Below are positions 1 through 64,000 of a stretch of DNA of 64,000 bases, in pieces (within the stretch, counting starts at the first letter, position 1; the number at the start of each line of letters is the position of its first letter). This DNA is from Nitrosomonas nitrosa (GTDB lineage Bacteria > Pseudomonadota > Gammaproteobacteria > Burkholderiales > Nitrosomonadaceae). The notes under the pieces are model-generated. The model was not told the DNA's origin, searched no databases, and was given only the letters and a program-made list of their open reading frames with translations. The position numbers and the translations under genes are program-made. The stretch spans positions 1 through 64,000 of the forward strand of contig NZ_QAOO01000014.1 of NCBI RefSeq assembly GCF_003051105.1, in the 5' to 3' direction.

Positions 1-2
1 AT

Positions 3-32
3 GAGCACTTTTTACACTGAAAGTGCTCTTTT
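3..32 (+). terminator. Probable rho-independent terminator of an upstream gene
   Basis: A 9-bp perfect stem (GAGCACTTT at 3-11 pairing with AAAGTGCTC at 20-28) with an 8-nt loop is followed directly by TTTT. This is a compact intrinsic-terminator shape and would end a plus-strand gene lying before the window. It separates whatever lies upstream from the truncated acyltransferase that follows. Confidence 0.6.
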
Positions 33-70
33 GTCCAGATCTTTAAATAACTTTCTGAATTTGATTATGA

Positions 71-457
71 TTGATTAGTGAACAAATTTACCCTGAACCT
101 AACATAAGTGGGCGTAGACGTTTTCCTCACCCAATGCTAGGACTGGCAGTCGGTATCATCCAAATGTGTGCAAAACATAATATCTATTACTGGTTCTCAG
201 CAATGGATCCTGCCCTGAATAGACTGCTGGGCTTTTATGGTATGCAACTTAATCCCATTGGTCCTTTAGCTGAGTTCCACGGCGCCCGTCGACCTTATCA
301 TGTTTGTATACTCGATGTGCTTGAACGAATGTATCAGAATCATCGTGATATTTGGGAGTTGGTAACTGAGAATGGTCAAATCTGGCCTGCAGATCTTAAG
401 TCTATTCCCTTGTGTCAGCCCCGAGCGCATACTGATTCAAGCGTTGTGACCTGCTAG
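71..457 (+). pseudogene. PEP-CTERM/exosortase-associated acyltransferase, N-terminally truncated
   Basis: The 128 residues resemble the C-terminal half of the GNAT-type N-acyl amino acid synthase family that accompanies exosortase/PEP-CTERM systems: a 'GRRRF' segment, then 'YYWFSAMDPALNRLL', 'LNPIGPLAEFHGARRP' and a 'HRDIWELVTENGQIW' tail. Family members as I know them are roughly twice as long, with the first part of the acyltransferase fold before this point. All frames are closed just upstream (stops at 44, 56, 62 and 68 in this frame) and a terminator hairpin sits at 3-32, so the N-terminal half appears to be lost. The only possible start is TTG at 71. It may be a remnant or a translated fragment; family assignment is by recalled motifs. 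Confidence 0.6.
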
Positions 458-468
458 AACTACTCGGC

Positions 469-924
469 ATGGTTGCGCGTTTCGTTGATCATTGGTGGTG
501 CTGCATTCTTTTGCTGCTTATCCTCATTGGTTTATCGCATGATATCAATTCTGCAGAAACGAGTCAGTCGGTTGAAACGATCATACATCCTGCAGTTAAT
601 ATTCATCATATTTCGAGAAACTCACTGCGTGGCATTTTTGGTATGCGGCAAAGAGCATGGCCGAATGGCTTGCCTATCAGGGTGTTTGTACTTCCGGACG
701 ATGCGCAGCTACACAATCAATTCGCGAAAGAAAAACTCAATATTTTTCCATATCAATTACGTTCTGCATGGGATAGGCTTATCTTTTCAGGGACTGGCCA
801 GGCCCCATTTCTAGTAAATTCTGAAGAAGAAATGCGCGCGCGCGTAGCCAGCACACCGGGCGCTATCGGTTATTTGAAGAGAGTGAATATAGATGACAGT
901 GTCCAAATTCTTCATATTGAATAA
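469..924 (+). CDS. PstS-like periplasmic phosphate-binding domain protein
   Basis: This 151-residue protein has a hydrophobic N-terminus (about residues 9-24, a signal peptide or anchor) followed by one small PBP-like domain. The segments 'RNSLRGIFGMRQRAWPNG', 'IRVFVLPDD', 'FPYQLRSAWDRLIFSGTG' and a terminal 'TPGAIGYL' match the short stand-alone relatives of phosphate ABC transporter substrate-binding proteins. It starts 11 bases after the acyltransferase fragment and overlaps the porin start by 32 bases, suggesting translational coupling. Such PstS-like/porin/sensor groups recur in proteobacteria; the ligand is unknown. It could be phosphate or another anion, and no ABC permease is nearby. 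Confidence 0.7.
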   Translation: MVARFVDHWWCCILLLLILIGLSHDINSAETSQSVETIIHPAVNIHHISRNSLRGIFGMRQRAWPNGLPIRVFVLPDDAQLHNQFAKEKLNIFPYQLRSAWDRLIFSGTGQAPFLVNSEEEMRARVASTPGAIGYLKRVNIDDSVQILHIE

Positions 925-2197
925 GCTTCTTACTCATAATGTGAGGTTGTTTTTATTATGGGGGGGAGCGGTCTGGATCGTCATGCATGCTTCCTTGGTA
1001 AATGCTTCAGAGGGTAAGAATCTAAATATACTTCAAATTCATGGTTTTTTGAGTCAAGGTTATGTCAATACGTTGGGGTCAAATAATGATGTATTCGGTG
1101 ATAGCAGTAGAGGGAGAGGAAGTTTCGACTTTAGAGAAATTGGTGTGAATGCCTCTTATCGACCACTGACGAATCTTCAGTTTTCAGGGCAATTACTATC
1201 ACGCCAGGCGGGTGAAGATAGCAAAGGGGGAATTCGCGTCGATTATGGTTTCGTGGATTATACTGCTTTTACAACAGAAACGAGGGAATTAGGTATTCGT
1301 TTGGGGCGAACCAAGAATCCACTTGGCTTGTACAATGATACACGCGATGTGCCGTTCACACGTCCAAGTATTTTGTTGCCCCAATCGATTTATTTTGACC
1401 GGACGCGTAATTTGGGATTGGCTTCAGACGGAGCTCAATTTTATGGTGAGTCGCGTGAAGAATGGGGCGATATTACTGTCCAGTTTGGGGTTGTGTTTCC
1501 ACAAGTCGGTGATCGGGCTACTGAATGGGCGATTCTCAATCGTGATCGACTGGGTCATTTAACAACCCGGCTGTCCTATATTGGACGCATGATTTATGAA
1601 CGTGATGGGGGGCGTATAAGGCTTGGAATAAGCGGAGCGCAAGTCAACGTTGGCTATGATTCAGCGGCGAGCTTGAATGATCCTTTAAATGAAGCGGGTT
1701 CATTTCAGTTTACGCCTATAATTTTTTCTGCTCAATATAACACTGAACGTTGGAGCTTTACGTCGGAGTATGCATTGCGTCACATTATGCGTAAAGACTT
1801 TGGTTCGGCTTTAGGTAAAGTTGATACTACAGGTGAGAGCTTTTATTTTCAGGGGATTTATCGGTTCAGCCCTTCTTGGGAAGCTGTTTTGCGTTATGAC
1901 GTATATTTTGCTGATAGGAGTGACCGTGACGGGAGTGATTTCTTTGCCCATATTCAGCAAGCAGCACCTCAGCTTGCTAAGCACTATCCTGCATACAGCC
2001 GTTATGCCAAGGATTTGACGGTGGGTTTGCGCTGGAATGTGACGCCTTCGATTATGTTACGTGCAGAATACCACCATGTGAATGGGACGGGGTGGCTTTC
2101 TCAGTTAGATAATCGACATCCTGTGAGACCTGATTTCCCTGCATTCACTGATCGCCACTGGAATCTTTTCGCTTTTCAAGCTTCTTATCGTTTCTAA
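893..2197 (+). CDS. Outer-membrane porin-like beta-barrel protein
   Basis: A 434-residue protein with an N-terminal signal sequence (hydrophobic about residues 18-37, ending near 'NASEG'), then alternating beta-strand-like sequence with many aromatic and glycine residues, and a C-terminal 'FQASYRF' ending in phenylalanine, as expected for BamA-dependent barrels. 'RLGRTKNPLGLYNDTRDVPFTRPS' resembles the loop region of phosphate-selective or general porins. The ATG at 893 overlaps the preceding gene by 32 bases; no clearly better downstream start is visible. Context (PstS-like protein before, c-di-GMP receptor after) suggests nutrient uptake tied to signalling, but the substrate cannot be told from the sequence. 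Confidence 0.75.
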   Translation: MTVSKFFILNKLLTHNVRLFLLWGGAVWIVMHASLVNASEGKNLNILQIHGFLSQGYVNTLGSNNDVFGDSSRGRGSFDFREIGVNASYRPLTNLQFSGQLLSRQAGEDSKGGIRVDYGFVDYTAFTTETRELGIRLGRTKNPLGLYNDTRDVPFTRPSILLPQSIYFDRTRNLGLASDGAQFYGESREEWGDITVQFGVVFPQVGDRATEWAILNRDRLGHLTTRLSYIGRMIYERDGGRIRLGISGAQVNVGYDSAASLNDPLNEAGSFQFTPIIFSAQYNTERWSFTSEYALRHIMRKDFGSALGKVDTTGESFYFQGIYRFSPSWEAVLRYDVYFADRSDRDGSDFFAHIQQAAPQLAKHYPAYSRYAKDLTVGLRWNVTPSIMLRAEYHHVNGTGWLSQLDNRHPVRPDFPAFTDRHWNLFAFQASYRF

Positions 2198-2208
2198 GTG
2201 AACGTCTC

Positions 2209-5124
2209 ATGAAACAGGGTACTTCGGAAAAAATCACTCAACTAAATAAGTTGACTCATCGCGAATCATCTAAATTTGCTAGCCTAAAATGGAAAATTTC
2301 ACTACTCAGCAGTGTCATTTTGCTAGTAGTCGTGACGATATTCAGTGTCATCAATTACAAAAGCCTCATAGATAGCATTGATCAACAAGGTGAATTGCAG
2401 TATCTACGGTACGGTAGGGAAGTCGAGAAGCTGATCGAGCAGATCAAGCAAGATTCCCACCAATTAATCAGAATGATTCCTTTTCTGAAAGGAATGGACG
2501 TGGCTCTAATTGCGCAAGATGATAAGCAAATTACAGAGGCATTCGAACATCATTGGCCATTACTCCAGCTGCAGGATGGGATCGAAGCGGTAAGATTTTA
2601 TGATCAATTTAATCAGCTCTTAGTAGGATGGGACAGTTTTGAAGCCGACAGTTATCGTGAAACTTTAATTTTGGAGCATGTACGGCAAGTCAACTTGCAA
2701 GAGCAACCAGCCAATCCCTTGATATGTGTAGAGAGTTGTATACAGTACACGATAGAGCCCTTACTCATAGAAGGTATTCGTGCCGGGACGATCGTTATTG
2801 GTGCTTCACTTACGGATGTCTTTTTAGGGTTTAAGCGGACATTCGGTTCCGATATTGGATTACTTCTGAAAGAAAATACTTATTCGGCAAAAGACCACGA
2901 TGTTTGGTTTCCTGATTGGGAGATGCGTTTGGCGGCATTGACCAATAGAGAAAGAAATCTCAAGATTCTTAATCATGCCATTAAAACGCACCCGGATCCT
3001 CTCAGTCTCAAACAAGGCATTCAAACCGAGAGGAATAAACGCTATTACAGGGTTAAGCTGTTGCCTTTACAAGGTGTAAGTGCGGCAGATCAGGCGCATC
3101 TCGTCGTTATAACTGATATTACTGCGACTATTGAGGCTATTCATAACTCCACTTGGCGTATCGTTATCATTGGGTTAATCGGATTAATTTTTTCGGAAAT
3201 TCTGTTATTTGCCATTCTTTCCGGACCCCTCTCGCGGCTTAAGCACATTGTTTTTACTTTGCCGTTATTAGCAGGCGGAAGCTTTAGCATTTTTCGTGCA
3301 ACGCTTTCTTCGATTGAACGAAAACAATGGCTAAAGGATGAAATCAACCTCCTTTATGAAGCAGCTGTCACTTTATCGCATAAACTCGAGAATTTGGAAG
3401 ACAAAGTCGTTTACCGTACCAAACAACTTGTGCAGCAACGAGACGAGTTAAGTAAAGAGAAAGATTTTATTGCACATTTGTTGGATACCGCCCAGGTTAT
3501 CGTATTGACGCAAAACGTGTATGGCAAAATCATCATGTTGAATGCCTATGGTGAAATGCTGATGCGTTATACGGAAGAGGAAATAAGTGGAAAGCCTTTT
3601 CTTGAGATATTATCTCCCGATAGTGAGCAATACAACCTTAGTCAATATTTGGAAGAAATGCGTTTGGGGCGACGCGAACAATTGAAGCATGAGACGATTA
3701 CTTTATGTAACGATGGTTCAAAGCGGCATATCGTTTGGCTGCATTCTCGATTGGCGTGGCAATCAGCAGAAGAACCCTCGGTGCTTTCGGTGGGATTGGA
3801 TATCACAGAGTATAAGCGCGTAGAGGGTCATTTGGCATGGTTGGCTGATCACGATCCTCTAACAAATCTGTATAACCGGCGTCGTTTTAGTGAAGAGCTT
3901 GAACAGATCATGAGTTGGTCGGAGCGTTATCAACACCATGGTGCATTACTGTTTTTCGATCTTGATCGCTTCAAATATATCAATGATACCAGCGGCCACC
4001 AAGCGGGCGATACGCTGCTCAAGATGATAGCGGATATGTTAACCCAGACTATTCGTTCAGCGGATGTGACAGGGCGTTTGGGAGGAGATGAGTTTGCCGT
4101 TATACTGCCGGAAATTACTGCGAGTGGTGCAATTGAAGTCGCAAAAAAAATTATTGCTCGACTGAATGAAACGCAACTCACTGTAAATGGCAGAACTTAT
4201 AAAATTGCTGCCAGTATCGGCATTGCACTTTTTCCGGAGCATGGTAAAAATGTGCATGATTTATTGGCTGCAGCTGACCTTGCAATGTATCAAGCCAAGG
4301 AAATTGGACGAGGAACTTGGCATCTGTTTTCCAATGATGATCAAACGAGAGAGCGAATGTACACGCTTGTGCATTGGAAGGAGAAGATAGAGTATGCTAA
4401 CTTATACGATAAATATCTACTTTATTTTCAACCGATTATGTCGTTACGGGATAGATCGGTTACGCACTACGAAGTTCTCCTGCGTATGTCCGATAAAGAT
4501 GGTACGATTCATTCACCAGCGGCGTTCATTGCTGCGGCCGAGCATACCGGTTTGATTCATGAAATCGATCACATGGTATTACGTAAAGCGATTGAGCAAT
4601 CGGCAAAAATCAATAAATCGGGTAATCGGATTCGATTATCGATCAATTTGTCCGCCCATGCATTCAATGATCCGGAGTTGTTGCCCGTAATTAGGCATGA
4701 GCTCACCTATTACAATGTTGATCCTACCCTCTTCATGTTTGAAATAACCGAAACAGCGGCACTGGATAATTTGCCGGGAACCAGAAATTTATTGCGTGAA
4801 ATTAAGGAATTGGGGTGTGGTTTTGTATTAGATGATTTCGGTGTGGGTTTTTCTTCATTCTATTATTTGCGAGAATTGCCTGTCGATGCAGTAAAAATTG
4901 ATGGTTCGTTTGTACGAAACTTAGCAAGTAACCCGGCTGACCAGATTTTAGTAAAAGCTTTATGCAGCGTAGCAAGAGGATTTGGGAAGAAAATTACGGC
5001 TGAATTTGTTGAAAACGAGGAAGTGCTCGCGTTACTGGAAAAAATGGAGGTCGATTTTGCGCAGGGTTATCACGTAGGCAAGCCATGTTCAGCAAATGAA
5101 GCATTTCGATCCTTGTTACCGTGA
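2209..5124 (+). CDS. Membrane GGDEF/EAL protein with periplasmic sensor and PAS domain
   Basis: The 971-residue protein has a transmembrane segment near residues 30-50, a large periplasmic sensing region to about 310, a second membrane segment (about 312-340), a short linker with coiled coil ('LEDKVVYRTKQLVQQRDEL'), a PAS domain, then GGDEF and EAL domains. The cyclase signature is intact ('GRLGGDEFAVILPE') with an upstream 'FFDLDRFKYIND' metal site. The phosphodiesterase has 'EVL' in place of EAL, plus 'EITET', 'LDDFGVGFSSF' and 'KIDGSF', but the usual 'AEGVE' reads 'AEFVE'. Both c-di-GMP activities remain possible. It starts 11 bases after the porin, so the three genes are probably one operon in which this protein reports a periplasmic signal. 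Confidence 0.85.
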   Translation: MKQGTSEKITQLNKLTHRESSKFASLKWKISLLSSVILLVVVTIFSVINYKSLIDSIDQQGELQYLRYGREVEKLIEQIKQDSHQLIRMIPFLKGMDVALIAQDDKQITEAFEHHWPLLQLQDGIEAVRFYDQFNQLLVGWDSFEADSYRETLILEHVRQVNLQEQPANPLICVESCIQYTIEPLLIEGIRAGTIVIGASLTDVFLGFKRTFGSDIGLLLKENTYSAKDHDVWFPDWEMRLAALTNRERNLKILNHAIKTHPDPLSLKQGIQTERNKRYYRVKLLPLQGVSAADQAHLVVITDITATIEAIHNSTWRIVIIGLIGLIFSEILLFAILSGPLSRLKHIVFTLPLLAGGSFSIFRATLSSIERKQWLKDEINLLYEAAVTLSHKLENLEDKVVYRTKQLVQQRDELSKEKDFIAHLLDTAQVIVLTQNVYGKIIMLNAYGEMLMRYTEEEISGKPFLEILSPDSEQYNLSQYLEEMRLGRREQLKHETITLCNDGSKRHIVWLHSRLAWQSAEEPSVLSVGLDITEYKRVEGHLAWLADHDPLTNLYNRRRFSEELEQIMSWSERYQHHGALLFFDLDRFKYINDTSGHQAGDTLLKMIADMLTQTIRSADVTGRLGGDEFAVILPEITASGAIEVAKKIIARLNETQLTVNGRTYKIAASIGIALFPEHGKNVHDLLAAADLAMYQAKEIGRGTWHLFSNDDQTRERMYTLVHWKEKIEYANLYDKYLLYFQPIMSLRDRSVTHYEVLLRMSDKDGTIHSPAAFIAAAEHTGLIHEIDHMVLRKAIEQSAKINKSGNRIRLSINLSAHAFNDPELLPVIRHELTYYNVDPTLFMFEITETAALDNLPGTRNLLREIKELGCGFVLDDFGVGFSSFYYLRELPVDAVKIDGSFVRNLASNPADQILVKALCSVARGFGKKITAEFVENEEVLALLEKMEVDFAQGYHVGKPCSANEAFRSLLP

Positions 5125-5139
5125 TAGTTGTATCGACCA

Positions 5140-6411
5140 CTAAGCCAAATTTTCTTTTGAACGCTCAAGAGCAGCGGCGAAAAAACCATCGGTATGGTGA
5201 AGATTGGGAAATAATTGTAGATATTCTCCTGTATCAAGTGGAATATTTTGCTGAGACAGAATGTGGGCACAATTTAAGCGGGTAAAGCATGATGCATTTT
5301 CCGAGAGAAAGTGTTCGATGATCTCCTGATTCTCTTCAGGTAATAGGCTGCAGGTGGCATAGACCAGCCTGCCACCGGGCTTGAGTAGTTTTGCCGCAGA
5401 AGTGAGGATGACCGTTTGTTTAGTTTTTAATTCGTCGATACTTTGTGGATTTTGCCGCCATTTCAGGTCCGGATTGCGGCGCAGTGTGCCTAATCCGCTG
5501 CAAGGCGCATCAACCAGTACGCGATCTATTTTTCCCTGTAATCGTTTGATTCGGGCATCATTCTCATTGTTGATACGTTGAGGGTGTAAATTGGATAGCC
5601 CTGAGCGTTTGAGGCGGGGTTTCAAATTATTGAGCCGTTTCTCAGAAATATCGAATGCATAAATACGGCCTTGGGAATGCATGAGCGCCCCGAGCATCAG
5701 AGCTTTGCCTCCCGCACCCGCACAAAAATCAACAACCATTTCACCTCGACGAGGCGCAAGCAAATACCCAAGAATCTGACTGCTTTCATCTTGTACTTCA
5801 ATTTTTCCGGAGAGAAATAAAGGGTTTTTGTTAATAGCCGGCTTGCCAGTTAACCGAATTCCGATAGGCGAGTAGGGTGTAGCATTCGCTTCAATACCTT
5901 GCTGGTTCAAGGTTGCGAGTACCTCATCTTGTTTAGCAAGTAATGTGTTAACACGCAAATCCAACGGGGCAGGGCATTGCAACGCCTGGCCAAGTTCCAG
6001 GATCTCATTATCTGACATGAATTTCTGGAGTTTTTCTACTAGCCATTCAGGAAACTCGGCCTGAATTGTGAGCGATTGTGATGTAGATGATATCGCCTTA
6101 ATACGTGCAAGCCATTTAGCTTCACTGTCGTTGATGAATGTGGCTAGTTCTCGCAGATTCATGCCCTCGAATTTCGCTAAATAAGCCAAGAGGAGTGAGT
6201 GGGGAGTGATTTTTTCAGTTAAACATTCCAGAAAAATTCTGTGTCGCAGGATACCGAACACAATTTCTGCGATGATGGCGCGATCATTTTGACCAATCAT
6301 GGGATGTTCGCGAAAAAATTGCCGAAGTAGCGCATCTGCAGGCGCTTTCAGGGGTAGGACAGTGCGTATGGCCGCGATGGTCATATCAAATTGAGCGGGG
6401 GATGGGCGCAT
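5140..6411 (-). CDS. RsmB/NOP-family SAM-dependent RNA m5C methyltransferase
   Basis: The 423-residue protein has an N-terminal NusB-like helical domain ('LRQFFREHPMIGQNDRAIIAE') and a C-terminal Rossmann methyltransferase. The SAM loop is 'VDFCAGAGGKALMLG'. Motif IV 'DAPCSGLGTLRRNPDLKW' and motif VI 'YATCSLLPEENQ' hold the two cysteines used by m5C RNA methyltransferases for base release and catalysis. It follows purN on the same strand after a 122-bp gap and ends 15 bp from the convergent GGDEF/EAL gene. Many betaproteobacteria keep a second RsmB-like gene beside purN, separate from the rsmB linked to fmt, so no symbol is given; the target base is not evident. Confidence 0.85.
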   Translation of the reverse strand: MRPSPAQFDMTIAAIRTVLPLKAPADALLRQFFREHPMIGQNDRAIIAEIVFGILRHRIFLECLTEKITPHSLLLAYLAKFEGMNLRELATFINDSEAKWLARIKAISSTSQSLTIQAEFPEWLVEKLQKFMSDNEILELGQALQCPAPLDLRVNTLLAKQDEVLATLNQQGIEANATPYSPIGIRLTGKPAINKNPLFLSGKIEVQDESSQILGYLLAPRRGEMVVDFCAGAGGKALMLGALMHSQGRIYAFDISEKRLNNLKPRLKRSGLSNLHPQRINNENDARIKRLQGKIDRVLVDAPCSGLGTLRRNPDLKWRQNPQSIDELKTKQTVILTSAAKLLKPGGRLVYATCSLLPEENQEIIEHFLSENASCFTRLNCAHILSQQNIPLDTGEYLQLFPNLHHTDGFFAAALERSKENLA

Positions 6412-6533
6412 ATTATTTCCAGAGATTAAGAGAGCGTATTTTAAGTTAATGGTGTTGGTGGGCGTTATTTTTAGTACGGTAATAAGTCAGCATAGCGAAG
6501 CGCTTAACAGAGCTTTCAGCACATTTCTAGTCG

Positions 6534-7181
6534 TTATTGATCTAGATTAGGAGAAAGCAAAACGTACTGTTTTGTCTTTATATGAGTTGCTGATTGAACG
6601 AGAACACGACCATGAGCAACGGTGATACGGCCTTCCAGAAACCAGCGCACGGCTTGTGGATAAATCAAGTGCTCTTGTTGAAGAACGCGCGCACCCAGCG
6701 TTTCGGGGGTATCCCCAGTCAGAACCGGGACGGCAGCCTGAATGATGATGGGGCCATGATCTAATTGGGGGGTGACGAAGTGAACTGTGCAGCCATGGAT
6801 TCTGACACCTTCTTGTAGCGCACGTGCATGGGTGTTTAGGCCTGAAAAAGCTGGTAGGAGTGAGGGGTGGATATTGATCAATCGTTTTTGGTATCGATTG
6901 ACAAAATTATCTCCTAGGATTCGCATGAAACCAGCGAGCGCGACCAAACTAGGCTGGCAAGCTTCTATGATTTCAGTCAATGCGGCATCGAACGTTGTGC
7001 GATCCGAATAAAGGCGATGATCAATGACATGTGTTGTTATGTTGCGTGATCTTGCAATTTCTAACCCAGCGGCTGCCGGATTGTTACTGATCACTGTGAT
7101 CCTTTTGACTGGAAGTTTCGCATCGAGCAACGCTCGCATATTACTACCTTGACCTGAAATAAGAATAACCAACGATTCCAT
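6534..7181 (-). CDS. purN: Phosphoribosylglycinamide formyltransferase
   Basis: PurN transfers a formyl group from 10-formyl-THF to GAR, the third step of purine synthesis. The 215-residue protein opens with 'ILISGQGSNMRALLDA', carries 'ALAGFMRILG', the catalytic 'INIHPSLLPAFSG' (Asn and His) and 'QLDHGPIIIQ' with the active-site aspartate, at the expected spacing. It sits 13 bp downstream of purM, which catalyses a nearby step of the same pathway, so the two are co-transcribed. The C-terminus has a short extension after 'VAHGRVLV'. Confidence 0.95.
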   Translation of the reverse strand: MESLVILISGQGSNMRALLDAKLPVKRITVISNNPAAAGLEIARSRNITTHVIDHRLYSDRTTFDAALTEIIEACQPSLVALAGFMRILGDNFVNRYQKRLINIHPSLLPAFSGLNTHARALQEGVRIHGCTVHFVTPQLDHGPIIIQAAVPVLTGDTPETLGARVLQQEHLIYPQAVRWFLEGRITVAHGRVLVQSATHIKTKQYVLLSPNLDQ

Positions 7182-7194
7182 CAGGACAAGACGG

Positions 7195-8253
7195 TTAAGC
7201 GATCAGGATAGAAGGCGCGTTAGAAGCTGTGGATTGAATGTGACCAATTGGCCAGACTGTTTCTCCAAGTGCGCGCAAGAGGGTTATCGCCTCATCGGCG
7301 TGTTCGGGGGCAACTACGAGTACCATTCCTACACCACAGTTAAAAACCCGGAGCATCTCTTCATCGGTGACATTACCGTGCTGCTGCAACCAACGGAATA
7401 AAGGTGGGGTTTCCCACGCATCTTTTTGGATATAAGCCATCGTTGTTGCAGGAAGAATCCGTGGGATGTTTTCCAGCAATCCCCCACCCGTAATATGAGC
7501 CATGCCTTTCACAGGCAATTGCTTTATTAACTCCAGCAAAGGCTTTACATAAATACGTGTCGGAGCCATGATGGCTTCGATCAGACTGCTACCGCCAAGC
7601 GGAGTGTTTAATTCGTTAGGGTATTTTTCGATAATTTTACGGATTAAAGAATAACCATTGGAGTGTGCGCCATTGGAAGCGATGCCAAGAACGATGTCAT
7701 TTTCCGAAATGGTAGAGCCATTAATGATACTGTCTTTTTCAACGATCCCTACTGCGAAGCCAGCCAAGTCGTATTCACCATCTGGGTACATACTGGGCAT
7801 TTCTGCAGTTTCTCCACCAATCAAGGCACATCCTGCCAACTCGCACCCTGCTGCGATACCCTGCACAACACGGGTGGCGATATCCACTTCCAGTTTTCCA
7901 CAGGCGAAGTAATCGAGGAAGAACAGCGGTTCCGCACCTTGAACAAGAATATCATTGACACTCATGGCAACCAGATCGATACCGATATGATCATGCCGAT
8001 CGAACTGGAATGCTAGCTTTAATTTTGTGCCCACGCCATCGGTTCCTGATACCAGCACGGGCTGACGATAACCCCCGGGAATTTCGAAAAGCGCACCGAA
8101 CCCTCCGATTCCAGCAAGTATTTCCGGACGCCAAGTCCGTTGAGCAAATGGTTTTATTTTCTCAATCAGTAGATTACCTGCATCAATATTGACACCGGCA
8201 TCGTGGTAGGAAAGTTGTTCAGCGTTAGAAGGATGCGATTTAGGCGAAGTCAA
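7195..8253 (-). CDS. purM: Phosphoribosylformylglycinamidine cyclo-ligase (AIR synthetase)
   Basis: PurM closes FGAM to AIR with ATP. The 352 residues match the usual length: '[14 protein letters not shown]' at the N-terminus, '[10 protein letters not shown]', the '[15 protein letters not shown]' motif, '[23 protein letters not shown]', '[24 protein letters not shown]' and '[13 protein letters not shown]'. The frame opens with TTG at 8253; no in-frame ATG lies before the conserved N-terminal motif, so TTG is accepted although its ribosome site is weak. The start is 59 bp from the divergent permease gene, so the gap must hold both promoters. Confidence 0.95.
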
Positions 8254-8312
8254 GTTGAGTTCTCGCTAAGTTACAGTTAGAGTGCCACTTTTATTGTGTA
8301 ATTTTACCGCAA

Positions 8313-9383
8313 ATGGCTTCTAAATACTCTCACTCTCGCGATCGGCAATATCTTTGGTGGTTTGTCTTAATCGGTTTATTCGGTGTGTTGATTTATTTAT
8401 TGAGCCCAATATTGACACCTTTTATGCTGGCAGCAGTGATCGCATATATTTGTAACCCGCTTGTTTCATGGTTATCCGCTAAAAAAATATCCAGGACACT
8501 GGGGGCAATAGTCGTCATGCTTTTGTTAGTCGGCGCTTTTGCTACTTTGATTCTAATCATGATGCCCTTGTTCGAGAGAGAGTTTACACGTTTTGTTACC
8601 AGGATGCCCGACTACCTAGAAATTGCCCGTGATCATTGGATCCCTTGGTTAAATGCGAGGTTGGGGATCGATTTGCAGCTGGATGTGACAATGTTAAGGC
8701 AAGCATTGACAGAGCATTGGAGAAGTGCCGGCGGTATAGCTGCCAAGATGTTACCTTCGCTAACGAGTGGGGGTATTGCGATATTGGATTTTTTAATGAA
8801 TTTACTGCTGGTGCCAGTTGTTCTTTTTTATTTGTTACGTGATTGGAACACCTTGATTCTACATCTCTATCAATGGATCCCTCCTTTTTGGCATGCTCAG
8901 GTTTATCCTTTGATGAAAGAAACCGATCGCGTGCTGGCCGAATTTTTGCGAGGACAAGTCGCAGTCATTATTTTGATGAGTATTTTTTTTGTGACCGGAT
9001 TGTGGCTCGTAGATTTGGAATTTGCGCTACCGATTGGACTATTGGCAGGTATCTTGGTGTTTGTGCCTTATTTAGGCGCAATTGTTGGTTTGGCGCTTGC
9101 AACGTTTGCAGCCGTGATGCAATTCCAGGAATGGACGGATGTAATTGCCGTCTGGGCAGTATTTGGTGCCGGACAATTACTTGAAAGCATGCTGATAACG
9201 CCCTGGTTGGTGGGAGACCGCATAGGGTTGCATCCGGTTATGGTCATTTTTGCATTGCTCGCTTTTGGTCAATTGTTTGGGTTTATCGGTGTTTTGATTG
9301 CACTTCCAGTAAGTGCCATCCTGCTGGTGTGGCTCAGGCATTTACATAGGCAATATCTGGGTAAGATGCAGTCAAGCGACTGA
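8313..9383 (+). CDS. AI-2E/PerM family transporter
   Basis: A 356-residue polytopic membrane protein: two hydrophobic helices at the start ('LWWFVLIGLFGVLIYLL', 'MLAAVIAYICNPLV'), a long amphipathic cytoplasmic stretch (about 95-150), then further hydrophobic segments including 'FVPYLGAIVGLALATFAA' and the C-terminal 'HPVMVIFALLAFGQLFGFIGVLIALPVSA' block typical of the PerM/YdgG (AI-2E transporter) superfamily. Substrates of most members are unknown; some export autoinducer-2 or exchange Na+/H+. It is divergent from purM. I recall hda directly after it in relatives; here 9.2 kb intervene. Confidence 0.85.
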   Translation: MASKYSHSRDRQYLWWFVLIGLFGVLIYLLSPILTPFMLAAVIAYICNPLVSWLSAKKISRTLGAIVVMLLLVGAFATLILIMMPLFEREFTRFVTRMPDYLEIARDHWIPWLNARLGIDLQLDVTMLRQALTEHWRSAGGIAAKMLPSLTSGGIAILDFLMNLLLVPVVLFYLLRDWNTLILHLYQWIPPFWHAQVYPLMKETDRVLAEFLRGQVAVIILMSIFFVTGLWLVDLEFALPIGLLAGILVFVPYLGAIVGLALATFAAVMQFQEWTDVIAVWAVFGAGQLLESMLITPWLVGDRIGLHPVMVIFALLAFGQLFGFIGVLIALPVSAILLVWLRHLHRQYLGKMQSSD

Positions 9384-9801
9384 AGTGCGAAGATATCCGT
9401 TTATTTGTGTGGATCGTGCATTCTGTATTTTTTTGATGATAAGTATTCATCATGCACCCTTGATATTCAGCTAAACTCACATTTCAGTGTATCTAAAATT
9501 TTTTCTAAAGCCTCTTGATTTTTAGACGACAATTTACGTGCAAAATCAATTAATCAAAAGGAATTTTGAAGAGTTCGACTGGTATTATTTCTGGTAAATT
9601 CTGAAAACTTTTTCACACATGGAGCGTGATTCGAGCTAATTTTGTTTAAGGGTCAATATTGTTTTGAGGGTAGCTAAATTCAGGAAAAATTGAATAGATT
9701 TATTACAATCTCAATAATATAGTATAGCTAATTGAGCGTATCGAAACTGACTGAAACGAGTCATAAATCCGCCAATTAGAACCTCTCGATCAGAAAATAA
9801 A
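9384..9801. other. A+T-rich intergenic region with a small hairpin and a dead ORF tail
   Basis: This 418-bp gap follows the permease gene. It holds the hairpin TGATGA-taagtat-TCATCA around 9433-9451, flanked by GTGCAT and ATGCAC arms, which may be a weak terminator. On the minus strand 9467-9553 reads 28 helical-looking codons ending in TGA but closed by a stop just upstream, like the tail of a lost gene. No promoter good enough to call was seen before the orphan gene at 9802. Confidence 0.4.
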
Positions 9802-10542
9802 ATGATCAATGCTGAGATTGATGAAGAAATAGCGTTAATAAAGTCCTATGGAAAGCTTGTGTATCCCATAATCGATGGTTATATCATTAGTCTCGATAAG
9901 AAAAGATTCATAAAAGTCACTCGTCCCGTTACACCATCCGCATTGCGCGAATTTGAGAATTATTTGGAAACCTTGTTTAATCTCACGTATTCAGCTTATT
10001 CACAACAGTTCCATTTTTCTACGAATGAGCTAATTGATATAAGTCTTGCTGCGGTAAATAGAACTCAATTTCTGACTTTGCATACGATAGGATACGAAAA
10101 TGTAATTGACATGGGGCTCGCATTTGTTTGGTCATACAATTCTTCTCAATTGTTACCGACAGAAAATCAAGTTTGTCTGCAGTTGATAAAAAGGCAGATA
10201 AATGAATCGATTTACCAGGATGCAATGGGATTGATTCGTGAATATAGAAGGCAAGGTGCACTTGGGGATATTTGTAGAATAGGGCGCGTTAATCTGGTTA
10301 CAAATGAAAATATTAAAAATGGCACAGCAGCCTTGCTGAGCTATGCAGGCTTGATAAATAGCTGGAGAGTGCCCCATATTGTGGGATACACTAACTATGC
10401 TAGATTTGTGTACTTTAACAAAGTAGTAGGATTCGGGCGGAACCATGGTAAATATGTGGTTTTAGATGATAACCGTAACGGTAATCTCGTTTTTATTTAT
10501 AAAGTAAAAGATTTATATAGTAAGTATTTCCTTGATTTTTAG
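9802..10542 (+). CDS. Hypothetical protein, A+T-rich orphan
   Basis: I do not recognise this 246-residue protein. It has no signal peptide, membrane segment or catalytic motif I can name. It is rich in Ile, Asn, Tyr and Leu, has a mixed alpha/beta appearance, and its C-terminus ('YARFVYFNKVVGFGRNHGKYVVLDDNRNGNLVFIYKVKD') looks like beta strands ending in helix. Codon use is markedly A+T-richer than neighbouring genes, and it stands between perM and the AmmeMemoRadiSam genes with A+T-rich DNA before it, suggesting acquired DNA. The frame is long and ends cleanly, so it is probably a real gene; the start at ATG 9802 has only a weak ribosome site. Confidence 0.55.
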   Translation: MINAEIDEEIALIKSYGKLVYPIIDGYIISLDKKRFIKVTRPVTPSALREFENYLETLFNLTYSAYSQQFHFSTNELIDISLAAVNRTQFLTLHTIGYENVIDMGLAFVWSYNSSQLLPTENQVCLQLIKRQINESIYQDAMGLIREYRRQGALGDICRIGRVNLVTNENIKNGTAALLSYAGLINSWRVPHIVGYTNYARFVYFNKVVGFGRNHGKYVVLDDNRNGNLVFIYKVKDLYSKYFLDF

Positions 10543-10593
10543 TAGCTAGCCCTCATATAGCAATCCATGTTCTAGTCTGATATCTTTCTTATT

Positions 10594-11412
10594 ATGGCTA
10601 CTATCCGCACCCCTGCTGTCGCGGGCTTATTTTATCCAGCTAATCCTCAGTGCTTGCTTGAAAATATCGGGTGCTTATTGTCCAGCGCGCAAGTATCAAG
10701 ATGCTTACCCAAAGTATTGATCGTGCCCCATGCAGGCTACATCTACTCTGGAGTCGTCGCGGCATCAGCTTATGTCACACTTAAGTTGATTGCGGAGTGT
10801 GTACGGCGTGTTGTCCTGCTAGGCCCCGCACACCGTACTTTTTTGCATGGGTTGGCATTACCGAGAGAGGCTATTTTTGCAACACCCCTGGGTCAAGTAA
10901 AGGTAGATGCCACGGCTGCCGAAAAGATCGCTCGTTTACCACAAGTATCCATCAACTCATCCGTACACGCATTGGAGCATTCGCTGGAGGTGCAATTACC
11001 TTTTTTACAATATCTTCTGGAAGATTTTTCAATTTTACCTGTAGTCGTGGGAAGGGCTTCAGTTGATGAAGTGAGTGATGTATTGGATTGCGTGTGGGGA
11101 GGTGAGGAGACGTTGATTATCATTAGCTCCGATCTTTCGCATTACCTTCCTTACGCAGCCGCTCAAAGAGAAGATAATAAGACAGCCGCATCCATTCTTG
11201 AACTCCACCAGGAGATCGATCATACCCACGCATGTGGTGCGACGCCGATCAATGCTTTGATGGCAGTTGCACGCAAGCATTGCTTGATACCGCATTTGCT
11301 GGATTTGCGCAACTCGGGCGATACTGCCGGTTCAACGGACCGTGTAGTAGGTTACGGTGCATTCGCTTTTATGTCACAAGATGTTCCAAAGAGAACAGGC
11401 TATGCATCCTGA
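10594..11412 (+). CDS. amrB: AmmeMemoRadiSam system protein B (Memo family)
   Basis: The 272-residue protein is a Memo-family member, structurally related to extradiol dioxygenases and LigB. Visible family motifs: 'RTPAVAGLFYPANP' (residues 5-17), 'VPHAGYIYSG' with His46, 'LLGPAHRTFLHG' with His80, 'ALEHSLEVQLPFLQYLL' with His129, 'ISSDLSHYL' and 'CGATPIN' with Cys214; the three residues equivalent to the His/His/Cys site of human MEMO1 are present. Its end overlaps the AMMECR1 gene by 11 bases, and the radical SAM gene follows, giving the full three-gene system in one operon. The biochemical role of the triad is not established to my knowledge. Confidence 0.92.
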   Translation: MATIRTPAVAGLFYPANPQCLLENIGCLLSSAQVSRCLPKVLIVPHAGYIYSGVVAASAYVTLKLIAECVRRVVLLGPAHRTFLHGLALPREAIFATPLGQVKVDATAAEKIARLPQVSINSSVHALEHSLEVQLPFLQYLLEDFSILPVVVGRASVDEVSDVLDCVWGGEETLIIISSDLSHYLPYAAAQREDNKTAASILELHQEIDHTHACGATPINALMAVARKHCLIPHLLDLRNSGDTAGSTDRVVGYGAFAFMSQDVPKRTGYAS

Positions 11413-11983
11413 GCAAGGAAAATCCCTTTTAACGATTGGACGTGTAGCGATAGCGCGCGCTCTGAATCAGCCGTGCCAATTAAATATTGATGAGACCGTG
11501 CCCTGGTTGCAGAAAATGGGGGCTTGTTTTGTGACTTTGATGCAAAACAATAAACTGCGAGGATGCGTTGGGTCTCTTCAGGCGCATCGTTCATTACTGG
11601 CTGATGTCCAAAACAACGCTATATCTGCAGCTCTTCATGATTCCCGTTTCTCTCCGCTCGAATCAAACGAACTTGATTACACTGAAATCGAAATTTCACT
11701 CGTTTACCCATCACAAAAAATGGTGGCCCAGGATGAAGCTAATGTTTTGGCGCAGTTGCGGCCCGGTGTCGATGGGATCATATTTGAATATGGTTATCAC
11801 CGCAGCACCTTCTTGCCCCAAGTATGGGAGATGTTTCCGCAGCCCCAGCAATTTCTGGCCAAGCTGAAGCAGAAGGCGGGGTTGCCCGTCGATTTCTGGT
11901 CAGAGGCGATCACGTTGTCACGCTATACCATAACCAAATGGCGAGAATCAGATATGCGTTGGGAGGAGAATTCGGATGGATGA
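11402..11983 (+). CDS. amrA: AmmeMemoRadiSam system protein A (AMMECR1 domain)
   Basis: This 193-residue protein is an AMMECR1-domain protein, with the family's invariant 'LRGCVGSL' (LRGCIG motif), 'SRFSPL', 'YTEIEISLVYP' and 'QVWEMFPQPQQFLAKLKQKAG'. I chose ATG 11402 ('MHPEQGKSLL') because an earlier in-frame start at 11357 would add 15 residues unlike the family and overlap AmrB further; 11402 gives an 11-base coupling overlap. Its stop overlaps the radical SAM start by 8 bases. The human homologue is mutated in an Alport-related syndrome; the bacterial function is unknown, though the motif is assumed to form an active site. Confidence 0.92.
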   Translation: MHPEQGKSLLTIGRVAIARALNQPCQLNIDETVPWLQKMGACFVTLMQNNKLRGCVGSLQAHRSLLADVQNNAISAALHDSRFSPLESNELDYTEIEISLVYPSQKMVAQDEANVLAQLRPGVDGIIFEYGYHRSTFLPQVWEMFPQPQQFLAKLKQKAGLPVDFWSEAITLSRYTITKWRESDMRWEENSDG

Positions 11984-13067
11984 GCCGATTGGCAAAGCAG
12001 AGCAATTTCCAGCTAAATACTGGCATCGATTGGAGGATGGGCGAATTCAGTGTGATTTGTGTCCGCGTGATTGTAAGTTGCATGAGGGGCAGCGGGGGGC
12101 ATGTTTTGTGCGCGGCCGTGTAGGAGATGAAATGGTGCTGACAACTTATGGTCGCTCATCGGGCTTTTGCATCGATCCGATCGAAAAAAAGCCACTGAAT
12201 CATTTTTTTCCAGGCAGTAGCGTGCTGTCTTTTGGTACGGCAGGTTGTAACCTTGCTTGCAAATTTTGCCAAAATTGGGATATTTCCAAATCACGCAGTT
12301 TCGATAAGCTAGCTGACCAGGCGAGTCCAGAAGCCATTGCGCGTACTGCTGCACGTTTAGGTTGTAAAAGTGTCGCATTTACCTATAACGACCCTGTTAT
12401 ATTTGCTGAGTATGCTATGGATGTCGCAGATGCGTGTCATGAGCGTGGAATCATGACAGTTGCTGTCACGGCAGGCTATATTCATGCTGAGCCCCGAGTT
12501 GATTTCTACGCAAAGATGGATGCGGCTAATGTTGATCTTAAAGCATTTAGTGAGGGATTCTATATCAAGCAAACGGGTTCGCATTTGCAGCCCGTGCTCG
12601 ATACGTTAAAGTATCTCAGGCATGAGACGCAAGTGTGGTTTGAGTTGACGACTTTGTTGATTCCAGGGCTGAACGATTCTGCTGAAGAACTGACAATGCT
12701 TAGCGAATGGATAGTCGGCGAGCTAGGAGAAGATGTGCCATTGCATTTCACCGCGTTTCATCCAGACTACAAAATGGTGACTATTGCTGCTACACCTGTC
12801 AGCAAATTGGTTGAGGCAAGAAAAATTGCACAAGCAGCGGGGCTTAAGCATGTTTATACCGGTAATGTGTATCATCAAGAAGGCGATACTACTTTTTGCC
12901 CATGCTGTAACGAGCCTTTGATCAAACGTGATTGGTATGATATTACCCAGTACCACATTGCGAACAATGGCCGCTGCTCTTATTGTAATACTGTGATTGC
13001 CGGACGTTTTGATGATTTTGCCGGTGCATTCGGCAGGAGACGTATTCCTGTTGTTATAGGGAGTTAA
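11976..13067 (+). CDS. amrS: AmmeMemoRadiSam system radical SAM enzyme
   Basis: The 363-residue enzyme carries the radical SAM cluster motif CX3CX2C (Cys91, Cys95, Cys98 in 'CNLACKFCQNWDISKSR'). Before it is a cysteine pair region ('CDLCPRDCKLHEGQRGACFVR') typical of the PflA-like AmmeMemoRadiSam branch, and the C-terminus has two further pairs ('CPCCNEPL', 'CSYCNTV') that may bind metal. It closes the three-gene operon (8-base overlap with amrA), and the alpha/beta hydrolase gene begins 2 bp after its stop. The substrate is unknown; the activator-like sequence suggests chemistry on a protein or peptide, but that is inference. Confidence 0.92.
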   Translation: MDEPIGKAEQFPAKYWHRLEDGRIQCDLCPRDCKLHEGQRGACFVRGRVGDEMVLTTYGRSSGFCIDPIEKKPLNHFFPGSSVLSFGTAGCNLACKFCQNWDISKSRSFDKLADQASPEAIARTAARLGCKSVAFTYNDPVIFAEYAMDVADACHERGIMTVAVTAGYIHAEPRVDFYAKMDAANVDLKAFSEGFYIKQTGSHLQPVLDTLKYLRHETQVWFELTTLLIPGLNDSAEELTMLSEWIVGELGEDVPLHFTAFHPDYKMVTIAATPVSKLVEARKIAQAAGLKHVYTGNVYHQEGDTTFCPCCNEPLIKRDWYDITQYHIANNGRCSYCNTVIAGRFDDFAGAFGRRRIPVVIGS

Positions 13068-13068
13068 T

Positions 13069-13719
13069 ATGGGTTCAGTCTGGATTTCGGAGGGGACGGT
13101 CCGATTGGAAGGTGAGTTGGTATTGCCTGAATCGACAACCGGTGTAGTTTTGTTTGCGCATGGCAGTGGAAGTAGTCGTTTTAGCCCGCGTAATACTTAC
13201 GTTGCAAAGGTATTGCAGGAACGTGGAATCGGTACACTGCTATTCGATTTGCTGACTAAGAACGAAGATCGCGATTATGCAACACGCTTCGATATTGAGC
13301 TGTTAACCCGGCGATTGCTCGCAGCAACAGCTTGGGTATTAGCAGAGCAAAAGACATCAACATTGAAAATTGGTTATTTCGGTGCGAGTACCGGCGCTGC
13401 GGCTGCACTGCAGGCGGCAGCAAGATTAACCAATAAAATTGCTGCGGTGGTATCGCGTGGTGGTCGGCCAGATCTTGCAGGAGAACAGGCCTTGAAATCG
13501 GTGACGGCTCCGACTTTGTTACTGGTTGGAGGTGCAGATTACGGCGTAATTGAATTAAATGAACAAGCCTACGCAATGTTAAATTGCAGAAAACAGCTTG
13601 CCTTGATAGCCGGTGCAACCCATTTATTTGAAGAAGAGGGCACGTTGGCGCAAGTTGCACATCACGCTGCAGATTGGTTTGAGCGGTATTTGGTTAAATC
13701 TGCACATTTGGCCTCCTAG
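13069..13719 (+). CDS. Dienelactone hydrolase-family alpha/beta hydrolase
   Basis: A 216-residue cytoplasmic alpha/beta hydrolase. The oxyanion-side strand is 'GVVLFAHGSGSSRFSPRN', the nucleophile elbow is 'GYFGASTGAAAALQAA' (Ser in GxSxG), the acid follows 'LLLVGGADYGV' and the catalytic His lies in 'IAGATHLFEEEG'. All three triad residues are in order. It starts 2 bp after the radical SAM stop, so it is very likely part of the AmmeMemoRadiSam operon. I recall similar hydrolases beside phosphoribosyltransferase and stress genes in other proteobacteria, which fits the genes further on. The substrate is unknown. Confidence 0.8.
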   Translation: MGSVWISEGTVRLEGELVLPESTTGVVLFAHGSGSSRFSPRNTYVAKVLQERGIGTLLFDLLTKNEDRDYATRFDIELLTRRLLAATAWVLAEQKTSTLKIGYFGASTGAAAALQAAARLTNKIAAVVSRGGRPDLAGEQALKSVTAPTLLLVGGADYGVIELNEQAYAMLNCRKQLALIAGATHLFEEEGTLAQVAHHAADWFERYLVKSAHLAS

Positions 13720-13792
13720 GTCGATGAATGGGCCTTTTGCGGCAAAAGATCATTTTGGTTGTTATCCATCAATATGGCTTTATCTTACTATA

Positions 13793-16498
13793 TTACTGAT
13801 TTTTATTTAAAAATTTGCTGGAAATCATTTTTTCTATTTCAACCAGTAAGAATATTCCTAGGCCGATACCGAGTGATATTAGCCAATAGCGTAACTCAAG
13901 TGAAGTAGAGCCAAACCATTGGTGCATGAAAGGTGCATAGACAAAAAGTAGTTGTAGTGCTGCCAGTATACCAATCGCTAGCCAGGCAATAGGATTGGCG
14001 AAGAGACGAGACAAGGGTAGGCTTGATTCTAGCAAGTAACGGCTGTTCAAAAGATAAAAAGCTTGTCCACAAACCAGGGTGTTAACCGCCATCGTTCGGG
14101 CGAATTCTACCGGAGTGCCAAGTTCAATTTCGATCAGGAATACAGTGACGGTAGCGCCACCGATCAGAACGGACACGAAACCGATTCGCCATAGAAAAGC
14201 TATCCCTAGTATCGGAGCATTGGGTGCGCGGGGTGGGCGCGACATGACGTCTGGCTCGGAGGGTTCAAAAGCAAGGGCTAATGCAAGCGTGACGGCGACC
14301 ACCATGTTGACCCATAGGATTTGTACGGGGGTCAGGGGAAGAACTAGGCCAAAGACAATTGCGACTAAGATTACGAGTGCTTGTGCACCATTTGTAGGTA
14401 AAGTAAACAGTATGGCTTTGCGGAGATTGTCATAAATGGTGCGGCCTTCTTCTATCGCACGTTCGATCGATGCAAAATTGTCGTCGGCCAAGACAATATC
14501 AGCCGCTTCTTTTGTGGCTTCTGTGCCTTTAATGCCCATGGCCACTCCCACATCCGCACGTTTAAGTGCCGGAGCATCATTGACGCCGTCGCCCGTCATT
14601 GCAACAATTTCCCCGTTGGCTTGCAGGGCTTGCACTAACCTGAGCTTATGTTCGGGGCTGGTGCGGGCGAAGATATCGTTAGCATGGACGATGCGACGTA
14701 TTTCCTGATCGGAGGCCGCCTCCAGCTCTGCGCCTGTGACGGCATGCTTACCATCGCCAATGGCCATTTCTAAACCAATGGCTTTGGCGGTGCCTGCGTG
14801 ATCACCCGTAATCATTTTTACGCGGATACCTGCTTGATGGCAGGCCTGAATGGCTTTGATCGCTTCGGGGCGAGGCGGGTCAATAATGCCGACGAGACCA
14901 AGGAAGATCAATTCCTCTGTAAGATCATCCTGGGTGAGCGTATGTTGGTTGTAATCGACATCACGCGAAGCAGCCGCAAGCACACGCAGACCTTGTTGCC
15001 CAAGTGCTTCTATTTGCTCTTCCCAAAATACACGATCAAGAGTTTCTTGCAGGCCGTTTGCAGATTGTTGGAATTGGCAACGTTCCAACAATCGGTCTGG
15101 GGCGCCTTTGAGCAAAATGCGGCGGGCTCCATTGGGTAGGCGATCAAGTGTTGCCATGAATTTATTCGCTGATTCAAATGGGATCAGGGCTATGCGCTCG
15201 TAACTTTGATCATCGAAGCATGCTTTGTGCGCGAGAGCGCGTAGCGCACCTTCAGTGGGCTCGCCTGTGACTATCCATTCATCCGCATCTTTGCCAATGC
15301 GGGAGTCGTTGCAAACAGCCATAACTTCGATCAGACGATGTAAATCGGGATGTGTATCGAGTGATACTCCGTCACCATCGAGCGTGATCTCGCCCTGGGG
15401 CCTGTAGCCTGTTCCTGTGATATCGTAGCATGCCGCCCTTGTGACGATGTGACGTGCCGTCATTTCATTGCGAGTGAGTGTGCCCGTTTTGTCCGAGCAG
15501 ACGACCGTGACAGAGCCGAGCGTCTCAACGGCATTCAGCTTTCTCGTGATGGCATTATGTTGTGCCATGCGTTGCACACCTAGGGCGAGTGTAATGGTGA
15601 GGATGGCAGGCAGTCCTTCCGGAATGGCCGCTACTGCGAAACCTATGGCGGCAAGAAACAGTTCATCGAGCGTGAAATCGTGAAGTGCGTAGCCGATGAA
15701 AAACATGAGTACGGCCTGTCCCAAGATAAGCGCTGAGAGGATCTTGCTAAATAGATTCATTTGTCTCGTCAAAGGCGTGGCGAGCGTTTGCACTTCGGCG
15801 ATCAGTTTGTTAATACGGCCAAGTTCTGTCGTTGCCGCTGTTGCTGTTACGATACCGATTCCCCTGCCGGAAGTAACCATGGTGCCCGAATAAGCCATAT
15901 CATATCGATCGCCTAAACTAGCATCCTGTGAGACAGGTTCTGTATTCTTTTCCGATGGCACTGATTCGCCAGTAAGTGCAGACTCTTCGATTCTTAGATT
16001 GACGGCTTCGATCAATCGCATATCGGCAGGTACGCGGTCACCAGAGCGCAGTCTCACGATATCTCCGGGGATGAGTTCCTCGGCCACGATTTCCACCCAT
16101 TCATCATCACGGCGGACATGCGCGTGTATAGAAAGCATTTTGCGAATGCTTGCAAGTGCTTCTTCCGCTTTTCCTTCTTGGATAAAACCAATAATGGCAT
16201 TGATGAGAACGACACCGAGAATGACACTGGTATCGATCCAATGGCCCAGCAAGGCAGTAATGATTGCTGCTATGATGAGGATATAGATGAGTAAGTCGTG
16301 AAAATGTTTGAAGAAACGTTTAAGCAATCTTTCTTTGGGTGGAGTCGGTAAGCGGTTGGGGCCAATGATTTTGAGACGATTCGCGGCTTCTTCGCGACTC
16401 AAGCCATTAGGGTGGCTCTTCAGTTTTTGTAAAATGACGTCGATAGCTTGTGCGTGGGGTTGTTCGACATAGAAAGTTGAATTCGAAGCTTTGCTCAT
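13793..16498 (-). CDS. P2-type cation-transporting ATPase
   Basis: A 901-residue P-type ATPase. It has the actuator motif 'TGESVPSEK' (about 176-184), 'AIPEGLPAIL' in the central membrane helix (as in Ca2+ and Na+/K+ type pumps), the phosphorylated 'CSDKTGTLTRNE' (Asp336) and the hinge 'MTGDGVNDAPALKRADVGVAMG'. The N-terminal cation_ATPase_N domain ('GLSREEAANRL') is present and no heavy-metal-binding domain is seen, so Ca2+ or a similar hard cation is more likely than Cu or Cd. The gene reads toward the alpha/beta hydrolase. It is part of a stress-like cluster with a phosphoribosyltransferase (same strand, 95 bp upstream), a BCAM0308-family protein and Hsp20. Confidence 0.9.
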   Translation of the reverse strand: MSKASNSTFYVEQPHAQAIDVILQKLKSHPNGLSREEAANRLKIIGPNRLPTPPKERLLKRFFKHFHDLLIYILIIAAIITALLGHWIDTSVILGVVLINAIIGFIQEGKAEEALASIRKMLSIHAHVRRDDEWVEIVAEELIPGDIVRLRSGDRVPADMRLIEAVNLRIEESALTGESVPSEKNTEPVSQDASLGDRYDMAYSGTMVTSGRGIGIVTATAATTELGRINKLIAEVQTLATPLTRQMNLFSKILSALILGQAVLMFFIGYALHDFTLDELFLAAIGFAVAAIPEGLPAILTITLALGVQRMAQHNAITRKLNAVETLGSVTVVCSDKTGTLTRNEMTARHIVTRAACYDITGTGYRPQGEITLDGDGVSLDTHPDLHRLIEVMAVCNDSRIGKDADEWIVTGEPTEGALRALAHKACFDDQSYERIALIPFESANKFMATLDRLPNGARRILLKGAPDRLLERCQFQQSANGLQETLDRVFWEEQIEALGQQGLRVLAAASRDVDYNQHTLTQDDLTEELIFLGLVGIIDPPRPEAIKAIQACHQAGIRVKMITGDHAGTAKAIGLEMAIGDGKHAVTGAELEAASDQEIRRIVHANDIFARTSPEHKLRLVQALQANGEIVAMTGDGVNDAPALKRADVGVAMGIKGTEATKEAADIVLADDNFASIERAIEEGRTIYDNLRKAILFTLPTNGAQALVILVAIVFGLVLPLTPVQILWVNMVVAVTLALALAFEPSEPDVMSRPPRAPNAPILGIAFLWRIGFVSVLIGGATVTVFLIEIELGTPVEFARTMAVNTLVCGQAFYLLNSRYLLESSLPLSRLFANPIAWLAIGILAALQLLFVYAPFMHQWFGSTSLELRYWLISLGIGLGIFLLVEIEKMISSKFLNKNQ

Positions 16499-16593
16499 GG
16501 ACCTCCTTTTGTCAGTCTGCTTTTTTGCTATTGCTGCAAAGTGTGGGATGTTCTTGTTTTTCTGCCTTATAGTTTGATTGAGTCAAATAAATT

Positions 16594-17232
16594 CTAGAAA
16601 TGATTGCATTCAGCTGTCTTCAATAACTCAATAACTTCCTCGTCGCTAACCTGGGGGAAGGAACGATAAAATTGACCTACTGAATAAAATGACTCGGGTG
16701 ATTCAAGGCATACGATTTCATCAGCGTAAGAAGCTACTTTACTTAGTGTCTCCGGAGGTGCGACAGGTATTGCGCATATCAATTTTTGAGGCTGCTTAGC
16801 GCGCAAGGCGTGTAAGGCGGCGATCATCGTAGCACCTGTAGCTAAGCCGTCATCAATGACGATTACGATACGACCCTTTGGGTCGAGGGGAGGACGAACC
16901 GGTGTATAACGGCTACGCCGCTCACGCATGATTTCGAGTTGGTTATTTTTTTCGATTTCGATATAACGCGGATCCTTTACGATCTGATGCGCGTATTCAG
17001 GTAGATAGGTCCAACCGGTTTCATCAACCGACCCGATGGCAAATTCAGGATTGTCCGGCGCGCCCAATTTTCGAACGAGCACGATATCCAAGTCACCTTC
17101 TAATTTTTCAGCGATGATTTTGGCCATGGGTACAGCACCGCGGGGAATTGCAAGCACCAGAGGGTGCTGCTTGTGATATGAATTCAGTCGTTCTGCCAAT
17201 AGAGTGGCTGCTTCTTTGCGGTCACGAAACAT
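16594..17232 (-). CDS. Phosphoribosyltransferase-family protein
   Basis: A 212-residue type I phosphoribosyltransferase fold. The PRPP-binding loop is 'IVIVIDDGLATGATMIAAL', preceded by 'DIVLVRKLGAPDNPEFAIGSV' and 'LAIPRGAVPMAKIIAEKL'. The C-terminus ('VPVAPPETLSKVASYADEIVCLESPESFYSVGQFYRSFPQVSDEEV') is that of the stand-alone family common in stress islands, often fused or linked to dienelactone hydrolases. It starts near the divergent BCAM0308 gene and is followed by the P-type ATPase on the same strand. The true substrate is unknown; a nucleobase salvage role cannot be assumed. Confidence 0.85.
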   Translation of the reverse strand: MFRDRKEAATLLAERLNSYHKQHPLVLAIPRGAVPMAKIIAEKLEGDLDIVLVRKLGAPDNPEFAIGSVDETGWTYLPEYAHQIVKDPRYIEIEKNNQLEIMRERRSRYTPVRPPLDPKGRIVIVIDDGLATGATMIAALHALRAKQPQKLICAIPVAPPETLSKVASYADEIVCLESPESFYSVGQFYRSFPQVSDEEVIELLKTAECNHF

Positions 17233-17483
17233 TTTAATTTTCTCCTTCTCTATCAGTTTGTTTAAATCATACGCCGATATGGTCGGTTGGTAGTAAGTTT
17301 TGTGCCGTAATCTGGCTTAATAAATAAAAGACAGGTAGGATATAAAAGTAAAAAAAACGTGATAATGACCGAAAATTATGGCTACTTTGTTAACGTAGTA
17401 GCAGTGGCTCATCCTATTTTGAATTTTTTGCATCTTTACTTGATTGAATTGAATACTTTCAGTACCTATATTTGCCTATAAAG

Positions 17484-17491
17484 AAGGAGGT
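17484..17491 (+). promoter_or_regulatory. Strong ribosome binding site that fixes the BCAM0308-family start
   Basis: AAGGAGGT is a near-perfect Shine-Dalgarno sequence 7 bases before ATG 17499. It lies inside the longer in-frame reading (which opens at TTG 17472) and so argues for the ATG start. Confidence 0.85.
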
Positions 17492-17498
17492 GCATGCT

Positions 17499-18002
17499 AT
17501 GAGTCATTCTAAAATTCCCCCCGGTTTTCATACGATTACTCGTCGAGATGGTATTTTTCAGGAAAAAGTACATGATGCCTATAAGTCTAAAAAGAAGCTG
17601 TCTGAGCCCACGATATGCCCGGACTGTGGTGCCGTATACCACCAAGGTCACTGGCAATGGTTGGAAGCCCCAGCTCACGCAAACCAGGAAATCTGCCCCG
17701 CTTGCCATCGCATTCATGATCATTACCCTGCTGGTTTTTTGACACTGCATGGGCCTTTTTATTCGACTCACCATGAAGAAATTATGCATCTTGTGCAAAA
17801 TGAAGAAAAACACCAGCGCGCAGAGCATCCGCTGAAGCGGATAATGAAGATTGAAGAAGAGGCTGAATCTACGTTGGTGACCACTACTGATATTCATCTT
17901 GCTCGTAGCATGGGGGAAGCGCTATACGATGCCTATCGAGGTGAGCTTGAGTTTCACTATAACCCCGCAGAGAACTTGCTGCGTGTTAATTGGTCGCGTT
18001 GA
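17499..18002 (+). CDS. BCAM0308-family zinc-ribbon-like protein
   Basis: A 167-residue soluble protein with a basic N-terminus, two cysteine pairs ('CPDCGAVYHQGHWQW' and 'CPACHRIHDHYPAG', about residues 45-75) that look like a zinc site, then 'GFLTLHGPFYSTHHEEIMHLVQNEE' and an alpha/beta C-terminal part. I recognise this as the family named for Burkholderia cenocepacia BCAM0308, a gene of its low-oxygen-activated (lxa) locus. The order here (P-type ATPase, phosphoribosyltransferase, this gene, Hsp20) echoes that kind of locus. Molecular function is unknown; the metal site is inferred. Confidence 0.75.
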   Translation: MSHSKIPPGFHTITRRDGIFQEKVHDAYKSKKKLSEPTICPDCGAVYHQGHWQWLEAPAHANQEICPACHRIHDHYPAGFLTLHGPFYSTHHEEIMHLVQNEEKHQRAEHPLKRIMKIEEEAESTLVTTTDIHLARSMGEALYDAYRGELEFHYNPAENLLRVNWSR

Positions 18003-18066
18003 TGGCAATTTTCATTATAAATAACCGCTATCATCTTTTCTTTGATGGTGAGAGAGGAGATTAAGT

Positions 18067-18573
18067 ATGCTAGAGTCACTAAAAGAAGCTGGAAAGAGCA
18101 TTAGCCGCGAATTGGGGCGCGCTTGGGAGAATCTTTCTGAAGGTTGGCGTGAGCTCCTTAGCCGTAGTGGAGAAGCGCTTACCCATTTCGCTCGTAATAA
18201 AGATAAATCGGTTGCTGAAGAAGGTGGCCAATTGCCTGTACTGCCACACTGGAGCTTGCTTGCGGGAGAAGTGGAGGAGGCCGATAAGGAAATTGTTGTG
18301 CGTGTCGAAGTACCTGGAATCGAGAAGCAAGATTGGCAAATTACCGTCGATGGCAGCATGCTTTATATAAGAGGTGAGAAACGCTTTGAGCGTATTTCCC
18401 ACGATAGTACTTATCACATCATGGAGCGGGCTTACGGCGTTTTCCAGCGATCGATTCCGCTGCCACATAATGTGGATACGGAAAAAGCCGTAGCGAATTA
18501 CAAAAATGGAGTACTAATTGTTCGTTTGCCAAAACTTGGCGAAAGCAAATCTAAAACAATCCACTTATCTTGA
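18067..18573 (+). CDS. Hsp20/alpha-crystallin family small heat-shock protein
   Basis: A 168-residue small heat-shock protein. After an amphipathic N-terminal helix region (about 1-55), the alpha-crystallin domain runs from about 75: 'DKEIVVRVEVPGIEKQDWQITVDGSMLYIRGEKR', then 'YHIMERAYGVFQRSIPLPHNVD' and the conserved 'ANYKNGVLIVRLPK'. The usual C-terminal IxI/V motif is replaced by a short 'SKTIHLS' tail. It follows the BCAM0308 gene by 64 bp with a ribosome site (gagaggag) before ATG, and is followed by a perfect 10-bp hairpin. It likely acts as an ATP-independent holdase in stress. Confidence 0.9.
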   Translation: MLESLKEAGKSISRELGRAWENLSEGWRELLSRSGEALTHFARNKDKSVAEEGGQLPVLPHWSLLAGEVEEADKEIVVRVEVPGIEKQDWQITVDGSMLYIRGEKRFERISHDSTYHIMERAYGVFQRSIPLPHNVDTEKAVANYKNGVLIVRLPKLGESKSKTIHLS

Positions 18574-18608
18574 GTCGAGATGGCCGTTGGTAAGGATATG
18601 CCAAATAT

Positions 18609-18637
18609 TACGGAATCGCTCTCGGAACGATTCCGTA
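18609..18637 (+). terminator. Perfect hairpin between hsp20 and hda
   Basis: TACGGAATCG (18609-18618) pairs perfectly with CGATTCCGTA (18628-18637) across a 9-nt loop. It sits 35 bp after the hsp20 stop and 9 bp before the hda ATG. No long U-run follows, so it may be a weak terminator or a structure that affects hda translation. Confidence 0.55.
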
Positions 18638-18646
18638 TAGATTTCT

Positions 18647-19327
18647 ATGAAACAATTATTGCTTGATCTTGCATCACCTCATTTTCCTACTTTGCAAAAT
18701 TTTGTTCCGGGGCGAAATGTTGAATTACTGCAATTACTTAGGGATGCACTAACCCAACAGAATTTCGAACGTTTTATCTATGTCTGGGGTAACGTCGGTT
18801 GCGGTAAAAGCCATTTATTACAGGCAATGGTGGAAGCATTTAAACAGCAGCAATGTAAAGCAATTTATATTTCATGTGAAATGGATAGCGATTTTCCGGT
18901 CGATGCAAGTGCTATTGACTGCATAGCAGTCGATAATATAGAACGGCTGGGGGAGATTGCTCAAATCAAATTATTCAACCTATATAATCAAGTGCGCGAA
19001 GTAGACGGCACGCTGTTCTTGGCGAGTGGCAATACATTACCTGGACAATTGCTTTTGCGACAAGATTTAGTGACACGTTTAAGCTGGGGACTTGTTTATC
19101 AGGTACATGAATTAACTGATGAGGAGAAAAGAGAAGCCATAAAGTGTCATGCAATCAGTTGTGGATTTGAATTGCCACAGGTTATTTGTGATTATCTGTT
19201 GCGGCACGAACAACGCGATTTACCCTCTTTGATCAAAATTATCGACGCATTGGATCGCTATTCTTTGACTAGACAGCGACAAATTACATTGCCTTTATTA
19301 CGTGAATTATTACAGGATGCATTATGA
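18647..19327 (+). CDS. hda: DnaA regulatory inactivator Hda
   Basis: The 226-residue AAA+ protein resembles the DnaA ATPase domain without the DNA-binding domain. An N-terminal clamp-binding motif 'QLLLDL' (residues 3-8; QL[SP]LxL type) is followed by 'FVPGRNVELL', Walker A 'VWGNVGCGKSHLLQAM', sensor region 'ASGNTLP' and 'LVTRLSWGLVYQVHEL'. With the sliding clamp it stimulates hydrolysis of DnaA-bound ATP and limits re-initiation. It overlaps the next gene by 4 bases (ATGA). I recall hda directly following the perM-type gene in related bacteria. Confidence 0.88.
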   Translation: MKQLLLDLASPHFPTLQNFVPGRNVELLQLLRDALTQQNFERFIYVWGNVGCGKSHLLQAMVEAFKQQQCKAIYISCEMDSDFPVDASAIDCIAVDNIERLGEIAQIKLFNLYNQVREVDGTLFLASGNTLPGQLLLRQDLVTRLSWGLVYQVHELTDEEKREAIKCHAISCGFELPQVICDYLLRHEQRDLPSLIKIIDALDRYSLTRQRQITLPLLRELLQDAL

Positions 19328-19986
19328 AGCTGGCTTTATTTGATCTTGACAATACGCTGCTTACAGGAGATAGCGATTTTCAATGGGCGCAATTTCTAAT
19401 CGAGCAGAAAGTGCTGGATCGTGAAGTATATGAAGCACGAAATATCGAATTTTATGAGCAATATAAAGCAGGGACGCTGGATATTCATGAATTTCTCGAT
19501 TTCCAGCTGAAACCGTTGGCGCGGCATCCACGAGAGCAGCTTGATGCGTGGCGTAGCGAATTCATGCAAAAAAAAATCATTCCTTTGATTGCACCCGGTG
19601 CACGGGATCTAATTGAGAAGCATAAGCTGGAACGTAACTTATGCATCATTATTACGGCTACCAATAGTTTTGTGACGGCACCGATTGCGCGAGTATTGGG
19701 CATTGATCATCTGATTGCTACCGAACCTGAGCAAAAAAATGGACAGTTCACGGGGAAGGTGTCGGGGGTACCCTGCTTTAGGGAAGGGAAAATTACGCGT
19801 TTAGAACAATGGTTGGATGAGCATAATCTAACTTGGCTTTCCTTTCTTGAAAGTTGGTTTTACAGTGATTCACTCAATGATTTACCGCTTTTGAAGAAAG
19901 TGACCCACCCTGTTGCAGTGGATCCTGATGCGACCCTTGAAGGACATGCGCGTAGAAATGGTTGGCCGGTGATTAGCTTGCGTTAG
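19324..19986 (+). CDS. HAD-IB family phosphatase (SerB-like)
   Basis: A 220-residue haloacid dehalogenase-superfamily hydrolase of the IB type. Motif I is 'LALFDLDNTLL' (nucleophile Asp7 and Asp9), motif II is the Thr in 'IIITATNSFVTAPIA', motif III/IV is 'FYSDSLNDLPLL'. The cap region carries 'EFYEQYKAGTLDIHEFLDFQLKPL'. Members act on phosphoserine, phosphohomoserine or histidinol-phosphate-like substrates; which one is not visible. It is translationally coupled to hda by a 4-base overlap, a linkage I recall in betaproteobacteria. Confidence 0.88.
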   Translation: MKLALFDLDNTLLTGDSDFQWAQFLIEQKVLDREVYEARNIEFYEQYKAGTLDIHEFLDFQLKPLARHPREQLDAWRSEFMQKKIIPLIAPGARDLIEKHKLERNLCIIITATNSFVTAPIARVLGIDHLIATEPEQKNGQFTGKVSGVPCFREGKITRLEQWLDEHNLTWLSFLESWFYSDSLNDLPLLKKVTHPVAVDPDATLEGHARRNGWPVISLR

Positions 19987-20037
19987 TTTTAATAGTGTGA
20001 TTATGTTTTATTGTTAATCATCAACGGAGAGTTCATC

Positions 20038-20442
20038 GTGACCATAAAAATAAGATTTTTGCTCCTTAGTGCGCTGATGCTGAGTCTTACGGGTGGTTTC
20101 ATACCTGATTCAGCGGCAACGCATATTTCAAAGCCTGTGCTCAAGGAATATAAAGTCGAATACGATCTAGGGGAAAAGATCGTTTTAGTGGGGTGGGTGG
20201 AGTATGACGATCAGCCTACTTCAGACGTATTGTTGAATGTGAAGGTATTTCAGCCGGAAGGAGTGGAGCTGCTGGAGCGATCAATTGTGAGTGATGAACG
20301 AGGCTATTTTAGGATAGAGTTGGAAACAGAAAACCTTTCGCCCGGAAATTATCGAATCGTGGTGACTTCTCATTGTCGGGAAGTGCATCGATCCATATGC
20401 AATTATCGGAATGAGGCGCTGACAATTCGCTTGAAACAGTGA
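20038..20442 (+). CDS. Small secreted protein with one Ig-like/macroglobulin-type domain
   Basis: A 134-residue protein with a signal peptide (hydrophobic 'FLLLSALMLSLTGGF', cleavage near 'DSAAT'). The mature part looks like a single beta-sandwich: 'YDLGEKIVLVGWVEYDDQP' then 'SIVSDERGYFRIELETENLSPGNYRIVVTSHCR', the pattern of MG2/carboxypeptidase-regulatory-like domains. Two cysteines near the end could pair. GTG 20038 was chosen because it follows 'cggagag' at a good distance; the longer in-frame TTG at 20011 adds residues without a signal-like character. Its stop lies 4 bp from the convergent protease gene. Function unknown. Confidence 0.6.
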   Translation: MTIKIRFLLLSALMLSLTGGFIPDSAATHISKPVLKEYKVEYDLGEKIVLVGWVEYDDQPTSDVLLNVKVFQPEGVELLERSIVSDERGYFRIELETENLSPGNYRIVVTSHCREVHRSICNYRNEALTIRLKQ

Positions 20443-20446
20443 TAAT

Positions 20447-20920
20447 CTAGGCTTTGCATTTGATTTCAAAGCTACCAATGTGGCATAGCTTACTTACTAA
20501 TTTGATTGCTTCTTCAAGATTGATACGGGCTTTCGCGCTTAGTTCTTCGCAAAGTGCAAAATGATAGCCACGGATTCGCAGTAAATAAGCGGGAGGCGGT
20601 TTTTGCCTATAGACTTGTTGGTATATATGTAACACAGTATGGGGTGTCATGGCGTGTGTCGTATAGCTATTATCTTTTGCTGCGGCAACTTTGGAGAAAA
20701 CAAATGGCTCGGTACATGATAAGTCGGCATCAATAAACATAATTTGATCACGTTCAATAAAATCCATGATATGCTCGACTTGTAACTGCATATCATTTTG
20801 ACACTCAATGTGACCGAGTTTTAACAGCTCAATTCGGGCGACGAGACTTGGGCCGAGCGCATCATCTCCCCGACTGGGGTTGCCGTAGCCAAATAGCAAC
20901 AATTTGCGTGAAGTGTTCAT
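20447..20920 (-). CDS. Hydrogenase maturation protease (HyaD/HoxW type)
   Basis: A 157-residue member of the family that cuts the C-terminal peptide from the large subunit of [NiFe] hydrogenase after nickel insertion. It begins with 'LLFGYGNPSRGDDALGPSLV' (metal-binding acidic residue in the GDD segment), has 'MFIDADLSCTEPF' with the second acidic site, and 'THAMTPHTVLHIYQQVY' with the conserved His. The GNPSRGDD form fits proteases of cytoplasmic group 3 (HoxW-like) enzymes. No hydrogenase structural or hyp gene is in this window, so the partner must lie elsewhere or be absent. Confidence 0.85.
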   Translation of the reverse strand: MNTSRKLLLFGYGNPSRGDDALGPSLVARIELLKLGHIECQNDMQLQVEHIMDFIERDQIMFIDADLSCTEPFVFSKVAAAKDNSYTTHAMTPHTVLHIYQQVYRQKPPPAYLLRIRGYHFALCEELSAKARINLEEAIKLVSKLCHIGSFEIKCKA

Positions 20921-20973
20921 AAATAAGTTGCTAACCTGATTCTAATAGACGATATCTCGGAGTACGGAAATCA

Positions 20974-21906
20974 TTAGGGTGCGCGGCATATGAGCTTCTG
21001 GTTTATTGTGCTCAGAGCTTGGTATGTTGCGTCATAACCCCTGCTAATTATTTTGTCTGCCTGGTCGAATTCGAGAAAATGAATGTCTCCTAGAGGTGGG
21101 CGAATGATCAGCTCTGGTTTATCAATTTTTAAGCGTGCTTCAGATATCTTGGCACTCATGATATTGATAGAAGATACGATAATTTCAAAGATATTCGGTG
21201 ACGCGTTTGGTTCTAACCATTTTTTGAGTTGCTTGATTGTCAACTGGTTTTTAATGTCAAGTGCTTTTTTAATATGTTCCTGTGAGGTTTCATGGGTGGT
21301 GGATAAATCGGTTCCTTGAGTTCTAACAGTTTCATGATTTAAATCTACCGCAATGACAAATTCAGCGCCCATTGCACGAACTATATTCGTGGGTACGGGA
21401 TTGACTAACCCGCCATCGACAAGAACGCGCCCATTATCGCAAACGGGGGTAAAAATACCAGGTATTGCAATACTTGCGCGGATAGCGTGGTGTAAATTAC
21501 CTTCGCTTACGATGACTTCCTTGCCTGTCGATATGTCGGTTGTGACGATATACATTGGTATGGATAATGCTTCAATTCTAGAGACGGGGAGGTGAGCTTG
21601 CACTAATTCCATTATTTTCTTACCCTCGATCAAGCCTGACTGGGGGAGCGCTAAATCAATCAGCGAAGCAATCGTTTTCCAGTTGAATGACTTGAAAGTA
21701 GCCTCAAGTTTGTCAAGATTGCCGGCAGCATAAACTGCGCCAATCAACGCGCCTATGCTTGTGCCTGCAATATAGTCGATCTTGAGATTGTAGGCTTCCA
21801 TTGCTCGAAGTACTCCGATATGCGCGAGTCCGCGAGCCGATCCACTTCCAAGAGCAAGGCCAATTTTGGTGTTCTGGGAGACTTTAAGGAGATTTCGTTT
21901 TGACAT
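20974..21906 (-). CDS. Patatin-like phospholipase family protein (RssA-like)
   Basis: The 310-residue protein carries the patatin catalytic elements: an oxyanion-hole glycine loop 'ALGSGSARGLAHIGVLRA' near the N-terminus, the nucleophile 'IAGTSIGALIGAVYAAG' (GxSxG), 'RASIAIPGIF' and the catalytic Asp in 'LVDGGLVNPVP'. No signal peptide is seen, so it is probably a cytoplasmic or membrane-associated lipid acyl hydrolase. It ends 53 bp from the start of the hydrogenase protease gene on the same strand. It lies next to the lipid-synthesis cluster on the opposite strand but need not belong to it. Confidence 0.88.
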   Translation of the reverse strand: MSKRNLLKVSQNTKIGLALGSGSARGLAHIGVLRAMEAYNLKIDYIAGTSIGALIGAVYAAGNLDKLEATFKSFNWKTIASLIDLALPQSGLIEGKKIMELVQAHLPVSRIEALSIPMYIVTTDISTGKEVIVSEGNLHHAIRASIAIPGIFTPVCDNGRVLVDGGLVNPVPTNIVRAMGAEFVIAVDLNHETVRTQGTDLSTTHETSQEHIKKALDIKNQLTIKQLKKWLEPNASPNIFEIIVSSINIMSAKISEARLKIDKPELIIRPPLGDIHFLEFDQADKIISRGYDATYQALSTINQKLICRAP

Positions 21907-22287
21907 TAGATGAGGAGGTTATGATTTTTCTGAATGAAGATCAATATTTTTAATTTTTATGGCCAATTCTTCTGTATTGGCAGTGACAAGTGATTGAATG
22001 TTGACGGATGAAGTGATGCAAAAAATTATCTCGGCAAGTGGAATAAGCCCTAGAAAGCATGTTGTTATTACGCAACAGATTGTGAATATTGCCTTGACAG
22101 GAAAAACACCCTTATATAAGCTCCAACGTCAACGAATATGAGACACTTGTGTTTAATAAGCAACGGAAATTGATGACTCTAGGCATTTTGTAACGTATCG
22201 GTAAAAAATCTGGAATGAGTGCGTTAAAAACAAACTGCTCTGCTTATTAAATGAGATGACCAGCACCATTACTTCGAGGGGAAGATC
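21907..22287. promoter_or_regulatory. Divergent intergenic region with a candidate promoter for the sphingolipid-type operon
   Basis: This 381-bp gap separates the patatin gene from the acyl-AMP ligase. On the plus strand TTGACA at 22094-22099 is a consensus -35. Possible -10 elements are TATAAG at 22115 (15-bp spacer) or TAAGCT at 22117 (17-bp spacer), leaving a leader of about 160 bases. A purine-rich ribosome site (GAGGGGAAG) lies just before TTG 22288. Nothing else coding was seen. Confidence 0.4.
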
Positions 22288-24120
22288 TTGAGTTCGACTA
22301 TAATCAAGCTGGGCGATCCGCTAATGCAAGAATCTGGCTCTCAGCCTTCAAGCAAATTGTCAATGGCAGCGACACCTACGATTAATACGCTAGCCCAGCG
22401 GCTAGTAGAATTTGATACGCTGATTGATGCGCTAGAGTACGCAGCAGATGGAGCGACCGGTTATAATTTTTATGATGCTAAAGGAGAGTTGCGTTCTGTA
22501 CTTTCCTACAATACGCTAAAACATAATGCGCTGAGTGCCGCGCGTCGCTTGTCTGGTTTAGGTTTAGCGAGAGGTGATCGTGTTGCGCTGATTGCCGATA
22601 CCAGCCCCGAGTTTATAGAATTATTTTTTGCGTGCCGCTATGCAGGGCTTGTTCCATTTGCGATGCCTATTCCTGTTAATCTTGGCAGTCATGCAATATA
22701 TGTTCGGCAGCTACGTAGTATGCTTGAAAGCGGTCAAGCAAGCATTGCGATAGCTAATGTCGATTATTTTGGGTTTATTGAGGAAGCTGCAGAAGGGTTA
22801 AATATCGATTCATTGCAATGGATTGGGACACCTGGGCAGCTTAATAAGCTTTCGGAAGTAGATACGGTTTTTCAGCCTAGCTTACCAGAAGAGACTGCCT
22901 ATCTTCAATTTACATCAGGAAGTACGCGGATGCCCAGGGGAGTGGTTATCACTGAGCATGCTTTAATGTGTAATTTGCGGGGAATTGTGCGGAACGGATT
23001 GAAAGTACGTGCAACCGACCGGTGTGCATCATGGCTTCCGTTTTATCACGATATGGGGCTAGTCGGTTTAGTGTTGTCACCGATGGCCGCCCAACTCTCA
23101 GTTGATTATCTTGCAACGCGAGATTTCGCTATAAGACCATTGCAGTGGCTGAAATTAATCAGCCGTAATCGCTGTACGATCGCTTTTAGTCAACCATTCG
23201 GTCTTAAGCTTTGTTCGTTAAGAGTGCGTGAATCAGATCTCAAAGATCTTGATTTGAGTTGTTGGCGTGCCGCAGGTATCGGAGCTGAAATGATTCGGCC
23301 TGAAATTTTGAGGAATTTTGCAGATAAATTTTCTGCAGCTGGTTTTGATGAACGTGCTTTTTTACCCTGCTATGGGTTGGCAGAATCGACCCTTGCTGTT
23401 TCATTCTCAAATATCAGCCAAGGGGTCATGAGTTTACGGGTCGATACTAAAACACTGGTTGAGAAGAAAATGGCCGTACGCGTACAGGCTGAAGGAAGAA
23501 AATTCAATGAGTTCGTAAATTGCGGCCGTCCGCTTCCTGGTCATACAGTCAAGATTGTTGATGAAAATGGCCAAGAGTTGCCCCAGATGATGGTTGGAAG
23601 TATTTTGGTCAAGGGGGGGAGTATTATGACTGGGTATTTTAACAATCATGAAGAGACTGCTAAAACCCTTAAGCCCGGCGGATGGCTTGATACGGGTGAT
23701 ATCGGTTTTATTTTAGATGGGGATCTATATATTACCGGACGTCGCACGGATGTTATTATCGTTAATGGACGGAATATCCGTGCTCAGGATATAGAAGAGC
23801 TTGCTGAGCAACAACCGGAAGTTCGCTCTCGTGAAGCGTCAGCGTTTGGAATTAGTGGAGCTGATGATGCAACAATCGTGGTTTTGGTTGTTGAGTGTCG
23901 TCTAACCTCCGTGGAGGAAAGACAATCTCTCATTAATCGGTTGCAGCAAATGGTATACATGGCTTTTGGTGTTAATTGTCTAGTTGAGTTGGTGCCCCCG
24001 CATACCTTACCGAGAACATCTTCTGGAAAATTATCACGCTCTGCTGCTCGTCAGGGATTTCTGCAGCGTGCGAAAATGACGGATCAGATATCCGTAGCAG
24101 TTCACTCTGGAGATAGATAG
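22288..24120 (+). CDS. Fatty acyl-AMP ligase / acyl-ACP synthetase
   Basis: A 610-residue ANL-superfamily adenylating enzyme of the fatty acyl-AMP ligase type: P-loop 'TSGSTRMPRG' (209-218), 'WLPFYHDMGLVG' (the FAAL form of the core motif), 'CYGLAESTLAVSFS', 'LDTGDIGFILDGDLYITGRRTDVIIVNGRNI' and a C-terminal catalytic Lys in 'RTSSGKLSR'. FAALs load a fatty acid as acyl-AMP onto an acyl carrier protein rather than CoA. The TTG start has a ribosome site (GAGGGGAAG). The next three genes (epimerase, ACP, alpha-oxoamine synthase) follow within 10 bp or overlap, so its product most likely charges the neighbouring ACP for the synthase. Confidence 0.88.
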   Translation: MSSTIIKLGDPLMQESGSQPSSKLSMAATPTINTLAQRLVEFDTLIDALEYAADGATGYNFYDAKGELRSVLSYNTLKHNALSAARRLSGLGLARGDRVALIADTSPEFIELFFACRYAGLVPFAMPIPVNLGSHAIYVRQLRSMLESGQASIAIANVDYFGFIEEAAEGLNIDSLQWIGTPGQLNKLSEVDTVFQPSLPEETAYLQFTSGSTRMPRGVVITEHALMCNLRGIVRNGLKVRATDRCASWLPFYHDMGLVGLVLSPMAAQLSVDYLATRDFAIRPLQWLKLISRNRCTIAFSQPFGLKLCSLRVRESDLKDLDLSCWRAAGIGAEMIRPEILRNFADKFSAAGFDERAFLPCYGLAESTLAVSFSNISQGVMSLRVDTKTLVEKKMAVRVQAEGRKFNEFVNCGRPLPGHTVKIVDENGQELPQMMVGSILVKGGSIMTGYFNNHEETAKTLKPGGWLDTGDIGFILDGDLYITGRRTDVIIVNGRNIRAQDIEELAEQQPEVRSREASAFGISGADDATIVVLVVECRLTSVEERQSLINRLQQMVYMAFGVNCLVELVPPHTLPRTSSGKLSRSAARQGFLQRAKMTDQISVAVHSGDR

Positions 24121-24126
24121 TCTTAA

Positions 24127-25047
24127 ATGTCAGAAGTGGTGGCAGTAACAGGTGCCACTGGATTTATTGGTCAAGTATTGCTTGATCTCTTGTTAGAAAG
24201 AGGATGCCGAGTTCGTGCGCTGACTCGACATCCTCTTTCTGTTAAACGAGAGAATTTGGAGTGGGTTCACGGAAATCTAGATGATCATGATTCTCTACGT
24301 AAACTTGTTGCAGGGGTATCTGCTGTAATCCATTGTGCGGGTGTCGTAAGAGGAAACTCTCTGGAGAGTTTCTGGCGTTACAATGTTGACGGTACAGATA
24401 ATCTATTGCGGGCAATCATAGATCAAAAAATTAAGCCGCGTTTTCTGTTCATATCCTCATTGGCAGCCAGAAAATCCAATCTTTCGTGGTATGCCACAAG
24501 TAAATTTGAAGCCGAGCGAGTGGTAAATAATTATTCTCATGAATTTCCCTGCACGATCTTGCGTCCTGCCGCAGTATATGGACGTGGGGACAAAGAGCTA
24601 AAACCACTTTTTGAAGCAACACGCTATGGCTTACTGCCTGTTGTCGGTCATCTGAACAATCGCTTCGGTTTGTTGCATGTGGATGATCTGGTTGCAGCCA
24701 TATATTGCTGGTTCTCTGCGGATGAACCTGTCAAAGGACTATTTGAGATTGACGATGGTACGCCAGGGGGGTATACCTATCAATTGGTTGCATCTATTGC
24801 ACAAGATATACTGGGAAAACCTGTAAGATGTATTCAATTCCCTGAGGGGTTAGTTCGACTGATTGCAAACATAAATTTATCGTTATCAAAATTGCTGAAT
24901 TATTCGCCTATGTTGACTCCTGGTAAAGTAAATGAGTTGCAGCATCCTGATTGGGTGTGTGACACCATGCCTCTGAAAAGAGATTTGGTTTCCTGGTATC
25001 CGAATTTACGCCTCTGTGATACATTGCCACAATTAATTAAACACTAA
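24127..25047 (+). CDS. NAD(P)-dependent epimerase/dehydratase, CerR-like
   Basis: A 306-residue extended short-chain dehydrogenase: Rossmann 'VTGATGFIGQVLLDLLLERG' (GxxGxxG at 9-15), 'GNLDD' after the second strand, 'VIHCAGVVRG' and the catalytic Tyr122/Lys126 pair in 'WYATSKFEAE'. In the ceramide pathway of Caulobacter an enzyme of this superfamily (CerR) reduces 3-ketosphinganine-type intermediates. Operon position between the acyl-ACP ligase (6 bp gap) and ACP plus SPT-like synthase supports that role here, though the fold also fits sugar-nucleotide or sterol enzymes. Confidence 0.8.
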   Translation: MSEVVAVTGATGFIGQVLLDLLLERGCRVRALTRHPLSVKRENLEWVHGNLDDHDSLRKLVAGVSAVIHCAGVVRGNSLESFWRYNVDGTDNLLRAIIDQKIKPRFLFISSLAARKSNLSWYATSKFEAERVVNNYSHEFPCTILRPAAVYGRGDKELKPLFEATRYGLLPVVGHLNNRFGLLHVDDLVAAIYCWFSADEPVKGLFEIDDGTPGGYTYQLVASIAQDILGKPVRCIQFPEGLVRLIANINLSLSKLLNYSPMLTPGKVNELQHPDWVCDTMPLKRDLVSWYPNLRLCDTLPQLIKH

Positions 25048-25056
25048 TTTCAATGC

Positions 25057-25314
25057 ATGGTAGACATTAATCAGGAAGACATCTTGCGTCTTTTGGCCCA
25101 ACGTTTAGCGAGTTTCGCAAACCCTGAATTAGAGATTACGCCTGATACCAATCTCATAACTCAATTAGCGATCGATTCTATTAAATTGCTCAATCTTATC
25201 ATGGAATTGGAAGATCATTTTGATATCTCAATTCCTTTAAATGCGCTAACAGATGTCGTTACCGTGCGCGATCTTGCCAATTTGGTTTACAAACTCAAAT
25301 TAGATTCAAAATGA
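25057..25314 (+). CDS. Dedicated acyl carrier protein
   Basis: An 85-residue carrier protein. The 4'-phosphopantetheine site is Ser41 in 'LAIDSIKLLNLIMELEDHFDISIP', a DSI form instead of the DSL of the housekeeping AcpP, and the third helix is 'TVRDLANLVYKLK'. It overlaps the downstream synthase by 4 bases (ATGA) and follows the epimerase by 9 bp, so it is specific to this pathway. A separate acpP is present at 33341-33586 in the fatty-acid operon. Probably carries the acyl chain from the ligase to the synthase. Confidence 0.9.
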   Translation: MVDINQEDILRLLAQRLASFANPELEITPDTNLITQLAIDSIKLLNLIMELEDHFDISIPLNALTDVVTVRDLANLVYKLKLDSK

Positions 25315-26498
25315 GCTTACTAGAAAAACTGGATGCGGCGGCATCTGCCAGGATAGCGCAGCTCCCATCTGGGTTGGGTGCTTTTGGTATACCTATCGAA
25401 GAAATCTATTCTCCAACAGAAGCAAGAATTGGCACAAAGCGTATACTGCTTTTGGGTACCAATAATTATCTTGGGCTTAGCTTTTCACCAGAATGCCGCA
25501 AAGCAGCTCACGAGGCAATAGATCAAGAAGGAACAGGTACAACAGGTTCACGCATGGCAAACGGAAATTATTCCGGACATCGCGCGCTCGAGATGGAGTT
25601 TGCCGATTTTTACCAATGCCGTTCCTGTATTGTTTTTACAACAGGCTATCAAGCCAATCTTGGAACGATATCGGGATTGATTGGTCCGGGTGATGTGGCA
25701 TTGATTGATGGAGACTCTCATGCCAGTATCTATGATGGCTGTGTCTTAAGTGGAGCGGATATTATTCGCTTCCGGCATAACGATGTAATTGATCTTGAAA
25801 AGCGCCTGCGGCGGTTAGGTGAGCGAAGTAAAAACACCCTTATTATCGTGGAGGGTATTTATAGCATGTTGGGTGATCAGGCCCCACTGGCTGATATCGT
25901 TAGGCTGAAAAAGGCTTATAACAGTACTTTATTGCTCGATGAGGCGCATTCACTTGGTGTATTGGGCGAAACCGGGCAAGGTCTGGCTGAAAAGTATGGC
26001 CTTATTGGCGAAGTTGATTTTATTACCGGTACTTTCAGTAAAAGTTTATGTGGTATTGGAGGGTATTGTGTCAGCAATCACCCGCAGCTTGATCAATTGC
26101 GCTACGTGAGCCACCCTTATATTTTTACAGCATCACCTTCGCCAGCTACGATCGCGGCAACGCGCGCTGCCTTAAAACTATTGAAAAATGGTCGGGAATT
26201 ACGAGAACGGTTATGGGAGAATGCTAGGCAGCTATACTCGCACCTTCAGGCACTTGGTTATCAAGTCAGCCCTGAACCTGGCCCTATCGTAGCAACGATT
26301 TTAGATAGCCCTCAGCAGGCTTTAGCATTATGGAAAGGACTGCTTGAGAACGGTATCTATGTAAATCTGATTCTTCCTCCTGCGGCCCCTGAAGGAAAAT
26401 CATTGGTAAGATGCAGTGTAAACGCAGCGCATACTACCAAACAAATAGAGTATGTTTGTGAAGTGTTTTCTCGGCTTTATTCATCAATTATTCAATGA
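25311..26498 (+). CDS. Alpha-oxoamine synthase, serine palmitoyltransferase-like
   Basis: A 395-residue PLP enzyme of the AONS/KBL/SPT family. PLP contacts are visible: 'HASIYDG' (His137), 'DEAHSLGVLG' (Asp210, His213) and the Schiff-base Lys244 in 'GTFSKSLCGIGGY'. 'DEAHS' is the form I associate with serine palmitoyltransferases, while biotin and threonine enzymes usually have 'DDAHG'. With a private ACP and acyl-ACP ligase just upstream, the simplest reading is condensation of an acyl-ACP thioester with serine to 3-ketosphinganine. BioF (alanine plus pimeloyl-ACP) is the main alternative, but no bio gene is near. Confidence 0.82.
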   Translation: MSLLEKLDAAASARIAQLPSGLGAFGIPIEEIYSPTEARIGTKRILLLGTNNYLGLSFSPECRKAAHEAIDQEGTGTTGSRMANGNYSGHRALEMEFADFYQCRSCIVFTTGYQANLGTISGLIGPGDVALIDGDSHASIYDGCVLSGADIIRFRHNDVIDLEKRLRRLGERSKNTLIIVEGIYSMLGDQAPLADIVRLKKAYNSTLLLDEAHSLGVLGETGQGLAEKYGLIGEVDFITGTFSKSLCGIGGYCVSNHPQLDQLRYVSHPYIFTASPSPATIAATRAALKLLKNGRELRERLWENARQLYSHLQALGYQVSPEPGPIVATILDSPQQALALWKGLLENGIYVNLILPPAAPEGKSLVRCSVNAAHTTKQIEYVCEVFSRLYSSIIQ

Positions 26499-26547
26499 GT
26501 GCTATAGGTAAACCCCATAGCGTACTCCACTTTTTTGGAACATAGCC

Positions 26548-27312
26548 TTGACTCGCACAATGTATGATTGGATCACACCAAATTGGCCATCACCGCCCAA
26601 TGTTAAAGCTATATTTACTACCCGAACCGGTGGTGTGAGTAAAAACTACAATGGGATCTACTCAGGATTAAATTTGGGTGATCATGTAGATGATGATGAA
26701 TTGTCGGTGCGACATAATCGTGCTTTACTTCGTAGCTACTTGCCAAGTGAGCCTTACTGGCTAAAACAAGTACATGGTGTAAGACCTATTTGGATAGATA
26801 ACGACGATACCCATCTAGAAGGTGATGCAGCATTAAGTCGATGTGGTGGAAGGGTATGCGCAATCTTGGTAGCGGATTGTCTGCCAATATTATTATGCGA
26901 TTCAGTAGGAAGTGTGGTGGGTGCTGTGCATGCGGGTTGGCGAGGACTGGCAGGTGGCGTGATCGAAAATACAATTTCTGAAATGGTTCGTAAAGATGCG
27001 GAGATAATTGCTTGGCTCGGCCCTGCAATTGGCCCTAAGCACTTTGAAGTCGGCGAGGAAGTGAGGGAAGTTTTTTTAAAGCATGATAGCGCATCATCCT
27101 CTGCATTTACTTCTACTTCCAATGGTAAGAAATGGTATGCGGATTTATTTACTTTGGCCAGGCAACGATTGAAAGATGTTGGTGTTAATAGAGTTTATGG
27201 TGGAGATGAGTGTACTTTCAGTAATCCAGAGCGATTTTATTCGTATCGCAGAGATGGTATAACAGGAAGAATGGCAGCATTAATCTGGTTGGCAGATACA
27301 GCCCTTGAATGA
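26548..27312 (+). CDS. pgeF: Peptidoglycan editing factor / YfiH-family (polyphenol oxidase-like)
   Basis: A 254-residue YfiH/PgeF-family protein. It has 'KAIFTTRTGGVSKNYNGIYSGLNLGDHVDDD', 'WLKQVHGVRPIWID', 'ADCLPILLCD' and 'VGAVHAGWRGLAGGV' (Cys and His residues of the metal-binding site), 'GPAIGPKHFEVGEEV' and 'YSYRRDGITGRMAALIWL'. Members have been described as multicopper oxidoreductases, purine nucleoside phosphorylases and as an editing enzyme that removes misincorporated L-Ser from peptidoglycan precursors. TTG 26548 is preceded by GGAACA; ATG 26560 is a possible alternative. It stands alone after the sphingolipid-type operon. Confidence 0.88.
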   Translation: MTRTMYDWITPNWPSPPNVKAIFTTRTGGVSKNYNGIYSGLNLGDHVDDDELSVRHNRALLRSYLPSEPYWLKQVHGVRPIWIDNDDTHLEGDAALSRCGGRVCAILVADCLPILLCDSVGSVVGAVHAGWRGLAGGVIENTISEMVRKDAEIIAWLGPAIGPKHFEVGEEVREVFLKHDSASSSAFTSTSNGKKWYADLFTLARQRLKDVGVNRVYGGDECTFSNPERFYSYRRDGITGRMAALIWLADTALE

Positions 27313-27539
27313 TGCGCATCCATTATATTGTGAGCACGATTAAGCGCGTGATATATAAATTCTAACCGGTTTAGGATGAACCTTTCTTTTGCGTCATTCC
27401 ATAGAATAAATCTATTCTCGGACAACCTCCTAGTAGCGCTTCTAACATAACAGAATTGCCCCAAATCTAACCTCCGAGTTGTTAGCACCTTATTTAGTAA
27501 ACAAACTTGTTTCTTTCTTGATTTTCTAGAAATAATTCT

Positions 27540-28334
27540 ATGTCAACCTTATCCTGGATCATTCTCTCTGGCCTACTTGGCGGTTTGTTGAGTATTCTAC
27601 TTGCAGCGCTGTTGACCTTAAAAGCCCGTAGTTCTTGGCTATCGATTCTTGTTTCATATGCAATCGGTGCGTTGCTCGGCGCAGCGTTTTTGAACACGCT
27701 TCCAGAGGCATTAGAGCTCTCAGACGATCCTAAGCAAATTACAATGATCGTCCTGCTAGGAATCTTCATTTTTTTTATTCTGGAAAAACTTGTTTTGTGG
27801 CGGCATTGTCATATGGAAGATTGCGAAGCGCATGATCTGGGACATCACCATCCGATTTATAAGCTCGAAGGTGATCAAGGACGCAGCGGCTTGATGATCA
27901 CGCTAGGAGATACTTTTCATAATTTTGTAGATGGTGTGCTGATTGCAGCGGCCTTTATGGTCGATACACAATTAGGTATCGTTACAGCAATTGCCATTAT
28001 TGCGCATGAAATACCTCAGGAAGCGGGCGATTTTATTATCTTGCTTAACTCGGGTTATAGCCGCACCCAGGCATTGCTGCTTAATTTGCTGTCGAGTGCA
28101 GCAACGCTAGTAGGAGGAGTACTCGCCTATTTTATGCTAAACCTGCTCAATGGTCTCGTGGTTCCGATGCTTGCTATTGCGACGGCCTGTATGATTTATG
28201 TCGCGATGTCGGATCTGATTCCAAGTTTGCATAAGCGGCCTGAGCTTACCGCGACTACTCAGCAGGTCATATTAATTAGCTTTGGGATTGGCTCAATCTG
28301 GCTAATTGAGTCCTTGCTCAAACATAGCCACTAA
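27540..28334 (+). CDS. ZIP-family divalent metal transporter
   Basis: A 264-residue protein with about eight hydrophobic segments. A His/Asp/Glu-rich cytoplasmic loop ('RHCHMEDCEAHDLGHHHP', about residues 86-103) follows the third helix. The metal-binding helix 4 carries 'HNFVDGVLIAAAF' and helix 5 'AHEIPQEAGDFIILL', the classic ZIP HNxxD/HExPxE pair forming the binuclear site. Predicted to move Zn2+ (or Fe2+) toward the cytosol. The 227-bp upstream gap shows no recognisable Zur site. It converges with the glycosyltransferase gene 35 bp after its stop. Confidence 0.92.
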   Translation: MSTLSWIILSGLLGGLLSILLAALLTLKARSSWLSILVSYAIGALLGAAFLNTLPEALELSDDPKQITMIVLLGIFIFFILEKLVLWRHCHMEDCEAHDLGHHHPIYKLEGDQGRSGLMITLGDTFHNFVDGVLIAAAFMVDTQLGIVTAIAIIAHEIPQEAGDFIILLNSGYSRTQALLLNLLSSAATLVGGVLAYFMLNLLNGLVVPMLAIATACMIYVAMSDLIPSLHKRPELTATTQQVILISFGIGSIWLIESLLKHSH

Positions 28335-28369
28335 AGCTGATTATGGTAACAGTTTAATTTTTTAGGCCT

Positions 28370-30991
28370 TTATCTCATGTTATGGGAGAGGGTTGACATT
28401 TCATTGCCACGATATCCCTGTGCCGTGCGGTAATATAAACAACGGAGCGGCGTACCATTCCGTGTCACTATTTTATAGTGGATAGGGCTTGGCTCGTGGA
28501 GCATAAGATCAATTTCATTTCCAGCCCGATTGCGCTCAAGTACATCACGCTTCATGCCTACTAATATAAGCGGACGGTCTGTAGGTGGCTGCGAGGGGTA
28601 CCAGAAATCATACATGGCACCGCTCTCACCAAACGTATTTCTTGATCGAATGTCCAATCCAACATTGTTTTTATTATAGAATGACAACGCGCTTGCGATT
28701 GACCATTTGCTCATACCAACAACAATGGGTATTTCCCCCGTTTGTGACTGAATTTCCTCTGCAATTTTTTCAACTTCAATGGCTGCTTCTTTCCAGAAAT
28801 AATGCTCGGAAAGATATTGATAAGGTATTCCTGGAATACCTAGCACGACATAATGTAGAACTAACGCGTATGCAAGTAGCGAAATGATAATAGTGGGGTG
28901 CCATATTGCACGTAAATGACTTGAAAGCTTATTAAGGGCAGGGCGAGTTTGGCCCATCATCCATGCCATAGTTGGCAAAATGGCGAGCCAAACTGGGCTG
29001 GTCCAATGAAACCGGGGAGTATCAAATGTGCTGATGCCCATAAATATAATCAGTGGAATACCGGTGAATACCAGCACAAATAAATTGCGTCTACGCTCAT
29101 TGTCGTGTCTATCCATGTCATCTTTGCTGGCAGCGTAGCGGAGCGCCTGGAGGGCAGCGTATAGGCCTACCGGTGTCAAAATGATTGCGATATAAAAAAG
29201 TAAGTAATGAACAGAAAAAACGGATCCCCCTCCCCCCAATCTTTCGGTCTGAAATAAAAACGAAACCCAGTTATTCTCAAAATTCCAAATAATAACGGGA
29301 GAAAATAGCAATAGTGCGAGTGTTGCTGACAGGTAAGGATGGGGGCGCTTCATCCAACGGCGTGCTATTGGATCAAGGATAACAAACAGCAAAGCGGCGA
29401 TTCCTAATAAACCTAGGGTATATTTGGATAGTAGACCTAAGCCAAAAGCAATCCCCATTCCCAGCCATGCTGTAGAACGGCCAGCGATAAGAGCCCGCTC
29501 CATGTAATATAAGGTTGCCGCCCAAGCTGCGATCAATGGCGCGTCGGGTGTCATGACTAATCCGGAGGCAAAACCAAATGGCAACACAGAAAAAAGGAGG
29601 ATTGCTCGCATACCTGTAGACTTATCATATAAGTTACGGGTCAATGCATATAAGTAGCCCATAGCAATCAAGCCACAAACAAATGCACCAATTCTTACAC
29701 CAAATTCATTCTGGCCGACAAGTGCGGTGCCTAACCAAATCAACCATGCAACCATCGGAGGGTGGTCGAAGTAGCTCAGATCCATATGTTGAGCATATTG
29801 CCAGTAGTAGGCTTCATCAGGGATAAGCTGGGCTAAACCAAGATAAATTAAACGCAATGAAACTGCAAATAGCACAATACCTACTGCGGCTACCCGCCAA
29901 CGTATATCGAGTGATGGGCGATTTCCATTTACTGGAAAAACATAAAAGGCGGAGCCGAGATAATTGACGATAGCAGTTGCGGCAATTGCCGGGAAAATGG
30001 CAATTCCAGCCGGTATATTCCAACTATAGACAAGTAATGCAAGCACTCCTCCGCGCAGTAATAGTGCGAACAATCCCACAGTCAGAAAGCGGCTAAATTG
30101 GTGCCAAGTCAGATAGCCTTTGCTGTGTGACCGAAATGACCACTTAGAGTTGAGTGTGTAATTAATGGTAACGGCTGCGAGAAAGCTTGTTATGTGCGCT
30201 AATGCCAGACCAGCCTCCCAATTTAGCATCCATTGAAAAACTAAAGCATCGACAAAAACACCCAGAAAGCCAACTATGGCAAAGCGACTAGCTGTGCCGA
30301 ACGATACAGTACCGCCAGCTAAACTAATCAATCGCTGTAGGTAAATTAAATGATGTGAAAGTGAAAGTTTGGAAGTGCCGTGAGTTCGGTCATGAAAGCT
30401 AATGGGAACTTCTATAAAATTAAGTTTATTTTGGCCCGTCATCAGGAGTTCAAGAAGAATCTTGTAGCCACGGGCATTTTCGGGGATATTTGTAATAAGC
30501 TCTCGGCGGCAGGCAAAGAAGCCGGAAGTTGCATCATTCACATCACAAATTGGGCGTGCACAGAACCCACCCAGCCGAGATAACCATTGCCGGTAAAAAG
30601 GCCAACCTTGAGTACTTCCACCTGCGACATAACGGCTTCCTATCGCAACATCGTAGCGACCTTCCAAAACCGGAGCAACGATCGAAGGCAGTTGTTCAGG
30701 TAAATGACTTAAATCAGCATCCATGACTACGATAACGTTGCTTCTAGCTGTGGCTGCCCCCTCGATAATGGATGCTGCCAGGTCTGGTTTTGCTCGTCTT
30801 TCAACGAGATGGATATTATTATTGCGTGCTTCCCATCTGCGTATTTTTTCTTGAGTACCATCCTTTGAGCCATCATCCACAAAGATAATCTCAAAGTTCT
30901 CTGAAAACACTTTGAGCGCGAGCAGGCGTGTTACCAGTGAATCTATATTTTCTGATTCATTCAGAGTAGGGATAATTATGGAGAACAGCAT
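28370..30991 (-). CDS. Three-domain fusion: GT2 glycosyltransferase, GtrA domain, GT39/83-type glycosyltransferase
   Basis: About 873 residues. Residues 1-230 are a GT-A polyprenyl-phosphate sugar transferase ('FSIIIPTLNESENIDSLV', 'FVDDGSKDGT', 'VMDADLSHLPEQLP', 'HGTSKLS'). Residues about 235-355 are a GtrA-like four-helix membrane domain ('FGTASRFAIVGFLGVFVDALVFQW'). From about 360 a polytopic GT-C transferase of the PMT/ArnT class begins ('IPDEAYYWQYAQHMDLSYFDHPP' with the acidic pair of the first loop). One chain could make a lipid-phosphate sugar, flip it and transfer it to an acceptor in the periplasm. ATG 30991 is preferred over an in-frame TTG at 31006. It follows mltG, where I would expect tmk. 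Confidence 0.88.
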   Translation of the reverse strand: MLFSIIIPTLNESENIDSLVTRLLALKVFSENFEIIFVDDGSKDGTQEKIRRWEARNNNIHLVERRAKPDLAASIIEGAATARSNVIVVMDADLSHLPEQLPSIVAPVLEGRYDVAIGSRYVAGGSTQGWPFYRQWLSRLGGFCARPICDVNDATSGFFACRRELITNIPENARGYKILLELLMTGQNKLNFIEVPISFHDRTHGTSKLSLSHHLIYLQRLISLAGGTVSFGTASRFAIVGFLGVFVDALVFQWMLNWEAGLALAHITSFLAAVTINYTLNSKWSFRSHSKGYLTWHQFSRFLTVGLFALLLRGGVLALLVYSWNIPAGIAIFPAIAATAIVNYLGSAFYVFPVNGNRPSLDIRWRVAAVGIVLFAVSLRLIYLGLAQLIPDEAYYWQYAQHMDLSYFDHPPMVAWLIWLGTALVGQNEFGVRIGAFVCGLIAMGYLYALTRNLYDKSTGMRAILLFSVLPFGFASGLVMTPDAPLIAAWAATLYYMERALIAGRSTAWLGMGIAFGLGLLSKYTLGLLGIAALLFVILDPIARRWMKRPHPYLSATLALLLFSPVIIWNFENNWVSFLFQTERLGGGGSVFSVHYLLFYIAIILTPVGLYAALQALRYAASKDDMDRHDNERRRNLFVLVFTGIPLIIFMGISTFDTPRFHWTSPVWLAILPTMAWMMGQTRPALNKLSSHLRAIWHPTIIISLLAYALVLHYVVLGIPGIPYQYLSEHYFWKEAAIEVEKIAEEIQSQTGEIPIVVGMSKWSIASALSFYNKNNVGLDIRSRNTFGESGAMYDFWYPSQPPTDRPLILVGMKRDVLERNRAGNEIDLMLHEPSPIHYKIVTRNGTPLRCLYYRTAQGYRGNEMSTLSHNMR

Positions 30992-31039
30992 TATTTCACT
31001 TTGCAAAATAGATAGTTTTGAATAGACGCATTGTGGTGG

Positions 31040-32050
31040 CTACCGTTTCTGGTATTTTTGTACAGCGCGATTATGGTCTTGCAGATTAGTTGAAAAATGC
31101 GATTCACCGTTTCCTTTTGCAACAAAATAGAGTGCGTCGGTTTCTGCGGGATTGAAAGCGGCCCGAATGGAAGGTAGTCCAGGCATGGCAATTGGAGAAG
31201 GAGGAAGTCCTGATCGTGTATAGGTATTATATTCTTGATCAGTGAGCAAGTCTCGCTTGCGCAAGTTTCCATCAAAATTACTACCCATTCCGTAAATGAC
31301 AGTTGGATCAACTTGTAGTCGCATGCCTAATTGCAAACGATTGACTAATACTCCGGCAATCAAGCTGCGATCACTTTCTTTCCCTGTCTCCTTTTCGATG
31401 ATAGAAGCTAAAATTAATCCCTCATATTCTGATTTAATTGGGAGGGATTCTTTACGGGACGACCACGCAGCTTTTAAATGTTTGTGCATTTTTTGATAGG
31501 CGCGCTTTAATATATCGACATCGCTACTATTCCTTACAAAAAAATAAGTGTCGGGGAAAAAAAGTCCTTCAGCTTTTTCTTCAGTAGCACCAATGAGTTG
31601 AAGGATTTCTTGCTCATTGAGATGAAGCGTGTCATGTTTGATCGATGGATGCTGGTATAACGCTTCTCTCATCTGAGAGAATGTCCAGCCCTCAATAAAA
31701 CGTATCTGATTTTGCTTAACATCACCTTTAACAAGGTACTCTAATATCTGTATAGGTGATACATTCTCAGTCAATACATAATCGCCTGCTTTTACAGAGG
31801 ATTCATGGCCAAGTATTTTTGATAGCAAAATAAAAGACCAGGCATTGGGCAATAAACCGTCCCTGGTTAATTGATGAGCAATACTTCGAAAACTACTACC
31901 TCGTTCAATTGAAAACTCATAGGGGGTGGCTGGTAACCTGCTTGTCGTATTTACCAGATAATAAAACCAGCCGACTAAGAAGAAAAACCCAAGAAGGGTG
32001 ATTACAATAAGATACTTCAGTGTATGAAATAGGCGTTCTGGTATCCGCAT
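31040..32050 (-). CDS. mltG: Endolytic murein transglycosylase MltG
   Basis: The 336-residue protein has one N-terminal transmembrane helix (about 13-33), a LysM-like segment ('FSIERGSSFRSIAHQL') and the YceG catalytic domain with the catalytic Glu219 in 'LASIIEKETG', plus 'LQVDPTVIYGMG' and 'YNTYTRSGLPPSPIAMPGLPSIRAAFNP'. It cuts nascent glycan strands and sets their length. It lies 15 bp downstream of fabF, a linkage (fab operon to mltG) conserved widely in proteobacteria. Confidence 0.95.
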   Translation of the reverse strand: MRIPERLFHTLKYLIVITLLGFFFLVGWFYYLVNTTSRLPATPYEFSIERGSSFRSIAHQLTRDGLLPNAWSFILLSKILGHESSVKAGDYVLTENVSPIQILEYLVKGDVKQNQIRFIEGWTFSQMREALYQHPSIKHDTLHLNEQEILQLIGATEEKAEGLFFPDTYFFVRNSSDVDILKRAYQKMHKHLKAAWSSRKESLPIKSEYEGLILASIIEKETGKESDRSLIAGVLVNRLQLGMRLQVDPTVIYGMGSNFDGNLRKRDLLTDQEYNTYTRSGLPPSPIAMPGLPSIRAAFNPAETDALYFVAKGNGESHFSTNLQDHNRAVQKYQKR

Positions 32051-32065
32051 ACGCCAATTTATAAG

Positions 32066-33307
32066 TTAAATTTTACGAAACGCCAAAGTGCCGTTAGTTC
32101 CTCCAAATCCAAAAGAATTGGATATCGCTACATTTATTTTCAAATCCCTGGCGGTATTGGGAACATAGTCTAAGTCACACTCTGGATCGGGATCAAAAAG
32201 ATTGATAGTGGGAGGTACAATCTGATGGTATAAGGCAAGAATAGAGAAAATTGCCTCTATCCCCCCTGCAGCTCCCAGCAAATGCCCGGTCATTGATTTT
32301 GTAGAATTGATGGCAAGCTTTTTGGCATGATCGCCAAAACATCTTTTTATCGCTATGGTTTCTGCAATATCACCCAAAGGAGTTGATGTGCCATGAGCAT
32401 TGACATGATCAACTTCATCAGAATTGATTTCCGCTACCCTTAGTGCATTCGTCATGCATCGAGCGGCACCTTCACCATCTTCACAAGGCGCTGTCATATG
32501 GTTCGCATCGGCACTCATACCGAACCCGATGAGTTCGGCATAAATTTTTGCATCTCGCCGTTTTGCATGCTCAAATTCCTCTAAAACAATAATACCCGCA
32601 CCTTCACTCAGCACAAAACCATCTCTTCCTTTATCCCAAGGGCGACTTGCTGAGGCAGGGTCATCGTTGCGCACTGACAACGCGCGTGCTGCAGAGAATC
32701 CACCTATGGCGAGCGGGGTAACGCATGACTCGGCGCCTCCGCAAACCATAATATCAGCATCTCCATATTCAATCATGCGCGCAGAACTTCCTATGGTATG
32801 AGTGGAAGTCGTACACGCCGTCACGATTGCTAAATTTGGGCCTTTGTACCCAAACATGATAGACAGATTACCGGATATCATGTTGATGATCGTGCTGGGA
32901 ATAAAAAATGGAGAGATCTTACGTGGGCCGCTCGCATGATAGGCGATATCAGTGTTCTCAATCATAGGCAGCCCCCCGATACCTGAACCGATATTAACAC
33001 CGATACGTTCAGGATCAAGTTTTGTCAGATCTTCGATGGCAGCATCTTTAATTGCCTGAATTGCCGCTGCCATGCCGTAATGAATAAAAATATCCATACG
33101 GCGCGCCTCTTTTGCAGACAGGTAATCTGTAATTTCAAAATTCTTTACTTCACCGGCAATTTGTGACGAAAAAGCCGAAGCATCGAAACGAGTGATGCGA
33201 GTAATGCCCGATTTCCCGGAAACGATGTTCTGCCAGGCATCGGACACATTGTTGCCTACAGGCGAAACAATCCCTAATCCGGTAACAACTACCCTACGTT
33301 TGGACAA
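32066..33307 (-). CDS. fabF: 3-oxoacyl-[ACP] synthase II
   Basis: KAS II elongates acyl-ACP with malonyl-ACP. The 413-residue chain shows the Cys-His-His triad: Cys165 in 'VTACTTSTHTIG', His in 'VNAHGTSTPLGD' and His in 'KSMTGHLLGAAGG', ending 'NSFGFGGTNGTLAFRK'. The start is TTG 33307 with a GGAG ribosome site 8 bases before it, and the family N-terminus 'MSKRRVVVTGLG' fits exactly. It is 33 bp downstream of acpP. Confidence 0.96.
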   Translation of the reverse strand: MSKRRVVVTGLGIVSPVGNNVSDAWQNIVSGKSGITRITRFDASAFSSQIAGEVKNFEITDYLSAKEARRMDIFIHYGMAAAIQAIKDAAIEDLTKLDPERIGVNIGSGIGGLPMIENTDIAYHASGPRKISPFFIPSTIINMISGNLSIMFGYKGPNLAIVTACTTSTHTIGSSARMIEYGDADIMVCGGAESCVTPLAIGGFSAARALSVRNDDPASASRPWDKGRDGFVLSEGAGIIVLEEFEHAKRRDAKIYAELIGFGMSADANHMTAPCEDGEGAARCMTNALRVAEINSDEVDHVNAHGTSTPLGDIAETIAIKRCFGDHAKKLAINSTKSMTGHLLGAAGGIEAIFSILALYHQIVPPTINLFDPDPECDLDYVPNTARDLKINVAISNSFGFGGTNGTLAFRKI

Positions 33308-33340
33308 AAAAGAACTCCAGTAGAAAAAGATAGAGAAAAA

Positions 33341-33586
33341 TTAGTGAGATGTGTGTTGATTGACGTAATCGATCGCTTCTTGAACAGTATTAATCTTTTC
33401 GGCTTGCTCATCAGGAATTTCACATTCAAATTCTTCTTCCAATGCCATGACAAGCTCTACGGTATCGAGCGAGTCGGCACCTAAGTCGTTTACAAATGAC
33501 GACTCATTTTTGACATCTGCCTCATTTACGCCTAATTGCTCAGCTACAATCTTTTTGATCCGTTGCTCAATATCTGTATTTTCCAT
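33341..33586 (-). CDS. acpP: Acyl carrier protein
   Basis: The 81-residue housekeeping ACP. The phosphopantetheine site is Ser39 in '[19 protein letters not shown]', and the chain is highly acidic as expected. It shuttles intermediates among the Fab enzymes encoded around it. The ribosome site (AAGGAAGG) lies before ATG 33586. A 178-bp gap separates it from fabG, enough for its own promoter, which would fit the high demand for ACP. Confidence 0.97.
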
Positions 33587-33764
33587 CTATGCACCCTTCC
33601 TTTCTACGTGAGAAAATCTTAGCTATTCTAACAAATTTCCTATACTAACAAAACTAACACCAGCGTTTGCTCATGCCCGTCCCAATCAACTCAGCAACAC
33701 ATCATGTATTCTATTGGGTTTTGGGCATAGGCTTAAATTAAAAAGAGTTTTTGTAAAAGGTTAA

Positions 33765-34505
33765 TTAATCCATATACATTCCGCCATTAATATGTAAAGT
33801 GGTGCCTGTAATATAGCTTGCTGCAGGAGAAGCAAGAAAAGCAACTGCAGCGGCAATATCGGCGGGTTGTCCTAACCTGCCTAAGGGTATGTGCTGAATG
33901 AGATTCTGTTGCTGCTCTGCAGATAGCGACCGAGTCATATCTGTTTCGATGAAACCTGGTGCAACGCAATTAATCGTGATGTTTCTGCTGCCTACTTCCC
34001 GTGCAAGGGATTTGCTAAAGCCAATTATGCCAGCCTTGGCAGCAGCGTAATTGGTTTGACCGGGGTTACCGGTCACACCTACGACTGATGAGATGTTGAT
34101 AATACGGCCAGAGCGTGCTTTCATCATGGCACGTAGGACAGCGCGACTGAGATAGAATATGGATTTCAGGTTAGTTTCCATAATCTCATCCCATTCTTCA
34201 TCTTTCATCCTGGCCAACAAATTGTCGCGAGTGATGCCCGCATTATTGACTAATATGCTGATTTCTCCAAATTCCTTGCGTGTTGTTTCAATAGCATTGT
34301 TAATTTGGGCCAGATCATTAACATTCATCGCTAAACCCTTGCCCTTCAGGCTAGCTTCTTTGAGGTATTGACTAATGTGTTCCGCGCCATCAGAAGTGGT
34401 TGATGTGCCTATCACTATGGCCCCTTGTTTGCCAAGCTCCAAGGCAATAGCTTGACCTATTCCTCGACTTGCACCTGTAACCAGAGCTATTTGCGTATCT
34501 AACAT
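33765..34505 (-). CDS. fabG: 3-oxoacyl-[ACP] reductase
   Basis: A 246-residue classical short-chain dehydrogenase that reduces beta-ketoacyl-ACP with NADPH. It shows 'VTGASRGIGQAIALELG' at the N-terminus, 'NNAGITRDNL', the catalytic Ser140, Tyr153 and Lys157 ('TNYAAAKAG'), and the FabG-type ending 'YITGTTLHINGGMYM'. It is 29 bp downstream of fabD. Confidence 0.96.
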   Translation of the reverse strand: MLDTQIALVTGASRGIGQAIALELGKQGAIVIGTSTTSDGAEHISQYLKEASLKGKGLAMNVNDLAQINNAIETTRKEFGEISILVNNAGITRDNLLARMKDEEWDEIMETNLKSIFYLSRAVLRAMMKARSGRIINISSVVGVTGNPGQTNYAAAKAGIIGFSKSLAREVGSRNITINCVAPGFIETDMTRSLSAEQQQNLIQHIPLGRLGQPADIAAAVAFLASPAASYITGTTLHINGGMYMD

Positions 34506-34534
34506 AATTTTCTACCAGATAGTTTGATCGAAGC

Positions 34535-35473
34535 TTATTTCAATATATCGATTGTACGCCTTATTATTTCACTGTCAGTAAGCGATAGATTATTCAATTT
34601 TGTATCGATGCGTTTAGTTAGCCCAGTTAAAACTTTTCCAGGGCCGCATTCGATTACATGGCTAACGCCCGCAGAAGTAAAGGCACGTATTGTTTCAACC
34701 CACCGTACTGGTCGATAGAGCTGCTGGGCCAGAATTTCTCTAATAGATGATGTGTCTGGATGAGGCTGGATATCTACATTGTGTAAGATGGGGATAATAG
34801 GTGCTTGAAACGAAATGGTCTCAAGTAATGAACGCATTCTTTCTGCTGCTGGTTTCATTAAAGAGCAATGAGAAGGGATGCTCATTGGCAGCAATGCCGT
34901 TAATTTGGCGCCTCTTTCTTTTGCCAAGATCATTGCACGCTGGACGGCATGCTTATGTCCGGCAATGACAACTTGTCCGGGGGAGTTGAAGTTTGCCGGC
35001 TCTAATGATTCTTCTTTGCTTTCGCTTATGCTTTCGGAGCAGATTGTTTGAACTTTGTCATCGTCTAACCCGACAATTGCAGCCATTCCTCCCACACCTT
35101 CAGGAACACAATCCTGCATGACTTCTGCGCGATAACGAACCAGTCGTAACGCATCGGTAAACGTCAACGCTTTTGAGGCAACGAGCGCTGTATATTCTCC
35201 AAGACTGTGGCCCGCCATATAGTCGGGTTGTTTTCCTCCAAGCATCTCCCACGCGCGATAAACTGCAAACCCGGCAGTCAGCATGATCGGTTGTGTATTG
35301 ACGGTTTGATTCAACGCCTCTGCGGGGCCTTGATTGACAAGAGACCACATGTCTTGCTCGAGAATATCGGACGCTTCGTGGAAGGTTTCTTGTATCAAGG
35401 ATAAATCAGCATAGTGACTCATCATGCCAATTGATTGCGAGCCTTGTCCAGGAAAAACAAATGCAGTTTTCAT
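34535..35473 (-). CDS. fabD: Malonyl-CoA-[ACP] transacylase
   Basis: A 312-residue MCAT that loads malonyl units onto ACP. Motifs are 'AFVFPGQGSQSIGM', the nucleophile elbow 'MAGHSLGEYTALVA' (Ser90), 'MAAIVGLDDDKV' and 'IECGPGKVLTGLTKRI'. ATG 35473 was chosen because the family N-terminus 'MKTAFVFPGQ' begins there; an in-frame start at 35623 would add 50 residues read antiparallel to nothing conserved and buried in fabH. It starts 10 bp after the fabH stop. Confidence 0.96.
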   Translation of the reverse strand: MKTAFVFPGQGSQSIGMMSHYADLSLIQETFHEASDILEQDMWSLVNQGPAEALNQTVNTQPIMLTAGFAVYRAWEMLGGKQPDYMAGHSLGEYTALVASKALTFTDALRLVRYRAEVMQDCVPEGVGGMAAIVGLDDDKVQTICSESISESKEESLEPANFNSPGQVVIAGHKHAVQRAMILAKERGAKLTALLPMSIPSHCSLMKPAAERMRSLLETISFQAPIIPILHNVDIQPHPDTSSIREILAQQLYRPVRWVETIRAFTSAGVSHVIECGPGKVLTGLTKRIDTKLNNLSLTDSEIIRRTIDILK

Positions 35474-35483
35474 GATCGTGTCA

Positions 35484-36449
35484 TTACCAGCGTAACAGGA
35501 TTGAACCCCAAGTGAAACCGCCACCCACACCCTCGAGCAATATACATTGATTCGATTGAATACGTCCGTCACGCACTGCAATATCCAATGCCAATGGAAC
35601 TGAAGCAGCAGAGGTATTTCCATGCTGATCGACGGTCGTAACCACTTTTTCCATAGGAATGCCGAGCTTCTTAGCAGTTGATTTGATTATCCGGATATTA
35701 GCTTGATGAGGGATCAGCCAATCAATATCGGATGTTTGCAAATTATTGGCAGTAACGGCCTCAGTAACGGCTTCCTCGAGTACTTTGACTGCAAATTTGA
35801 AGACAGCGTTACCTTCCATCGTGATGAAAGGTGTGCCTTGAATTTTTCCACCGCATATATTGCCCGGTGCGGCCAACAGTTTGTTATGACTGCCGTTGGC
35901 GTGCAAATGACTCGAAAGTATTCCAGGCTGATTGCTTTGGGTTAATACAACAGCCCCTGCGCCATCGCCAAATAGTACGCACGTGCTTCGGTCTGTCCAG
36001 TCAATTATGCGTGAATAAACCTCAGTGCCAACCACCAATGCATGTTTGCATTTACCTGAACTAACAAACATATCCGCTGTGGCCAAAGCGTAAATGAAGC
36101 CACTGCAGACTGCCTGCACATCAAATGCTGGGCCGCCGGTAATGCCAAGCTTGTCTTGTAAGATGCAGGCTGTGCTTGGAAAAATCATATCCGGAGTGGT
36201 TGTGGCTAAAATGATGAGCTCTATTTCTTGGGGTTGGATACCGGCTGCGTCAATGGCGCGGCGGCTTGCTTCAAGCGCCAGATCGCTCGCTAGTTGCTGG
36301 TCAGCTGCTATGTGCCGCTGAACAATGCCGGTACGTGCGCGTATCCATTCGTCACTCGTGTCGACCATACGCTCGAGATCAAGGTTAGTCAGGATTTTTT
36401 CGGGTAAATAACTCCCTGTGCCAATGACTCTTGAATACATTTTTTTCAT
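35484..36449 (-). CDS. fabH: 3-oxoacyl-[ACP] synthase III
   Basis: KAS III starts fatty-acid synthesis from acetyl-CoA and malonyl-ACP. The 321-residue chain has the Cys115 nucleophile in '[11 protein letters not shown]', His in '[11 protein letters not shown]' and Asn in '[14 protein letters not shown]', and ends '[15 protein letters not shown]'. The first ATG (36449) overlaps plsX by 4 bases; a second ATG lies 9 bases in and cannot be excluded. Confidence 0.96.
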
Positions 36450-37492
36450 TCAGCAGTGACAGAATTAAGTTTATTTTTTTTGACGTGGTGTTGCAGCTCT
36501 GCTATGTGCTCACTAATGTGGCGCAGCATCCCACCGCGTACTTCTTCAGCAGCGCGTTTGATGGCAGCGCTGAATGCCTGTTTATCTGCAGAACCGTGGC
36601 TCTTGATAACAATCCCGCGTAGCCCTAGAAGGCTGGCGCCATTATACTGGCGATGATCGACACGGCGTTTGAAGGCATTGATAACGGGTAAAGCCACCAA
36701 CCCTGCAAATCTTGTCAAAAAATTACGCTTAAATTCTTGACGCAAAAAAGTTGCAAGCATTTGTGCAACACCTTCCGAGGTTTTTAGGGCGACATTGCCA
36801 ACGAAGCCATCACATACTACGACATCTGTCGTTCCTTTGTAGATATCATCGCCTTCAATGTTTCCGTAAAAATTCAACCCGCTCTCACGGAGGAGCTCTG
36901 CCGCTTGCTTGACCACTTCATTTCCTTTGATGTCTTCCTCGCCGATGTTGAGTAAGCCGATACTGGGAGATTTTTTATTTTCGACGGACGCGACCAATGT
37001 GGCGCCCATCATGCCGAACTGGAGCAGATGTTCCGCGGTACAATTAACATTCGCACCTAAATCTAATATGTAAGTATGTCCGGTAATGGTAGGCAAAACA
37101 ACAGCAAGCGCAGGCCGATCGATCCCGGGAATCGTTTTCAGAACAAACCGAGAAGTCGCCAATAGTGCGCCTGTATTCCCCGCACTGATACATGCTTGCG
37201 CTTCTCCGCTTTTGACTAAATTGATCGCAACACGCATAGAAGAATCTTTTTTGTTGCGCAAAGCGAGTGCGGGCGGCTCATCCATCCCCACCACCTCGCT
37301 TGCCGCATGCATGCGTATCCGTGTTCCAAGTGGCTTATTGAGTGCATGGAGTTCGGCCTCGATTGCAGCAGGAATACCAACTAAAATGACATCAATTTCT
37401 GGGTCATCGAGCGCATACTCAACTGCTGAAGGAACGGTTACATGCGGGCCATGATCACCACCCATACAATCAATCGCGACAGTAATATTCAC
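36446..37492 (-). CDS. plsX: Phosphate acyltransferase PlsX
   Basis: PlsX makes acyl-phosphate from acyl-ACP for phospholipid synthesis. The 348-residue chain opens with '[19 protein letters not shown]', contains '[12 protein letters not shown]', '[13 protein letters not shown]', '[18 protein letters not shown]' and '[32 protein letters not shown]'. It carries a somewhat long polar tail after '[13 protein letters not shown]'. It is coupled to fabH by a 4-base overlap and follows rpmF by 84 bp. Confidence 0.95.
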
Positions 37493-37576
37493 TTTTATTA
37501 TTCTTGTAACGTACTATGTGATCGAATTGCGTAAGGAGGTCTGCTATGCGAAGCCGGAGTCAGGGGATATTGGAAA

Positions 37577-37759
37577 TTATTCGTCGTTTTTGGTTTTGAT
37601 GACTTTTCTGCCACGATAATACCCATTGGGGCTAATATGGTGGCGTAAGTGTACTTCTCCAGTAGACGGTTCGATGGCTAGTGGAGGGTTGGTCAAGAAA
37701 TCGTGAGATCGATGCATACCGCGTTTCGAGGGTGATTTTTTATTTTGTTGAACGGCCAT
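37577..37759 (-). CDS. rpmF: 50S ribosomal protein L32
   Basis: The 60-residue protein begins '[20 protein letters not shown]' and has '[18 protein letters not shown]', the standard L32 sequence. The zinc cysteines found in some L32 paralogues are absent (no Cys at all), so this is the zinc-independent form. It is 17 bp downstream of yceD in the conserved yceD-rpmF-plsX order. Confidence 0.97.
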
Positions 37760-37776
37760 TTATGTTGACTCCAAAA

Positions 37777-38289
37777 TTAAGCTTTAGTGAATTTATTCTT
37801 CAGTGATTCCAGTGAATGCTGTTCCATTAATTTTGTCGACTCCGGTACATTGTTAGCGACATTGCCGATTGAGCATTCATCTTCTCGATGTCGGGGAGCG
37901 ATGGGTAAGCTGAGAATGATTTCATCTTCAATGAGTATGAGCGCATCCATCTCGTGAGATGCTAGAATGGCATCAACCGAGCTGTCTTCGTCATAATATG
38001 CGAGTTCATCTTCATTTTTTGCAATTAATAAATCAGTTTTTATATTAAGATCATGCTCCAGCTTGCCGAGGCAACGTTGGCAGCATAGCGCAATCACGCC
38101 ATTAATCGTTATTTTGAGTGTTGACCTGCCCTTTTCATCAAAGATTCCGTTTATCGAGTACGCGATCTTGCCAGAGTGGTCTGATAAGAACGTGCGTAAA
38201 CGTTCTAATTCAGCGGGCAGAATTTTACCACGATGTACGCCTGCATTGCGGATAAAATTGAGAGTGTCTATGATGAATTGTTTAGACAT
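37777..38289 (-). CDS. yceD: YceD-family protein (DUF177)
   Basis: A 170-residue YceD/DUF177 protein, encoded before L32 across most bacteria and linked to 23S rRNA metabolism in plants and E. coli. The conserved core is 'ALCCQRCLGKLEHDLNI' with a CxxC pair, followed by acidic 'SHEMDALILIEDEIILSLPIAPRH'. It is first in the lipid operon. A good -35/-10 pair lies so close to its ATG that the message may be nearly leaderless. Confidence 0.9.
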   Translation of the reverse strand: MSKQFIIDTLNFIRNAGVHRGKILPAELERLRTFLSDHSGKIAYSINGIFDEKGRSTLKITINGVIALCCQRCLGKLEHDLNIKTDLLIAKNEDELAYYDEDSSVDAILASHEMDALILIEDEIILSLPIAPRHREDECSIGNVANNVPESTKLMEQHSLESLKNKFTKA

Positions 38290-38298
38290 AAACTTGGC

Positions 38299-38327
38299 AT
38301 GCTATATTTTTTGTAATTGAGTGTCAA
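38299..38327 (-). promoter_or_regulatory. Candidate sigma-70 promoter of the yceD-rpmF-fab operon
   Basis: On the minus strand TTGACA (38327-38322) is a perfect -35 and TAGCAT (38304-38299) lies 17 bp away as a 4/6-match -10. Expected transcription start is about 38292, only a few bases before ATG 38289, and no Shine-Dalgarno sequence precedes that ATG. Confidence 0.45.
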
Positions 38328-38352
38328 AATTTATTGTTAATATTATAACATT

Positions 38353-38949
38353 TTGAAAACACAGTATGTTCACCCAAGGTTGATTCTGGGATCGAGTTCC
38401 TTATATCGCCGCGAACTGCTTGAGCGTCTCAAGTTACCGTTCGAAACAGTAAATCCAGCAATCGACGAAACTCCCTTGTTGAATGAAAAACCTGAAGATA
38501 CGGCATGTAGGCTTGCTGAAACCAAAGTACGCGCTATCGCATCCCAGTTTTCTGATGCGCTTATCATAACTGCTGATCAGGTAGCGGTGCTGGAAGGGGT
38601 GCAATTGGGTAAGCCACTGAATCACGCAAATGCGCTCAAACAATTGCAGTTTATGCGCGGGAAAGAGGTTGTTTTTCATACTGCATTGTGCCTATTGAAT
38701 AGCCGCTCAAATCGATTGCAAATGAGGCGTATTCCTTATACGGTTAAATTCCGCGAACTAAGTGATCAGCAAATAGAGGGCTATTTAGCTAAAGAACAAC
38801 CTTATCACTGTGCGGGAAGTGCGAAATCCGAGGGATTGGGGATTGCGCTGATCGAGCGCATGTCCGGCGATGATCCCAATGCTTTGATCGGGTTGCCGCT
38901 GATAGCTTTAGTGGATATGCTCATGGAGGAAAAAGTAGCTGTGCTATAA
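38353..38949 (+). CDS. Maf-family nucleoside triphosphate pyrophosphatase (YceF-like)
   Basis: A 198-residue Maf-like protein that hydrolyses non-canonical or methylated NTPs. Visible: '[17 protein letters not shown]', '[26 protein letters not shown]', '[14 protein letters not shown]' and '[29 protein letters not shown]', then '[29 protein letters not shown]'. The 'DETP' and 'ADQV' forms fit the YceF subgroup (m7GTP) rather than the dTTP/UTP type. The start is TTG 38353; no ATG occurs before the conserved N-terminus. It is divergent from yceD, 63 bp away, as in many proteobacteria. Confidence 0.9.
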
Positions 38950-39081
38950 AACATTGCTTTACAGACATACGAAGATCATTTAGCCTGATATTGATGAGAT
39001 AAGAGACGATAGGAGTAAAAAGTAACGATGGCGGCCATATTCAGCGGCGCAGTGAGTAAAGAATAGTTATCATCAGAGGTT

Positions 39082-39456
39082 ATGCGTAAACACTTAGCGA
39101 TCAATTCTGTCATCCTGCTATTTTTCGTAAGCATGCTTACAAATACACTAGGATGGGCATTCAATGATAAAGTTATTGCCCATGAATTGGAGCATCACTA
39201 CAATGCTGCCTTATTTACTGCTGATCCACAAACGCACCTCGAATTTCATCGCTTGCTGGGCGATGAAGGTGAGCTGGATGCTGCAACGCATTTATGTCTA
39301 CATGCGGCAGGCCAATTCCTGCCTTTTTTCTTGAATTCGGATTTACTCATCATTCCACCGGTAACTGAAGCAAAAAATCCGATAATGCTCGTATCTGCGA
39401 GCATGCCTGAATCGATTCCTGATTCTCTTTTCCATCCTCCCAGAAATATATCCTAG
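39082..39456 (+). CDS. Small His-rich secreted protein before the czc operon
   Basis: A 124-residue protein with a signal peptide (hydrophobic 'INSVILLFFVSMLTNTLGWAF'). The mature part has many histidines ('AHELEHHYNAALFTADPQTHLEFHR', 'HLCLHAAGQ') and a Pro-rich tail. Position just upstream of czcCBA, and the signal plus histidine pattern, suggest a periplasmic metal-binding or regulatory protein comparable in role to CzcI or CnrX, but I see no sequence motif proving that. It has a ribosome site (cagagg) before ATG 39082 and is separated from czcC by about 200 bp. Confidence 0.6.
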   Translation: MRKHLAINSVILLFFVSMLTNTLGWAFNDKVIAHELEHHYNAALFTADPQTHLEFHRLLGDEGELDAATHLCLHAAGQFLPFFLNSDLLIIPPVTEAKNPIMLVSASMPESIPDSLFHPPRNIS

Positions 39457-39537
39457 CAAGAAGTGAACTGACCAGCCTCGTGAGCTGTAAAGAGGTGGGC
39501 TTGCACGCGCTCTGTACCTGTGTGCACTTTTATTCAA

Positions 39538-39551
39538 TATCAAGCTTGATA
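39538..39551. promoter_or_regulatory. 14-bp palindrome upstream of czcC, candidate operator
   Basis: TATCAAGCTTGATA is a perfect palindrome in the gap between the small secreted gene and czcC, 109 bp before the czcC ATG. Its position suits a repressor or MerR-type site, but no regulator gene is nearby and one palindrome could be chance. Confidence 0.3.
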
Positions 39552-39659
39552 AGTAAAAGTAGCGGGTTGGGTCAGTCAGCGAGATTTGGCAATGCGAATA
39601 GTGGATGCGCCGCGGTGATCGTAAGTCGCGGTGTGTTTTCTTTGTAGGGAATGAATTCC

Positions 39660-41048
39660 ATGAAAATTAAACAGCGGTATTGTTTGCCGTATGGGCTACA
39701 AGCTTTGATCGTTTTTTTGTTATTAGCTTTTTCTTACTCATTTAAAGTAATGGCAAACCCTGGCGGTGCGGTAAGTTTGGGTGTGATGGGTTCTTCATAT
39801 CAGGCTGGGCCGATGCCAGTGGATGAAAGTACCCATTTATCTCTACGGGATGTGTTGCAATTGATGCTGCAACATAATCCCGAGTTGGCATCTTTTTTCA
39901 AGGAAGTACTTGCTTTTGAAGGCACAAAGCTTCAGGCAAGCAGGTTTAGAAATCCAGAACTTGCGGTCGAAGCCGAAGATGTCAATTCTTCTAATCCAGC
40001 AATACAGCGATTCACGACTTTTCGTATCAGCCAGCTCATTGAGCTAGGCGGGAAGCGGGGTGCCCGGATGCATGTCGCCTCTTTAGGACAGGCGCTAGCC
40101 GATAAAAGCTACGAAGTAAAGAAATTGGAACTGATAGCGAGAACAGCCAATACTTTTATCGATGTGTTGGCGGGGCAAGAGCGGTTGAGAGTGGCAGAAG
40201 AGACGTTGCAGCTGACGCGGAAAGTCGTTGATTCGGCAAATAAGCGGGTCGTGTCAGGCAAGGCGCCCCCGATCGAAGAAACGCGATCTAAAGTAGCGCT
40301 CTCAACGGCAAATATTGAACTTGAACAAGCACGTAGAGATTTGGTGTCGGCGCGTACGCAACTGTCGTTGCTTTGGGGAAGCACCTCCCCTCGATTCGGA
40401 AAAGCGCTGGGTAATCTAGAGTCAACCGTTCAGATTCCTCCTTTTGAAGTACTTGAGCGCAAAATTCTTGATAATCCTTTGGCGCAACGTGGCGTAACCA
40501 ATGTCGAGCATCGCAAAGCGATCGTTGAGTTAGAAAGGACGCGTCGTATTCCAGACTTAACGCTTGGCGGAGGATTGAGGCGTTATCTGGTAACCGAGGA
40601 TACGACTGCTGTTATGAATCTTTCTATTCCGATTCCGTTATTTGACCGCAATCAAGGGAATCTGCAAGAGGCACATCAGCGGTTGAACAAGGCTAGAGAT
40701 GAGCAGGCAGCAGTTGATTTGCTGTTGAGAACAGAGTTGACCCGTGCTTATCAAGCGTTGCTCGCTGCGCAGAATGAAATCAGGTTGCTGCAAGATGAGG
40801 TATTGCCGGGCGCTAGAAGTGCATTCGAAGTAGCGAATAGAGGTTATGAGTTGGGGAGGTTTAGTTTTCTCGAGATGCTCGACGCGCAGCGTGCCTTATT
40901 CCAGAATCAAATTTTGTATGTACGTTCGCTTGCTAATTATCAGCGGCTTATCAATGAGATAGAGCGTCTGATTGCGGCGCCGATCGATGATCCGGCAAAT
41001 AGCGTGCATGACCGCCCGTCGACTGAAAGTCGGGAACAAAAGGAGTAG
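39660..41048 (+). CDS. czcC: CzcC-type outer-membrane efflux protein (TolC family)
   Basis: A 462-residue outer-membrane factor with a signal peptide ('LIVFLLLAFSYSFKVMA') and two TolC repeats: 'LSLRDVLQLMLQHNPELASFFKEV' starts the first and 'LGNLESTVQIPPFEVLERKILDNPLAQRG' the second, with long coiled helices such as 'ALLAAQNEIRLLQDEVLPGARSAFEVANRGYELGRFSFLEMLDAQR'. ATG 39660 is preferred because AGGGA lies at a good distance before it and directly abuts the earlier ATG 39651. It is followed 3 bp later by the adaptor gene and then the pump, a complete tripartite RND system. Confidence 0.9.
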   Translation: MKIKQRYCLPYGLQALIVFLLLAFSYSFKVMANPGGAVSLGVMGSSYQAGPMPVDESTHLSLRDVLQLMLQHNPELASFFKEVLAFEGTKLQASRFRNPELAVEAEDVNSSNPAIQRFTTFRISQLIELGGKRGARMHVASLGQALADKSYEVKKLELIARTANTFIDVLAGQERLRVAEETLQLTRKVVDSANKRVVSGKAPPIEETRSKVALSTANIELEQARRDLVSARTQLSLLWGSTSPRFGKALGNLESTVQIPPFEVLERKILDNPLAQRGVTNVEHRKAIVELERTRRIPDLTLGGGLRRYLVTEDTTAVMNLSIPIPLFDRNQGNLQEAHQRLNKARDEQAAVDLLLRTELTRAYQALLAAQNEIRLLQDEVLPGARSAFEVANRGYELGRFSFLEMLDAQRALFQNQILYVRSLANYQRLINEIERLIAAPIDDPANSVHDRPSTESREQKE

Positions 41049-41051
41049 GAA

Positions 41052-42593
41052 ATGGAAAAAACGAGATGGGTGCCAATCGCTGTTGTGATTATCATCGGGG
41101 CCGTTTTGGGCGGACTGATTCTGATGACGGATAAGACTGATCCGCATGGCTTGCTTGATAACGAGGTCAGCCCAGCAGGGGAAGAGCATGGCAATCTTTT
41201 TTCTGAAAAGTTAAAAGCAGCGGAAGGTGAGCAAGATGGACCAATCCGAGGGCCCCAGGGCGGTATGTTGTTTACCTCGGATAATTTTGGCGTTGAAGTG
41301 ATGATCTTTGAAAAGGGCGTGCCGCCTCAGTTCCGAGTTTATCTTTACCATCAGGGTAAACGGCTTGCTCCCGCTGAGGCCAGCGTTTCCATTACGCTGA
41401 CACGGTTGGGTGCTTCTGCGCAATTTTTTCGATTTACCCCAGAAGGCGACTATCTTGTTGGTGATCAGGAAGTTGACGAGCCCCATTCTTTCGATTTGGC
41501 CATTGCTGCGGAATGGAATGGTAGAACATTTCGTTGGGGATATAGTCAGGTAGAGGCGCGTGTGGAAATGTCAGATGAAACACTCAAGAGCGCGGGAATT
41601 GAAATTGAGAGTGCAGGCCCGGCTATCATCAAACCTACGCTGAGGCTGCCAGGTGAGATCACATTTAATGAACATACTATCCTGCAGGTTGTTCCCCGTT
41701 TAGCCGGTATGGTGACCGCTGTCGAGCGTCATCATGGTCAGCATGTCCAGGCGGGAGAAGTATTGGCTGTCATCGAGAGCCCCATGCTGGCTGATTTGTA
41801 TAGTCAGTATCTCGTTGCTCGAAAGCGACTGGCATTGGCGAAAACCACCTATGAACGTGAAAAGCAATTGTGGGAAGAAAAAATAACGGCTAAACAGGAG
41901 TATCTCACCGCGCAACAACAATGGGAGGAGGCCGGCATTGCTTTGGAACTTGCGGCAGAGAGATTGCGTGCGTTGGGCGTGAAACCCGAAGCGAGTCATA
42001 CAGGGAAAAATTTGGCCCGCTACGAAATCCGTGCACCCATACCTGGCATCATCACAGCCAAGGCCATCGTTCTGGGAGAAGCGGTGAAGGAAGACAAGGC
42101 GATTTACACCATAGCGGACGTTTCGACAGTTTGGGCTGCGATCACGGTTTATCCAAAAGATTTGAACATTGTGAGTGTTGGGCAGCAGGCAATAATTAAA
42201 GCAACGGCCTTCGAGGTTGAGGGAGAGGGTGTCATCACTTATGTCACAACGCTGATAGGCGGGCCCACGCGAGCGGCTACAGCGCGTGTCGAACTCGATA
42301 ATCGTGATGGGAAATGGCGGCCTGGGATGTTCGTCAATGCCGAATTGGTAGCGGAAGAAATAGAAGTGCCCGTCGCAGTTTCAGTAGAAGCGATTCAAAC
42401 ACTCCATGATTGGTCGGTTGTATTTGGCCGCTATGGCCCTTATTTTGAGGCGCGTCCATTGGAGCTTGGCCGAAGCGATGGAAAAATGGTCGAGGTGTTA
42501 AAAGGGCTGACAGCTGGTGAAAAGTATGCCGTTGGTAACAGTTTTGCTATCAAAGCTGAGCTAGGTAAAGCGGGTGCAAGTCATGACCATTAA
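41052..42593 (+). CDS. czcB: CzcB-type periplasmic adaptor
   Basis: A 513-residue membrane-fusion protein: one N-terminal membrane anchor ('VPIAVVIIIGAVLGGLILM'), an extra N-terminal beta domain (about 65-165, 'GPIRGPQGGMLFTSDNFGVEVMIFEKGVPPQFRVYL') as in CzcB/CusB relatives, then the lipoyl and hairpin domains ('GMVTAVERHHGQHVQAGEVLAVIESPMLADL') and beta-barrel. The tail ends 'GASHDH', short of a full His-rich metal site. It links CzcC and CzcA across the periplasm. Confidence 0.9.
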   Translation: MEKTRWVPIAVVIIIGAVLGGLILMTDKTDPHGLLDNEVSPAGEEHGNLFSEKLKAAEGEQDGPIRGPQGGMLFTSDNFGVEVMIFEKGVPPQFRVYLYHQGKRLAPAEASVSITLTRLGASAQFFRFTPEGDYLVGDQEVDEPHSFDLAIAAEWNGRTFRWGYSQVEARVEMSDETLKSAGIEIESAGPAIIKPTLRLPGEITFNEHTILQVVPRLAGMVTAVERHHGQHVQAGEVLAVIESPMLADLYSQYLVARKRLALAKTTYEREKQLWEEKITAKQEYLTAQQQWEEAGIALELAAERLRALGVKPEASHTGKNLARYEIRAPIPGIITAKAIVLGEAVKEDKAIYTIADVSTVWAAITVYPKDLNIVSVGQQAIIKATAFEVEGEGVITYVTTLIGGPTRAATARVELDNRDGKWRPGMFVNAELVAEEIEVPVAVSVEAIQTLHDWSVVFGRYGPYFEARPLELGRSDGKMVEVLKGLTAGEKYAVGNSFAIKAELGKAGASHDH

Positions 42594-42625
42594 TTTGCTT
42601 AGTGATCAGTACGGGGCCAGCAACC

Positions 42626-45600
42626 ATGCTTGAACGTATTTTAACAATTTCCATTTATCAGCGCTGGCTCGTTTTGGTGTTCGTCATGATGATCGCGGCG
42701 ATGGGTTTGTACAGCTACCAGAAGCTACCTATAGATGCCGTTCCCGATATTACGAATGTTCAGGTGCAAATCAACACGGTCGCAGCGGGATTTTCGCCAG
42801 TGGAGGTCGAGCAGCGTGTCACTTTTCCGGTTGAAACGATCATGGCCGGCCTGCCCGATCTTGATTATACCCGTTCGCTTTCGCGTTATGGTTTGTCTCA
42901 AGTGACTGTAGTATTTAAAGATGGCACAGATGTCTACTTTGCGCGTCAATTGGTCAGCCAACGCATCCAAGAAGCAAAAGGCAGGTTGCCGGTGGGGATC
43001 GAGCCAACAATGGGTCCCATTTCTACCGGGCTTGGAGAGATATTCATGTGGACGGTCGATGCGGAAGAGACGGCTCGCAAGCCGGATGGAGGCGCTTACA
43101 CGTCCACCGATTTGCGTGAAATCCAAGACTGGATCATTCGGCCTCAGTTGCGCATGGTTCAAGGTGTGACAGAAGTGAATTCGGTGGGGGGCTATGTCAA
43201 ACAGTTTCATGTAACCCCCTATCCCGAGAAGCTCATTGCCTATGGTTTGACGATCCAGGACGTAGTAAGCGCGCTCGAAAGAAATAACCTGAACGTAGGT
43301 GCGGGTTACATTGAAAAACGGGGAGAGCAACATTTAGTGCGGTTGCCGGGTCAAGTTGCCAATCTGGATGAAATTGGCGATATTACGTTGGGTTCTCGAC
43401 AAAATGTGCCGATACGGATCAAAGATGTGGCCGATATACTGATCGGCAAAGAGCTACGCACGGGTGCAGCTACGCAAAATGGCAGGGAAGTGGTATTGGG
43501 GACGGCGCATATGCTGATTGGGGAAAATAGCCGTGTCGTTTCCCAAGCGGTGGCCAAAAAGCTGGCCGAGATCAACCGCAACTTACCAGAAGGGGTTGCT
43601 GCGACCCCCGTATACAATCGTACTACGCTGGTTGATGGAACGATTCGGACGGTTGCCACCAACCTGACTGAGGGTGCCATTCTGGTCATTGTGGTGTTGT
43701 TCCTGATTCTAGGCAATATCCGGGCAGCACTGATAACGGCGCTCATTATTCCGCTATCTATGTTGTTTACTTTCAGTGGCATGGTGGTCAACCAGGTGAG
43801 TGCAAACTTGATGAGCTTGGGTGCGTTGGATTTTGGCATTATCGTGGATGGGGCCATCGTGATTGTAGAAAACAGTGTTCGGCGTTTAACTCAGGAACAA
43901 ATGCGTCTCGGACGGGCGTTGACCCGAAGCGAGCGCCTGGAATTGGTGTTTTCTGCGACCATGCAAACGCGCCGGGCGCTGATCTATGGGCAAGCCATCA
44001 TCATGATTGTGTACATCCCTATCTTTGCATTATCTGGCGTCGAGGGAAAGATGTTTCATCCAATGGCGTTTACGGTAGTGATAGCGCTATTGGGTGCGAT
44101 GATATTTTCGGTGACATTTGTACCGGCCGCAATCGCACTCTTTTTAACAGGTAAGATCAAGGAAGAAGAAAGGTGGACTATTAGAGCGGCGAAGCGGATA
44201 TACCAGCCTATGCTAGCTGCCGCCTTGCGTAATCAGGGGCTTACGGTAACGATTGCCATTGTAGTCGTTGTGCTATCCATTTTGCTGACGACGCGTCTGG
44301 GCAGTGAATTTGTGCCTAGTCTGAACGAGGGTGACATTGCATTGCATGCCATACGGATTCCAGGAACGAGCTTGACGACATCCGTAGAAATGCAGAATGA
44401 GCTCGAAAAAACCATCAAATCATTTGCGGAAGTGGAAAGGGTTTTCTCCAAAATTGGAACTGCGGAAATTGCCACCGACCCCATGCCACCAAGCGTGGCA
44501 GATATTTTTATCATTCTCAAGCCACAAACAGAATGGTCCGGCTCTTTTCGTACCAAAGATGAATTGATCGCTGCGATGGAAAAAGCGGTGAAACAAGTGC
44601 CAGGAAATAATTACGAGTTCACTCAACCTATCCAAATGCGTTTCAATGAATTGCTGTCGGGAGTGCGTGCTGATGTGGCGGTTAAGGTGTTCGGCGACGA
44701 TATGGAAGTGTTGTTCGCCGTAGGAGAAAAAATAGAATCGCTCATTAAAACAGTTCCGGGTGCGGCCGATGTGAAGATTGAGCAGGTTACCGGGTTGCCA
44801 GTTCTTTCTATACAGATCGATCGCGCTAAGATTGCGCGCTTCGGTTTGAATGTGGCCGATATTCAAGATGCTGTCGAAATCGCGATCGGTGGTCGGAGTG
44901 CTGGTCTCATATTCGAGGGTGATCGCCGTTTCGCATTGCAAGTGCGACTACCCGAACATCTACGCGCGGATATTGAAGCGCTCAAGCGTTTGCCAATAGG
45001 CATACCCATTCAAAACCAGGGAGGGGCATCAGGCACGCTTCAAGCGGCAGCGTCAGCCTATGTTACGCTGGGCGAAGTGGCTTATTTTGAAATGACGCCT
45101 GGTCCCAATCAAGTGAGTCGGGAGAATGGTAAGCGCAGGGTCGTCGTGACTGCAAATATCCGGGGGCGGGATCTGGGCTCGTTCGTGAATGAGGCGCAGA
45201 CATTGATTAAGGAGCAGATTCATATTCCTCCGGGCTACTGGGTTTCATGGGGAGGACAATTCGAGCAAATGATCTCGGCGGCGCAACGCCTGCAAATCGT
45301 TGTTCCAATCTCACTTGGTTTGATCTTTGTTTTGCTTTATACCATGTTCGGGAATCTTAGGGATGGACTGCTGGTTTTTACGGGGGTACCTTTCGCTTTA
45401 ACTGGGGGTATCGTGGCATTATGGTTACGTGATATTCCTTTATCCATCTCTGCCGGTGTGGGGTTTATCGCGCTGTCCGGCATTGCGGTATTAAACGGCC
45501 TCGTTATGATATCGTTTATCCGTGATTTGCGACAAGAAGGGTTGACGTTGGATGAGGCGATACAGACAGGGGCGTTGTCCCGCTTGCGTCCGGTATTGAT

Positions 45601-45805
45601 GACGGCGCTGACCGATGCGATTGGATTTGTTCCTATGGCATTGGCTACTGACATTGGTGCAGAAGTTCAGCGGCCTCTGGCAACAGTGGTGATCGGGGGG
45701 GTGATGTCTTGCACGGTGTTAACCTTGCTGGTACTGCCCGTCCTTTATCGATTGGCTTACCGGGGGCGAGAGAGGGAAGTCGATCCAGCCCGGATGCAAC
45801 CCTGA
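42626..45805 (+). CDS. czcA: CzcA/CusA-family heavy-metal RND efflux pump
   Basis: A 1059-residue proton-driven inner-membrane pump with twelve predicted helices and two large periplasmic loops. Helix 4 has 'DFGIIVDGAIVIVENSVRR', the D-D-E pattern of the HME subgroup exporting Co2+, Zn2+ and Cd2+; CusA-type Cu/Ag pumps have a different helix 4. Other marks are 'LPIDAVPDITNVQVQINT', 'PTMGPISTGLGEIFMW' and 'LGSEFVPSLNEGDIALHAIR'. I prefer ATG 42626 ('MLERILTISIYQRWLV') over an in-frame GTG at 42602 because it fits family N-termini. The gene lies just after czcB; exact ion specificity is inferred. Confidence 0.9.
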   Translation: MLERILTISIYQRWLVLVFVMMIAAMGLYSYQKLPIDAVPDITNVQVQINTVAAGFSPVEVEQRVTFPVETIMAGLPDLDYTRSLSRYGLSQVTVVFKDGTDVYFARQLVSQRIQEAKGRLPVGIEPTMGPISTGLGEIFMWTVDAEETARKPDGGAYTSTDLREIQDWIIRPQLRMVQGVTEVNSVGGYVKQFHVTPYPEKLIAYGLTIQDVVSALERNNLNVGAGYIEKRGEQHLVRLPGQVANLDEIGDITLGSRQNVPIRIKDVADILIGKELRTGAATQNGREVVLGTAHMLIGENSRVVSQAVAKKLAEINRNLPEGVAATPVYNRTTLVDGTIRTVATNLTEGAILVIVVLFLILGNIRAALITALIIPLSMLFTFSGMVVNQVSANLMSLGALDFGIIVDGAIVIVENSVRRLTQEQMRLGRALTRSERLELVFSATMQTRRALIYGQAIIMIVYIPIFALSGVEGKMFHPMAFTVVIALLGAMIFSVTFVPAAIALFLTGKIKEEERWTIRAAKRIYQPMLAAALRNQGLTVTIAIVVVVLSILLTTRLGSEFVPSLNEGDIALHAIRIPGTSLTTSVEMQNELEKTIKSFAEVERVFSKIGTAEIATDPMPPSVADIFIILKPQTEWSGSFRTKDELIAAMEKAVKQVPGNNYEFTQPIQMRFNELLSGVRADVAVKVFGDDMEVLFAVGEKIESLIKTVPGAADVKIEQVTGLPVLSIQIDRAKIARFGLNVADIQDAVEIAIGGRSAGLIFEGDRRFALQVRLPEHLRADIEALKRLPIGIPIQNQGGASGTLQAAASAYVTLGEVAYFEMTPGPNQVSRENGKRRVVVTANIRGRDLGSFVNEAQTLIKEQIHIPPGYWVSWGGQFEQMISAAQRLQIVVPISLGLIFVLLYTMFGNLRDGLLVFTGVPFALTGGIVALWLRDIPLSISAGVGFIALSGIAVLNGLVMISFIRDLRQEGLTLDEAIQTGALSRLRPVLMTALTDAIGFVPMALATDIGAEVQRPLATVVIGGVMSCTVLTLLVLPVLYRLAYRGREREVDPARMQP

Positions 45806-46136
45806 GTTATTTTTTCGATCCGATATATTGTCTTGCGAATTGAGCGGTTAGACGAAATGTCGAGATTTTTTACAGGTGCACTATTGGGTGCTTTTGTAAA
45901 CGCTGCTGGCGATTTTGTAACGCAATGATATTACTTGGTTAATTGGATTTAAGTGAATAAATGGCATGGTTATTGCATATAGTTAAGATAGGAGCTGCAT
46001 CTCACATGCAAAAGTACGCACGAATGTAAGTACACAAGCTATAGATGATATATTGCGATCAATATGAAAAGCATCATTGATTATGAGCGGAAATACGAGG
46101 ACAATGATTTCCTGTTCATCTTGAGGAGTTAAAGAG
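45806..46136. other. Leader region of the HPr-rel-A cassette
   Basis: This 331-bp gap after czcA contains a sigma-54 promoter (45962-45977), an imperfect two-part stem around 45870-45898 (TTACA/TGTAA outside GCAC/GTGC) that may end the czc message, and a 22-codon plus-strand reading frame at 46064-46132 whose stop lies 4 bp before the next ATG. The final bases carry a strong ribosome site (TGAGGAG) for the gene at 46137. Confidence 0.5.
45962..45977 (+). promoter_or_regulatory. Sigma-54 (RpoN) promoter
   Basis: TGGCAT-GGTTA-TTGCA matches the -24/-12 consensus (TGGCAC-N5-TTGCA) at all but one position, with the required GG and GC exactly 10 bp apart. It would start transcription about 12 bp downstream, some 145 bases before the first gene of the cassette. 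Sigma-54 control is established for exosortase/PEP-CTERM regulons (PrsK/PrsR), which makes the match credible here. Confidence 0.7.
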
Positions 46137-46556
46137 ATGTCAGAAGATAAAGTAAAGAAACAAACAGATTTAGGAAGGGATTCTCCAGATAATACGCTGC
46201 AACAAAGCCGAAGGCGCTTGCTTAAAAACTCTGTTGCAATCCCGGTGATTATGACGCTGAGCAGTGGCGCGGCACATGCCGTGACCAGTAATTTGGTAAG
46301 CCCAAGTGAAACTGATATTTTTATGGTTGATGAGCAAGTAGCTTGTTTTGATATTGAAGAGGCAGTAGTTATAGATGATTTACATACAAAATATGATCTC
46401 GGTGAATCAAATTCAATAACTTATACTCTAGAAGAAGATGTGATGGCCTGTTCCAATAGGCAAGATATGTATGGGCCAGGAATAGTCATCTCTTCGGCTG
46501 CCTATTCATCGCTCAGTGGAAGGCCGAATGTGCAAATAATGCAAAGAATGTTGTGA
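46137..46556 (+). CDS. Small protein with Tat-like signal, putative HPr-rel-A substrate
   Basis: A 139-residue protein I cannot assign to a named family. An acidic/polar leader (1-23) precedes a twin-arginine motif 'SRRRLLK' (24-30), a hydrophobic stretch 'VAIPVIMTLSSGAA' and an 'AHA' cleavage site (46-48). The mature part is about 90 residues, acidic, with two cysteines ('QVACFDIEE', 'DVMACSNRQ'). It has a strong ribosome site, stands first behind a sigma-54 promoter and is followed by the PqqD-like, kinase and nucleotidyltransferase genes. By analogy with RiPP-like clusters it could be what the cassette modifies; that is inference. Tat export of a folded protein is the best reading of the signal. 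Confidence 0.6.
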   Translation: MSEDKVKKQTDLGRDSPDNTLQQSRRRLLKNSVAIPVIMTLSSGAAHAVTSNLVSPSETDIFMVDEQVACFDIEEAVVIDDLHTKYDLGESNSITYTLEEDVMACSNRQDMYGPGIVISSAAYSSLSGRPNVQIMQRML

Positions 46557-46573
46557 GATAGCTAATTTTTGTA

Positions 46574-46879
46574 ATGTTCTGGAGATCGACCGATTTTACT
46601 TCTCTTCTTATCGAAGAGTGGGAGGAAGAGTTTATCGTTTTCCAGCCAACTTCAGGGAAAACGCATTTTCTTAATAAATTGGGAATGCAGCTTCTCTTGG
46701 AGCTAGATAAATATCATCAATCGGCCTATTCCGAAGATCAAATTTGCCAGTGTCTCTTGGATCGATTCCAGCTGCAGTCAGCTCCACATTTCTTGGAACA
46801 AGTTAAGAAAACGCTGCGCCGTTTTGAAGAACTGGGTTTAGTTGAACAAGTTAAGCGAGATCCTGTGAGTGCGCGTTGA
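46574..46879 (+). CDS. HPr-rel-A system PqqD-family peptide chaperone
   Basis: A 101-residue PqqD-like winged-helix protein: 'EEWEEEFIVFQPTSGKTHFLNKLGMQLLLELDKY' followed by 'CLLDRFQLQSAPHFLEQVKKTLRRFEELGLVEQV', the usual PqqD pattern of a beta hairpin and three helices. PqqD domains bind the leader of a substrate peptide and present it to a modifying enzyme. It starts 17 bp after the Tat-signal protein and overlaps the kinase gene by 11 bases. The adjoining kinase and nucleotidyltransferase identify it as part of the HPr-rel-A cassette rather than PQQ synthesis. Confidence 0.85.
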   Translation: MFWRSTDFTSLLIEEWEEEFIVFQPTSGKTHFLNKLGMQLLLELDKYHQSAYSEDQICQCLLDRFQLQSAPHFLEQVKKTLRRFEELGLVEQVKRDPVSAR

Positions 46880-47777
46880 GCAAATACCCGCTGCAAGTTT
46901 TTTTTCATTGCTTTCCGAAGAGGGGCTTAGAATAAGGCTAGGGCCGTTCAATGTGCGAATAAGCACAAATCTTCGTCATTTAGCCGAGCAGCTTCACTTT
47001 CTCTATGCACATTATGAATTGGTTGAAGATGAAATTACAGAATTTCATGTAAAAATTGTATCGAAACGTTCTATCCCGCGCCCTTTTTCTGCATCTGTTC
47101 ACTTTTTGGTCGACGACCAAGAACCTTTTCCTCCCGCTCCCGTTAACCAAGCATTAGCCATATTGGAATGGGGAATCAATCTGGCCATTGCTCTCCGAAC
47201 TAATCATTTGCTGCTATTTCATTCTGCCGCAGTGGAGAGGAATGGGAACGTCTTGTTGCTGCCAGCTTGGCCGGGAAGTGGCAAGACAACTTTATGCACG
47301 GTACTTGCTCATCGTGGATTTCGATTATTTTCAGATGAATTTGGGCTCATGGATACTGAATGCGATGAGCTTCTTCCCGTTCCCCGACTCATGTCGCTCA
47401 AAAATCAGTCTATCGATGTCATCAAGCGCTATTTACCTGAAGCGTCAATGGGCCAAGCAATACCGCATACTCAGAAAGGGACGGTTGCGCATGTTCGGCC
47501 ACCGCAAGAGAGTATCGAGCAGTCTGCAAAAACTGCAAAAGCGAGATGGATTATTTTCCCAAAATGGGTTGCCGATTCGCCATTGAGACTTGAGCGTTTA
47601 CCCCAGTCTGAGGCTTTCCTGTTACTGGCGAGTAACTCATTTAATTATGAAATACTCGGTGAGGCAGCTTATAAAGCCGTTACTCGTCTAGTGAAAACGT
47701 GTCATTGTTATAAACTTGTCTATTCCGATTTTGATCGTGTTCTAACTGCGTTAAACGAATTGACCTACGGTGGGTAA
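46869..47777 (+). CDS. HprK-related kinase A
   Basis: A 302-residue P-loop protein related to the catalytic half of HPr kinase/phosphorylase. Walker A is 'PAWPGSGKTT' (132-141), preceded by 'NHLLLFHSAAVERNGNVLLL', and followed by 'HRGFRLFSDEFGLMD', the segment equivalent to the acidic catalytic region. The N-terminal half (1-100) has no HPr-kinase-like regulatory domain. It starts at GTG 46869 inside the PqqD gene (11-base overlap) and overlaps the next gene by 8 bases, so the three are translated together. Related kinases phosphorylate lasso peptides; here the target is unknown. Confidence 0.85.
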   Translation: MRVEQIPAASFFSLLSEEGLRIRLGPFNVRISTNLRHLAEQLHFLYAHYELVEDEITEFHVKIVSKRSIPRPFSASVHFLVDDQEPFPPAPVNQALAILEWGINLAIALRTNHLLLFHSAAVERNGNVLLLPAWPGSGKTTLCTVLAHRGFRLFSDEFGLMDTECDELLPVPRLMSLKNQSIDVIKRYLPEASMGQAIPHTQKGTVAHVRPPQESIEQSAKTAKARWIIFPKWVADSPLRLERLPQSEAFLLLASNSFNYEILGEAAYKAVTRLVKTCHCYKLVYSDFDRVLTALNELTYGG

Positions 47778-48876
47778 CTTCTCCAATCATCAAAAATTAC
47801 TTCGTAATGCCTTGATCGATCCTGTCTCTGTACTCGATTACAGCATATCGGAATGGGAGTTGCTGTTACGTCTGGTCAGAAGGGTAAAACTCTTGGGACA
47901 TTTAGCAATTGAGCTTGAGAGAAGGGGATTGTCGAATAAAATTCCTGTACGTGCAGCCAATCAACTGCGCTCTGGACTGATCAGAGCAAAAAAATTCCAG
48001 CAATTGGCGCGCTGGGAACTCGATAGAATTACTTGGGCATTGAAAGGTATGAATATCCCCGTCGTGGTGTTAAAAGGGGGGGCATATATGTTGGCAAGGC
48101 TTCCTTCAGCAGAAGGTCGGTTTTTCATTGATCTGGATATCATGGTCCCCCAAGAACAGTTGGATCAGGTAGAAGCATGTTTGCTGAAGCGAGGGTGGAG
48201 ACATCGCGAGATTTCAACCTACGATGAACACTATTATCGGGCATGGAGTCAGGAGATTCCTGCGCTCATACATAGGGAACGGGAAACGGAGGTGGATATA
48301 CACCATACCATCGCACCTGTGACGAGCCGGATTAGATTAGATGCGCGTTTATTATTCGATGATGCGATCACCGTTGGCAGCCCCGAATATCGGATACTCT
48401 GTCCTGTCGATATGGTGTTGCACTGCTCGGTCAATCTATTCCAGAACAACGAGCTGGCTGATGATTTGCGTGATTTGCTTGATCTGCACTCGATGCTGTG
48501 TGTGTTTCCTCATGAGGACACCCAATTTTGGGAAAAAATGATTAGCCGCGCTAACCAGCTACGTTTGGGGAGGCCGCTTTTTTATGGTATATGGTTTACG
48601 CGCATGATTTTCCAAACACCCGTACCAGAAAAAATAGAAAATACGCTGAATCAAAAGCCAGGGCTGTTTTCGCGATGGATAATGAACGCACTGGTTCCTT
48701 CTGCTTTATTGCCGTTGCACCCGGATTACCCAGCGAGATTTGCACAATTTGCGCGCTTTCTTTTGTATCTACGAAGCCATTGGATTAGGATGCCATTTCA
48801 TTTGCTGATATCGCACCTTGCTTATAAATGCTATTTGAGGTTGCGCCCACCCAGTAAGCCGATGATCAAAAAGTGA
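47770..48876 (+). CDS. HPr-rel-A nucleotidyltransferase-family protein
   Basis: A 368-residue protein of the uncharacterised nucleotidyltransferase family often seen with PqqD-like proteins. After a helical N-terminus (1-90) comes 'IPVVVLKGGAYMLARLPSAEGRFFIDLDIMV' with a GG loop (103-104) and a metal-binding DLD (121-123), then 'EVDIHHTIAP' with a third acidic site and a helical C-terminal domain. The three acidic residues suggest real catalysis, perhaps AMP or UMP transfer to a protein or small molecule. It starts at GTG 47770, overlapping the kinase by 8 bases, and ends the cassette. Confidence 0.82.
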   Translation: MGNFSNHQKLLRNALIDPVSVLDYSISEWELLLRLVRRVKLLGHLAIELERRGLSNKIPVRAANQLRSGLIRAKKFQQLARWELDRITWALKGMNIPVVVLKGGAYMLARLPSAEGRFFIDLDIMVPQEQLDQVEACLLKRGWRHREISTYDEHYYRAWSQEIPALIHRERETEVDIHHTIAPVTSRIRLDARLLFDDAITVGSPEYRILCPVDMVLHCSVNLFQNNELADDLRDLLDLHSMLCVFPHEDTQFWEKMISRANQLRLGRPLFYGIWFTRMIFQTPVPEKIENTLNQKPGLFSRWIMNALVPSALLPLHPDYPARFAQFARFLLYLRSHWIRMPFHLLISHLAYKCYLRLRPPSKPMIKK

Positions 48877-48929
48877 GAGAAATAAGCGTTTGTTCGAGTA
48901 AAGCTTTTTCAAACTATTGGCTTGACCAT

Positions 48930-50372
48930 TCACAGCAAAAACAGCGTGGCAAGTCCCAGAAAAATGAAAAAACCGCCGCTGTCCGTTACGGCAGTAATCA
49001 GGACACTAGAGCCGATGGCAGGATCACGCCCCATTTTTTTTCGAGTTAATGGGATGAGCACTCCAACTAAAGCGGCCAACAGAAGATTCAGTACCATGGC
49101 TAATGCCATGACCAGTCCGAGCGGGATATTCTGATAAATAACATAGGTGAACAATCCTACGATGCTGCCCCACACTAGACCATTTACCAGACTCACACCA
49201 ATTTCTTTTCCGATCAACTTAAGTGTGCTGTCGGTATTGACCTGACCCAATGCGATTGCGCGAACGATCATCGTAATCGTTTGGTTGCCAGAATTTCCAC
49301 CGACACCCGCAACAATGGGCATCAGTGCTGCAAGTGCGACCAATTTTTCAATGGAATCCTCAAATAGGCCAATAACGCGGGAAGCGATAAAAGCGGTTAC
49401 CAGATTGATGGCAAGCCAAGCCCAACGGTTCTTGACACTCTTCCAGATAGGAGCAAATAAATCTTCTTCTTCACTCAAGCCGGCTTGACTAAGTGCCTCA
49501 TTCTCTGCTTTTTCCCGAATGAAGTCGATTACGGAATTAACCGTGACGCGCCCTAATAGCTTGCCATCTACATCAATGACCGACGCAGAAACAAGATCAT
49601 AACGTTCAAATGCTTCTGTTGCCTGTTGCGCTTTGTCATACGGCTGGAATTTGACGTTTTCCTTGGTCATTGCCTCACTCACCATAACGTCAGGGTCTGT
49701 GACCAATAGTCGATTTAATAATAAAACACCTTTGAGATGTTCATTCCGGTCGACGACAAATAGCTGGTCGGTATGATCGGGTAACTCGCCCAGGCGCCGG
49801 AGGTAGCGCAGCACCACTTCTAACCTGACGTCTTCGCGGATGGTAATGACATCGAAATCCATGAGCGCGCCGACAGAGTCTTCTGGGTAAGACATCGCTG
49901 CACGCAGTTGTTCGCGCTCACCAAGTGGGAGTGAACGAAAAACGTCCTCAATAACTTCAATGGGTAGATCGGGTGCAAGATCGGCGATTTCATCTGCATC
50001 AAGTTGTTCGGCAGCCGCAACGAGCTCACTGCTACCCATCGTTGCGATGAGCGTTTCTCGCACGGCGTCGGACACTTCGAGCAGCACCTCTCCGTCGTTT
50101 TCAGCTTTGACCAGATTCCATAGAAAAAGCCGATCTTCTAATGGCAAAGCTTCCAGGATATGAGCAATATCAGCTGGATGGAGTTTATCCAGCATGTTTT
50201 GGAGGCTGGCTAGATTTTGTTTTTGGATAACAGATTCGACGAGGTCCTGACGTGGCGGGTGGTCTTGCAGGCGTACCAACCCTTCTACGAGCTTATACTT
50301 GCGCAGTAAGTACATTATTCGCTCGAGCTTGCTTTGCAAGTCTTCGTTTTCGTGTTGGTTTTCTTCAGTCAT
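48930..50372 (-). CDS. mgtE: Magnesium transporter MgtE
   Basis: A 480-residue MgtE. The N-terminal superhelical domain ('ADIAHILEALPLEDRLFLWNLV', 'LDADEIADLAPDLP'), two CBS domains ('YPEDSVGALMDFDVITIREDV', 'AMTKENVKFQPYDKAQQATEAFERYDLVSASVIDVDGKLLG') and five C-terminal helices with 'PIVAGVGGNSGNQTITMIVRAIALG' and 'GRDPAIGSSVLITAVTDSGGFFIFLG' are all in order. The CBS gate closes the channel at high cytosolic Mg2+. I looked for an Mg2+-responsive leader in the 263 bp upstream and recognised none. Confidence 0.95.
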   Translation of the reverse strand: MTEENQHENEDLQSKLERIMYLLRKYKLVEGLVRLQDHPPRQDLVESVIQKQNLASLQNMLDKLHPADIAHILEALPLEDRLFLWNLVKAENDGEVLLEVSDAVRETLIATMGSSELVAAAEQLDADEIADLAPDLPIEVIEDVFRSLPLGEREQLRAAMSYPEDSVGALMDFDVITIREDVRLEVVLRYLRRLGELPDHTDQLFVVDRNEHLKGVLLLNRLLVTDPDVMVSEAMTKENVKFQPYDKAQQATEAFERYDLVSASVIDVDGKLLGRVTVNSVIDFIREKAENEALSQAGLSEEEDLFAPIWKSVKNRWAWLAINLVTAFIASRVIGLFEDSIEKLVALAALMPIVAGVGGNSGNQTITMIVRAIALGQVNTDSTLKLIGKEIGVSLVNGLVWGSIVGLFTYVIYQNIPLGLVMALAMVLNLLLAALVGVLIPLTRKKMGRDPAIGSSVLITAVTDSGGFFIFLGLATLFLL

Positions 50373-50635
50373 AACTGCCTATCCGCTAAAAGAAGAAGAG
50401 ATCTTGCTATTCGTAAATAATTCGATTCCGGTGTGCCAAAAAGACTAGAGTGCTTTTTTGTTATATCACAGGAACAAGCGTTGATCTTTACAGATTTGTT
50501 GAATGCGAAGTCAAAGTATAAAAATGAACTTCGATGAGGGTGAATATTGAACAGTCTTAGTGCTTAAACCAGTTCGCAGAAGTAGAAGACGGGCAGACTG
50601 CTTTCTAATGATAAATCCCAATTAGATAAATTATA

Positions 50636-51334
50636 TCATGGAACTTGCGCTAGAGGCATGCGGCGGTGAATGATGTCACGCTTCCTAATTAGTTTTTCCG
50701 CCTGGCGATTGCGTTCATAATAACGTGGATTGGGCAGCATTGAGGCAAGATAGGCGGCTTGCCTGCCGTTAAGTACTGAGGCTGATACACCGAAATAATG
50801 CTGCGCCGCGGCTTCTGCGCCAAAAACATCATGACCCCATTCAATGATGTTCATATAAATCTCCAAAATACGGCGCTTTGACAGGATACTTTCGAGCATG
50901 ATTGTGATCATTGCTTCTTCCAATTTGCGACTGATCGTTTTTTTGTCGGACAAAAATAAATTTTTAGCGAGTTGCTGACTAATCGTTGAGCCACCGGCTG
51001 ACCATTTTCTTTGTTCAATATTTTTTTCGAGAGCATGCTTGATCGAATCAAAATCGAAGCCGCCATGTTTCAAGAATTGGCTGTCCTCCGAAGCAATAAT
51101 GGCCCGTTTTAGATGAACAGAAATATCTTCATAATTTACCCACTGATGGCGTAGCTTGGCATCGGGATGCGTTTGTCTAAGCTCTTCCAGCCGGGTCTGC
51201 ATAAACGCGCTAGTGTGCGGGTTATAGCGTTCCCAATAAACGATGTGAAGAAGGAGCCAGCTTAAGTAAATTAAAGCGACGCCCCCTGTTGCTAGCAATA
51301 GCCGCCACGACCAGCGTTTAAGAAAATGTCTCAT
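50636..51334 (-). CDS. mtgA: Monofunctional biosynthetic peptidoglycan transglycosylase
   Basis: A 232-residue GT51 enzyme with one N-terminal membrane helix ('LLLATGGVALIYLSWLLLHIVYW') and the glycosyltransferase motifs 'RAIIASEDSQFLKHGGFD' (catalytic Glu83), 'GGSTISQQLAKNLFLS', 'RKLEEAMITIMLE' and 'KRRILEIYMNIIEWG'. It polymerises lipid II. It lies 96 bp after the aroE stop in the rnb-tonB-aroE-mtgA order known from betaproteobacteria. Confidence 0.95.
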   Translation of the reverse strand: MRHFLKRWSWRLLLATGGVALIYLSWLLLHIVYWERYNPHTSAFMQTRLEELRQTHPDAKLRHQWVNYEDISVHLKRAIIASEDSQFLKHGGFDFDSIKHALEKNIEQRKWSAGGSTISQQLAKNLFLSDKKTISRKLEEAMITIMLESILSKRRILEIYMNIIEWGHDVFGAEAAAQHYFGVSASVLNGRQAAYLASMLPNPRYYERNRQAEKLIRKRDIIHRRMPLAQVP

Positions 51335-51430
51335 CTTGGTTGTGTGATGCTATCAATTTAAAAATAAATAGAAAGACAGAAGGAGAGATCGATGCCGCGT
51401 GCGTATCGGGTGCGTCAAGGTGCTGAGTCA

Positions 51431-52252
51431 CTACCTGTTATTTTTGAGCATTTCTATTATTTTTCTTGTTTCTGGTCTAATACCGCGCCATACATAAAAT
51501 GATTCTGCGGCTTGTTCAACTAGCATACCGATTCCGTCAGCGAGATGGTGTGCGCCTTGTTGTTGGGCAAAGATCAAGAAAGGAGTCAGATTTCGGCTAT
51601 ACATCATGTCGTATGCTAGTGTCGTTTCCTTGAACAGACCTGTGGGGAGTGGGGGTAATTTATCTTGAAGGCTTGCCGATGTTGCATTGATGATAATATC
51701 AAAGCTTTCACCAGAGAAATCCTGGAAGTGGCCGGATACAATTTGACCATGAGAGGAAAATTGTGTTTGCAATAGCTGTGCTTTGGTTTGCGTGCGGTTC
51801 GCGATGGCTAGCAGACGTGGCTTACGTTCTAGTAGTGGCAAAATGACGCCACGTGCAGCACCGCCCGCACCCATTAGCAGTATACTTTTCCCCGAAATGG
51901 GAATCTCCTGATTTACTTCTATATCTCTGATGAGACCAGTGCCGTCGGTGTTGTCGCCAAGAATAGGATGATTTTGATCAAATTTAAGGGTATTGACAGC
52001 TTGTGCCGCATTCGCCCGATCAGTCAACCGAATCGATAAAGTGTACGCTTCTTGTTTGAAAGGGAGTGTTACATTCAAACCTTTCCCCCCTTTTTGTTGA
52101 AAAGCGCTTACTGTCGCGGCAAAACCTTCCAAAGGCGCCAAAATGGCGTTGTATTGGATATCCTGGTGAGTTTGCCTAGCAAATTCCATATGAATGATGG
52201 GCGATTTGCTATGGTGAATAGGGTTGCCAATTACCGCATAAAGATCAGGCAT
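51431..52252 (-). CDS. aroE: Shikimate dehydrogenase
   Basis: A 273-residue NADPH enzyme of the shikimate pathway. It shows 'YAVIGNPIHHSKSPIIH', the catalytic Lys66 in 'GLNVTLPFKQEA', 'LGDNTDGTGLIRDIE' with the substrate-binding Asp, 'ILLMGAGGAARGVILPLL', 'NATSAS' and 'AYDMMYSRNLTPFL'. ATG 52252 is chosen because the family N-terminus 'MPDLYAVIGNP' starts there; an in-frame start at 52306 would add 18 hydrophobic residues unlike AroE. Confidence 0.95.
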   Translation of the reverse strand: MPDLYAVIGNPIHHSKSPIIHMEFARQTHQDIQYNAILAPLEGFAATVSAFQQKGGKGLNVTLPFKQEAYTLSIRLTDRANAAQAVNTLKFDQNHPILGDNTDGTGLIRDIEVNQEIPISGKSILLMGAGGAARGVILPLLERKPRLLAIANRTQTKAQLLQTQFSSHGQIVSGHFQDFSGESFDIIINATSASLQDKLPPLPTGLFKETTLAYDMMYSRNLTPFLIFAQQQGAHHLADGIGMLVEQAAESFYVWRGIRPETRKIIEMLKNNR

Positions 52253-52455
52253 AAACTTGTTTATCGTAAAGTGTTGACAGAAAGCGGTCACGATCACTAT
52301 GACCAATGGTATTCTACTGGTTATCCAAGGAATCTCAATCGGACAGCCAGTTTATGTTAATTCAATCTAAGATAAATGCGATGCGATTGTGCCGTTCTAT
52401 CCCTGCACGAAAAATAACGCCAAATTAACGTCTTGTATTTCATAAAGTGTATTTC

Positions 52456-52475
52456 ATACTGATTTTTGTCAGTAT
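52456..52475 (-). terminator. Small hairpin after tonB
   Basis: ATACTGA (52456-52462) pairs with TCAGTAT (52469-52475) across a 6-nt loop, in the 291-bp gap between the tonB stop and aroE. It is preceded by two direct copies of TGTATTTCAT-like sequence. No U-run follows on the minus strand, so its terminator role is uncertain. Confidence 0.3.
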
Positions 52476-52543
52476 ATAGGCAGAGATCGTGCTTATAGAT
52501 CAGATTATTGAAAGTGCTGTCTGACTAACAGTGGTTCCAAGAA

Positions 52544-53455
52544 TTATTCGCTGAATAATTTTTCTGAGCGGGCAAATACCCATGTGCGGGTAATATGCAA
52601 GATGTCGGTATCGCGGCTTATGTCCGGCGGGAAAGGCGCGAAGCCGTTCTGTGCCGCCAACCGGACTATGTGTATGGCGGCATCATCGAGAATCTTGATT
52701 CCAGACGATCGATCGATTCCAATCGATTCAAGGCTGCCATCCGACCGGATGCCGACGGTCAGTTGCAAGCTTCCAAACAGTTTTTGCTTTCTTGCTGCCT
52801 CCGGATAGTTCAGATTGCCGATACGCTCGACCTTCAGCCGCCAATCCTCCACATAACGTGCAAATCGATATTCTTTGGTACGTGCCCCGATAAATCTCCG
52901 TTTGGGTCGTTTCTGATATTCTTCATACTCTTTAGCAATTTGAGCCTCTAGGCGGGCGATTTCAAAACTGCGCTGCAATAAATCTTTGCTGTCTACGGCG
53001 GGGGATGGTTCACTTTCAGATTGGATAGGTTGGTCGTCGCTTTGGATAACGCGTGGCTTGCTTTCAACGGCGGTCAAGAGCTGTTTCACTTCCTTCTCTA
53101 ACTGCTTGGTTTTTTTTGTGGCTTGTGCGAGATCGACAAGTGGTTTGGATTGAGGCAGCACTGGAAAAGGTGATTTTGCACGTCTGTCATCATCAACATT
53201 GCCCCCGCCTTCCAAATTGGCCTGTGACAATACATTTGTATCGTCAATAGGCTTATGCTCGGTTTTGCTATTGACCAGGATAACTTCTAGCGATTTCGCT
53301 ACTTTGTTGAGGGGAAATTCTGGTGTTTTAAATGTGACACCCAAAATAATCAACGCATGAAACAGCAGCGAAATCAGAATGGCCGCATGGATAGCTTTTG
53401 GCCGCCATGCAGCCCAGGAATGAGGGGTCTGAAGCTTATTATGATTTGACATCAT
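52544..53455 (-). CDS. TonB-family energy transducer
   Basis: A 303-residue protein: short cytoplasmic N-terminus, one membrane helix ('IHAAILISLLFHALIILGVTF', about 22-42), a long charged and coiled linker containing 'EIARLEAQIAKEYEEYQKRPKRRFIGART', and a TonB C-terminal domain ('YPEAARKQKLFGSLQLTVGIRSDGSLESIGIDRSSGIKILDDAAIHIVRLAA'). The proline-rich linker of classical TonB is replaced by charged helix. The 'ARTKEYRFARYVEDWRLKVERIGNLNYP' part is typical of betaproteobacterial TonB beside rnb and aroE. No exbBD gene is in the window. Confidence 0.85.
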   Translation of the reverse strand: MMSNHNKLQTPHSWAAWRPKAIHAAILISLLFHALIILGVTFKTPEFPLNKVAKSLEVILVNSKTEHKPIDDTNVLSQANLEGGGNVDDDRRAKSPFPVLPQSKPLVDLAQATKKTKQLEKEVKQLLTAVESKPRVIQSDDQPIQSESEPSPAVDSKDLLQRSFEIARLEAQIAKEYEEYQKRPKRRFIGARTKEYRFARYVEDWRLKVERIGNLNYPEAARKQKLFGSLQLTVGIRSDGSLESIGIDRSSGIKILDDAAIHIVRLAAQNGFAPFPPDISRDTDILHITRTWVFARSEKLFSE

Positions 53456-53546
53456 AAAATGAGCAAAGGAGTCGCTTTAGCCAGTTGAATGATTGTTCGT
53501 AAACGAATAAGTTGAAAAGGGTTTCATTGAACAATGGAATATATTT

Positions 53547-55403
53547 TTAAATATGTTCTTTGTGAAGAAATTTTGTGTTTAAAGTACATTCGAGCAAGTC
53601 GATCTGAGATATTTCTAATTTGACTTGTGTGCCGGGTGACAGGTCGGGCAATGAAGAGACGCGCGTAATCAATGGAATACGGTCAAATTTTACCAAATTC
53701 TCTTTGAGGACTTGCGCGCCTGTAATTTGAATATTTTCTTGTATCAGCCAACGTAGACACCAATAACGCTCCATTGATCGTTGGAATTCATTATAAATAC
53801 CATAGACTTGTTCAAAGTCCCGCATCGAGATTAGCAAATCATCGCTATCTTTGGAATAAGGCGGCGTGCTATCGGTCAGCAGTGCAATGAGTTGTCGCTG
53901 ATTGATGAGGTCGACGTAACGGCGCATTGGTGAACTGCTCCACGCATACTGTGCTACACCGAGACCTTGATGAGGTGCAGGGGAAAGGCTCATTCTTACT
54001 TTTCCACTATTTTGGCTGCGATAAATACCGGCAATTCCAGCATCGGCAAGTTGTTTGCCCCATTCGGTATTTGCAAAAATCATTAATTCCGACACAACCC
54101 GGTCAATCGGTGAGCCGCGGCGGCGCTCCTGTATGATGATGCGCTCTTGTTCAACGAAAAAGCTGTAATCGATTTTTTCATTATTGGCATCATTTTCTTT
54201 GCCACGCTGGATTTCCATCTTGCGGGAGAAGTTCCACAGCAAGGACAATTCTTGAGCAAACGGGTAGTTCGTGAGATTTTTTCTCAGCGTATTTTCATTG
54301 AATTGCTGCTCAAGCGCATCATGGCGTAAATTAGCGATGATCTTGATTTTTTCTATACGACTATAAGTGCTCGTGACCGTGAAGTCATCTGCAACCTCCA
54401 GATAAAGTGAGAGTGCCGGACATAAGCGTGCTTCACTGAGCGTATAGCTATCGATTGTTTTCTCGGGAAGCATGGTGATTTTTTGGCCAGGCAGATATAC
54501 AGTGGACAGGCGCTTTGCTGCTATTTGATCCAATAGTGAACCTGGCGCAATACCCAGAGCGGGTGCAGCGATATGAATACCGATGCGAAAACTACCCATG
54601 GGCAGAAGCGAAACAGAGAAAGCATCGTCAATTTCAGTGGTGGTAGCATCATCGATACTGAAAGCTGATACGTCGGCTACGGGCAGATCGTCGTGATCGA
54701 CGTATGCAAACTCTATGTCGGGGATATCGAAAGCAGTTCCATCGGGAAAATGTTCCCGTAAAAATAGATTAAAGTGATAATCATGCGTTGATGCAATGGC
54801 GCCGCATTTTTCTAATAGTTTTGGTACGCTGAGTTTGGTGGCCGTACAAACGGATTCGAGTGCTTTCCATTCAACCGTACTTTTGTTCGGTTTGTAGAGT
54901 AAATCATCCAAATGGGGCTTAAACTCCTCTGGAAGAGAAAAATCACTCAGTTGTTGCTTATAACGCGCATGCAGTTCTGCTTCTAACCGTTTTTTTTCTT
55001 GACTGGCGAGCGCAGCACGTAGCGCTTCCGGTGGAGCGGCTTTGTAGCGCCCCTGCCCCTTGCGATAAAAATACATGGGAGCGCTATTCAGTAGAATCAT
55101 AATTGCAGCGACTTCTACCGGGCTCGGCGTATGTCCGAAATAATCCGCTGCAAGCGTATGACTCGAAAATTCTTCACTATCAGCACAATATTCCCAGAGA
55201 AAATCTGTATCCAACTCGGCAGCTACTTGTTGCGCTTGATGCATGAATTCATATAAAGGAGGCACCTCAAATCGTAGCAATACCGATGAAGCTTTTATTT
55301 TGGATCGCTTGCCGTGCGAAGCTTCAACGTGTAGGGAAGTCATGTTGTCGGCTAACACTGAGCCGACTTTAAAGGTGCCGGATTCTTCGTAAAATACGTT
55401 CAC
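53547..55403 (-). CDS. RNB-domain exoribonuclease II family protein
   Basis: A 618-residue RNase II-type 3'-5' exoribonuclease. The catalytic RNB core has 'VSAFSIDDATTTEIDDAFSV' with the metal-binding acidic cluster (the first Asp of the usual DIDDA is Glu), 'GSFRIGIHIAAPA', 'STVYLPGQKITMLPEKTI', 'DRVVSELMIFANTEWGKQLADAG' and 'YAWSSSPMRRYVDLINQRQL'. A short S1-like end follows ('LSPGTQVKLEISQIDLLECTL'). GTG 55403 has a good ribosome site (AAAGGA, 7 bases away). It heads the tonB-aroE-mtgA group. Confidence 0.88.
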   Translation of the reverse strand: MNVFYEESGTFKVGSVLADNMTSLHVEASHGKRSKIKASSVLLRFEVPPLYEFMHQAQQVAAELDTDFLWEYCADSEEFSSHTLAADYFGHTPSPVEVAAIMILLNSAPMYFYRKGQGRYKAAPPEALRAALASQEKKRLEAELHARYKQQLSDFSLPEEFKPHLDDLLYKPNKSTVEWKALESVCTATKLSVPKLLEKCGAIASTHDYHFNLFLREHFPDGTAFDIPDIEFAYVDHDDLPVADVSAFSIDDATTTEIDDAFSVSLLPMGSFRIGIHIAAPALGIAPGSLLDQIAAKRLSTVYLPGQKITMLPEKTIDSYTLSEARLCPALSLYLEVADDFTVTSTYSRIEKIKIIANLRHDALEQQFNENTLRKNLTNYPFAQELSLLWNFSRKMEIQRGKENDANNEKIDYSFFVEQERIIIQERRRGSPIDRVVSELMIFANTEWGKQLADAGIAGIYRSQNSGKVRMSLSPAPHQGLGVAQYAWSSSPMRRYVDLINQRQLIALLTDSTPPYSKDSDDLLISMRDFEQVYGIYNEFQRSMERYWCLRWLIQENIQITGAQVLKENLVKFDRIPLITRVSSLPDLSPGTQVKLEISQIDLLECTLNTKFLHKEHI

Positions 55404-56242
55404 GGAATGATCCTTTCATACGAAATCAAGGCGTTCGATAACGATCCTCGAGACTGAGCTGTCAAAAATCCATTCATTAAAAGTAGACACATAATTAATT
55501 TTATCATGCTTAACAATATGATTATTAGATATAATCCTTGTCGTGACTTGATATATACTGCCTTAAGCTAAGTAAGGGGTGACGGGTGACACGGTTTTCA
55601 GATAGAGACTGTTTGTACACTAAAAATCCAACAAGCTGGTTGAGAAGATTTGCATAGGCCATTTCTTGGCGTACTTTATTGCGCCTATTTTTTTGTTTTT
55701 TTAAAGATAAGAGCATGTTTCGGTTAATAGCAAGAAAAATATGTCGATGAATACCCTATCAAGACAAACAACTTGTTATAAAGTTTGAGTGGATCCATAA
55801 GTGTTTTTAATTCTATTTTTTGAACAGCGCGGGCGACGTTGGCTGGGATAGTGTAGGGATGGGTTTGAGCGCAATCAAACCAGGCAATATTCCATCGGTG
55901 AGTATAGTGAGTATATTTAGCGTAAAGTCAAGGCGGTATGAGCAAAACGAAGCAGCAAGTATATCGAACCCTTTGTGGTCATGTTGAAACTATACCTGAA
56001 TATAGAAAGTTGGTTCCGGTTCATGATAATGCGTAAGCGAACTCTTTGGGTAAACGTGATCGGTCGTGCTTAAAAGTATATTTTTATGGAATGGGTGAGC
56101 CTTATGTCTTGTTTGCTCAATTAAAGCTTAAGCTGAATCCCCTTTAAATGACAACGGTTGAATATGTTCGTCGGTACACCAGAGCAGCCTGCTTCTAGTT
56201 TTTCCAAAAAGGAGGTAGATGGCTTTGTTACACCCGAGTTAA
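55404..56242. other. Gene-poor decayed region
   Basis: I recognise no intact gene in these 839 bp. A 33-codon plus-strand frame starts at ATG 55937 and stops soon after; stretches around 56060-56160 read fragments such as 'YFYGMGEPYVLFAQLKLKLN' but no family is clear. It leads directly into the FecR and EAL remnants, so it is probably the eroded 5' part of that locus or of another lost gene. Confidence 0.4.
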
Positions 56243-56503
56243 TCGATCGATCACCTAGAAATATTCGGTGATACGGGCATGGTCAATACTGAAGCAGATC
56301 TCCAGTATGGCCGCACAGAAAACACAGTGCCAAAGAACCCTAATATCGATTCACGTTTTCAGATTAATTCTCCCACGGCAGTCAGTTCTGTCCGGGGCAC
56401 CGATTTCCGATATGAACGAACACCTCTGACCATTCCGCTTAAGCCATTACCTGATGTCTATATGAATTTGTGCTGCTATTCGGTCAAATTCATAATGAAA
56501 TAG
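56243..56503 (+). pseudogene. FecR-domain protein remnant
   Basis: The frame reads 'LEIFGDTGMVNTEADLQYGRTENTVP' then 'SRFQINSPTAVSSVRGTDFRYE', which matches the heart of FecR-domain periplasmic proteins (family pattern: TG..T...L..GR.E..V, ..RFE..TPTAVA.VRGT.FRV). The frame is closed by a stop at 56240-56242 upstream and ends at 56503, far short of a complete FecR-type protein. The N-terminal LysM or signal part and the C-terminal repeats expected of these proteins are missing, so this is a fragment. Confidence 0.7.
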
Positions 56504-56649
56504 CTGCCATCGCAAATGGCACAAAAAATTCTGGAGACGATTAATCATCTCTTTGGTCTAAATGGACATGATGTTTTGTTACTGCGAGCATAGGAGTGAG
56601 CTCATATCTCCAGGACAGCGTAGTGAGCGGGTCAGTGTTGAACCATGCG

Positions 56650-57460
56650 ATGAGTGCCATGTCTCTTATTAAGCAACAGGGAGCCAATCAATTTTGTTCT
56701 TATTCTCCAGAACTTATCACTGTTGAGAAAGATTTCCGGTTGGCGCTGAAGAATGGGGCGTTGCAAATTTTTTTAACCTATCGTCGATGTTCGATCCGGC
56801 CGTATCGTTCGGATGAGGGCGCTTGCACGCTGGAAGCATCCAGATCGCGGCTATATATCTCCAGCAGAATTTATACCGTTAGCTGAGCGTATTGGTTTGA
56901 ATGCGCCGTTGGGGGAGTTCGTATTGCGAAGGGCGTGCGAGGTGGCGGCTGATTTTGCAAAAGCCAATCAATTGATCGGTGTGTCTGTCAATGTGGCCCC
57001 GCGGCAGCAATTGCATAAGGATTTTATAGCGACAATTGAACGGGCAATGAAGGATACTGACTTGCCCGCTAGTTTACTGCTACTGGAGATGACGAAAAGT
57101 ATGGTCGTCAGTGATATGGTGCGGACAGCTGAGTTGCTTACTCACCTTAAGGCATTAGGTGTATCGATTGCACTCTACGAGTAATTTTACTATTTCGCAT
57201 ACCATTATTGGTTTAGGCAAAATTTAGGTATAACTGTTATTGCAGAAGGTGTTGAAACAGTGCAGCATATGCGAATTCTGCGTGAACAGGGCTGTTTCTT
57301 ACATCAAGGCTATTATTTCAGCCGGCCCGCGCCGATCGTTGAGTTTTGGTCGCTCATCGAAGGAAGTGATCGAAAATTATTTCTCTATGTTGTGCAGCGA
57401 TTGAATCGGATCTTGAGCAAAAAACGAATTGAGGGCGCCTCTAACAATTCAGAGTCTTAA
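56650..57460 (+). pseudogene. GGDEF-EAL protein remnant, frameshifted and deleted
   Basis: Three frames together give pieces of one protein. From 56650 'MSLIKQQGANQFCSYSPEL' is the end of a GGDEF domain (family: AMY.AK..GRNQF..Y). After a frameshift near 56780 the next frame reads '[38 protein letters not shown]', the start of EAL with the catalytic Glu replaced ('MRAL' for 'MEAL'), up to 'LGVSIALYE' at 57184. The DDFG-to-KID segment is deleted; in a third frame 'ITVIAEGVETVQHMRILREQGCFLHQGYYFSRP' completes the EAL end. It cannot encode a working enzyme. It abuts the FecR remnant, so one deletion may have joined them. Confidence 0.85.
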
Positions 57461-57605
57461 CCAAGATGAGGCGAGAGCAATAAATGTTGGCGCAACCTAT
57501 ACTGAATAGGTAAGGAAACATTTTTTGTAGACAACGATGTATTGTGACGAAATATATGAGCGGTACCCTTGAGATTTTGAAATTTGACAACGGAAGGAGC
57601 CTGCA

Positions 57606-58100
57606 ATGATTGATAATTTGAGTTTTCAGAAAAGAATTTGGTTTTTCATGTCGATTTCGGCGTTATTGCTTGCCTCTCCTTGTTTGATGGCGGAGAAGAT
57701 TGGCAGTGTGTCTACTAAATTCAAGATCCTGGGTGCGAACGATAAAATTGTGATTGAGGCATTCGATGATCCCGATATCGTGGGTGCTACATGCTATCTA
57801 AGCCGGGCAAAGACGGGAGGGATCAGTGGCACGGTGGGGGTGGCCGAGGATACTTCTGATGCTTCGATAGCTTGTCGACAGGTAGGGCCGATCGAGTTAC
57901 CCGAAAATGTGAAAAATGGACAGAAAGATGGCAAGGAAGTCTTTAAGAAGAGCACTTCGCTATTATTTAAATCCCTGCAAGTGGTTCGATTTTATGATCC
58001 AAAACGTAATGTACTGATTTATCTTGCTTACAGTGACAGAATCATCGAAGGGTCACCTAAAAACAGTATATCGACTATTCCCATTATGCCTTGGCGCTAA
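57606..58100 (+). CDS. creA: CreA-family periplasmic protein
   Basis: A 164-residue protein with a signal sequence ('[23 protein letters not shown]') and the CreA core: '[49 protein letters not shown]' and '[40 protein letters not shown]'. Two conserved cysteines could form a disulfide. CreA is named for its place in the E. coli creABCD locus, but its function is unknown. It stands alone here, with a strong ribosome site (GGAAGGAG) and no creBCD nearby. Confidence 0.93.
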
Positions 58101-58150
58101 CTAAATCATTGGGAATCATGTAGGTAATGAAAGTAAGCGTATTCGTTTCG

Positions 58151-58178
58151 TTGATGGTATTTAAACTTCCGCTATAAT
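58151..58178 (+). promoter_or_regulatory. Sigma-70 promoter of the hemA-prfA-prmC operon
   Basis: TTGATG (58151-58156) and a perfect TATAAT (58173-58178) are 16 bp apart, with the likely start near 58185 and a leader of about 35 bases before the hemA ATG. Confidence 0.75.
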
Positions 58179-58218
58179 TACGCTTTTTCGATTTTTAGCT
58201 ATTTAAAGATCATCATCC

Positions 58219-59472
58219 ATGCAGCTATTTGCTTTTGGTATCAATCATAATACAGCGCCGTTAAGCATCCGTGAACAGGTTTCATTTCCTGAAGATAAAA
58301 TGGAGCATGCTCTGCATGATCTGGTTGGGCATCATGCCGTGAAGGAAGCAGCCATCGTCTCAACTTGTAATCGTACCGAAATATACTGTAATACAGAAAA
58401 ACCCGATGCTGCTGTCTGCTGGCTAACGGATTTTCATCGATTACCGGAACGCGAGCTGGAGCCTTATCTTTACCGCTTGCCCCGTGAGCTGGCTGTCAAA
58501 CATGCTTTTAGAGTGGCAAGCGGGCTGGATTCGATGGTGATCGGTGAGCCGCAGATACTTGGGCAGATGAAGAATGCGATCAAATCGGCAGAGAATGCAG
58601 GTACGCTGGGGTTATTGTTGCATAAATTGTTTCAGCGTACTTTTTTTGTGGCCAAGGAGGTACGCACATCTACTGAGATTGGCGCTTGTTCCGTCTCTAT
58701 GGCGGCAGCGGCAGCACGCTTAGCGGAGCGCATATTTGGTGAAATCAGCGAGCAAAATGTGCTCTTTATCGGTGCTGGCGAGATGATTGAATTATGCGCG
58801 ACTCATTTTGCTGCCAAGCGTCCAAAGCGGATTACGGTTGCCAATCGTACGGTCGAACGTGCAGAAGCGCTGTCGCGACGATTTGGAGCGCGCCCTATTT
58901 CACTCAGTGAATTACCTGAGCAACTTGCACTGCACGATATTGTGGTGACTTGTACAGCGAGTCCGCTACCTATTCTTGGTAAAGGTATGTTGGAGCGCGC
59001 TATCAAAATTCGTAAACACCGGCCAATTTTTATTGTCGACTTGGCGGTCCCCAGGGATGTCGAGCTGGAAGTTGCGGATCTGGACGATGTTTTCCTTTAT
59101 TACGTGGATGATCTGGCTGATATTGTCAAGGAAGGATTGGATTCGCGCATGAGTGCGGTCGCACAGGCCGAAACCATCATCGAATCCAATGTGGTCGATT
59201 TCATGCGCTGGCTGGCAGCGCGCGAATTAGTGCCAACTATCCGTGCTTTACGAGATCAGGCCGAGCGATTCCGGCGGCACGAATTGGTACGTGCTCAGAA
59301 ACTACTGGCAAAAGGCGAAGATCCTGAAAAAATTCTCGAATCACTCAGTAACGGTCTGACCAATAAGTTTTTACACCTGCCCTCCAGTCTGCTGAATCAT
59401 GCTGCTGATGATGAACGCGAGAAGCTGGTCGAACTGATCAATCGGTTATATCAACTACATTACCCACAATGA
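58219..59472 (+). CDS. hemA: Glutamyl-tRNA reductase
   Basis: A 417-residue enzyme for the first step of tetrapyrrole synthesis, reducing Glu-tRNA to glutamate-1-semialdehyde. It has '[18 protein letters not shown]', the nucleophile Cys50 in 'STCNRTEIY', '[11 protein letters not shown]', the NADPH domain '[20 protein letters not shown]' and the dimerisation helix at the C-terminus. Its stop overlaps the prfA start by 4 bases, the classic hemA-prfA-prmC order. Confidence 0.96.
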
Positions 59473-60548
59473 ATAAAAGTATTGCAGAGCGGCTCACTCG
59501 CCTGAGTGTGCGGCTGGAGGAATTGGATCGGCTATTAAGTAGTGAGAAAATTACGGCAGATATGGATAATTATCGCAAACTGACTCGTGAACGTGCCGAG
59601 ATCGAACCAGTGGTCGAGCTGTATCAAGCACATCAGCAGACTCAGTTAGACATCCAGACTGCAAGAGAAATGAGTGCAGATCCTCAGATGCGTGATTTTG
59701 CCGATGCTGAAATTGTGACGGGTAAAGAGAAGCTGCAAAAGATTGAGACGGAACTACTCAAGCAGCTCTTGCCCAAGGACCCCAATGATGACCGTAATAT
59801 TTTCCTGGAAATCCGCGCGGGCACAGGGGGAGACGAATCGGCTTTATTTGCCGGTAATCTGTTTCGGATGTATGCACGCTTTGCCGAGCGGCAAGGTTGG
59901 CAGGTCGAAATCATTTCGCAAAGCCCGTCGGACGTAGGCGGGTATAAGGAAATTATCGCCAGAATTATCGGGTATGGTGCATACTCCCGGCTCAAGTTTG
60001 AGTCTGGTGGACATCGGGTGCAACGGGTACCTGTAACCGAAACTCAAGGAAGGGTGCACACGTCTACCTGTACGGTGGCGGTCATTCCAGAAGCAGATGA
60101 AATTACCGGTGTCGAACTGAATCCTGCCGATTTGAGAATCGATACATTCCGCGCATCGGGCGCGGGTGGACAACATATCAACAAAACGGATTCTGCGGTA
60201 CGTATTACCCACTTACCAACGGGTATCGTTGTCGAATGTCAGGAAGGGCGCTCCCAGCATAAAAACAAAGCGCAAGCGATGAGTGTTCTGGCGGCGCGAA
60301 TTCTGGATAAGCAAATGCGTGAGCAACAAGCAGAGCAGGCGGCAACGCGTAAATCACTGGTAGGGACTGGGGAACGTTCCGAACGGATTCGTACCTATAA
60401 CTTTCCGCAGGGGCGTGTGACCGATCACCGCATTAATCTTACCCTTTATAAAATGGACCAGATTATGGATGGCGATATCGATGAGCTTTGCTCGGCACTG
60501 GTAGCCGAGCATCAAGCGGAACAGCTTGCGTCCATGATGGAAAAATGA
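59469..60548 (+). CDS. prfA: Peptide chain release factor 1
   Basis: A 359-residue class I release factor. The stop-codon recognition tripeptide is 'PVT' (188-190, the PxT form specific for UAA/UAG), the peptidyl-transferase motif '[14 protein letters not shown]' contains GGQ (233-235), and '[22 protein letters not shown]' is intact. The PrmC methyltransferase, which modifies the GGQ glutamine, is encoded two frames on in the same operon. Confidence 0.97.
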
Positions 60549-60676
60549 GCATCGGCAAAGTAAAACGGCAAATCGATGGGTTCCTGGATAACCTTTACAA
60601 AATAATCGTACAGACTAACAACGCTACTGAGCGCGCGTATGGTTTTACTAAAGCGGCCTCCTCAGATCATTATTGA
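60545..60676 (+). CDS. Possible 43-residue small protein between prfA and prmC
   Basis: An ATG overlapping the prfA stop (ATGA) opens 43 codons ('[19 protein letters not shown]...') ending 6 bp before the prmC ATG. The exact coupling at both ends is suggestive, but the sequence is like nothing I know and has no ribosome site of its own beyond the coupling. It may merely be the 134-bp spacer read by chance. Confidence 0.25.
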
Positions 60677-60682
60677 GCTGAA

Positions 60683-61528
60683 ATGCAAAGCACGATTGCA
60701 CAGGCGCTGCAAGATGCGCGGCATCATATAGAAGATTTGGAAGCCCGCTTATTATTGCAATGTGTGTTAAATGTAGATGCTGTTTATCTGGCTGCTTACC
60801 CTGATCGCAATTTAAATTCCAGGCAGCAAGAAGCCTATCGGTCGCTGATTGCTAAACGCATAAGGGGCGAACCGGTTGCTTATCTTGTAGGCGAGCGTGA
60901 ATTCTATGGCTTAACTTTTAAAGTCACACCGGCCGTGCTGATTCCTCGACCTGAAACGGAGTTGCTGGTAGAGATTGCACTGTCGCGTATCCCAAATGAA
61001 CGAGTTTGCCGCATCCTGGATTTAGGGACAGGCAGTGGCGCAATCGCAATCACCATTGCCAAACTTCGGCCACATGCGCAAGTGATTGCAGTTGATTGTT
61101 CTTCTGAGGCGCTAACCGTTGCACGTATAAACGCACAAAATTTGGGTGTAAGCAATGTACGCATGCTCTCTGGGGATTGGTTTGCTACCTTAGGTCCGCA
61201 GCAATTCGATTTGATTGTATCCAATCCACCCTACGTTGCGGAAGGAGACCCCCATCTCAGCGAGGGAGATCTACGTTTTGAACCGATTATTGCGCTGACG
61301 GCACAAGAGGAGGGGTTGGCCGCTATTCGCCATATTGTCGCAAACTCACTTCATTTTATGGCGCCTGGGGGGTGGCTGCTACTGGAACATGGCTATAACC
61401 AAGCCCCTATTTGCCGGCAATTGCTGGCCGAGTCGGATTTTAGAAATATTTTTACTTGCCCAGATTTAGCCGGGATACCACGCGTGAGCGGTGGGCAACA
61501 TTATGATCGTACGCGCGCGACAAGCTAG
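60683..61528 (+). CDS. prmC: Peptide chain release factor N5-glutamine methyltransferase
   Basis: A 281-residue SAM-dependent enzyme that methylates the GGQ glutamine of release factors. It has a helical N-terminal domain ('DLEARLLLQCVL'), 'RIRGEPVAYLVGEREFYGLTFKVTPAVLIPRPETELLVE', the SAM loop 'ILDLGTGSGAIAI' and the catalytic 'SNPPYVAEGDPHL' (NPPY). It ends with 'DLAGIPRVSGGQH'. Confidence 0.96.
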   Translation: MQSTIAQALQDARHHIEDLEARLLLQCVLNVDAVYLAAYPDRNLNSRQQEAYRSLIAKRIRGEPVAYLVGEREFYGLTFKVTPAVLIPRPETELLVEIALSRIPNERVCRILDLGTGSGAIAITIAKLRPHAQVIAVDCSSEALTVARINAQNLGVSNVRMLSGDWFATLGPQQFDLIVSNPPYVAEGDPHLSEGDLRFEPIIALTAQEEGLAAIRHIVANSLHFMAPGGWLLLEHGYNQAPICRQLLAESDFRNIFTCPDLAGIPRVSGGQHYDRTRATS

Positions 61529-61662
61529 CTGTTAGAATATGACCATGGGGTACGTTGCTAGATTAGAACATCATGGCAAACTATATTAATTCTGGTCAGA
61601 AACAGAACCATACGGTTGATGAGTTATCCAATCACCAAGCGGGCTTTCAAAAAATTATCTTG

Positions 61663-61670
61663 TAAGGAGG
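61663..61670 (+). promoter_or_regulatory. Strong ribosome binding site for the GTG start of grxD
   Basis: TAAGGAGG is an almost complete Shine-Dalgarno sequence 10 bases before GTG 61681. No ATG lies nearer, so it supports the GTG start. Confidence 0.8.
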
Positions 61671-61680
61671 ATATCAAGAC

Positions 61681-61995
61681 GTGAACGCGAATGAATTGAT
61701 TGAGCAGCAAATAAATTCCAACCCTGTTGTGCTTTATATGAAAGGTACGCCACAGTATCCACAATGCGGGTTTTCCGCCAATGCTGTGAAAATACTCAAC
61801 GCATGTGGTGTTCAAGATTTTTATGCGGTAGATGTACTGGCTGATCCAGAAATTCGCCAAGGAATTAAAGATTACTCCAACTGGCCGACGATACCACAGC
61901 TTTATATTAATGGTGAGTTTATCGGCGGTTCAGATATCATGACCGAGATGTATCAGAATGGAGAACTTCAGAAATTACTCGAGAAGGAAAGTTGA
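61681..61995 (+). CDS. grxD: Monothiol glutaredoxin Grx4 type
   Basis: A 104-residue monothiol glutaredoxin with the 'CGFS' site (Cys29 in 'GTPQYPQCGFSANAVKIL'), 'YSNWPTIPQLYINGEFIGGSDIMTEMYQNGEL'. These proteins bind and hand over [2Fe-2S] clusters, usually with a BolA partner and glutathione. The location after prmC is common in betaproteobacteria. Confidence 0.96.
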   Translation: MNANELIEQQINSNPVVLYMKGTPQYPQCGFSANAVKILNACGVQDFYAVDVLADPEIRQGIKDYSNWPTIPQLYINGEFIGGSDIMTEMYQNGELQKLLEKES

Positions 61996-62024
61996 TGTAA
62001 TCAGCTAATCCCTTGCTGAGGGGG

Positions 62025-62444
62025 TTAGCTGATGGCAGTGGCAATGACCCAGTAGCGTACGAATTTGCCAACCGCGATGAAAATGACAGCCCAGAACCAG
62101 TGAATACGCAGCCAGCCTGCAGCCACACACAAGATATCGCCAATCAAGGGTAACCAAGAAAAAAAGAGAATCGGCGCACCATGATGGCGTGTCCATTCCA
62201 ATCCACGGGTTTTATGGCCGATTTTGTTCAGCATGGCTTTCTCATCCGGCAGAAGGCGGCCTATTACATAAGAGCTCATCCCGCCCAACGTATTGCCGAC
62301 AGTCGCCACGCCTAATGCGGACGCATAGAGCTCGGGATAGACCATCAGTACCCCGACGAGCACTGCTTCCGAGCCACCTGGAAGGAGGGTTGCCGCTAGA
62401 AAACTACTGGTGAATAACGCCAGCAAACTTGATTGTTCATCCAT
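62025..62444 (-). CDS. YqaA-family (DedA/VTT-type) membrane protein
   Basis: A 139-residue membrane protein of the YqaA family with 'SFLAATLLPGGSEAVLVGVLMV', 'ALGVATVGNTLGGMSSYVIGRL' and 'ILFFSWLPLIGDILCVAAGWLRIHWFWAVIFIAVGKFVRY', the re-entrant-loop pattern of the SNARE-associated/VTT superfamily. Larger DedA relatives are thought to move undecaprenyl phosphate or lipids; this short form has no known role. It lies after metE on the same strand with a hairpin between them. Confidence 0.85.
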   Translation of the reverse strand: MDEQSSLLALFTSSFLAATLLPGGSEAVLVGVLMVYPELYASALGVATVGNTLGGMSSYVIGRLLPDEKAMLNKIGHKTRGLEWTRHHGAPILFFSWLPLIGDILCVAAGWLRIHWFWAVIFIAVGKFVRYWVIATAIS

Positions 62445-62473
62445 GAAAATACTGAAGAGTGCGAATTGATTTG

Positions 62474-62505
62474 CTTATGTTCCCAGAGTTATCCGGGAAC
62501 ATAAG
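62474..62505 (-). terminator. Perfect 11-bp hairpin between metE and yqaA
   Basis: CTTATGTTCCC (62474-62484) pairs with GGGAACATAAG (62495-62505) across a 10-nt loop. It lies 147 bp after the metE stop and 30 bp before the yqaA ATG on the minus strand. There is no T-run on the metE-distal side, so it may be a weak terminator, an mRNA end-stabiliser or a protein-binding palindrome. Confidence 0.45.
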
Positions 62506-62651
62506 TCTAAGTTCTTTGTGAAAGAATGATTCAAAAGGCCAGCTGGCAATTTTCTAAGCCAACATCTTAAAAATATAAATTATAACGCCTAAAGCCATGT
62601 GACTGCTGGCTCTTTTAGAAATGATACGTATTAAATGTTTCTTGGGAGGCT

Positions 62652-64000
62652 TCAAGCGGCAAGTCTTTCACGCAGGATACGGGCGGCATGTACCATCTTT
62701 TTCAATGCGGCTTGCGTTTCCGGCCAACCGCGTGTTTTCAGACCACAATCTGGATTGACCCATAATTGCCGGGGTTGGATATGTTGCAACGCTTTTTCCA
62801 GCAACATCAGCATTTCATGGGTATCGGGAATACGTGGAGAATGGATGTCATACACGCCTGGCCCAATTTCGTTGGGATACGCAAACCGAACGAATGCATC
62901 CAATAATTCCATACGCGAGCGTGAAGTTTCGATGGTAATGACATCTGCGTCCATTGCGGCAATGGCGGGCAAAATATCGTTGAACTCCGAATAGCACATA
63001 TGCGTATGAATCTGTGTTTCGTCTTTTACACCGGCACTCGCAATACGAAAGGCCCTGACTGCCCATTGCAAGTATTCATCCCAGGCTGATCGTTTCAGCG
63101 GAAGTCCTTCGCGAAAGGCAGGTTCATCGATTTGGATCATGCCAATGCCAGCCTGTTCTAGATCGATGACTTCATCTCGAATAGCCAGGGCAAGTTGTAG
63201 CGCTGTCTCTGAGTAGGGTTGGTCGTCACGCACGAAGGACCACATCAGCATGGTAACCGGCCCCGTCAGCATGCCTTTGACCGGTTTGTGGGTCAGGCTT
63301 TGGGCATAACTGATCCAATTGACCGTCATGGCTTCTGGCCGGTAAATATCCCCGTAAAGAATTGGAGGCTTGACGCACCTTGAGCCATAGCTCTGTACCC
63401 AACCATGATCGGTAAAAGCATAACCCCACAATTGCTCTCCAAAGTATTCGACCATATCGTTTCGCTCGGCTTCACCATGCACGAAAACGTCGAGCCCAAT
63501 TTCTTCCTGTTTTTTGATGATTTCCCGAATTTCAGCACGCATAGCCTCGAGGTAATCCAGGTGACTGAGTTGCCCTTTTCTGAAAGCGGCTCGTACTTTA
63601 CGAATCTCGGGTGTTTGTGGGAAAGAGCCGATCGTCGTAGTGGGCAACAGCGGCAATTGAAAGTGCTGTTGCTGCAATAATTGGCGTTGAGGAAAGGGTT
63701 GATGACGCTGGCTATCGCGCTGTGTCAATCTTTTTAATCTTGCTTGTACGACTGGATTGTGTATTCGTTTCGAATTCAGCCTGGTTTGCTTAGCCTGCGC
63801 TGATGATTCCAGAGAAGACTGGATAGCAGCTTTTCCCTGATTTAAACCACGAGCCAGTATCGTAATTTCATTGAGTTTTTGGACGGAGAAAGCAAGCCAG
63901 CTTTTGATCTCGGGATCTAACTGAGTTTCCAGATCGAGATCAACCGGGCAATGTAACAACGAACAGCTTGGGGCAACCCACAGTCGATCACCTAGCATTG
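62652..64000 (-). CDS. metE: Cobalamin-independent methionine synthase, C-terminal part
   Basis: The last ~450 residues of MetE; the 5' part lies beyond the window edge and the frame is still open there. The catalytic barrel has the zinc ligands His and Cys in '[10 protein letters not shown]', Glu in '[10 protein letters not shown]' and Cys in '[12 protein letters not shown]', plus '[22 protein letters not shown]', '[15 protein letters not shown]' and '[17 protein letters not shown]'. It transfers methyl from 5-methyl-THF (polyglutamate) to homocysteine. Any cobalamin riboswitch would be upstream, outside the window. Confidence 0.95.

Follow-up and report, generated by a model that had tools for sequence, protein, structure and literature searches.

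Which molecule do the enzymes of the HPr-rel-A cassette act on, and does the small protein encoded at its head belong to the pathway? The locus that raises this question lies in a 64-kb stretch of Nitrosomonas nitrosa DNA (the window) and comprises four genes on the + strand. The first, an open reading frame with an ATG start (46137-46556), encodes a 139-residue protein, P1. It is followed by the genes of a 101-residue PqqD-like protein (46574-46879), of a 302-residue HprK-related kinase A with a GTG start (46869-47777), which overlaps the PqqD-like gene by 11 bases, and of a 368-residue NTP_transf_5 nucleotidyltransferase-like protein, also starting with GTG (47770-48876), which overlaps the kinase gene by 8 bases. 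A sequence-only reading of the locus had described this four-gene arrangement, and our coordinates, overlaps and family matches agree with it. In an NCBIfam search, the PqqD-like protein matched PqqD_rel_X (TIGR04353; 60.2 bits, cut-off 35) and the kinase matched HprK_rel_A (TIGR04352; 347 bits, cut-off 200). With both above the curated cut-offs, they are full members of the NCBIfam HPr-rel-A system. A Pfam search identified the 368-residue protein as NTP_transf_5 (PF14907; 170.4 bits, cut-off 31.2) and placed the PqqD-like protein slightly below the cut-off of PqqD, PF05402 (21.6 bits against 23.4). Residues H118, K139, D156 and E157 of the kinase were invariant in an alignment of 99 rows, as were K102, D121, D123 and D176 of the nucleotidyltransferase in one of 64 rows.

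Fold comparisons were of limited power. The kinase model was weak (mean pLDDT 60), and the 50 fold matches listed were all PEPCK or HPr kinase, the best having an E value of 0.039, which only agrees with the family assignment. Against PDB sequences, the kinase profile found the PEPCK 1ii2 at E 0.23, the PqqD profile gave six matches at E 0.1 to 0.9, and the NTP_transf_5 profile gave none. One of these six was the lasso RiPP recognition element (RRE) TbiB1, with which the PqqD profile aligned over nearly its full length, at an E value of only 0.31. The head protein has no model in the NCBIfam or Pfam libraries: P1 had no Pfam match and an NCBIfam match at chance level only, and its predicted structure (mean pLDDT 45) was of no use. 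PEP-CTERM anchoring of P1 was rejected, as neither search detected a C-terminal PEP-CTERM anchor in it.

The cassette is preceded by a sigma-54 type -24/-12 promoter, TGGCATG-N4-TTGCA (TGGCATGGTTATTGCA; 45962-45977, + strand), which agrees with the consensus at 11 of the 12 positions scored; 159 bases separate its end from the P1 ATG. Comparable sites recur at related loci, in line with the proposed sigma-54 control. At 21 of the 28 family loci, P1 is preceded by a site scoring at least 10, where dinucleotide shuffles predict 0.52, these loci being related rather than independent; two loci, L128 and L003, offered less than 600 bases of upstream DNA. Among the class loci, 22 sites were counted, including that of L108, whose RR codon was mis-picked. 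An attenuator between P1 and the PqqD-like gene would be consistent with overproduction of the substrate. We looked for one, but folding of seven loci and a terminator scan of one gave no consistent terminator, and this candidate was discarded.

We then asked whether P1 is tied to the three genes that follow it, as had been proposed. The P1 profile matched 30 of 125 Nitrosomonadaceae genomes, always at the cassette and always within the 32 genomes that have a full kinase; it matched none of the 93 others, which include three with weak or partial kinase matches (G062, G108 and G116) counted as kinase-less. The association is strong (Fisher p = 7e-27), a value uncorrected for kinship and inflated by deep relatedness. 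Seven P1 relatives lie on the same contigs as seven family loci and provide no additional evidence. Kinase loci were read from the 32 family genomes above the cut-off (30 loci) and from 27 of the 47 phylum genomes, out of 51, that were not already covered. Across Pseudomonadota, a protein with an RR signal heads the cassette at 89 of the 96 distinct kinase loci read. These counts include the heads of L199 (overlong kinase frame) and L208 (head on the opposite strand), which the head filter missed and which were added separately, that of L214, identified by eye, that of L121, likewise found apart from the filter, and that of L107, missed by the signal profile and found through the type a motif only; L129 duplicates L018 and was left out of the head counts while remaining in the kinase tree. 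The signal profile found no other frame in 40 class and 27 phylum regions. Taken together, these sequence comparisons strongly support P1 as part of the cassette; the lack of co-occurrence that the sequence-only reading had named as a refuting outcome was not seen.

Exceptions occur. Three phylum loci (L193, L209 and L210) and G002 have kept the kinase with no head at all, and L196 has a PqqD gene and no head nearby. The PqqD profile overlooks the PqqD genes of L125, L130, L137 and L194, all of which have heads, so that a missing hit says little about whether the gene is absent. The heads fall into two types, a and b, P1 being of type b; the type switches once on the kinase tree (87 labelled rows). 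The mature domain of type a, without the signal, also occurs in larger proteins at 50 to 92 bits, four of them in cassette-free genomes (G339, G204, G223 and G208).

Might P1 be an unmodified exported partner, for instance a sensor or matrix protein, while the target of the enzymes is some other molecule, for example a polysaccharide, a PEP-CTERM protein or a remote peptide? The kinases that have no head would fit such a division of labor, and so would the company that the cassette keeps. Of the 41 class genomes with the cassette, 38 have exosortase, against 78 of 328 without the cassette, so that the earlier proposal of an exosortase link holds at the genome level; in 12 cases exosortase shares a contig with the cassette, at a distance of 29 to 108 kb, and all 30 P1 genomes encode PEP-CTERM proteins. 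However, PEP-CTERM proteins are also found in 72 of the 93 family genomes without the cassette, the head type follows the kinase tree, the heads directly precede the RRE gene, and profiles A1 and A2 found no second head in their own genomes. We therefore regard an unmodified P1 as unlikely.

The sequence of P1 suggests where it might be modified. Its N-terminal region contains a Tat-type signal peptide from S24 to A48 (46206-46280, + strand), with a SRRxFLK-type motif (S24-RRRLLK-K30), a hydrophobic stretch and an AxA site (A46-H47-A48); R25, R26, L28, K30, P36, A46 and A48 are invariant in 28 relatives. The Tat-type signal noted earlier on P1 recurs in all 89 heads gathered. RR was present in 89 of 89, a universality to be read with the fact that part of the gathering required R[RK], position +3 being L or F in 85 and position +5 being K in 69, followed by a hydrophobic stretch and mostly by AxA. 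Two further elements are invariant in the 28 relatives, P36 inside the signal peptide (46242-46244), which we propose is bound by the RRE, and S51-N52 (46287-46292), the proposed phosphorylation site; both are on the + strand. S51 is the third residue past the AxA site and lies 15 residues after P36. A serine at this distance from the proline is found in 27 of 28 family heads, 5 of 8 class heads of type b and 19 of 23 phylum heads, but in none of 28 type a heads. The +15 rule consequently does not extend to both head types, and a single serine rule covering every head was rejected. All 15 small RR peptides have the published RRE motif YxxPx[ILV] inside their Tat-like signal, followed by G-S at +15/+16 or +16/+17. 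The aromatic residue of the motif is missing in P1, which has V33 there, and in most cassette heads.

Another serine, S125 (46509-46511, + strand), in the near-C-terminal motif AYSSL, is likewise invariant in the 28 relatives and is an alternative site. The motif [AC]-x-x-S-[LIF] occurs near the C terminus of 51 of 55 type b heads, against 6.6 expected by shuffling, and the 74-residue head of L121 consists of the signal plus GSACISCNASLI. A precedent exists in paeninodin-type lasso peptides, whose C-terminal serine is the reported target of the kinase PadeK (PMC9266682). Nevertheless, the near-C-terminal serine of several heads lies 13 to 29 residues short of the C terminus and hence is not terminal, the small RR peptides have kept the post-signal serine while lacking the near-C-terminal motif, and the kinase of the closest characterized pathway targets a serine near the leader (PMC13381572). 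Modification of P1 at S125 instead of S51 thus appears distinctly unlikely.

That pathway produces the linear polyphosphorylated peptides (LPP; lppA, B, K, N, S and D), described in Bacillota in 2026 (PMC13381572). Its defining set, a discrete RRE, an HprK-like kinase and an NTP transferase (PMC13381572), is also that of the cassette. LppK phosphorylates S3 of LppA, with N4 next to it, and the RRE holds Y-16 and P-13 of the leader, P-13 being 15 residues from S3 (PMC13381572); the same proline-to-serine spacing followed by Asn is present in P1 (P36, S51, N52). Both systems have one to three small precursors with a conserved N terminus and a variable C terminus, and LPP genes lie in surface-polysaccharide loci, the cassette in exosortase genomes. 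In contrast, where LPP precursors have YxxPxVLxHQxIxFETxxS, the cassette heads have RR and AxA within a Tat-type signal, and the agreement of P1 (VAIPVIM...) with the leader motif is limited to the proline, the next, hydrophobic residue and the +15 serine. The open frames of the window place no LppS-like peptidase or MsbA-like transporter among the four genes, and the cassette differs further by its larger heads, its sigma-54 promoter and its Pseudomonadota hosts. Because leader motif, peptidase and transporter differ, the cassette is, on sequence grounds, not a member of the LPP family. The Bacillota pathway rather represents a characterized analogue that points to one serine in P1. In the LPP pathway a signal-peptidase-like enzyme, aided by the RRE, cleaves the leader, and a signal peptide is nowhere mentioned (PMC13381572); by analogy the RR segment of P1 could be an RRE leader merely resembling a Tat signal and removed in the cytoplasm without export, which is most improbable given the Tat-like composition of the 89 heads and a window cassette devoid of a peptidase or transporter gene.

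Other systems are more distant. Phosphorylated lasso peptides (PadeK, ThcoK, PsmK, PsmN) share an HprK-like kinase, a nucleotidyltransferase and an RRE with the cassette, but there is no macrolactam cyclase or B2 leader peptidase among the four cassette genes in the window, the heads are predicted exported proteins, and the His-Lys-Asp-Glu set of the cassette kinase differs from the His-Lys-Asp-Asp set reported for lasso kinases (PMC9266682). SynChlorMet also combines PqqD-like and HprK-like partners, but the matches are weak (ScmD, 16.1 bits, cut-off 100; ScmC, 17 bits, cut-off 125). A small cytoplasmic protein that retains a Tat signal until maturation would recall the Tat proofreading chaperones of the DmsD and TorD type (PMC3316669, PMC3712460), except that, as we infer, an RRE-like protein and phosphorylation would replace cofactor insertion.

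We consider it probable, by analogy, that the cassette corresponds in Pseudomonadota to the LPP pathway, but with an exported protein at its center: P1 would be the substrate, phosphorylated on S51, extended by NTP_transf_5 and exported by Tat. The PqqD-like protein, acting as an RRE, would bind the segment around P36 in the twin-arginine signal and keep P1 cytoplasmic while the HprK-related kinase A phosphorylates S51. NTP_transf_5 may then attach a nucleotide or sugar to the S51 phosphate. In pseudomycoidin, the nucleotidyltransferase PsmN adds a hexose onto the phosphoserine phosphate (PMC8498205); deletion of lppN, in contrast, caused no change in the host of the LPP study (PMC13381572). 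Modified P1 would be handed to Tat and cut after A48 by ordinary signal peptidase. Its site of action would be extracytoplasmic, possibly the exopolysaccharide matrix of cells with exosortase. A broader proposal, which we advance tentatively, is that the twin-arginine signal doubles as a RiPP leader, that RRE-guided decoration of a serine beyond the cleavage site precedes export, and that HPr-rel-A might serve widely, among Pseudomonadota with exosortase, for phospho-maturation and the control of export, on substrates ranging from peptides of about 60 residues to proteins of 200.

A cassette known by name only thus gains a candidate substrate, a candidate site and a testable order of events. 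If the proposal is true, RRE-guided phosphorylation would extend beyond Bacillota peptides to exported proteins, Tat signals could double as RiPP leaders, and HprK-related kinases would acquire a role in exosortase/exopolysaccharide genomes, including those of ammonia oxidizers.

A conserved protein with a Tat-type signal is accompanied by a RiPP recognition element (RRE)-like protein, a kinase and a transferase of its own. In the window, which belongs to a genome of 3.42 Mb in 85 contigs, this protein is P1, the 139-residue product of an open frame on the forward strand (46137-46556) preceded by a -24/-12 site identified by site scoring (45962-45977). Three further forward-strand open frames, assigned by profile score, encode the PqqD-like protein (46574-46879), HprK-related kinase A (46869-47777) and NTP_transf_5 (47770-48876). 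The cassette is flanked by what we take to be a large efflux-pump gene on one side and an mgtE-like gene on the other. The relatives that carry a name here are Nitrosomonas, one of them being titled Burkholderiales bacterium.

We searched 125 Nitrosomonadaceae genomes with a P1 profile built from 28 sequences (threshold E 0.01). The kinase model, TIGR04352, scored above cut-off in 32 genomes, and the P1 profile matched in 30, all within those 32 and adjoining the kinase; at this threshold it had no match in the remaining 93 (Fisher p 7e-27 across the 125 genomes, uncorrected for kinship). The first gene thus passes the co-occurrence check that the sequence-only reading had proposed. The two kinase genomes lacking a P1 match, G002 and G003, come from one genus. 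In G002, from a related genus, the kinase and NTP_transf_5 are present (locus L217) and neither a head, the RR-signal protein gene opening the cassette, nor PqqD was detected upstream of the kinase; the pair may be a remnant or serve another use. In G003, the contig starts just upstream of the kinase.

TIGR04352 was also above cut-off in 41 of 369 Gammaproteobacteria (class) and 51 of 299 Pseudomonadota (phylum) genomes. Reading of 30 family, 40 class and 27 phylum kinase loci, 96 of them distinct, revealed an RR-signal head in 28/30, 39/40 and 23/27, respectively (89/96 distinct loci). A profile trained on signals of the family and class heads, with the phylum loci left out, recovered 38 of the 40 class heads and 22 of the 27 phylum loci (20 passing the locus filter plus L199 and L208), and no further frame in the 67 class and phylum regions matched at the threshold used. 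Among the 96 distinct loci, no head was found in L002, L003, L128, L193, L196, L209 and L210, of which L003 and L128 are cut short; PqqD was also not found in L193, L209 and L210 and is present in L196.

The Tat consensus is SRRxFLK, and by their sequence the head signals fit it, as had been proposed for the first protein: RR followed by a hydrophobic stretch occurs in 89/89 heads, a count that is partly due to selection because some heads were gathered by a pattern requiring R[RK], and L or F at +3 (85 heads) and K at +5 (69 heads) are free of that selection. P1 in the window has V49 (46281-46283), versus Arg after the AxA site in 26/28 relatives, and H47 within that site, versus Leu in 25/28.

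Two sorts of head were distinguished. Type b heads (P1 and its relatives, n = 55) are mostly short and carry [AC]-x-x-S-[LIF] near their end (51/55 by exact pattern; 6.6 expected from shuffling). Type a heads (30 class heads and L191), of about 200 residues, have an invariant Cys, a Ser-rich CxxSGxxSGN segment and a GYW motif; phylum heads L189, L192 and L194 were given neither label. With labels set from the head sequence, head type changes once across the 87 labelled rows of a 102-row kinase tree (quick method, no bootstrap), with an SH-aLRT of 99 for the type a side. A Pfam and NCBIfam scan of ten heads gave no match above cut-off; one head matched an AmiA model in its signal region at E 2e-4. 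The type a profile exceeded 120 bits in 30 class genomes, every time at a cassette, and reached 50-92 bits at six more places, one each in G420 and G139 and in four genomes that lack a full cassette (G339, G204, G223 and G208). There the mature part alone matches, inside larger frames, and the type a domain therefore has another life without the signal. The shortest cassette head, at L121, has 74 residues, a signal plus a short tail (GSACISCNASLI); its open frame lies 600-375 bases ahead of the kinase gene. A gene for a secreted protein, presumably trypsin-like, lies near the type a cassettes of L107, L114, L126, L127 and L137.

Kinase residues H118, K139, D156 and E157 are invariant across 99 rows, whereas the lasso kinases have His-Lys-Asp-Asp, according to PMC9266682. 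NTP_transf_5 residues K102, D121, D123 and D176 are invariant across 64 rows. At L212 (7468-9588), one 706-residue frame matches both profiles and is probably a kinase-NTP_transf_5 fusion. In L121, L123, L132, L134, L135 and L136, NTP_transf_5 lies upstream of the head on the opposite strand and not after the kinase.

Counted at 10 or more of 12 positions, sigma-54 sites precede 21/28 family (0.52 expected), 22/38 class (0.78 expected) and 11/20 phylum loci (0.67 expected), so the suggested promoter recurs above expectation at all three levels. The suspected exosortase link holds at the genome level, with an exosortase (E 1e-10) in 38/41 class genomes with the cassette versus 78/328 without (p 3e-18, uncorrected for kinship); none was found at this threshold in cassette genomes G176, G181 and G410. 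A hand-made table of the 15 genomes in which a single contig carries cassette and exosortase gives distances of 29-108 kb in 12 and 0.8-2.8 Mb in three. The window's genome has an exosortase on another contig, and a PEP_resp_reg protein above cut-off (768.9 bits), a regulator that acts with sigma-54. PEP-CTERM proteins occur in 30/30 P1 genomes of the Nitrosomonadaceae, and none in G002 and G003; as 72/93 family genomes without the cassette also have them, PEP-CTERM alone does not call for it.

We also identified 15 small RR peptides of 57-149 residues at 11 loci (L177-L187) in seven genomes. A divergent HprK-like kinase scoring under the TIGR04352 cut-off is present at seven of the loci, and a PqqD-like gene at five. 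All 15 peptides contain YxxPx[ILV] and G-S at +15/+16 or +16/+17, and the published RRE motif is located inside their Tat-like signal. They may form a second family of RiPPs with Tat leaders. Their leaders are near-identical, SRRxF(L/I)KK..Y.AP..LTL, with variable tails, and L177 has three in a row.

The linear polyphosphorylated peptides (LPP) of Bacillota, as described in PMC13381572 (Nat Commun 2026), involve the RRE LppB, the HprK-like LppK, the NTP transferase LppN, the signal-peptidase-like LppS and an MsbA-like transporter. LppB contacts leader residues Y-16 and P-13, LppS cleaves after T-1, and S3 of the core AQSN receives several phosphates from LppK, which is abolished by S3A; deletion of lppN caused no change in the host of that study. 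The authors consider LPP restricted to Bacillota, and their text contains none of the terms Proteobacteria, Pseudomonadota, Gram-negative, signal peptide, exosortase and Tat. None of the papers listed from the open-licence literature, most of them as abstracts, describes the present cassette. From P-13 to S3 of LPP there are 15 residues, as from P36 to S51 of P1, where N52 directly follows S51 and A48 occupies the cleavage position. Ser at +15 from the proline is found in 27/28 family heads (L008, with two extra residues, has it at +17), 5/8 class type b heads (+14 in the other three) and 19/23 phylum heads (exceptions L189, L191, L192 and L194), and in 0/28 type a heads, L104 and L107 being left out for want of an anchor. 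As P1 has V33 instead of the aromatic residue of the RRE motif, its RRE binding is presumptive. The favoured reading of the cassette, more likely than not, is a pathway resembling LPP that matures an exported protein, in which S51 would be the residue most likely to be modified.
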